Below, one piece after another: positions 1-16,268 of a stretch of 16,268 nt of DNA. The notes below the pieces were generated by a model. The model was given only the letters and a program-made list of their open reading frames with translations, did not search any database and had not been told where the DNA came from. Origin of the DNA: Myxococcales bacterium (GTDB lineage Bacteria > Myxococcota_A > Polyangia > Fen-1088); contig PMZX01000045.1 in NCBI GenBank assembly GCA_003170035.1, positions 345 to 16,612 on the forward strand. Direction: 5' to 3'. Within the stretch, counting starts at the first letter, position 1. Every line of letters starts with the position of its first letter. Position numbers and translations under genes: made by a program.

Positions 1-521
1 TAGGTCTGCACGTACTGGCCATACCAGAGACCTGGCGCGACACCCTGAGCGTGAATCGGGGGGTAGAAGCCGTCGAAAAGGACTCGGCTGAGCGTGGGCA
101 ACGCCTTGACGTTCACACCATGGGCCTCGCGCAGCAGAAATGGAAGAAGCTGCAGGAGTCCCGCACGGCCGGCCAGACTCTGGGAAATGCGCGAGTGCAG
201 ATCGAACTGGCGCGAGCCGGTCAGCACGAAGCGACCGGGCCTACGATCCTCGTCGACGACCTGTTGCAAGTACGAAAAGAGTTCGGGGAAACGCTGGGCC
301 TCGTCGAATACCGCCCCGCCTTGGTGCCGCTGCAGAAAACCACGGGGATCCTGGGTGGCGGCCCAGAGGATGTCGGGGTTCTCAAGCGACACATAGGGCT
401 TCTTGGGAAACGCCATACGCGCCAGCGTCGTCTTGCCTGACTGGCGCGGCCCGGTGATGGCCACGACCGGAAAGTTGGCTGCCAGATGGTTCAGGTACTT
501 TGTTGCGTCACGAGTAACCAC
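1..521 (-). CDS. AAA ATPase (AAA_14/DUF4143 family), N-terminal part, runs off the window
   Basis: About 173 codons are visible before the window edge. The ATPase core is clear: Walker A GPRQSGKTT at residues 24-32, Walker B AVFDEAQ at 70-76, and a sensor-like LTGSRQ at 100-105. This is the layout of the AAA_14 ATPases that usually carry a C-terminal DUF4143 domain, which would lie beyond the left edge. Their role is poorly known; many are accessory-region genes. The only start in frame is GTG at 521, because a stop lies about 75 bases upstream and no ATG intervenes. No Shine-Dalgarno is visible, but TATACT sits a few bases upstream, so a leaderless message is possible. In-frame sequence just upstream (LPRQLY) resembles the usual N-terminus of the family, so the true start may have been lost or mutated. 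It follows the glycosyltransferase on the same strand after a 133-base gap and is probably not functionally tied to it. Confidence 0.85.
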   Translation of the reverse strand, partial: MVTRDATKYLNHLAANFPVVAITGPRQSGKTTLARMAFPKKPYVSLENPDILWAATQDPRGFLQRHQGGAVFDEAQRFPELFSYLQQVVDEDRRPGRFVLTGSRQFDLHSRISQSLAGRAGLLQLLPFLLREAHGVNVKALPTLSRVLFDGFYPPIHAQGVAPGLWYGQYVQT

Positions 522-600
522 ATGAAAAGTATATAGCTGTCTTGGTAATTGGAAATTGCACTTCCAAACACTGCATACTGCGACGTGCTATTCCGACCTC

Positions 601-640
601 GATGGCTAGATAATTATCTCAGTATGTCTAGATATGCCGG
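601..640. promoter_or_regulatory. AT-rich palindromic patch between two minus-strand genes
   Basis: This AT-rich stretch in a GC-rich background holds a perfect 12-base palindrome AGATAATTATCT (608-619) and two copies of CTAGATA (606-612 and 628-634) whose starts are 22 bases apart, about two helical turns. It lies upstream of the ATPase gene and could be a promoter or operator region for it. No convincing -35/-10 pair was found, so this is a weak inference from base composition and symmetry. Confidence 0.25.
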
Positions 641-654
641 GACTCGGGAACGCG

Positions 655-1881
655 TCAGCTTGTGCCAGCGGACACTTTCGTCAACAGCGCCTGCCACGTT
701 GCCAGGGCCTGCTGCCGCTTGAAGCGCGCAGCCCACAGCGCGCGGGCGCGTTCGCCCATCTCGGCGAGCAGGGCTGGGTGGCATGCGAGGTCCCGAATCG
801 CGCTCGCGAGTTCGGCGGCCGCGCCCACGGAAAAGGCCCGGCCGCAGCCGGCTTGCTCGATGCACATGGCCATCCCGCCCTTGCGATCGCCGACGAAGAG
901 GACCGGCCGCCCGGCGGCGAGCACGGAGTAGAATTTGCTCGGGACGATGAGTCCTTCGAGTTCGGGTTTGAGGGAAACCAGGTGCACGTCGGGTACCGAC
1001 AGGCTGATCGCCAGACGGTCGAGCGGCTGATAGGGCCGAAAACTGACGTTGGTCAGGCCCAGCTCGGCCACGCGCGCTTCCACCCACCCGCGCTGGGCGC
1101 CGGCGCCGACGAAGAGAAAGCGCAGGTCGGGCAGGTCGCGCAGCAGGGCCCCGGCGTCGAGGATGGTGGCAAAGTCGTGCGCGCGACCGAAGTTCCCGGA
1201 ATACCCGACCACGAACTTCTGGCCGAGATCCCATTGCGCGCGCAGCGGGTTGGTAGTGGACGGCGCGGGGGCAGACGCCGTCTCGCCGGGGGACCAGTTG
1301 TGAATGACGTCGATCTTGTCTTGCGCGATCCCTTCCGCGCGCAGGCGTGCGGCCATGCCTTCGCCCAGCACGACGTTCGTCCGCGCCAGCCTGAGCGAGA
1401 GGTTGCGCAGCCTGCGCAGCAGCGGAGCGAGCATCGCGATGCCCGGAACGTGCAGGCCTTCCGCGATCTCGGGAAAGAGATCCTGCGTCCAGTTGATCGC
1501 GATGGATCGCCTCAGTCGGGCGACCAGAGCGCAAGGAACCGACAAGAGCGGCGGATCGGTTTCCGCGATGACCACAGTGCCGGAATCCGCGAGCATCACG
1601 AGCTTCGCAGTCGCGCTGAGATAGAAGGTGAGGTAGTCCATGGCCCGTGGCAGAAGCCGCCCGCGTCCAAATCGGGTCGCCCACACCCGGTGCACCTGCA
1701 CGCCACGCACGCTCTCGCTCTCGGGCAAGACGCGTGAAGGATCGTCGTACAGTTGCCGGCTGGTGAGGATGTGGACGTCGAATCCAGCCTCGGCAAGGTG
1801 GAAGGCCAGATCGCTGAGGATCTGGCTGGTGGCCGAGTGATCGGGATGAAAGAAGCGATTGACGAAGATCAGGCGCTGCAT
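655..1881 (-). CDS. Family 4 glycosyltransferase, WcaI/WbuB-like
   Basis: A 408-residue GT-B glycosyltransferase that would move a sugar from a nucleotide donor onto a lipid-linked or oligosaccharide acceptor at the cytoplasmic face. The N-terminal domain begins IFVNRFFHPDHSATSQILSD (residues 5-24), typical of WcaI/WbuB-type enzymes of colanic acid and capsule loci. The C-terminal donor-binding domain begins near VVGYSGNFGRAHDF (224-237) and carries the E-rich motif SLKPELEGLIVPSKFY (303-318), which binds the donor in GT4 enzymes. I chose ATG 1881 because the first 20 residues of the longer frame (from 1941) are low-complexity and not family-like. The length is normal for the family. It is divergent from the antitoxin region and its direct partner genes are not visible. 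Acceptor and donor cannot be told from sequence. Confidence 0.88.
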   Translation of the reverse strand: MQRLIFVNRFFHPDHSATSQILSDLAFHLAEAGFDVHILTSRQLYDDPSRVLPESESVRGVQVHRVWATRFGRGRLLPRAMDYLTFYLSATAKLVMLADSGTVVIAETDPPLLSVPCALVARLRRSIAINWTQDLFPEIAEGLHVPGIAMLAPLLRRLRNLSLRLARTNVVLGEGMAARLRAEGIAQDKIDVIHNWSPGETASAPAPSTTNPLRAQWDLGQKFVVGYSGNFGRAHDFATILDAGALLRDLPDLRFLFVGAGAQRGWVEARVAELGLTNVSFRPYQPLDRLAISLSVPDVHLVSLKPELEGLIVPSKFYSVLAAGRPVLFVGDRKGGMAMCIEQAGCGRAFSVGAAAELASAIRDLACHPALLAEMGERARALWAARFKRQQALATWQALLTKVSAGTS

Positions 1882-2054
1882 GGACCGGCTGATGGTAACC
1901 CCGGCTGTCGCACTTTGAGAGGTGGACGGTCGATGGCGCACAAGATTGTCTCGGACGCGCGGAAATTGTCCAGTTCAGGCCACGGTCAGGCAGGGCGTCC
2001 CCCGACCCAAAGTGCGGCCGGACGGTCGCAGCCGACGCGACCGCGCTGCCCGTG
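1882..2054. other. Divergent intergenic region with no gene seen
   Basis: This gap separates the minus-strand glycosyltransferase from the plus-strand promoter at 2055. It is GC-rich. I see no credible coding frame, RNA gene or repeat, and no convincing promoter for the glycosyltransferase, although one must lie here or further upstream. Confidence 0.5.
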
Positions 2055-2083
2055 TTGACTTGGGACTTAGTCCCATTCATACT
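2055..2083 (+). promoter_or_regulatory. Promoter with internal palindromic operator (MqsA autoregulation candidate)
   Basis: TTGACT (2055-2060) matches five of six -35 consensus bases. After exactly 17 bases comes CATACT (2078-2083), matching four of six -10 bases. The spacer holds a perfect odd palindrome TGGGACTTAGTCCCA (2061-2075), with seven-base arms around one central T. A palindrome between -35 and -10 is where a dimeric repressor blocks polymerase, and MqsA-type antitoxins repress their own promoters through palindromes. A start site around 2090 would give an almost leaderless message for the toxin remnant. The promoter call rests on consensus and spacing; the operator role is inference. 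Confidence 0.6.
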
Positions 2084-2091
2084 CTGTGGGA

Positions 2092-2151
2092 GTGAAGGCC
2101 AAGATCCCCCACTTCTCGCTCGAACGGGTGAAGTCGATGGTCAAGCCATGA
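2092..2151 (+). pseudogene. Remnant of an MqsR-type toxin gene (N-terminal stub)
   Basis: From GTG 2092 (or GTG 2086) the frame reads VKAKIPHFSLERVKSMVKP and stops at TGA 2149-2151, overlapping the antitoxin ATG as ATGA. The pattern K-x-PH-x-x-L-x-x-VK-x-x-V matches the start of E. coli MqsR (EKRTPHTRLSQVKKLV, from memory), including the PH, L, VK and V positions in a gapless alignment. MqsR toxins are ribonucleases of about 98 residues, and mqsR normally lies directly upstream of mqsA in one operon, as here. Everything after the first helix, including the catalytic part, is absent, so no active toxin can be made. The stub still has the promoter in front and could couple translation into mqsA. 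It could instead be a chance leader peptide; the position and motif together favour a remnant. Confidence 0.55.
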
Positions 2152-2606
2152 CTAGCACGACAAAGAGGCGATGTGGCCAGTGTGGTGCTCGCGCGGTGAT
2201 TGGGGTCACACGCGCCGGCCGGCTAACCATGTACAGAAACCTCGAGCTGGAGATCCCTGCGCACGTCGTCGTCCCTACCTGCACAAAGTGCGGGGCGGAG
2301 TGGATCGACGAGGCTGCCGCCAAGGCACTCGACGAGGCGCTGGAGCGCGTGTATGAGAGCAAGCTGCGGACCCGCCTGGATACCGCCCTGGAGAAGATCT
2401 TGAGCGAGGAAGGTAGCCAGGCGCGCGTGGAGCGCGTTCTTGGGGTCTCGCCTGGCTACCTATCGAAGCTGAAGCTCGGGAAGCGGCACCCGAGCGCGGA
2501 GATTGTCTCGGCGTTGGCCTTGGTGTCCGCAAACCCCAAACGCCGCCTGGCTGAGCTGGACAATTTCTTCAACCCCGCAGGGGGACGCAAGCGCGCCGCC
2601 GGCTAG
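2148..2606 (+). CDS. mqsA: MqsA-family antitoxin / XRE-type regulator, apparently without its toxin
   Basis: A 152-residue two-domain protein. The N-terminal zinc-binding domain has C9-x2-C12 and C45-x2-C48, the same arrangement as Cys3/6/37/40 of E. coli MqsA. A linking helix (about 53-90) leads to a helix-turn-helix (about 92-137) containing RVLGVSPGYLSKLKLGKRHP. MqsA neutralises the MqsR ribonuclease through the zinc domain and represses the operon through the helix-turn-helix. I chose ATG 2148 because the first Cys pair then falls at the usual place. There is no strong Shine-Dalgarno and the start overlaps the toxin-stub stop, which suggests translational coupling. No complete toxin gene is adjacent, so this is an orphan antitoxin or a repurposed repressor. 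The sugar operon starts 61 bases downstream and could be read from the same promoter. Confidence 0.8.
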   Translation: MTSTTKRRCGQCGARAVIGVTRAGRLTMYRNLELEIPAHVVVPTCTKCGAEWIDEAAAKALDEALERVYESKLRTRLDTALEKILSEEGSQARVERVLGVSPGYLSKLKLGKRHPSAEIVSALALVSANPKRRLAELDNFFNPAGGRKRAAG

Positions 2607-2651
2607 GGTGACGAAGCCAAATCGGTGCGCCGGAAGCCGTTTGTTGTCATT

Positions 2652-2661
2652 AGGGAAAAGG
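2652..2661 (+). promoter_or_regulatory. Ribosome binding site deciding a TTG start
   Basis: AGGGAAAAGG lies six bases before TTG 2668, the only sensibly placed start in front of the epimerase fold. It supports a TTG start over the much longer upstream frame, which overlaps the antitoxin gene in another reading frame. Confidence 0.6.
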
Positions 2662-2667
2662 TTAACT

Positions 2668-3729
2668 TTGGACAAGGCCGACCGGCGAACGCCGCTGCCC
2701 AGAAGGGACTTGGATCACGTCCTGGAGCACACCAGGGATCTGTGGGAGGAGTTGCGTGGGCAGCGGGTTTTCATTACCGGCGGCACTGGTTTCTTCGGTC
2801 GCTGGCTGCTGGAAAGCTTGGTCTGGGCCAACGACCGGCTCCATCTGGACGTTTCAGCTTTGGTCCTGTCGCGAAACCCTGATGCATTCCGGGAGAAGGC
2901 TCCCCATTTGGCGGACCATTCGGCCATTCAGTTTCACCCCGGCAACGTACGCTCGTTCAGTTTTCCGACTGGCAGCTTTTCGCACATCATCCATGCGGCC
3001 ACGGAGTCGAGTGTAAAGCTGAACGCGGACGAGCCGCTGGCCGTGTTCGATACAATCGTGGACGGAACCCGCCGCACCCTGGAGTTTGCCCGCCACTCTG
3101 GCGTGAGGAAGTTCTTGCTGACCAGCTCGGGCGCAGTCTATGGCAGGCAGCCCCCTGGCATGCCCCACGTCCCCGAGGACTACCCCGGTGCGCCTGACCC
3201 GACTGATTCGCGCTCTGCCTATGGGGAGGGAAAGCGGGCCGCTGAGACTTTGTGCACGCTGTTTTCGAAGCAGCACGGGATCGCAACGAGGGTCGCTCGC
3301 TGTTTTGCTTTTGTGGGCCCTTACTTGCCTCTGGACGTCCACTTCGCGATTGGCAATTTCATCCGGGATCGGCTGAACGGCGGACCGATTGTGGTTCAGG
3401 GCGATGGCACTCCCCATCGCTCCTATCTCTATGCCGCCGACCTGGTGATCTGGCTGTTGGCGATTCTGCTGCGGGGCCAGAACGGCCGGATCTACAACGT
3501 CGGATCAGAGGAAAGCATATCCATCGAGAGGTTGGCGCACATGATCGGCGCGGGTTTCAGTCCCGAGGTGGGTGTGGTCGTGAGAGGCAAGCCAGACCCA
3601 GGCAAGGCGCCCGAGCGCTATGTGCCGAGTACGGCGCGCGCCAGGCAAGAATTGGGTCTCCTGCCGTGGATTTCGCTTTCCGACGCCATCGGCCGCACGA
3701 TCGCGTTCCATGGAGCTGCCGTCAGATGA
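2668..3729 (+). CDS. NAD-dependent nucleotide-sugar epimerase/dehydratase (extended SDR)
   Basis: A 353-residue extended SDR. The Rossmann motif GGTGFFG is at residues 38-44, the TSSGAVYG catalytic serine region at 152-159, and the catalytic pair is Y185/K189 in SAYGEGK. The stretch RCFAFVGPYLPLDVHFAIGNF (from 211) and the later GDGTPHRSYLYAADL (245-259) are typical of NDP-sugar dehydratases, epimerases and 4-ketoreductases of O-antigen loci. Such enzymes oxidise C4 of the sugar with bound NAD, then epimerise, dehydrate or reduce. The exact substrate cannot be assigned. Translation probably starts at TTG 2668. It begins the plus-strand operon, and the glycosyltransferase follows after 19 bases with its own good Shine-Dalgarno, so this enzyme may make that enzyme's donor sugar. 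Confidence 0.85.
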   Translation: MDKADRRTPLPRRDLDHVLEHTRDLWEELRGQRVFITGGTGFFGRWLLESLVWANDRLHLDVSALVLSRNPDAFREKAPHLADHSAIQFHPGNVRSFSFPTGSFSHIIHAATESSVKLNADEPLAVFDTIVDGTRRTLEFARHSGVRKFLLTSSGAVYGRQPPGMPHVPEDYPGAPDPTDSRSAYGEGKRAAETLCTLFSKQHGIATRVARCFAFVGPYLPLDVHFAIGNFIRDRLNGGPIVVQGDGTPHRSYLYAADLVIWLLAILLRGQNGRIYNVGSEESISIERLAHMIGAGFSPEVGVVVRGKPDPGKAPERYVPSTARARQELGLLPWISLSDAIGRTIAFHGAAVR

Positions 3730-3748
3730 AGCAGAAAGGAGTGGCTCG

Positions 3749-4681
3749 ATGAAGATCAGTATTGTTACGCCCTGCTTTAACGAAGCAGAGAATGTTGCCG
3801 CTCTCTATAATGAAGTGAAGACCGCCATTGGTTCACTGGGGCCGCAGTACCACTACGAGCATATTTTCATCGACAACGCTTCGACGGACGAGACGGTGGC
3901 AATCTTGAAGCGGATTGCGGCAGAGGACAAGCGGGTCAAGATCATCGTCAATGCCAAGAATTTCGGGGTCTATCGCTCGCCACTTCATGCGCTATACCAG
4001 GCAAGCGGCGAAGTGATCATCCCCATGTCCGCGGATCTACAGGATCCACCCGATTTGATCCCCGAATTCGTGCGTCTGTGGGAGCAGGGCTACAAGATCG
4101 TTGCGGCTGTCAAGAAGGGCTCTCAAGAGTCCTTCCCCATGGCCTTGGTTCGCAAGGCGTACTACCGAATACTGTGCTACTTGGCCGAGACTGAACTCAT
4201 CAAGGATTTTACCGGCTTCGGTCTCTACGACAAGTGCGTGGTTGACCTCCTTCGTTCGACTGGAGATCACTATCCCTACGTGCGCGGTCTCCTCACCGAG
4301 ATGGGCTATCCAATTGCGCGCGTGGAGTATATTCGCCCCACACGCAAGCGTGGATTTACGAAGAATCGGCTGATCGACCTCTACGCGCAGGCAATGAACG
4401 GCATCGTCAATCACTCGAAGATGCCGCTTCGGCTTGCAACGCTGATGGGCATGACCGTTGCGCTCTTGAGCTTTGCTGTTTCGGTTGGGTACTTTGTCTA
4501 CAAGATCCGGTACTGGTACTCGTTCTCGATAGGTATGGCCCCGCTCGTGCTGGGCCTGTTCTTCTTTTCCTCGGTTCAGCTCATTTTTCTTGGTGTCTTG
4601 GGAGAATACATTGGCGCCATCCACAGTCGCGTGTTCCAGAAGTGGCTTGTCATCGAGAAGGAACGGGTGAACTTCGACTAG
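3749..4681 (+). CDS. Family 2 glycosyltransferase, GtrB/DPM1-type polyprenyl-phosphate glycosyltransferase
   Basis: A 310-residue protein with an N-terminal GT-A domain starting ISIVTPCFNEAENV (3-16), an acidic SADLQDP motif (94-100) that binds metal and nucleotide sugar, and TRKRGFTKN (198-206), which corresponds to the conserved Arg/Lys-rich loop of DPM1/GtrB enzymes. Two C-terminal membrane spans follow, at about 228-251 and 262-286. These enzymes move a sugar from a nucleotide donor to undecaprenyl phosphate on the cytoplasmic side. ATG 3749 is preceded by AAAGGAG at good spacing. The next gene encodes a GtrA-like protein, the usual partner that takes the lipid-linked sugar across the membrane. 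The preceding epimerase suggests the donor is not plain UDP-glucose; that is inference. Confidence 0.88.
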   Translation: MKISIVTPCFNEAENVAALYNEVKTAIGSLGPQYHYEHIFIDNASTDETVAILKRIAAEDKRVKIIVNAKNFGVYRSPLHALYQASGEVIIPMSADLQDPPDLIPEFVRLWEQGYKIVAAVKKGSQESFPMALVRKAYYRILCYLAETELIKDFTGFGLYDKCVVDLLRSTGDHYPYVRGLLTEMGYPIARVEYIRPTRKRGFTKNRLIDLYAQAMNGIVNHSKMPLRLATLMGMTVALLSFAVSVGYFVYKIRYWYSFSIGMAPLVLGLFFFSSVQLIFLGVLGEYIGAIHSRVFQKWLVIEKERVNFD

Positions 4682-4752
4682 TTCGTTGCATCCAGGCGCG
4701 GCCGGTGAATCATTTTGGGAGCGACTAGGGCGACGCGGAGCACGGGCGGACC

Positions 4753-5187
4753 ATGATGAACTGGCTACGACGCACGAGTCTTCGTCTCTGGAAACACCAG
4801 GGACTCAGGTACCTCGTGGTCGGCGGAACCAACACCGCGCTGTCATATGGCGTCTTCGCGCTCTGTTATCACCTTCTAGCGCCATACGTTCACTACATGG
4901 CCGTGCTGGTGTGCTGCACCGTTATCAACATCACAGTGGCGTATTTGAACTACAAGTTTTTGGTGTTTCGGACGAGAGGTAGCTACGTTCGAGAGTACCT
5001 GCGTTTCTATGGCGTTTACGCCGTGCCCATTGGCCTCGGGTTTCTGTTGTTTCCCTTGGGGGTCGAAGTGCTGCGCGCCAATGCGTACGCGACCCAAGCG
5101 GTAATCACCGTCATCACGGTGGTCTTGAGCTACTACGGACACAAGCACGTGTCTTTCAGGCGTGGAGCGCCCCCGGCGGCGCCATAG
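4753..5187 (+). CDS. gtrA: GtrA-like membrane protein (lipid-linked sugar flippase candidate)
   Basis: A 144-residue protein with four predicted membrane spans (about 19-41, 45-72, 78-101, 110-133), the standard GtrA fold and length. Family marks include RYLVVGGTNTALSYGVF (18-34), NYKFLVFR (67-74) and the C-terminal YYGHKHVSF (127-135). GtrA proteins are thought to move undecaprenyl-phosphate-linked sugars to the periplasm for attachment to O-antigen or another glycan. It follows the GtrB-like enzyme by 71 bases. ATG 4753 or 4756 could be the start; GGCGGA lies just upstream. No GT-C transferase that would use the flipped sugar is in the window. Confidence 0.85.
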   Translation: MMNWLRRTSLRLWKHQGLRYLVVGGTNTALSYGVFALCYHLLAPYVHYMAVLVCCTVINITVAYLNYKFLVFRTRGSYVREYLRFYGVYAVPIGLGFLLFPLGVEVLRANAYATQAVITVITVVLSYYGHKHVSFRRGAPPAAP

Positions 5188-5281
5188 ATTGGTTGGTCTC
5201 CATGAGCCTGAAGGGGGTGCCCACGCAAGTGTTGAATTTGCAGCCACTTTGTGGCATCTGTCGAGCCCGGAGTCGCCCCCT

Positions 5282-5857
5282 ATGGACCAAAAGCTCTCTG
5301 ATTACGTCGTGGAATGTGTGCGCCGTGCCGGGGTCAGGCACGTGTTCCTCGTCCCCGGGGGCGGGGCCATGCACCTCAATGATTCTCTCGGACGCAGCGG
5401 ACTAGAGCTGGTGCACAACCATCACGAGCAGGCGTCGGCTATCGGGTGCGAGGTATGTGCAAAGATGACCGGCGGGCTCGGAGCTGCCTTCGTGACGACC
5501 GGATCAGGTGGCACCAATGCCGTCACCGGCTTGGCTGGGGCGTGGCTGGATTCGACCCCGTGTATCTTCCTCCGGACCGGACAGAGGATCCTGCACACCA
5601 CGGCGCTTGGCGCCATGGGGTTCGCGATTCCGTCCGCCATCGCCTTGCGAGAAGATGTGCGGGAGGTTCTGGCTGCCAAAGGACCCGTGGTGTGCAATGT
5701 GGCCGTCATCCAGGATGAAGACCGCCTGCCGCGCATTGCTTCTCGCCCGCTCCCGGGCGGGGGCATGGTTTCAACACCTCTCGAAGACCTGTTTCCATAC
5801 CCACCACGCGCCGAGTTTCTAGAAAACATGACGGTGGCGCCACTTGAGGATGTATGA
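5282..5857 (+). pseudogene. In-frame doubly deleted TPP-dependent (acetolactate-synthase-like) gene, 191 codons
   Basis: The open frame is a shortened copy of the enzyme type encoded in full at 10806-12605 (599 residues). Residues 1-99 match full-length 1-98, including VPGG.AMHLNDSLGR and the catalytic-glutamate motif HEQASAI (E49). Residues 100-121 (TGQRILHTTALGAMGFAIPSAI) match full-length 415-436. Residues 122-191 match full-length about 531-599, including VREVLAAKGPVVCNV and PLEDLFP. About 316 and 94 residues are therefore missing, among them the middle domain and the GDG...NN motif that binds TPP and magnesium, so it cannot be a working enzyme alone. Both joins keep the frame, the start has CGGAG upstream, and the stop overlaps the next gene as ATGA. 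It may still be translated, serving coupling to the isomerase gene, or could be a partial subunit; loss of function is the simplest reading. Confidence 0.85.
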
Positions 5858-6684
5858 ACATCGGAATCATGCAAGGTAGGCTCGTGCCACCCGAGGGTGG
5901 CAGGTTTCAGTCTTTTCCGCGGTTCGGCTGGCGTCGCGAGATTGAGTTTGCGGCTACGGCCGGCCTCGACTGCATCGAGTGGATCGATGACGAGTTCGGC
6001 ATTGGCGAGAACCCGTTGTGGAGCAGTTCCGGCTTGGCGGAACTGCGTGCCCTTTCGACTCGGCATGGCGTTGCCGTGAGATCGGTTTGCGCCGACTGGT
6101 TCATGGAGAATCCGCTGCTCCGATGTGGAGAGACGGAGAGACGCGCACGTGTGGCGCGCCTCTGCCAGCTCATCGCCATCGGCGGTGAGCTGGGCATCGA
6201 GCGCATCGTGATCCCGTTCGTCGACAACTCGCGGATCGAGGGGGATAACGACGTGCAGGCAGTGGTGCGTACACTCCTCGAGGCCGAGCCCGCCGCACGG
6301 ATGAGTGGCGTTGAGCTGCACCTGGAAACGGCGCTCGCGCCCCGACCGTTCGCCGTTCTGCTCGATCGTCTGCCGCCGGCAACCTTTCGAGTCAACTACG
6401 ATTCGGGGAATAGCTCGTCGCTGGGCTACTCACCGACCGAGGAATTTGCAGCCTATGGCGCGCGCGTCGGAAGTGTGCACATCAAGGATCGATTGCGCGG
6501 CGGAGGCACCGTGGCGCTGGGTACGGGGGACGCGGACTTCCCGGCGCTGTTCCGGGCGCTGGCTGCGCATCAATACCGAGGGGATTTCATCCTCCAGGCG
6601 GCGCGCGGCCAGGCGGGTGACGAAGTAGAGTTGGCACGTCGCAACCGCGCTTTTGTCGAGCGGGCCGCTGAGGCAGCGCGATGA
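5854..6684 (+). CDS. TIM-barrel sugar-phosphate isomerase/epimerase (xylose isomerase-like)
   Basis: A 276-residue protein of the AP-endonuclease-2/xylose-isomerase-like TIM-barrel family, to which UlaE/SgbU L-xylulose-5-phosphate 3-epimerases belong. It begins MNIGIMQGRL and carries the expected metal-site strands: ELHLETA (E158), VNYDSGN (D183) and GSVHIKDR (H209). At the fourth metal position the sequence reads FILQAARG, with Q248 where many members have Glu. The substrate is likely a keto sugar or sugar phosphate in the surface-sugar pathway, but it cannot be named. Its start overlaps the stop of the deleted TPP gene, and its stop overlaps the start of the oxidoreductase stub, both as ATGA, so the three are translationally linked. 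Confidence 0.82.
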   Translation: MNIGIMQGRLVPPEGGRFQSFPRFGWRREIEFAATAGLDCIEWIDDEFGIGENPLWSSSGLAELRALSTRHGVAVRSVCADWFMENPLLRCGETERRARVARLCQLIAIGGELGIERIVIPFVDNSRIEGDNDVQAVVRTLLEAEPAARMSGVELHLETALAPRPFAVLLDRLPPATFRVNYDSGNSSSLGYSPTEEFAAYGARVGSVHIKDRLRGGGTVALGTGDADFPALFRALAAHQYRGDFILQAARGQAGDEVELARRNRAFVERAAEAAR

Positions 6685-6830
6685 GAGTGCTCTTTGTGGG
6701 CCTCGGGGGTATCGGTCAGCGCCACCTGCGCCACCTGCGCGCCCTTTGGGGCACGGAGGTTTGCGTCGTCGCATGGCGTAGTCGGGGCGTGGTCCGCGCT
6801 ATTTCCGCGAACGTTGAGGTCGCACTATGA
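6681..6830 (+). pseudogene. N-terminal stub of a Gfo/Idh/MocA oxidoreductase (49 codons)
   Basis: The frame starts MRVLFVGLGGIGQRHLRHLR, the typical nucleotide-binding start of Gfo/Idh/MocA sugar oxidoreductases (GLGGIGQRH is the Rossmann glycine loop). It continues plausibly to the second strand (VCVVAWRSRG) and then ends at TGA after 49 codons, where family members are about 320-350 residues. There is no room downstream, since the next gene starts within its stop as ATGA. Its last codons supply GAGG, the Shine-Dalgarno of the next gene, so they probably come from the original gene end, which implies an internal deletion. The full enzyme would have oxidised or reduced a sugar with NAD(P). 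Confidence 0.75.
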
Positions 6831-7657
6831 CGCCAGCACAGTTGTTTGACCTGAGTGGACGCGTGGTTGTCATCACCGGAGGAGCGGGCCTTCTAGGCGT
6901 CCGTCACGCGGAGGCTGTAGCGGGTGCAGGTGCAATTCCGGTCCTGGTTGATCTCCGGCTCGAAGCCGCTCAACGTCGCGCCGCAGAGATTGCTTCCCGG
7001 TTTGGGGTTGCCGCCGTGGGCTTGTCCGCCGATATCACCCGAGCCGACGCGGTCGAAGCGTTGCGCGAAGAGGTGCTACGTCGGTTCGGGCAGGTCGACG
7101 TGCTCATCAACAACGCGGCCAACAACCCGAAGCAGGAAGATGCAGGCAAGGGAACGGAATGGTCTCGCCTCGAATCGTTCCCCCTCCGCCAGTGGGAGGC
7201 TGATCTTGCGGTCGGGCTTACCGGAGCCTTTCTCTGCAGTCGCGTCCTTGGTGCGGAGATGGCACGGCGTGGGCGCGGCGTTATCCTAAACATTGCGTCA
7301 GATCTTGGCATTATTGCGCCTGATCAGCGTCTCTACCGCCGCCCCGGTCTTGCCGAGGACCAGCAACCCGTGAAACCGGTAACCTATTCAGTTGTCAAGA
7401 CGGGGCTCATTGGGCTCACGCGATACCTCGCCACCTATTGGGCCGACAGGGGCGTGCGCGTGAATGCGCTTTCACCGGGTGGGGTTCACAACAACCAACC
7501 CGAGGATTTCGTTCAACGGCTTTCGCAGCTCATTCCGATGGGGCGGATGGCGAACCTCGATGAGCTCCAGGGCGCCGTCCTATTCTTGTGTTCCGACGCG
7601 TCCTCGTACATGACGGGCGCGAACTTGGTGCTGGATGGAGGTCGCACATGCTGGTGA
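6827..7657 (+). CDS. SDR-family oxidoreductase
   Basis: A 276-residue classical SDR. The cofactor loop is TGGAGLLG (17-24), with NNAA at 95-98, catalytic S158 in NIASDLG, and Y187/K191 in YSVVK. The C-terminus VLDGGRTCW is the usual SDR ending. It resembles the oxidoreductases found beside ulosonic-acid and deoxysugar genes (PtmA-type neighbourhoods), so it probably reduces a keto group on a sugar intermediate. The ATG overlaps the oxidoreductase stub, and GAGG eight bases upstream is its ribosome site. It is the last intact gene of the plus-strand arm. The SDR at 8986-9840 on the other arm shares the same insert around the active-site loop (a long stretch between APxxQLY and the catalytic Tyr), so the two may be paralogues. 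Confidence 0.87.
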   Translation: MTPAQLFDLSGRVVVITGGAGLLGVRHAEAVAGAGAIPVLVDLRLEAAQRRAAEIASRFGVAAVGLSADITRADAVEALREEVLRRFGQVDVLINNAANNPKQEDAGKGTEWSRLESFPLRQWEADLAVGLTGAFLCSRVLGAEMARRGRGVILNIASDLGIIAPDQRLYRRPGLAEDQQPVKPVTYSVVKTGLIGLTRYLATYWADRGVRVNALSPGGVHNNQPEDFVQRLSQLIPMGRMANLDELQGAVLFLCSDASSYMTGANLVLDGGRTCW

Positions 7658-7713
7658 ATCAGAGGAGGGAACTCGGGCGGTCTGAACTGATGGATTCCGT
7701 CGAGGAGATCTAG
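7648..7713 (+). other. 21-codon ORF overlapping the SDR end, possible gene remnant
   Basis: ATG 7648 opens a 21-codon frame (MLVNQRRELGRSELMDSVEEI) that overlaps the SDR stop by ten bases and ends at TAG 7711-7713, inside the stop region of the converging methyltransferase. Its placement is that of a coupled next gene, but it is too short to recognise. It could be one more internally deleted gene or chance. No recognised family. Confidence 0.2.
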
Positions 7714-8906
7714 GGCTGGTAGAGCAGAATCAGTTTGTTGCCCAAGCCCAAGTCGTGTCGAATCTGATCTGCAATCTCGCGTTGGAAACCGCGTGACGAG
7801 ACCAGAATCGGTTCGTTTCGCGAGCCCAATTCATGCGGTGAGATCACCGGGATCTCGCGCAGGCGTTGCTGCTGGTAGTTGCGGTTCGAATCCACGAAAA
7901 CGGCGATTCTCCGAGGATCGAGCCCTCCGGTGGCAAGCAACCGCAGCGTGTGTGCGCCGACACCCCAGACAATCATGCGCTCACCTGGTCCAATCGCCTG
8001 ATCGATCTTGCTGCGAATGCGCGCGTCTTCGGCTTGGCATCCCTGGACGTACGCGCGAAGGCCCTCACCTGTTTCGGTGTCCCGTTCGGCGGGAGCAGAC
8101 CTCGCGCATTTTTCGTAGACACCGTAGGTCGTCAGACACACAGCTTCATTTTGCGCCCTTCTAGCACGTCCTGAGTTCAGAGTGCGGAAACGCCGAGACT
8201 GCATCAGATTGTTCAGCGATCCAGGCGAAAAGAAATTGATGTGCTCGACACTGAACTCCTGGAAAGGCGCATCCAGATTCGGATCAAGTCGGCTCGCATC
8301 AGGCACTTCCAGGTAGACTCTTCCGCCGTCCCGCACGAGTCGGTGGAACTGCGCAACCGTCCGATCCAGATCGCGAATGTGTTCCATCACACCCACCAGG
8401 ATCAAAAAGTCGTATGGATCATCGGGCAGGGTTGCGGTGAACACCGTCTCGGATACCGCTCGCACGCCAATGCCTTGCGCTGCACGAGCGCACGCAGGGG
8501 AAGGATCTGAGCCTTGAACGTTGGGAAAGCCTCGTTCCTGAAGGATCTTGAGCAAGTGCCCTGAGCCACAGCCGACTTCCAGAATTCGCGAATCCTTGTT
8601 CTGGATGTACGCCTCGATCGTCAGGGCTGCACGCAAGAAGCGGTCTTCGGAAGCACTAGAGTCCCTGCCTCCTCGGAATTCATAGTCGTATTTCGACAGG
8701 TCGCGATAGTATTCATCAAATACGGACTGGGGTGGGATCATGTCCGCGTAACCGGCTCCACATTCCGAGCAGACGACCACGTCATACCCGTCAAGTAGGT
8801 GTACACCCGAGAGGTGATCAAATGACTGGCGAAAGATCGGACTGCACGTTTCGCAGCCGCAGACTGGGCACGCTCTATGCGATAAGAGTGGCGTGTCCAA
8901 TGGCAT
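7710..8906 (-). CDS. Sugar C-methyltransferase-like SAM enzyme (first of two paralogues)
   Basis: A 398-residue protein with the three-part layout of NDP-keto-sugar C-methyltransferases. It has an N-terminal zinc domain with CPVC (13-16) and C46-x2-C49, a SAM-binding core LEVGCGSGHLL (109-119) with MEHIRDL (174-180), and a C-terminal Rossmann-like part beginning IVWGVGAHTLRLL (312-324). The motif SVEHINFFSP (219-228) holds the Glu-His pair that acts in characterised members such as TcaB9 (recalled from the family). Such enzymes methylate the carbon next to a keto group. The ATG has a perfect AGGAGG four bases upstream (8911-8916). It is the last gene of the minus-strand operon and ends inside the converging plus-strand region with no terminator visible. 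A different carbon acceptor is possible. Confidence 0.82.
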   Translation of the reverse strand: MPLDTPLLSHRACPVCGCETCSPIFRQSFDHLSGVHLLDGYDVVVCSECGAGYADMIPPQSVFDEYYRDLSKYDYEFRGGRDSSASEDRFLRAALTIEAYIQNKDSRILEVGCGSGHLLKILQERGFPNVQGSDPSPACARAAQGIGVRAVSETVFTATLPDDPYDFLILVGVMEHIRDLDRTVAQFHRLVRDGGRVYLEVPDASRLDPNLDAPFQEFSVEHINFFSPGSLNNLMQSRRFRTLNSGRARRAQNEAVCLTTYGVYEKCARSAPAERDTETGEGLRAYVQGCQAEDARIRSKIDQAIGPGERMIVWGVGAHTLRLLATGGLDPRRIAVFVDSNRNYQQQRLREIPVISPHELGSRNEPILVSSRGFQREIADQIRHDLGLGNKLILLYQP

Positions 8907-8985
8907 TCAGCCTCCTGATTCGTCCGGCGGACATGACAAGCTGAGGATTGGAGCAAAGAAGATCGTCCCGTTCGGCAGACGTCCC

Positions 8986-9840
8986 CTAGACAATCGTCCA
9001 ACCTCCGTCCACGATCAGGGATTGGCCTGTTGTGAAGGCAGACGCGTCCGACGCAAGATACAATAGTGCGCCCACCAATTCGCGAGGGTTTCCCACCCTG
9101 CCAAGAACCGTGCGCGCCTTCAGACGCTCCAGGAAAGGATCGCCCGGCGCAACGCTGTTGTCGCCGGCCTCTTCAAGATTGGAGAATGGACCTGGCAGGA
9201 TCGCGTTCGCTCGCACACCGAAGGGCCCCCAGAAAGAAGCCGTGTACCGAGTGAATGCGAGTAGCGCCGCTTTGGATGCGCTATATGCGGGTGGATTGAC
9301 GAACGCTGTGCCGGCATACAGCTGCGGGCTGGGCGCCACCACCGCATACATCGTGCAGATGTTCACGATGCTGCCATGGCCGCGGCTCCGCATACCTGCT
9401 CCGATGCGCTGAGTCGTAAGCGCGGACCAGTAGACACCCGCGGTCAAGTTGCGCATCCAACCGTCGAACGTGGCGTCTTCCAGGTGGCCTTCGGGAACAT
9501 TGAACCCAGTGCGTGGACCCAGTTCATGCGCGTTGTTTACAAGTACATCCACCACCGGATGTTCGCGCTCCACTTGCGTCAGCGCCTCCTTTGCGGCGGG
9601 GACGTCGTAGAGGTCTACGCAATAGGCCTGGACGCGGCCGCTACCATATTCGTCGTTCAACGGGGCAGCCTGCCGTTCGACACGCGACGAGCCTCCAAAC
9701 GCGAGGACCGTGGCGCCATTGTCGAGCAGCGCGCGCACCATGGTACGCCCCAGAAACCCACTCGCGCCGGTGAGCAACACCGTCTTGCCTGTGAGCGAGA
9801 AGAGCGAGCCGGCCCCGTAGTCGCCTTTCTTCACTACCAT
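8986..9840 (-). CDS. SDR-family oxidoreductase with a Thr in place of the catalytic Ser
   Basis: A 284-residue classical SDR. The cofactor loop TGASGFLG is at 24-31, NNAH at 102-105, and the catalytic pair Y186/K190 is in YSASK. At the usual catalytic serine the sequence reads NICTMYA (160-166), so T163 probably stands in for it. The C-terminus GQSLIVDGGWTIV is standard. A long loop (VVAPSPQLYAGTAFVNPPAY) separates the Thr from the Tyr, similar to the SDR at 6827-7657. ATG 9840 overlaps the end of a short coupled ORF. Likely a reductase for a keto sugar of the minus-strand pathway; substrate unknown. The 79 bases between it and the next gene hold only the AGGAGG of that gene. Confidence 0.85.
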   Translation of the reverse strand: MVVKKGDYGAGSLFSLTGKTVLLTGASGFLGRTMVRALLDNGATVLAFGGSSRVERQAAPLNDEYGSGRVQAYCVDLYDVPAAKEALTQVEREHPVVDVLVNNAHELGPRTGFNVPEGHLEDATFDGWMRNLTAGVYWSALTTQRIGAGMRSRGHGSIVNICTMYAVVAPSPQLYAGTAFVNPPAYSASKAALLAFTRYTASFWGPFGVRANAILPGPFSNLEEAGDNSVAPGDPFLERLKARTVLGRVGNPRELVGALLYLASDASAFTTGQSLIVDGGWTIV

Positions 9841-9953
9841 GCGACACGTTCCCTTTCAGCAGCCAGTTTCTGGCAAGTCACGCACGCGATTGGACTTCCA
9901 CTTATTGGCCTCGGCGCGAAGGCCAAACGTCGTTCCTTGTAGAAGCGGTCCAT
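9834..9953 (-). pseudogene. 39-codon coupled ORF between two SDR genes, possible remnant
   Basis: ATG 9953 overlaps the upstream SDR stop by one base, and the TAG overlaps the next SDR start by seven, so the frame fills the 112-base junction exactly as a coupled gene would. The start MDRFYKERRLAF faintly recalls the M-x-x-x-Y-x-x-K/R-R-x-LA beginning of acylneuraminate cytidylyltransferases before their IPARGGSKG motif, but that motif is absent and the rest is not recognisable. If right, it would be the lost CMP-sugar synthetase of this cluster. This is speculative; it may be only a spacer. Confidence 0.25.
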
Positions 9954-10723
9954 CACACTCTTGTCTGGCCTCCGTCGACAACGAGGCAGGCGCCTGTGAT
10001 GAAGGTCGCGCGTTCTGACGCCAGAAATGCCACGGCCGAACCGACATCTTCGGGCGTGCCAAAACGGCCGAGTGGCACCTCGGCAGCAATCATCGCCGTG
10101 ACACTGCTCCTATCTCGATCCAGCTTGCGTTGCCAGGTTCCATTCGGGAAGAGGATGTTTCCAGGAGCCACTGTGTTTACGCGGACACCATGCTGGCCCA
10201 CACGCCTCGCCAGATCCTTACTGTAATGTTCCAAAGCCGCCTTGGCAGCGCCATAGGGGATCGGTGCCCCCAGGCTTTCCAGTCCGGCGATCGAACTGAT
10301 GAATGTGATACTGCCGTGATTTGCCTTCACCATCTCTGGCAAGAAGATTTCCACGAGTCGAACCGTGATCCACAAATTGATATGGAAAACTGGTTCCCAA
10401 TCCGCGGGGGTGATCTGCCAGCCATTCTTCGCCGTCCCGCTTCCAATGTTGCAGACCAGAGCATCCACTCGGCCAAAGTGATTCACCACCCGGCGCAGTG
10501 CGGCCTCCCCAATTTCCGGCTGCGACAGATCACCGGCGAACGAAATGACCCGGTCAGCACGGCCTTCGCCGAGTTCCGCGGAGGCGGCCGACAGGGTGCT
10601 GGCGTCGCGGCCTGTGATCATGACCCGTGCGCCTTCCTCCAGAAATGTGGCGGCAATGCCTTTGCCGATCCCACGGGAGGCCCCGGCCACAAAAACTACC
10701 TTGTCTTCTAGTCCAAGGTGCAT
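9953..10723 (-). CDS. SDR-family oxidoreductase
   Basis: A 256-residue classical SDR (FabG-like length). The cofactor loop AGASRGIG is at 13-20, the usual NNAG is replaced by CNIGSG (91-96), catalytic S144 is in FISSIAG, and Y157/K161 in YGAAK. It ends TGACLVVDGGQTRV. I chose ATG 10723; a TTG nine bases further upstream is also possible, and neither has a strong Shine-Dalgarno. It belongs to a different SDR subgroup from the two others in the window, having no long active-site insert. It lies 82 bases after the TPP enzyme gene and may reduce or oxidise that enzyme's keto-sugar product; that is inference from position. Confidence 0.85.
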   Translation of the reverse strand: MHLGLEDKVVFVAGASRGIGKGIAATFLEEGARVMITGRDASTLSAASAELGEGRADRVISFAGDLSQPEIGEAALRRVVNHFGRVDALVCNIGSGTAKNGWQITPADWEPVFHINLWITVRLVEIFLPEMVKANHGSITFISSIAGLESLGAPIPYGAAKAALEHYSKDLARRVGQHGVRVNTVAPGNILFPNGTWQRKLDRDRSSVTAMIAAEVPLGRFGTPEDVGSAVAFLASERATFITGACLVVDGGQTRV

Positions 10724-10728
10724 CTTCG

Positions 10729-10809
10729 TCAAATATCTAGCCGCCTATGTCCGGTCGCGCAGCTCCAACAATGCGGAACCCCAAGATTGTGCAACGAGAG
10801 CTGTCTCAT
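10729..10809 (-). other. 26-codon coupled ORF after the TPP gene, possible frameshifted remnant
   Basis: ATG 10809 overlaps the TPP-gene stop as ATGA and the frame ends just before the SDR start. In the frame shifted by two bases the same DNA reads RIVGAARPDIGG, which looks like the cofactor loop of an SDR or similar Rossmann enzyme. This could be the decayed N-terminus of another oxidoreductase. The evidence is slim: one motif and a suggestive position. Confidence 0.18.
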
Positions 10810-12605
10810 GATTCCTCGATGGGTTCAATCAGCATATTGGCGCGGAACTCCGCGCGATCGAGGAACGGCCACAAGTCCTCGAGCGGCTTGGACATCATCG
10901 AACCGTCGGGGCGCTGCACTGAAGTGAGGCTCGGGGCGCGCGGCTCGTCGTCGGGTCCCATGACCTCACATACCACCGGCCCGGGCGTGGCGAGGACCTC
11001 GCGGATCTGCTCGGCGAGCCTCGCTGGCGTGTCGATGCGCGCTGTCGCAAGGCCATATGCGGCGGCGAGTTTCACCGAATCGGGGAGGGACAGTCCACTC
11101 GTGTCGTCGGCGCCGACCAATTTCGCGAAATACCGATTCTGCGAGGTTCGGATCGAGGAGTACCCACGGTTGTTTAGGACGAAAACCTTGATCGGCAACT
11201 TCATCCGGGCCACGGTTTCAAGCTCCTGGATATTGAAGGAGAAGCCGCCATCTCCTTCGACGCAGATGGTCCGGCGTCGCCCCGCTGCGAGACATGCTCC
11301 GATCGCTGAAGGCAGGCCGAACCCCATCGCGCCGAGGCCCCTGGCATGAAACACTCGCTGGCCAGCCTTCGCCTTATATGCGAGCAGGAAGATCTCGATT
11401 GCAGCCCCGGCGCTACAAGACGCCAATATCTCCCCCTCATCGAGTTCCTGACTGAGCGCCTCGGAGAAGATGTAGGTGCTGACCTTGTCCTTCATAGCGC
11501 GGTGCTCGGGAGTAACCACCGGGTACTTGCGTTTCCACTCGGCACAGCGCAAGAGCCACGGCGAGCGATCTCGCAGAGGTACGCGGTCCGCCTGCCGAAG
11601 GGCTTGCGCGAAGAACGCCCTGGCATCGGTGCAGATCGGTAAGTCGATGTGCGTTTTCAGCTTGCCGATTTCAGCCGCATCGATATCGACGATGACTTTC
11701 TTCGCGGCACGCGCCAAGCGGTCGTGAGCGTACCCAGTCAGCGCCATATCGAACCGAGCCCCGACACCGAGCAGCCAATCACTGTTCTGCAGGGCAAAGT
11801 TAGCACCGCGGGGAGCGATCGATCCAGGTCTGCCGACGAAAAGCGGATGGGTTTCGGGAAGCAGATCGAGGCCCAGCCAGGTCGTGAGAATCGGTATCTG
11901 CATCCGCTCGGCGAAGCGCAAGAACTCAGCCTGTGCGCCAGCGAGGCGAATGCCGTTGCCGGCGAGCAGAACCGGGCGCTCCGCACGATCGAGGAGAGCC
12001 AGCGCGTTCGCCACCTGGAGCTCCAGGTCCGGCGCTTCAATGTGGGCAAGTTCTCCCGGCACGAACCCAGGCAACGACTCCGGGTCTATAGATGCGGCCT
12101 GCACGTCGAGCGGCAGGTCCAACCACACCGGGCCGCGTCTGCCCGTCGTGGCGAGGTGACATGCCCGTTCCAGATGATACCGGATCGAGTTCGGTTCCGT
12201 CACCTGAACGGCGTACTTGGTGATCGGCGAGACAATCGAGACGATGTCGATTTCCTGGACGCCGAGCTGGCGCAGGCCCGTGTTTCCTTTTAGGTCTGCC
12301 CGCTTCACCTGTCCCGAGAAGAACAGACATGCCGTAGAGTCAAGGTATGCGGCGGCGACACCCGTCACGGCGTTCGTCCCGCCGGGCCCCGCCGTCACGG
12401 AGGCCACCCCGAGTTGGTTCGCGACCTTTCCGTATGCGTCGGCAGCGATGGCACTTGCCTGCTCGTGCAAGTTGGACACGACTTCGATTCTTTTCTCGCG
12501 CCCGAGCGAATCGTTGAGGTGCATTGCTGCACCGCCCGGGACGAAGAAGACGTGCTTGACGCCGCGGTCGCCAAGAAACCGCATCAGGTAGTCAGAGAGC
12601 TTCAA
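10806..12605 (-). CDS. TPP-dependent enzyme, acetolactate-synthase superfamily (sugar-locus type)
   Basis: A 599-residue, full-length three-domain TPP enzyme. The N-terminal Pyr domain has VPGGAAMHLNDSLGR (22-36) and the catalytic glutamate E48 in HEQASAI. The middle domain runs from about 190 to 330. The C-terminal PP domain has GAMGFGLPSAIG (425-436) and the metal/TPP motif GDGGFSFN...NN (451-479). Acetolactate synthases join two pyruvates, but copies inside sugar loci (YerE, AviB and EvaG types) transfer a two-carbon unit from pyruvate to a keto sugar, making a branched sugar. With SDRs, C-methyltransferases and a ulosonate synthase around it, a sugar role is more likely than valine synthesis, and no small subunit gene is present. 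It starts with TTG 12605. A shortened relative lies at 5282-5857. Confidence 0.88.
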   Translation of the reverse strand: MKLSDYLMRFLGDRGVKHVFFVPGGAAMHLNDSLGREKRIEVVSNLHEQASAIAADAYGKVANQLGVASVTAGPGGTNAVTGVAAAYLDSTACLFFSGQVKRADLKGNTGLRQLGVQEIDIVSIVSPITKYAVQVTEPNSIRYHLERACHLATTGRRGPVWLDLPLDVQAASIDPESLPGFVPGELAHIEAPDLELQVANALALLDRAERPVLLAGNGIRLAGAQAEFLRFAERMQIPILTTWLGLDLLPETHPLFVGRPGSIAPRGANFALQNSDWLLGVGARFDMALTGYAHDRLARAAKKVIVDIDAAEIGKLKTHIDLPICTDARAFFAQALRQADRVPLRDRSPWLLRCAEWKRKYPVVTPEHRAMKDKVSTYIFSEALSQELDEGEILASCSAGAAIEIFLLAYKAKAGQRVFHARGLGAMGFGLPSAIGACLAAGRRRTICVEGDGGFSFNIQELETVARMKLPIKVFVLNNRGYSSIRTSQNRYFAKLVGADDTSGLSLPDSVKLAAAYGLATARIDTPARLAEQIREVLATPGPVVCEVMGPDDEPRAPSLTSVQRPDGSMMSKPLEDLWPFLDRAEFRANMLIEPIEES

Positions 12606-12840
12606 GCAATCACCTCGTTCGGGTATCTAGGCATGCCAGGGATGCCGCCTCTGGGGAAACCAGCCGCGCATGGCCACGGTCTCGAGCAGTCTATGGTTAG
12701 CACGGCGCACTGACTTTCTGCCGCAATGGGGATCCATGACGGCCACGCAGGGTTCTCCAGCACGTTGGGTCGATGGTCGAGAATGCACGACGGCTGGGAA
12801 GCCTAGATGAATCAACTGTCCCGTCAAGAGCTGAAGATGG
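12606..12840 (-). other. 235-base junction in the operon, possibly decayed coding DNA
   Basis: Between the methyltransferase stop and the TPP start lies the longest gap inside the minus-strand operon. Apart from the TPP ribosome site, it holds a short open frame from ATG 12737 to TAG 12627 (36 codons, ending RGWFPQRRHPWHA). Protein-like sequence also continues in the same frame upstream of this ATG, from a TTG near the methyltransferase end. I recognise no family. No terminator hairpin or promoter stands out. It could be the remains of a lost gene. Confidence 0.25.
12609..12616 (-). promoter_or_regulatory. Strong ribosome binding site for the TTG-started TPP gene
   Basis: On the minus strand GAGGTGAT, a full eight-base match to the complement of the 16S rRNA tail, ends three bases before TTG 12605 (seven bases from the GAGG core). 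It fixes the unusual start codon of the TPP enzyme. Confidence 0.65.
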
Positions 12841-14025
12841 TCAGCCACGGGGAGAGCCGGATGCGGGTGATCCTTGATCGGGATACAGGAGCACGATCGG
12901 ATTTGGTACGCCGCTGTCGATGATTTGCCTTCGGATCTCCTCCTGAACACGTCGCGACGAAATCACGATAGGCAGCACCGGAAGGCCGAAAACGGCTCGT
13001 GGGCCAACGATCGGAACTCCCAGCAGTTGTTGACCGTGGTACTGCGGGTTCGTGTCTATGAACGCGCGGATATGCGCTTTGGCGAGCTGGGTGCAGCCGA
13101 GCAGGCGCTGCGTGTGGAGCCCGGCGCCCCACACCAGTACTTCTTTCTGCGTTTGGACCAATTCATCGATTACACGAGTGGGGTCCTTGAGGACGGATCT
13201 TGCTGCGGCTATGTACTCGACCAGGCGGGCCTCGATTTCGCAGTCGTTGACGATGCGGCTTCTTTGCCATACCGAGGTAATGACGCCCATGATGGAGACC
13301 ACGGATCCCAAGAGCAGTTGGTCAAAACCCAGACGCAGCATCAGGTTTTGCAGCGACACGGTGGAGAAGAAATTGATGTGCTCGGGAGTGAAATGCGCGA
13401 ACAGGTCGCGCTCGTACGTCCAACCCAGCGGCGGGTTGGGCTCTACCGAACGGACAAAACTGTAGGCGTCGGGGACCTCGATGAACACCCGCCCACCATC
13501 GGACAGCAGGCGGCGAATCTCGCACAAGAAGCCGACAAGGTCAGCGACGTGCTCCAGCACGTGGCTGAGAATGACGAAGTCGAAGCGACCAATGTCACGC
13601 CGGTCGAAGAGGCTGCCCTGGACAACGTTCAGCCCATGCTGCTCCCGGGCCGCAACGCAAGCCGCTTCGGACGGCTCAAGTCCCACTACGTCGCCATAGC
13701 CCTGATCCTTGATCCGGCAGAGCAGTTGACCGGAACCGCATCCTATGTCCAGAATCCTGTCACCTCGGCGCAAGAATCGGATGATGGCTTGCTCCGAGGC
13801 GTCATATCGCTTTGCCTCTTCGGAACTGTCGCAAGAATGTCGATAGTGCTGATCGAGTGCCGTCTGGTCGGGCAGATTGTCGGCATAGGCAAAGCCGCAC
13901 TCGCTGCAGACAACGACGTCATTGCCGCCCGGAATGCTGCCAGTCGTTGGGACCTCGAGACGTTGGGAATAGATCGTCTTCTTCTTCGAGCTTCCGCAGA
14001 CCGCGCAATCTCTGCTGATGATCAT
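12841..14025 (-). CDS. Sugar C-methyltransferase-like SAM enzyme (second paralogue)
   Basis: A 394-residue protein with the same three-part layout as the enzyme at 7710-8906. The zinc-binding Cys pairs are CAVC (7-10) and C40-x2-C43, the SAM loop is LDIGCGSGQLL (92-102), LSHVLEHV is at 153-160, TPEHINFFS (213-221) holds the conserved Glu-His pair, and VLVWGAGLHTQRLL (296-309) opens the C-terminal domain. It probably methylates a carbon of an NDP-keto-sugar. I chose ATG 14025 because the zinc domain then begins at once as in the paralogue, and because a short upstream frame ends in an ATGA overlap here; the longer frame from 14088 adds 21 unremarkable residues. Identity to the paralogue is concentrated in motifs, so this is not a recent duplication. 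Confidence 0.82.
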   Translation of the reverse strand: MIISRDCAVCGSSKKKTIYSQRLEVPTTGSIPGGNDVVVCSECGFAYADNLPDQTALDQHYRHSCDSSEEAKRYDASEQAIIRFLRRGDRILDIGCGSGQLLCRIKDQGYGDVVGLEPSEAACVAAREQHGLNVVQGSLFDRRDIGRFDFVILSHVLEHVADLVGFLCEIRRLLSDGGRVFIEVPDAYSFVRSVEPNPPLGWTYERDLFAHFTPEHINFFSTVSLQNLMLRLGFDQLLLGSVVSIMGVITSVWQRSRIVNDCEIEARLVEYIAAARSVLKDPTRVIDELVQTQKEVLVWGAGLHTQRLLGCTQLAKAHIRAFIDTNPQYHGQQLLGVPIVGPRAVFGLPVLPIVISSRRVQEEIRRQIIDSGVPNPIVLLYPDQGSPASGSPRG

Positions 14026-14143
14026 CTCATTGGTCCTCGGGTTCCGCGTGGCGTCTCGAAGGATCGTCCGTCCAGTGTCGCCTTGCAAGTCGCGGCCAGC
14101 TCTTACAACATCTCTGGTACGAGCGCCATCCCTCGCGAGACAG
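14022..14143 (-). other. Short operon junction with a broken reading frame
   Basis: The roughly 120 bases between the phosphatase stop and the methyltransferase start contain ATG 14129 followed by eight codons and a TAA. The same frame then stays open for 26 more codons and ends in an ATGA overlap with the methyltransferase. It has the position of a coupled gene with one nonsense codon, but no family is recognisable. It may be untranslated spacer. Confidence 0.18.
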
Positions 14144-14635
14144 TCAGCTCGGGTTGATGGATGGGACCAGCATGTCCAGCAATTCGCGAACGGCGCCGTG
14201 TCCGGCGGCCCGCTTGGTCACCAGCGCCGCTCGTCGCGCCACTGATGGGTGAGCGTCGGCGGGAACAGCGGCGAGCCCCGCAATCTCCATGGCCTCGACA
14301 TCGTTGACATCGTTGCCCATGAAAGCGACTGCCTCGAGCGCCAGGTCGTGGCGGGCGGCGAAGTCCCGTAGCGCCGCAGCCTTGTCCTTGCACCCAAGGT
14401 ACACGTCGTTGATCGCCAGCTTGGCCGCGTAGCGAGTGACAATTGCCGAGTCCTCTCCCGAGCAGAGAGCAAAGCGGAGTCCAGCGCGCCCGGCACGTGA
14501 AATACCCATCACGTCCAAGAAACAGAAGCGCTTCAGCTCCTGGCCGGCACCGTCCCACCAGAAACCGTCGTCGGTGAGCACACCATCCACGTCGAGCATG
14601 ACGGCTCGTATGCGCCCAAGATCAGGCTCCGACAC
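14144..14635 (-). CDS. KdsC-like HAD phosphatase
   Basis: A 163-residue HAD phosphatase of the small, capless KdsC type. Motif I is DVDGVLTD (15-22) with nucleophile D15 and acid/base D17, motif II is S59 in LCSGED, the motif III lysine is in GCKDK (81-85), and motif IV is GNDVND (107-112). KdsC enzymes remove the phosphate from KDO-8-phosphate or, in related pathways, a nonulosonate-9-phosphate. Its gene directly follows the NeuB-type synthase, overlapping it by 14 bases, so it most likely dephosphorylates that enzyme's product. The start is GTG 14635; the first ATG in frame lies at motif I and would cut the fold. Length is close to the usual 160-190 residues. Confidence 0.87.
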   Translation of the reverse strand: MSEPDLGRIRAVMLDVDGVLTDDGFWWDGAGQELKRFCFLDVMGISRAGRAGLRFALCSGEDSAIVTRYAAKLAINDVYLGCKDKAAALRDFAARHDLALEAVAFMGNDVNDVEAMEIAGLAAVPADAHPSVARRAALVTKRAAGHGAVRELLDMLVPSINPS

Positions 14636-15494
14636 GGCGAAGCTTCTTCATAATAGGGATCTCACGATCGAGGATGGTCTTGGTATTGGCGCCAAGCGCT
14701 ATCTCGACAAGTCGGATATCGCGTGCCAGGTGCTCCGCGCCACTTGGACCGAGCGACGCAGCGTGGTCGCTGCCCCACATCGCGCGATCAAGCGTGATGT
14801 GGCGTTCGACCACGCAAGCGCCCAGTGCCACTGCGGCGACCGACGACGCGATGCCAGACTCATGTCCGGAGTAGCCGACAGGAACGCCGTACCGCTCGCG
14901 GAACATCGGGATGACTCTAAGATTCAGTTCCGGATACTCTGCAGGGTATGTGCTGGTGGTATGCACGACGATGAGGTTGCCCCTGCCGAGAACCTCGACG
15001 GCATGATCGACCTGCGCGAGTGTGCTCATGCCAGTGGAAAGCATGATGGGTTTGCCCGTGGCGCGCGTGTGCTTGAGCAAATGGTCGTCGGTTAGTGACG
15101 CCGAAGCCACCTTGTAGACGGGCGGGTTGAAGCGCTCGATGAAGTCCACCGAGCCCTCGTCCCAGCAGGACGCAAACCAGGCGATGCCGACTTTCCGACA
15201 GTACTCGTCGATGGCCGCATACTCTTTCTCACCGAACTCGAGTCCTCGTTTCAAATCTCCGTTGGTCGTGCCGAAGGGGCTCTCGCGGGGGCGCGCAAGC
15301 TCCTCCCGAGAGTACACGACGTCGACCGTCCGCTTCTGGAACTTGACAGCGTCGAGCCCGTTCTTCACAGCGAGATCTATCAGCTTACGGGCGATGTCCA
15401 CATCGCCGTTATGGTTGATGCCAATCTCACCGATAAGATAGCTGGGGGACCCGTCGCCGACCAGCCTGGTTCCAATCTTCACCTGTTGTGCCAT
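14622..15494 (-). CDS. neuB: NeuB-family ulosonic acid synthase lacking the SAF domain
   Basis: A 290-residue PEP-condensing aldolase of the sialic acid synthase family. Motifs in order: GEIGINHNGD (22-31), KFQKR (51-55), STGMST (153-158), HTTSTYP (178-184), GYSGHE (207-212) and ERHITLDR (230-237). H211 and H232 are 21 residues apart, as are the two manganese ligands H215/H236 of the meningococcal enzyme. NeuB enzymes add PEP to an aldose (ManNAc, or its phosphate or analogues) to give a 2-keto-3-deoxy acid. The usual C-terminal SAF domain of about 60 residues, which reaches into the partner's active site, is absent; the protein ends right after the barrel. The phosphatase next door suggests a phosphorylated substrate. 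I chose ATG 15494, since the longer frame from 15545 precedes the conserved fold and overlaps the SIS gene. Confidence 0.88.
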   Translation of the reverse strand: MAQQVKIGTRLVGDGSPSYLIGEIGINHNGDVDIARKLIDLAVKNGLDAVKFQKRTVDVVYSREELARPRESPFGTTNGDLKRGLEFGEKEYAAIDEYCRKVGIAWFASCWDEGSVDFIERFNPPVYKVASASLTDDHLLKHTRATGKPIMLSTGMSTLAQVDHAVEVLGRGNLIVVHTTSTYPAEYPELNLRVIPMFRERYGVPVGYSGHESGIASSVAAVALGACVVERHITLDRAMWGSDHAASLGPSGAEHLARDIRLVEIALGANTKTILDREIPIMKKLRRVGA

Positions 15495-15510
15495 ATTCTT
15501 TCCGTTCTCC

Positions 15511-16098
15511 TCAGCAAACGCCAAGCGATTCCTCGACGAGACCACAGAGGATGTGCCCGAGCGTGATGTGACTTTCCTGGATTCGTGGCGTGACTCTAGA
15601 GGGGATCGCTAGGAGCAGGTCGCATGCGGTGAGGCATTGCCCGCCACCTTCGCCCGTCAGAGCTGCAGTGAAGGCTCCGCGTTCGCGCGCTGCTCGCAGT
15701 CCTCGGATGACGTTCCCCGAGTTTCCGCTGGTGGAAATACCGATGGCCACGTCCTGAGGCTCGACCCACGCATGGATCTGCCGCTCGAACACGGCGTCCC
15801 ACTCGTAGTCGTTCGCAATCGCGGTCAGGGCCGATGTGTTCCCATGCAGGACCATCGCGCGAAGCGGCCCGCGCTCGCGTTGGTAGCGCCCGACCAGTTC
15901 GGCAGCTATGTGCTGGGCGTCTGCGGCGGATCCGCCGTTCCCAAACAGCACCAGCTTGCCGCGGCCGCGAAGTGCATCGCCGACGCGTCGGGCGAGTTCG
16001 AAAACCCCTCCAATCAACTCGTCACTCCAGCTCCTTTTCACCGCAATACTCTCTTCGAGCTCTCGGCGCACCTGATCGATCTGTTCACGACTCACCAT
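15511..16098 (-). CDS. gmhA: GmhA-like SIS isomerase (sedoheptulose-7-phosphate isomerase)
   Basis: A 195-residue SIS-domain protein. It has NGGSAADAQHIAAELVGRY (54-72) and STSGNSGN (122-129), and ends with RIQESHITLGHILCGLVE (172-189). H63, E67, Q174 and H182 fall at the spacing of the zinc ligands H61, E65, Q172 and H180 of E. coli GmhA, so it should be an active isomerase turning sedoheptulose-7-phosphate into D-glycero-D-manno-heptose-7-phosphate, rather than a DiaA-like protein without catalysis. I chose ATG 16098; the upstream in-frame extension to 16206 is not family-like. NeuB follows after 16 bases. Its place before NeuB and the phosphatase raises the possibility that a heptose phosphate feeds this pathway, though it may instead feed a separate heptose branch. 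Confidence 0.87.
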   Translation of the reverse strand: MVSREQIDQVRRELEESIAVKRSWSDELIGGVFELARRVGDALRGRGKLVLFGNGGSAADAQHIAAELVGRYQRERGPLRAMVLHGNTSALTAIANDYEWDAVFERQIHAWVEPQDVAIGISTSGNSGNVIRGLRAARERGAFTAALTGEGGGQCLTACDLLLAIPSRVTPRIQESHITLGHILCGLVEESLGVC

Positions 16099-16268
16099 TG
16101 GTATGAGGCGGCAATATATCAGGATAGGCGGGCTGCCAAAACCTTCCCCGGGACCTTGAAGGTCGATTTCGCGAAATCCGTCGGTGCCGCGATGAGCACG
16201 TGGCAACTGACCAAGCGAGCACGGGCGTCCGCAGCTCGGCCCTAAACGTCGACGGGCGCGCCGCGACT
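16099..16268. other. Right edge with no supported gene
   Basis: On the minus strand one frame (about VLIAAPTDFAKSTFKVPGK near 16190-16134) looks mildly protein-like and could be the tail of an upstream gene, but it is too short to name. No promoter or ribosome site for the isomerase gene is clear. Confidence 0.3.

What the first reader, a model, noticed from the sequence alone, without database searches (positions are those of the whole stretch)
5282..5857. Doubly deleted but in-frame copy of a TPP enzyme, kept as a 191-codon ORF
Compared with the intact 599-residue relative in the same window, this ORF keeps the first ~98 residues, a 22-residue piece around GAMGF, and the last ~70 residues. 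Two separate in-frame deletions removed the middle domain and the TPP/Mg motif. Random decay should give frameshifts and stops; two clean in-frame losses plus a kept ATGA link to the next gene suggest selection for an open frame, either to keep translation of the isomerase going or because the mini-protein has a use. The catalytic-Glu segment and C-terminal segment could still pair with the intact enzyme.
Basis: partly seen in the sequence, partly recalled or inferred. Interest (0 to 1): 0.7.

Follow-up and report, generated by a model that had tools for sequence, protein, structure and literature searches.

The report
Hollowed-out enzyme genes in one operon
A sugar-enzyme gene has lost most of its middle and probably makes no working enzyme; it and a second hollowed-out gene still read cleanly through to intact genes downstream, which may be why they stayed open, though luck is not excluded.

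Summary
Confirmed: ORF 5282-5857 is a TPP-enzyme gene with two internal in-frame deletions. Against an intact database orthologue (P0132, 597 aa; 94% and 88% identical over the outer pieces) about residues 97-411 and 436-527, with the TPP/Mg motif, are gone. Between isomerase and SDR, where 10 of 10 related isomerase loci examined carry a full-length Gfo/Idh oxidoreductase, the window has a 49-codon remnant (6681-6830). Both remnants run in frame into ATGA overlaps with intact downstream genes. The mini-TPP has lost the family's protein constraint: 3 of its 13 differences from P0132 hit invariant columns, versus 2 of 1822 in intact pairs, so a working or partner subunit is unlikely. At this low divergence the absence of stops and frameshifts is uninformative; the in-frame deletions (about 1/9, or 1/27 with the Gfo remnant) mildly favour selection to keep ribosomes reaching the isomerase and SDR. 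Published ATGA-type pairs behave this way (13 of 14 coupled). Neutral luck remains a real rival. Assembly error is unlikely: the two ORFs are counted in 7 and 12 contigs, one longer than this one, and the Gfo remnant recurs in two variants.

The parts
5282..5857 (+). mini-TPP ORF, 191 codons, doubly deleted in frame
5269..5272 (+). GGAG, possible Shine-Dalgarno 9 nt before the mini-TPP ATG
   Evidence: sequence
5282..5569 (+). piece 1: residues 1-96, first part of the N-terminal TPP domain (PF02776), HEQ kept
5570..5644 (+). piece 2: LRTGQRILHTTALGAMGFAIPSAIA (codon 97 may come from either side of join 1)
5645..5854 (+). piece 3: residues 122-191, C-terminal tail
5854..5857 (+). ATGA overlap mini-TPP stop / isomerase start; GAGG at 5846-5849
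5854..6684 (+). full-length sugar isomerase/epimerase-like gene (PF01261, 276 aa); deviates at 1 of 42 columns invariant in nine relatives
6681..6830 (+). 49-codon remnant of a Gfo/Idh/MocA oxidoreductase gene (about 345-360 aa in relatives)
6681..6684 (+). ATGA overlap isomerase stop / remnant start; GAGG at 6670-6673
6827..6830 (+). ATGA overlap remnant stop / SDR start; GAGG at 6816-6819
6827..7657 (+). full-length SDR gene (276 aa), 67-69% to the syntenic SDR of L029, L030 and L040
10806..12605 (-). full-length TPP enzyme, 599 aa, possible functional replacement (inferred)

Best explanation
The ORF is the remnant of a TPP-dependent (acetolactate-synthase-like) enzyme gene of what looks like a surface-sugar operon: mini-TPP, isomerase, mini-Gfo, SDR. 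Two of these four genes have been emptied by internal deletions and still read in frame. The mini-TPP makes no working enzyme (supported). The intact TPP gene at 10806-12605 could have made the old one dispensable (inferred).
For: Homology and joins. Syntenic cassette TPP-isomerase-Gfo-SDR with full-length TPP and Gfo in L029, L030 and L040, and full-length Gfo right after the isomerase in 10 of 10 loci examined, so both genes were lost here. All three junctions are ATGA, each with a GAGG upstream. Mini-TPP differences hit invariant columns at the neutral rate (3 of 13; 18% expected), against 2 of 1822 in 63 intact pairs, Fisher p 2.8e-6. The genes behind the remnants look kept: the isomerase deviates at 1 of 42 columns invariant in nine relatives, the SDR at 7 of 109 invariant in four (six hydrophobic swaps and one R to Q) (not a matched comparison with the TPP test). 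The Gfo remnant recurs as P0122 and P0123 (92%, 86%), both shorter by three codons but open; P0123 has Glu for the second Gly of GxGxxG. Literature: 13 of 14 tested overlapping pairs strictly coupled, and in the haloarchaeal pairs an early stop in the upstream ORF left almost no downstream translation (PMC6728339, passages); Rho polarity when an upstream gene is translationally silenced (PMC12548453, passages).
Against: The in-frame argument is weak: 1/9 for the two TPP joins, about 1/27 with the Gfo remnant, for a case picked because it looked odd. No DNA of a close intact orthologue was available, so no dN/dS. The Gfo variants come from a protein database, which would hardly show a frameshifted one. 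In L029 and L030 the TPP/isomerase and Gfo/SDR junctions are gaps of 5-14 nt, so these overlaps are not shared by the relatives looked at. PMC6728339 also notes that coupling and independent initiation can coexist in E. coli, and each downstream gene here has its own GAGG. RNA folding at the three junctions is unremarkable (z -0.2, -1.5, +1.0). No expression data.
Confidence: 0.55

Rival explanations
1. Plain neutral decay, caught while still open: both genes became dispensable, lost internal stretches, and the frame was kept by luck; nothing selects for it.
For: Substitutions behave neutrally. Divergence is low, so 21-70% of simulated neutral remnants have no stop or small frameshift. GC by codon position is like that of the neighbours, i.e. 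decay is recent. In-frame luck for the joins is 1/9 to 1/27.
Against: Two gutted genes in one operon, both in frame to ATGA, with both downstream genes conserved; the Gfo remnant is open in three variants, though a protein database favours open ones.
Confidence: 0.3
2. The mini-protein is functional, e.g. a regulator or partner that pairs with the intact 599-aa enzyme.
For: HEQ segment and C-terminal tail kept; open frame with a plausible start site.
Against: Y59C, P75S and L174P at columns that are the same in 142 of 142 other homologues; N-terminal domain cut short, central domain and TPP/Mg motif missing; poor AlphaFold2 model (pLDDT 47.4, pTM 0.41; a control fold of P0132 could not be run); no second mini-TPP in the lists seen (120 of 1655 hits listed, 59 genomes, 377 genomes at E up to 1e-24).
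Confidence: 0.08
3. Assembly artefact: the contig falsely joins pieces of an intact gene.
For: The genome is a draft of 540 contigs, 76.88% complete, with N stretches in two other contigs.
Against: No N in the window. The same 191-aa protein is counted in 7 contigs and the 49-aa one in 12, the longest 16967 bases, against 16612 for this contig. The Gfo remnant also occurs in two variant sequences. Replacements at invariant sites are not expected in an intact gene that was merely mis-assembled. The counted contigs may not be independent data.
Confidence: 0.07

Closest known systems
Bacterial pseudogenes (e.g. transcribed pseudogenes of Mycobacterium leprae, PMC2753549, passages seen)
   Same: Inactivated enzyme gene with constraint lost; open pseudogenes exist: 25 of 486 transcribed M. 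leprae pseudogenes had no in-frame stop
   Different: Here two genes of one operon are both emptied in frame and both end in ATGA overlaps with conserved genes
Translationally coupled ATGA gene pairs (PMC6728339 and PMC12548453, passages seen)
   Same: Four-base stop/start overlaps with a Shine-Dalgarno-like GAGG in the upstream ORF's tail
   Different: The upstream partner is a gene remnant rather than a working gene; coupling is inferred, not measured
TPP-isomerase-Gfo/Idh-SDR cassette of L029 (Silvibacterium bohemicum), L030 and L040
   Same: Same gene order
   Different: TPP and Gfo full length there; the L040 isomerase appears frameshifted

Membership tests
TPP-dependent enzyme (acetolactate synthase-like) | N-terminal domain PF02776 | tested here: inconclusive
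   Matched over residues 4-101 (profile 2-99 of 119); the end of the domain is deleted
TPP-dependent enzyme (acetolactate synthase-like) | Central domain PF00205 | tested here: not met
   No match in the mini-ORF; present in the 599-aa enzyme
TPP-dependent enzyme (acetolactate synthase-like) | GDG..N TPP/Mg motif in PF02775 (motif recalled) | tested here: not met
   P0132 residues 449-480 lie in deletion 2; no PF02775 match
TPP-dependent enzyme (acetolactate synthase-like) | Catalytic Glu (HEQ; role recalled) | tested here: met
   HEQ kept at 48-50
Pseudogene | Loss of protein-level constraint | tested here: met
   3 of 13 differences at invariant columns vs 2 of 1822 in 63 intact pairs
Pseudogene | Essential domains lost | tested here: met
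Translationally coupled leader cistron | Stop/start overlap with the downstream gene | tested here: met
   ATGA at 5854, 6681 and 6827
Translationally coupled leader cistron | Downstream translation depends on upstream translation | not testable with these tools
   Needs a reporter experiment
Gfo/Idh/MocA oxidoreductase (6681-6830) | Rossmann start with GxGxxG (motif recalled) | tested here: met
   N-terminal match to the L029 enzyme (tblastn E 8.5e-11) with GLGGIG
Gfo/Idh/MocA oxidoreductase (6681-6830) | Full-length enzyme with C-terminal domain | tested here: not met
   Only 49 codons; no NCBIfam match; origin of the last eight residues unresolved

The most novel reading that the evidence does not exclude
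Operons can keep emptied-out genes as 'ribosome relays': the coding content is deleted but start, frame and an ATGA stop are kept by selection because downstream genes get their ribosomes through them. Here two relays in one operon, one of them seen in three variant sequences, would be natural equivalents of laboratory non-polar in-frame deletions.
Probability: 0.4. Interest if true: 0.6.

Novelty: new member of a known kind. Interest (0 to 1): 0.42.

Why it matters
If frames of dead genes are kept for coupling, in-frame remnants should be common at ATGA junctions and rare elsewhere: a test of how strongly translational coupling shapes gene loss, and a warning that short 'conserved' ORFs in operons need not encode useful proteins.

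Tried and rejected
Considered and rejected: (a) openness as evidence of selection (simulation). (b) A frameshifted third TPP copy on C162 as a decay control: the break is a scaffold gap (nn), not decay. (c) Gfo remnant tail as the original C-terminus: it fits the C-termini no better than shuffles (285 of 500 reach the score); it fits the stretch behind the head slightly (16 of 500) and, over whole enzymes, best an internal motif (SANVEVAL / SAHVETAL; 88 of 500), so its origin is open. (d) The viral collection: 24 loci, at most 44% identity, not used. (e) Other remnants in the window's gaps: blastx of 12 stretches against ORFs of at least 120 aa from 26 loci found only the ends of sugar-isomerase-like ORFs and the stretch shared with C156. 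(f) A first baseline that used the same sequences to define conserved columns was circular and was replaced by the leave-clade-out one; there, pairs with fewer than 6 or more than 40 differences, or fewer than 30 sequences left, were not used, pairs were drawn in one random order, and P0124 and the L029 row are the same enzyme. (g) Terms for the sugar pathway in papers gave nothing specific in the listing. (h) The weak isomerase hit L075 (31%, residues 182-253) was not examined for a Gfo neighbour.

Full report
What is there. The window lies on contig C200 (positions 345-16612) of a draft genome of 5.19 Mb in 540 contigs, 76.88% complete, which looks like a MAG. The closest intact relative seen is not the 599-aa enzyme in the window but a database protein, P0132 (597 aa, counted in 6 contigs), found with a profile of the L029 enzyme, two fragments and the mini-protein itself (120 best of 8000 scored candidates listed). 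Mini-TPP residues 1-101 are 94% and 122-190 are 88% identical to it. Relative to P0132, about residues 97-411 and 436-527 are missing; GDG at 449 and DNDGY at 476 lie in the second gap, HEQ at 48 is kept. At the first join codon 97 (Leu) stands where both parent segments of P0132 have Val, so it may come from either side.

A second gutted gene. In L029, L030 and L040 the full-length TPP gene is followed by the isomerase, a Gfo/Idh/MocA oxidoreductase of about 345-360 residues and the SDR; the L040 isomerase itself looks frameshifted. Seven further genomes of the class carry an isomerase homologue (8 of 317 with G000, at E up to 1e-30). A full-length Gfo gene follows the isomerase in all ten of these loci (7 plus 3); in the seven, no TPP gene was seen in the 1.5 kb held upstream. 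The window has instead a 49-codon ORF, 6681-6830, that begins like that enzyme (tblastn E 8.5e-11 with L029) and ends in the ATGA of the SDR. Where its last eight codons come from is unresolved. The same short ORF exists in databases as an identical protein (12 contigs, longest 16967 bases) and as two variants of 46 residues, 92% and 86% identical (P0122; P0123 on a 23308-base contig, named 'predicted dehydrogenase'). Both variants lack one of two tandem HLR units, and P0123 has lost the second glycine of GxGxxG. A protein database would hardly show a frameshifted variant, so their openness says little.

Uniqueness of the mini-TPP. In the 120 listed of 1655 hits (lengths 0.55-1.75 times the query) the next best after the identical protein scores 175 against 427 bits. 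Among 59 genomes, the own one included, and 377 genomes of the phylum at E up to 1e-24, only the own locus matched the whole query well. Some weak matches (about 25-38% identity) also span most of the query; those I looked at (L015, L018, L019) run along the N-terminal part of longer ordinary enzymes, and I did not inspect all. Together with the Gfo variants this suggests, without proving, that Gfo was emptied first and TPP later.

Is the protein still under selection? Mini-TPP and P0132 differ at 13 of 190 shared positions. Three of these (Y59C, P75S, L174P) are at columns with one residue in all 142 other full-length homologues. With columns defined after leaving out close relatives, 35 of 190 columns are invariant, so 2.4 of 13 differences would fall there under neutrality; 3 do. 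In 63 disjoint intact pairs it is 2 of 1822 (Fisher p 2.8e-6). Caveats: the pairs are related to each other, the 13 differences include changes on the P0132 branch, and P0132 is an orthologue by sequence, not by synteny. Against too strong a reading: intact enzymes can also break conserved columns. 122 of 143 break none of the 98%-conserved columns, but three break four, the window's own 599-aa enzyme among them, at far greater distance. The isomerase deviates at 1 of 42 columns invariant in nine relatives, and the SDR at 7 of 109 invariant in four (six hydrophobic swaps and one R to Q); these sets are smaller, so this is not a matched control.

Is the open frame more than luck? A neutral simulation with 5-9 amino-acid changes leaves no stop in 78-87% of runs, and neither stop nor small frameshift in 21-70% (assumed 0.03-0.1 frameshifts per substitution). 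What remains is that the two TPP joins are in phase (1/9) and the Gfo remnant ends in phase at the SDR start (about 1/3): roughly 1/27, for a case chosen because it was striking. The biological reason to expect selection is good. Overlapping stop/start pairs are usually strictly coupled: 13 of 14 pairs tested, and in the haloarchaeal pairs an early stop in the upstream ORF left almost no downstream translation, while for E. coli the authors add that coupling and independent initiation can coexist (PMC6728339, passages). Loss of upstream translation also causes Rho polarity (PMC12548453, passages). All three junctions here are ATGA with GAGG in the tail of the preceding ORF. In L029 only the isomerase/Gfo junction is ATGA and the two others are gaps of 5 and 13 nt; in L030 the three are gaps of 5, 8 and 14 nt.

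Artefact? The window has no N, the ORFs are counted in 7 and 12 contigs including one longer than C200, the Gfo remnant recurs in variants, and the substitution pattern shows real decay. I did not see reads, and the contigs may share data.

Structure. AlphaFold2 on 25 sequences gave mean pLDDT 47.4, pTM 0.41, best in the first 70 residues and below 50 through both joins. The control job on P0132 could not be started, so this is weak support only.

Novelty. Six paper searches bore on pseudogenes, polarity, coupling and remnants (the last found no paper) and one on the sugar pathway. In these listings I saw no description of gene remnants kept for coupling, but that is listings only, of an open-access library, and terms may differ. 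I therefore file it as a new member of a known kind, a pseudogene, and keep the relay as the bold reading.

Noticed in passing
window 16108-16268 and L077 (C156) 1-162: The contig end shares 162 bp at 95.7% with the start of another contig of the same genome that carries a related NeuB-HAD-TPP-Gfo operon; possibly the same locus in another strain, or a duplicated operon start.
   Followed up: partly
P0002 against P0003/P0152: Proteins identical over about the first 105 residues, then clearly different right after SGQVKR, near the position of join 1 of the mini-ORF; recombination or chimeric assembly.
   Followed up: no
L078:9973-9974 region (C162): A further TPP copy looks frameshifted only because of an nn scaffold gap.
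   Followed up: yes
L031 7998-9741; L040 7960-8711: TPP gene (L031) and isomerase gene (L040) appear split by frameshifts in other genomes.
   Followed up: no
window 7710-16206, - strand: Convergent cassette with two related methyltransferases, two SDRs, an intact TPP enzyme, a KdsC-like phosphatase, a NeuB-like synthase and a GmhA-like isomerase: a sugar pathway whose product I could not name.
   Followed up: no
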